Assembly (NCBI GenBank): GCA_016928995.1 | Contig: JAFGJS010000068.1 | Coordinates: 1-5,169, forward strand | Source: Candidatus Sumerlaeota bacterium | Lineage (GTDB): Bacteria; Sumerlaeota; Sumerlaeia; JAFGJS01 | Direction: 5' to 3' | Length of the DNA: 5,169 nt | Shown here: piece by piece, positions 1 to 5,169 of the stretch | How positions within the stretch are numbered: position 1 is the stretch's first letter | Layout: every line of letters begins with the position of its first letter | The notes under the pieces: model-generated | The model's input: the letters and a program-made list of their open reading frames with translations, nothing else | Databases searched by the model: none | What the model was told of the DNA's origin: nothing | Translations under genes and position numbers: made by a program

Positions 1-1
1 C

Positions 2-391
2 ATCGGCCCGTGGGCGGTCTACAAGCGCGCGGAGCGAACGGGCTATCAGTTTGACGCGGATGATCTCGAAGACGTTTACCGGATCACCGGCGGCTATGCC
101 ACCGAGGCGCTGATTCATCACTGGCGCGTGCTCCGGCGGCTTTCCGGCAATGTGACCGATCAGCAGATTGCGGATGACATCGGCGGCAACCTGCAACGCG
201 CCACGTCGATGATCCAGATGATTCTGCAGGATCTGTCCGCTGATGACGACACGCCGGGCGTGTTTGACCGCGAGGAACTGCATCGCCTTGAAGCCGCGCT
301 GGCTGAAGCCGCCGCGCAGATCGAGTCCGCGCAGGCGGACGTGCAGGGCCGTCTGCGAATCATTCAAAACAAGGAGGCCTCCAGATCATGA
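2..391 (+). CDS. Hypothetical protein, 5'-truncated (C-terminal 129 aa visible)
   Basis: I do not recognise this family. The frame is open from base 2 with no stop before the TGA at 389-391, so the gene very probably starts outside the window. A GTG at 128 could be read as a start, but the residues encoded upstream (beginning IGPWAVYKRAERTGYQFD) look like normal coding sequence, so that start is unlikely. The visible part is mostly helical. Its last 50 or so residues are rich in Ala, Glu and Gln with a heptad-like pattern (ELHRLEAALAEAAAQIESAQ), which suggests a coiled coil. There is no signal peptide, membrane segment or catalytic motif in the visible part. Its stop overlaps the next start as ATGA, so the two are probably translationally coupled. 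A phage accessory or regulatory protein is possible, but no function can be given. Confidence 0.7.
   Translation: MGPWAVYKRAERTGYQFDADDLEDVYRITGGYATEALIHHWRVLRRLSGNVTDQQIADDIGGNLQRATSMIQMILQDLSADDDTPGVFDREELHRLEAALAEAAAQIESAQADVQGRLRIIQNKEASRS
371..377 (+). promoter_or_regulatory. Strong ribosome binding site for the 388 gene
   Basis: AAGGAGG lies 10 bases before the ATG at 388, inside the last codons of the upstream gene. It fixes the 388 start. It is a near-perfect anti-SD match, which implies a host with ordinary SD-dependent initiation. Confidence 0.75.
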
Positions 392-735
392 AACCAATCG
401 CTTACATCGGAATGTATCGCAACATCCGCGGCGAGTGGGAGCAGCAGCGTTCAACGCTTGCGCTGGATGAGGTGGAATGCCGGCGCAGGTTCATCGCCTA
501 TCACGGCGTAGACGAAGACGATCTGACGCCTGAAGAGGTTTTCGACCGTCGCGAAGCAGCCGGCGAAGTGATGATCGCGCCGCTTGTCCGGGGTTATGAA
601 GTCATTGTCCATCCCGACGGATGCGATTGTGCAAATGACAATCGGTATGACGAGGACGAAGCGAATTTCGACGCCCTCGATGATTTTTATCACTCCATCG
701 GTTCAAGGCCATTGCCGGTTGGGAGTGCGGGTTGA
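388..735 (+). CDS. Hypothetical acidic protein, 115 aa
   Basis: Not recognised. The start is set by an AAGGAGG 10 bases upstream and by the ATGA overlap with the preceding gene. The protein has three visible parts. Residues 1-30 hold a hydrophobic strand-like start (IAYIGMY). Residues 31-65 are charged (VDEDDLTPEEVFDRREAAGE). Residues 66-103 hold a strand (YEVIVHP), a Cys-x-Cys pair at 79/81 and a very acidic stretch (DEDEANFDALDDFY). There is no membrane segment or signal peptide. The acidity and small size are common among phage early proteins that bind or mimic DNA-interacting surfaces, but that is only a possibility here. After its stop comes a 99-base gap, the largest in the window. Confidence 0.65.
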   Translation: MKPIAYIGMYRNIRGEWEQQRSTLALDEVECRRRFIAYHGVDEDDLTPEEVFDRREAAGEVMIAPLVRGYEVIVHPDGCDCANDNRYDEDEANFDALDDFYHSIGSRPLPVGSAG

Positions 736-820
736 TCTTCGGCCCCGCCTCCTGGGTGGAAAGCGCGCGAGCCTCGGGCGCGTCGAAGAAACCGGGTCAC
801 AGATCTTCAAAGACTGAGAT

Positions 821-828
821 AAGGAGCG
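821..828 (+). promoter_or_regulatory. Ribosome binding site for the 835 gene
   Basis: AAGGAGCG ends 6 bases before the ATG at 835. The same octamer recurs before the 1095 start. It lies at the end of the 736-834 gap, in which I see no convincing promoter or terminator. Confidence 0.65.
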
Positions 829-834
829 AGTACA

Positions 835-1080
835 ATGCCTGATTTTATCGACACAATTGTTCATGAGATCATGAAACTTGAGCCTCGAGGGGTCACCGAG
901 CAGGATGCTCGTCTGGTTGTCGGCGGTATGCACGTCGGCGACTCTCTGTTTGTCGAGACAGGGTTCCAAGGAGGAAATGGTCGTCTCGTGGTCGTCGGGA
1001 AAGACGAAAAAGATCGTCTTACTGAAATCTTCAATCTTACGCGTACGAGTAGTCGTTGGCATCTTGTCTACCGTATGTAG
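835..1080 (+). CDS. Hypothetical protein, 81 aa
   Basis: Not recognised. The ATG has AAGGAGCG 6 bases upstream. The protein begins with an amphipathic helix (FIDTIVHEIMKLEPRG), followed by alternating strand-like segments (ARLVVGGMHVGDSLFVETG; GRLVVVGKDEKDRL; WHLVYRM), which suggests a small alpha/beta domain. It has no cysteines and no membrane segment. Codon use differs from its neighbours: many codons end in T or A (CTT, CGT, ACT), and the stretch is visibly less GC-rich than the genes to the right, so it may have a separate origin. It is followed 14 bases later by the next start. Gap and SD spacing favour a real gene, but with little family evidence. Confidence 0.6.
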   Translation: MPDFIDTIVHEIMKLEPRGVTEQDARLVVGGMHVGDSLFVETGFQGGNGRLVVVGKDEKDRLTEIFNLTRTSSRWHLVYRM

Positions 1081-1082
1081 CA

Positions 1083-1090
1083 AAGGAGCG
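1083..1090 (+). promoter_or_regulatory. Ribosome binding site deciding the 1095 start
   Basis: AAGGAGCG, 4 bases before ATG 1095. It chooses that ATG over an in-frame TTG at 1056, which lies inside the previous gene and has no SD. Confidence 0.65.
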
Positions 1091-1094
1091 AATC

Positions 1095-1583
1095 ATGGAA
1101 TCACAAATATGGCAGTTACACGATCATAAACGCGCGGGCTACGTGACAGAGGTTCGTTACGACGCCGAACAGGACGCGCTGATCCGTGAAATGATCGACG
1201 ACAAGGGCAACCCGATCAAAGGATCTGCGCGATTCAAAACAGGTCCGTCGGCTCGCGAGTTTATGGAGCGTCTGATCGAAGATGGTCCTGATTGCGGCTG
1301 GGAAAAGGCAAAGAAGTCCCAATCCCTGACGCCGGAATTCGACGCAAGCGAAAAGAAAAACAACTCGCGCGAGATCAAGATCAATCCTGCTGGGGAGGGG
1401 CAACCTGCAAAACGGAAATACAAGAAGCGCAAAACGGCCGCTGTCCAGCGATCGGCGCCGGCAGCGAAGGCTACGCCAATCTCGGAAGACGCTGCAGGAA
1501 AAATCCAAGGCATGATCGATAACTTGAGCGCTTACCGCGAGAGCATCGACCAGGCCATCAGTTCACTGGAAGCGTTGCTGTAA
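1095..1583 (+). CDS. Hypothetical protein, 162 aa, two segments joined by a basic linker
   Basis: Not recognised. The ATG at 1095 is chosen because AAGGAGCG lies just upstream; an in-frame TTG at 1056 would overlap the previous gene. Residues 1-75 look like a compact alpha/beta domain (strands around YVTEVRYD and ALIREMIDD, then a helix SAREFMERLIED). Residues 82-122 are a low-complexity, strongly basic linker (KRKYKKRKTAAVQR), suited to nucleic-acid contact. Residues 130-162 form an amphipathic, probably coiled-coil helix (IDNLSAYRESIDQAISSLEALL), which could mediate oligomerisation. The layout fits a small DNA- or RNA-binding phage protein, but this is inference from composition only. A 70-base gap with two hairpins follows the stop. 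Confidence 0.65.
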   Translation: MESQIWQLHDHKRAGYVTEVRYDAEQDALIREMIDDKGNPIKGSARFKTGPSAREFMERLIEDGPDCGWEKAKKSQSLTPEFDASEKKNNSREIKINPAGEGQPAKRKYKKRKTAAVQRSAPAAKATPISEDAAGKIQGMIDNLSAYRESIDQAISSLEALL

Positions 1584-1591
1584 ATTAAACA

Positions 1592-1624
1592 GCCCGTCCA
1601 GGTGTTACGAGCACCTGACCGGGC
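1592..1624 (+). other. Imperfect 13-bp inverted repeat (hairpin) in the gap after the 162-aa gene
   Basis: Arms 1592-1604 and 1612-1624 pair as 5 bp, a 2x2 internal mismatch, then 6 bp, with loop TTACGAG. It starts 8 bases after the TAA. No T-run follows on the + strand (CTAACCAAAAA), so it is not a canonical intrinsic terminator. It could protect the upstream mRNA 3' end, act as a weak or factor-assisted terminator, or be a protein-binding operator. Confidence 0.55.
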
Positions 1625-1634
1625 CTAACCAAAA

Positions 1635-1652
1635 ACACGGAGGGACCCGTGT
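1635..1652 (+). promoter_or_regulatory. SD-containing hairpin before the 1654 start
   Basis: ACACGG (1635-1640) pairs with CCGTGT (1647-1652) around a 6-base loop AGGGAC. The SD GGAGGG (1639-1644) is therefore half in the stem and half in the loop, 9 bases before ATG 1654. The fold could damp initiation of the small basic protein and, through coupling, of the methylase behind it. It is short, so its effect in vivo is uncertain. Confidence 0.45.
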
Positions 1653-1653
1653 C

Positions 1654-1803
1654 ATGGCTGGAAAGAAGCCTGCCCGGAAGCGGGCAAAGAAGGCAAGCGC
1701 GAAATCCGCGCGCCGCAAGTCAAAGCGGGAAATCGAGCAAGAGCTCGAGATCGAACTGAGCATCGCGGAGATCGAGCGGGACCGGAAAGGCGCGAAACAA
1801 TGA
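1654..1803 (+). CDS. Small basic protein, 49 aa, Lys/Arg-rich N-terminus and acidic helix
   Basis: A short gene that a length cutoff would miss. ATG 1654 has GGAGGG 9 bases upstream, and its TGA overlaps the methylase ATG as ATGA (1800-1803). Residues 1-25 contain 13 Lys/Arg among Ala and Ser (KKPARKRAKKASAKSARRK), like a histone-H1-type tail. Residues 26-44 form an acidic amphipathic helix with Ile/Leu every 3-4 residues (EIEQELEIELSIAEIER). The basic half could bind nucleic acid and the helix could dimerise or bind a partner. The tight overlap with the methylase suggests that protein as a candidate partner, which is inference. No homologous family is recognised. It could also be a leader peptide whose translation opens the methylase start. 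Confidence 0.6.
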   Translation: MAGKKPARKRAKKASAKSARRKSKREIEQELEIELSIAEIERDRKGAKQ

Positions 1804-2588
1804 GAGCCTGCGAAGCGAAGAAGCAATTCCTCAAGGTCATGCGCCAGTTTCACCGGCATCAGCCGTGGCGCGTGTTCGCTGATTTCTGCGAGATGGCCGC
1901 GCTGTCGCTCTACAACGTGGTTCCGCAAAGCCATGAAGTCGAACGGCAATATTCCAAAGTGGTTGAAGGATACAGCCCGGAAGAAATGGAGCTGTTCCCC
2001 AAGCTGCTGGCGCTCGCTGTCGAGGCGCTGGACCGCGAGTATTGCGATTTCCTCGGCGACGTTTTTCAGGAACTGGAACTGCACAACCACTGGAAAGGGC
2101 AGTTTTTCACGCCGCTGGACGTGTGCAAGGCCATCGCGGCCATGCAGCTGGACGGCGTCAAAGCCGCAATCGAGCGCAAGGGTTTCGTGACCGTCCAGGA
2201 GCCCGCCTGCGGCGCCGGCGCCATGCTCATCGGGTTGTGCGAAGCGATGCGCGACGCGGGCGTCAATTACCAGGAGCACATGCACGTGACGGCGATCGAC
2301 GTGGACCCGACAGCGGCGCAGATGTGTTACATCCAGCTGACCTTGCTGCATGTTCCGGCCGTCGTTTTTATCGGCAACACATTGTCGCTCGAGCTGCGCC
2401 AGGCATACAAGACTTTCGCGCATCACATCGGCTTCTGGGATTCGAAACTGAGCCGCGGCCATCTGCTCGGTTATGAACCGAGCGGGGAACCGCTGCTGGC
2501 GGAAGCGCCATGCGAGGAGCAACGCGCTGAACCGGACGTCGTGCTTGATCCGGTGCAATTGGATCTGTTCGAGGAGGCCACCGCATGA
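1800..2588 (+). CDS. N-6 DNA methylase-like protein (HsdM-type SAM fold), 262 aa, motif IV not visible
   Basis: Resembles the phage-encoded short N-6 adenine DNA methylase group related to type I HsdM. Visible marks are GQFFTP at residues 100-105, typical before the SAM domain of HsdM-like enzymes; motif I EPACGAGAM at 134-142, the SAM-binding glycine loop; a motif II-like acidic strand end AIDVDP at 165-170; and GNTLSLEL at 192-199. The catalytic NPPF/DPPY motif expected after this point is absent from the whole protein. The length is about half that of a full HsdM, there is no target-recognition domain, and no HsdS or HsdR gene is in view. The C-terminus carries QLDLF (253-257), a canonical bacterial sliding-clamp binding peptide. 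The start overlaps the upstream stop as ATGA with AAAGG 9 bases before. It may protect phage DNA by methylation, or be a SAM-binding protein without catalysis. Confidence 0.8.
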   Translation: MRACEAKKQFLKVMRQFHRHQPWRVFADFCEMAALSLYNVVPQSHEVERQYSKVVEGYSPEEMELFPKLLALAVEALDREYCDFLGDVFQELELHNHWKGQFFTPLDVCKAIAAMQLDGVKAAIERKGFVTVQEPACGAGAMLIGLCEAMRDAGVNYQEHMHVTAIDVDPTAAQMCYIQLTLLHVPAVVFIGNTLSLELRQAYKTFAHHIGFWDSKLSRGHLLGYEPSGEPLLAEAPCEEQRAEPDVVLDPVQLDLFEEATA

Positions 2589-2695
2589 GCCGCCGCGAAT
2601 TGATGTTAAATCTGATCGTTCTGATTGTCCTCACGGCGTCCTTTTGGGCGCTGTTGTGGCTGTCCTGGGCGACCTTTCCGGAGTGGTGGCGATGA
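2585..2695 (+). CDS. Small single-span membrane protein, 36 aa
   Basis: Too short for usual gene finding but well supported. ATG 2585 overlaps the methylase stop (ATGA), GGAGG (2573-2577) sits 7 bases upstream, and the TGA at 2693-2695 overlaps the next start, again as ATGA. The sequence has a short basic N-terminus (MSRREL), one hydrophobic segment from about residue 7 to 30 (LNLIVLIVLTASFWALLWL), and a Trp-rich end (FPEWWR), with five Trp in 36 residues. The N-terminal Arg pair suggests N-in topology, and the aromatic belt suits the far membrane interface. Function is unknown. Its place in a DNA-metabolism operon rather than a lysis cassette makes a holin less likely, though not excluded. 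A superinfection-exclusion or membrane-anchor role is only speculation. Confidence 0.6.
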   Translation: MSRRELMLNLIVLIVLTASFWALLWLSWATFPEWWR

Positions 2696-2901
2696 TGATC
2701 AACGGATTCACACCCGAGCAGCTGGTGAAGGAAGTTGAGCGCGAGATCGAATACCGCGAATGGGTTTACAGCGCCCACGGATCGAAACGGATTTCGCATC
2801 AGAATCAACGGCGCATCGACATGATGAAAGCCATCGCGGACCACTTCAACGAGATGGCCGAGGCCTCTGGCGTACAGGGAGACATGCTCGATGTTTCGTG
2901 A
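2692..2901 (+). CDS. Small phage-type hypothetical protein, 69 aa
   Basis: The start is ATG 2692 (or 2695, the next codon), overlapping the upstream TGA as ATGA, with GGAG 8 bases before. The protein is almost entirely helical: PEQLVKEVEREIEYREWVYSAHG, then a basic turn (SKRISHQNQRRI), then MMKAIADHFNEMAE. From memory it recalls a widespread class of small phage proteins with the pattern E-L-x-x-R-x-x-V-Y-x(n)-R-R-I-x-x-M-x-A-I, which have no assigned function; I cannot confirm the match. It overlaps the next gene by 11 bases. There is no membrane segment or cysteine. A DNA-metabolism accessory role is guessed from location only. Confidence 0.65.
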   Translation: MMINGFTPEQLVKEVEREIEYREWVYSAHGSKRISHQNQRRIDMMKAIADHFNEMAEASGVQGDMLDVS

Positions 2902-3661
2902 GATCGCTACACTCGACGAGACCTGGTTTCGTGACGGCGGAACGGACACCGTGATTATGGCGAGCAATGGCGAGCGCGTTTGCGATCTGCATTACGCCAT
3001 CGATCAAAAGAACGGATCGCGCGGAGCCCATAACAACATGCCGCGATTCCGCATCAGGCGCGAGTTGATCCTGCTGGCGCCGCGTTTGTTCGCCAAACTC
3101 CGCGAGATGCTGGACGCCGATGCATTCTGCGAATTTATCAATCAATGCCTGAAAGGAGAATACAAGCCCATGACTGCTACAGCAGTGCGTCAACAGGAGC
3201 TCGAGCAGCAACTGGACGCCGAATTCAATAGCATGACGTGCGAGGGCGATCTGCCCGGCGACGTTGACGAGGAGAAAAAGCATTTCCTCAAGCGCTACAT
3301 GCGCATGCGCCTGGCCAAGGAAGCCGCCATCGAGCGGCTGAAGAACGACTTCGAGGCGGCGCGCAAGCGGCTGGAATCCGAACTGGCGGCCGTCGAGTAC
3401 CGCTTCGGCGAAGCGGCGCGCAACGTCGCCGGTGAGATGCTGGCCGCAAGCAAAAAGAAAAGCATGAAAACCTTGTGGGGAACCTTCGGCTTTCGCACGA
3501 AGGCGGCCGCGCTGGTGATCAAGCAGGAGCAGGATTGCCTGCAATCGCTGATGGCCAAAGCGCCGAAGCTGGTTCGCAAGGAAGTCAAGGTCAGCATCGA
3601 CAAGGCCGGCCTGAACGATTTTTCAAGGAACACGGCTGGGTTCCGGGCGGCTGTGAAGTGA
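2891..3661 (+). CDS. gam: Gam-like host-nuclease inhibitor with an extra N-terminal domain; 3' end apparently frameshifted
   Basis: Mu Gam-type proteins bind double-stranded DNA ends, as Ku does, and block RecBCD-type exonucleases. The Gam-like part begins near residue 94: a long charged coiled coil (about 128-185, KEAAIERLKNDFEAARKRLE), then KKKSMKTLWGTFGFRTK (188-204), the basic strand segment characteristic of the family, then the VSIDKAGL region. Residues 1-93 (MASNGERVCDLHYA; RRELILLAPRLFAKLREML) look like a different small phage protein that normally stands alone. An in-frame ATG at 3170 with AAAGGAG upstream could start Gam by itself. In the frame given the C-terminus is RNTAGFRAAVK. 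A shift to -1 after Phe244 gives FKEHGWVPGG...FYVKGA, the ending expected for the family, stopping at 3699 and yielding 269 aa (176 aa from M94). The start follows AGGGAG by 9 bases. Confidence 0.7.
   Translation: MFREIATLDETWFRDGGTDTVIMASNGERVCDLHYAIDQKNGSRGAHNNMPRFRIRRELILLAPRLFAKLREMLDADAFCEFINQCLKGEYKPMTATAVRQQELEQQLDAEFNSMTCEGDLPGDVDEEKKHFLKRYMRMRLAKEAAIERLKNDFEAARKRLESELAAVEYRFGEAARNVAGEMLAASKKKSMKTLWGTFGFRTKAAALVIKQEQDCLQSLMAKAPKLVRKEVKVSIDKAGLNDFSRNTAGFRAAVK
3152..3172 (+). promoter_or_regulatory. Internal ribosome binding site and ATG inside the gam-like reading frame
   Basis: AAAGGAG (3152-3158) lies 11 bases before an in-frame ATG at 3170, at the boundary between the N-terminal domain and the Gam-like part. 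Initiation here would give a 176-aa Gam-like product if the -1 shift is also made, a normal length for the family. Whether both products are made cannot be seen from sequence. Confidence 0.5.
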
Positions 3662-3699
3662 CGGAAGCCAGCGAGACATTCTACGTGAAAGGAGCATGA
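3619..3699 (+). other. Probable -1 frameshift site with downstream hairpin in the gam-like gene
   Basis: The run TTTTT (3619-3623) is read GAT TTT TCA in the gene's frame. Slipping back one base gives TTT TTC AAG and an open frame to the TGA at 3697-3699, ending FYVKGA. A hairpin follows: 3635-3645 (GCTGGGTTCCG) pairs with 3662-3672 (CGGAAGCCAGC), 10 of 11 pairs with one G-G mismatch and a 16-base loop that contains the zero-frame TGA (3659-3661). With the -1 ending, the gap to the next start is 3 bases, like the other junctions; without it the gap is 41. A lost T, either in the genome or in assembly, explains the data equally well. Confidence 0.6.
3688..3694 (+). promoter_or_regulatory. Ribosome binding site for the 3703 gene
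   Basis: AAAGGAG ends 8 bases before ATG 3703 and lies within the -1-frame ending of the gam-like gene, as expected in this overlapping gene array. Confidence 0.65.
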
Positions 3700-3702
3700 G
3701 GC

Positions 3703-4563
3703 ATGGCAATGACGCAAGGCAACACGGCGCTGTGGGACGCGGTCGAAAAGACCGATCCGGCGCACACCAAAACCTTCAGCCGTCCGGGCGGTTTTTCCGG
3801 CACGGCGATCAACGCCACCTGGCTGGCGAAACGGGCCACGGAAAAGTTCGGCCCCTACGGCATCGGCTGGGGCGTTGAAATCGTGGAAGAGCAGTACCAG
3901 CAAGGCGGCCCGATTGTTTTAGGCGGCGAGGTGAAAGGACATCAAATCGTCCACATCTATCGCATCAAACTCTGGTACAAGTGGGGCAAGGAGCGCGGCG
4001 CAGTGCCGTCGCTCGGGCAGACCACGTTCGTGGGGATCAACCGGAACGGCGTTTTCACCGACGAGGAAGCGCCCAAGAAAAGCCTGACCGACGCAATCAC
4101 CAAGGCGCTCAGCATGCTCGGCTTCGGCGCGGACGTGCACATGGGCATGTTCGACGACAACAAGTACGTCTCGGACCGCATGCGCGAGGAACACCAAAAG
4201 AAAATGACCGGGCAGCAAGGCGGACCGGCGCAACCGCAGCCTGTGCCGCAGTCCGCGCCGCCACAACAGAACGCGCCGCAAGCGCAACCGGCGCCGCAAC
4301 CGGCGCCACCGCCACAGCAACCCCCGCAGCAACCGCAACCATCGCCGCTGGCGTCACAGGAAGCGCTCAACGAGCTGTCACAGGCGATGAGCGGCATGAA
4401 GCCCGGCGAGGTCAAGAACATCCTGCAGCACTGGCTGAACAAGCCGGTCCAGGACGTTCCCGCCGAACAAATCTATCAATGGATCAACTCCAATCCGCTG
4501 ACCATCGAGGACGTCCAGGCGATCAAGGCCTATCTCAAATCCATCGGGAGGGAAGTCGCATGA
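3703..4563 (+). CDS. Probable phage single-strand annealing protein (Rad52-like / Sak3-type), 286 aa
   Basis: Such proteins coat and anneal complementary ssDNA during phage recombination, usually beside an SSB and a nuclease or nuclease inhibitor, as here. Residues 7-160 form the conserved-looking core: LWDAVEKTDPAHTK (10-23), GTAINATWLAKRATEKFGP (33-51), GIGWGVEI (53-60), then FTDEEAPKKSLTDAITKALS (118-137) and MLGFGADVHMGMFDDNKYV (138-156). The T-D-A-[IL]-x-[KR]-A-L-x-x-[LF]-G pattern is typical of Rad52-like annealing proteins. The start match to LWD-TDP phage recombination proteins is from memory. Residues 171-218 are a disordered Gln/Pro/Ala linker. Residues 219-286 form a helical C-terminal domain (EVKNILQHWLNKPVQ; TIEDVQAIKAYLKS) of unknown role, perhaps for partner binding. 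The TGA overlaps the SSB start (ATGA). The annealing activity is inferred; it could be annotated elsewhere only as hypothetical. Confidence 0.6.
   Translation: MAMTQGNTALWDAVEKTDPAHTKTFSRPGGFSGTAINATWLAKRATEKFGPYGIGWGVEIVEEQYQQGGPIVLGGEVKGHQIVHIYRIKLWYKWGKERGAVPSLGQTTFVGINRNGVFTDEEAPKKSLTDAITKALSMLGFGADVHMGMFDDNKYVSDRMREEHQKKMTGQQGGPAQPQPVPQSAPPQQNAPQAQPAPQPAPPPQQPPQQPQPSPLASQEALNELSQAMSGMKPGEVKNILQHWLNKPVQDVPAEQIYQWINSNPLTIEDVQAIKAYLKSIGREVA
4546..4553 (+). promoter_or_regulatory. Strong ribosome binding site for the SSB gene
   Basis: GGGAGGGA lies 6 bases before ATG 4560, inside the last codons of the upstream gene. It confirms the 4560 start, although the SSB frame stays open upstream to before 3981. 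Confidence 0.7.
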
Positions 4564-5093
4564 ACCGCGTAATACTGATCGGAAACCTGACACGGGATCC
4601 GGAACTGAAGTACCTGCAAAACAATAACGCCGTCTGCCGCCTGGGTGTCGCGGTGAATCGACGCGTCAAGAATCAGGACGGCACCTACCGCGACGAGGCC
4701 GATTTCTTCGACATCGAGGTTTGGGGCAATCAGGCGGCGAACTGTCAGCAGTACTTGGCCAAGGGCAAGAAGGTCGGCATCGACGGCCACCTGCGGCAGG
4801 ACACCTGGCAGGACAACAACACGGGGCAACAGCGCTCCCGTGTGAAGGTGGTCGCGGAGCGCGTCGAGTTTCTCTCGCCCGCCAATCAAAACGGCCAGCC
4901 GGGGCAGCAGCAACAACAGCAATACCCGCCGCAGCAGCAAGGCGGCTATCCGCAACAGCAGCATCAGCCGCCGCAACAGCAATACCCGCCGCAACAGTAT
5001 CAGCAGGGCGGCGGGCGGCAGCCGCAATTTCAGGCGCCAGCCGGAAACTACGGCCAGCCTTCCGGCAATGCGCAAGACGAAATTCCATTCTAA
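4560..5093 (+). CDS. ssb: Single-stranded DNA-binding protein (OB-fold SSB), 177 aa
   Basis: Bacterial-type SSB that coats ssDNA in replication and recombination, normally as a tetramer. It starts MNRVILIGNLTRDPELKY, the family's standard opening. The OB fold covers residues 1-106, with CRLGVAVNRR (26-35), ADFFDIEVWGNQAANCQQYL (47-66), KGKKVGIDGHLRQDTWQD (68-85) and VKVVAERVEFLS (95-106). Trp55 and Trp83 are candidates for base stacking. Residues 107-170 are a disordered Gln/Pro/Gly/Tyr-rich linker. The protein ends DEIPF, matching the acidic tip (DDDIPF in E. coli) that docks replication and repair partners. The length equals that of ordinary cellular SSBs. The start is fixed by GGGAGGGA and by the ATGA overlap with the annealing-protein gene, so the two should be made together. 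An upstream open frame in phase is a shadow of that gene. Confidence 0.96.
   Translation: MNRVILIGNLTRDPELKYLQNNNAVCRLGVAVNRRVKNQDGTYRDEADFFDIEVWGNQAANCQQYLAKGKKVGIDGHLRQDTWQDNNTGQQRSRVKVVAERVEFLSPANQNGQPGQQQQQQYPPQQQGGYPQQQHQPPQQQYPPQQYQQGGGRQPQFQAPAGNYGQPSGNAQDEIPF
4914..4993 (+). repeat. Two copies of a 20-bp direct repeat in the SSB linker
   Basis: CAACAGCAATACCCGCCGCA occurs at 4914-4933 and again at 4974-4993, exactly 60 bases apart and in frame. It encodes QQYPPQ in both copies, within a Gln/Pro-rich tract. This points to recent in-frame duplication, and gives a site where slippage or recombination could change linker length by 20 residues. Confidence 0.85.
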
Positions 5094-5110
5094 TCCAACG
5101 GGGAAAAAAC

Positions 5111-5169
5111 ATGGACTACCAAACGCAACTCATTCCGGTGCAGGACCTGATTCCGACGCCGGACAATCC
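5111..5169 (+). CDS. Probable ParB-like protein, 3'-truncated (first 19 codons)
   Basis: The window ends 19 codons into this gene. The visible protein is MDYQTQLIPVQDLIPTPDN. The stretch IPVQDLIPTPDN closely fits the opening of ParB/Spo0J/Srx-type N-terminal domains, which commonly read i-p-v-x-d-I-x-P-n-p-x-N-P-R. Such proteins bind or cut DNA, or bind CTP, and phages carry them both as partition factors and as stand-alone nuclease or regulatory proteins; which applies cannot be told here. A GGGGA at 5100-5104 lies 6 bases before the ATG, and the gap from the SSB stop is 17 bases, so it probably belongs to the same transcript. Confidence 0.5.
   Translation, partial: MDYQTQLIPVQDLIPTPDN

Follow-up and report, generated by a model that had tools for sequence, protein, structure and literature searches.

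A 3′-end frame change in a phage Mu Gam-like gene is most likely an ordinary indel rather than recoding

The main finding in this study is that a phage Mu Gam-like gene changes frame at a T5 run close to its 3′ end, which is most likely the result of an ordinary mutation or sequence error and not a new route to two proteins from one gene. Our preferred explanation, which we consider probable, is a net loss of one base by real mutation at the 3′ end of this phage gam homologue. The base would have been lost at or beside the T5 run, so that the protein would now carry a non-homologous tail, translation stopping 12 residues past the run, and the 25-residue former C terminus—a glycine loop followed by the last strand—would be left unread in the −1 frame. 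We infer that the loss is real and of recent date, in an accessory gene that is dispensable, and that any frameshifted Gam product is accidental. A true one-base deletion was among three possibilities raised in an earlier note made from the sequence alone, and it is the one favored by the 3′ position of the frame change, the apparently dispensable nature of the module in which it lies, and the small number of frame breaks in the assembly.

The window—the whole stretch of DNA that was analyzed, 5,169 bases—is an entire contig (C111) of a 161-contig draft genome that is 92% complete. The assignment of the frame-changed gene to the gam family, first proposed in the earlier note, holds: its zero-frame protein scores 30.8 bits against PF07352 (Phage_Mu_Gam), over profile positions 25–126 of 149, where the Pfam gathering cut-off is 28.3 bits, and it also matches three PHROG "Mu Gam-like end protection" families. 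Mu Gam is known to bind double-strand DNA ends, which it protects, and to block RecBCD (PMC3809393). By homology, the protein described here would be of the same Ku-like, double-strand-end-binding, host-nuclease-inhibiting type, with putative end binding and RecBCD block as in Mu Gam. The gene that follows encodes a protein matching phrog_7838, a family labeled exonuclease, whose relatives are annotated as RAD52-like annealing proteins, and the next is a single-strand DNA-binding protein gene (Table 1). Together, the gam, Rad52-like annealase, and ssb genes are a phage recombination module. A small ORF directly upstream is in frame with the gam-like gene, with no stop between them, and the two could be separate genes or a fusion.

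Table 1. Coordinates of the gam-like gene, its neighbors, and the features at its 3′ end
Feature	Position	Strand	Basis
Small ORF upstream of the gam-like gene	2891..3169	+	One open frame, 2891–3661
Likely start (ATG) of the gam-like gene, after AAAGGAG at 3152–3158	3170	+	Sequence
Mu Gam-like gene, zero frame, 163 aa	3170..3661	+	PF07352 above gathering score; ORF translation
T5 run (GAT TTT TCA), inferred site of frame change	3619..3623	+	Sequence; codon-usage switch point
−1 frame segment coding the family C terminus, FKEHGWVPGGCEVTEASETFYVKGA	3622..3699	+	Profile gains, decoy control, codon usage
Hairpin, arms 3635–3645 / 3662–3672, 10/11 pairs	3635..3672	+	Chance expectation 1.4 per window
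TGA, zero-frame stop of the gam-like gene	3659–3661	+	Sequence
AAAGGAG, ribosome-binding-site-like sequence of the next gene, within the end of the −1 frame	3688..3694	+	Sequence
TGA, −1 frame stop	3697–3699	+	Sequence
Rad52-like single-strand annealing protein gene	3703..4563	+	phrog_7838; relatives' annotation
Single-strand DNA-binding protein gene (ssb)	4560..5093	+	PF00436, 5e-37; phrog_44

Several lines of evidence support the −1 ending as the family C terminus, beyond what chance would give. The zero-frame protein ends in ...LNDFSRNTAGFRAAVK, whereas the −1 frame ends in FKEHGWVPGGCEVTEASETFYVKGA. With the −1 tail attached to the zero-frame body, the PF07352 score rises from 30.8 to 37.6 bits and the end of the match moves from profile position 126 to 148; the three PHROG Gam profiles likewise score higher. 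When the same body was given shuffled tails (n = 20), the best E-value was 8.5e-8, as against 1.9e-9 with the real −1 tail. A home-made profile built from 13 homologues showed no gain with the −1 tail and did not separate the two tails, but it is probably too narrow because the broader Pfam and PHROG models did separate them. Codon usage gives the same picture. With log-odds trained on the genes of the window, the −1 tail scores +0.17 per codon, inside the true-frame range (10th percentile, +0.14), while the zero-frame tail, at −0.22, resembles off-frame sequence (90th percentiles, −0.00 and −0.07), and the maximum-likelihood switch falls at codon 3620/3623, exactly at the T run. The gam-like gene apart from its tail has normal codon usage, and the frame change, if a mutation, is therefore recent. 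Furthermore, 3 nt separate the −1 stop from the start of the following gene, compared with 41 nt for the zero-frame stop.

The alignment with homologues points in the same direction. Both the invariant G and the last strand's F are located on the −1 tail (ETFYVK, aligned with ETFGYE and similar sequences), and DAFYIEIN is the corresponding sequence in the solved homologue 2P2U. In all 13 aligned Gam homologues, all of which are distant, the invariant G and F of this region are in one frame; here, both of these C-terminal PF07352 residues are in the −1 frame, and homologous coding continues in a frame other than that of the body. Compared with the Phage Mu Gam family (PF07352; solved member 2P2U), homology thus covers profile positions 25–126 in the zero frame and runs to 148 with the −1 tail, at about 11–22% identity to the aligned members. 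Our protein resembles the family in its phage recombination context but differs from it in having its C terminus out of frame and in not being encoded beside Mu transposition genes. The T5 run at 3619–3623, the zero-frame TGA, and the −1 frame open to 3699 are all in the sequence as the earlier note reported them, and its expectation that the −1 ending is the proper one is borne out by the profile gains, the shuffled-tail control, codon usage, and the homologue alignment.

The position of the frame change and the nature of the gene are both consistent with a real mutation. Tolerated indels are expected at the 3′ ends of genes, a point missing from the earlier note, and Antonov et al. (PMC3711429) argue that single unclustered frame breaks near the 3′ end are more likely to be indel mutations than sequencing errors. 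The gam-like gene is like the singleton frame-broken prokaryotic genes of that survey (Antonov et al. 2013, PMC3711429) in that its frame break is single, unclustered, and near the 3′ end, and in that homologues exist. It is unlike them in belonging to a phage module, in a draft genome, with distant relatives only. As for dispensability, the same genome contains a related element on contig C35 (14,551 bases), which matches the window in order: window positions 1–585 at 93%, 645–799, 1082–1781 at 87%, 2645–2892 at 92%, and 5096–5169 at 88%. The whole gam–rad52-like–ssb block is missing from this element, where about 33 bases replace window positions 2893–5095, and there is no gam counterpart. 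The gam-like gene is therefore in an exchangeable module, and the absence of the whole module from a related element in the same genome fits dispensable status. Another window gene also departs from its C35 counterpart near the 3′ end, by a 13-base indel.

The strongest alternative, which we regard as possible but unlikely, is that the phage gene is intact and that the consensus sequence dropped one T, in a short contig ending where two related elements have sequence in common. The frame change does occur at a homopolymer, the first base of the window coincides with the end of contig C35, where the two related elements become alike, and the normal codon usage in the remainder of the gene would also suit an intact gene. 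However, T5 is a short run. If short reads were used for this assembly, a run of this length would rarely be misread. A scan for frame breaks in sampled stretches of this genome (272 kb) gave five candidates, or 1.8 per 100 kb, compared with 0.6 and 0 per 100 kb in two related genomes. Since such breaks are few and none is at a run of five or more, the assembly is not riddled with homopolymer errors. The 3′ position itself also favors a tolerated mutation (PMC3711429). Real mutation is therefore more likely than assembly error, although the assembly indel that the earlier note had put forward keeps some probability.

Recoding of any kind is improbable. Its most plausible form, itself quite improbable, is low-level −1 ribosomal frameshifting at U_UU.U together with the hairpin, yielding some full-length Gam beside the short form, whether as a programmed event or as accidental rescue of an indel. 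The U_UU.U tetramer, a known weak −1 site (PMC4066793) that the earlier note passed over, is indeed present at the T5 run, and a stem of 10/11 pairs starts 9 to 12 nt past the possible A-site codons. Given a strong stimulator, U_UU.U is one of six Z_ZZ.N tetramers that clearly exceed background in E. coli, with 0.26–5.6% frameshifting across the six (Sharma et al., PMC4066793). However, tetramers lacking a stimulator are barely above background (PMC4066793), and the slippery X_XXZ_ZZN heptamer is absent here (C GAT TTT / T TTT TCA), leaving only the weak U_UUU tetramer. Moreover, U_UUU is found in frame at five further places in the genes of the window, and its presence at T5 is therefore not special.

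The hairpin does not change this view. Its geometry is as first described—10/11 pairs, a 5′ arm beginning 11 bases after the T5 run, and the zero-frame stop in the loop—but it is no better than chance. One 10/11 hairpin with a loop of 4–20 is observed in the window, compared with 1.4 expected from dinucleotide shuffles, and equally stable 44-nt stretches are present in nine separate regions of the window. Its z score is −1.95 in untrimmed segments and reaches −3.06 only when the segment is trimmed to the stem. Measured against dinucleotide shuffles of the window, no stimulatory structure beyond chance was found downstream of T5, and the hairpin is not evidence for recoding.

Homologues and precedent also argue against recoding. 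The two-frame arrangement is found in none of the aligned relatives: 13 of 13 homologues, none of them close, are single-frame, and conservation of the arrangement therefore has no support among these distant sequences. No close Gam relatives were found in IMG/VR, GTDB contigs, or phage records, and none at useful E-values in 386 whole genomes. Neighbor-gene searches yielded relatives of the Rad52-like, methylase-like, SSB, and primase genes but revealed no closer gam beside those scanned. In a survey of frame-transition genes in prokaryotic genomes, 146 clusters looked recoded, compared with 4,010 pseudogene clusters (Antonov et al., PMC3711429). The in-frame U_UU.U and downstream stem are shared with the Z_ZZ.N tetramer sites of −1 recoding described by Sharma et al. 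(2014, PMC4066793), but there is no conservation here, the hairpin is at chance level, and no need for two products is known. It is highly improbable that tetramer-driven −1 frameshifting with the hairpin provides both a full-length Gam and a shorter form lacking the last strand; if true, this would perhaps tune the protection of ends and the coupling of gam to the annealase gene. Least probable of all is transcriptional slippage at T5, in which an inserted U would restore the long frame in some of the mRNA. Although single-base transcript insertions predominate in A/T runs, they become exponentially more frequent as runs lengthen (PMC5574713), and T5 should therefore be a poor site. No long A or T run was found at the frame-change site, where there is T5 only, and five other T5 runs exist in the window. 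The idea that slippage produces two C termini is thus not supported, given the missing heptamer, the short T run, the chance-level hairpin, and the 13 single-frame homologues.

The gam case is a worked example of how a homopolymer frame change with a nearby hairpin can mimic recoding, even though an ordinary indel is favored when profile gain, codon usage, hairpin expectation, and homologue frames are tested. If recoding were shown, the gene would encode a Ku-like end-protection protein made in two forms under regulation. The presence in one genome of two related elements differing by a whole recombination module has a modest bearing on phage mosaicism.

Other features of these elements deserve mention. 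A Sak4-like annealase (phrog_124) is encoded further along C35. Contig C158, which starts inside a ParB-like gene 90% identical to that of C35, may carry on the element of the window, and no Sak4-like gene was seen among its ORFs. The window encodes an N-6 methylase-like protein (phrog_5696, a family annotated as of unknown function; 1800–2588), a gene that C35 lacks at that place and that has relatives at 43–45% identity in two IMG/VR contigs. The C terminus of ORF 388–735 is altered by a 13-base indel relative to its C35 counterpart (window 700–735; C35 piece L064:13450–13760), which has 217 residues and also a longer insert in mid-gene. This is an independent case of a 3′-end indel in the element, in which either state could be ancestral. 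Around window positions 730–797, about 65 bases (TTGATCTTCGGCCCCGCCTCCTGGGTGGAAAGCG...) are nearly identical to C35 and more conserved than the surrounding coding sequence. This stretch, which is out of frame in the window and has no Rfam match—no Rfam family was found anywhere in the window—is possibly a regulatory or RNA element. Finally, a stable G+C-rich hairpin (AGGTGTTACGAGCACCT) at 1582–1634, between the ORF ending at 1583 and the next, is largely common to C35 and is a candidate terminator-like or regulatory element.
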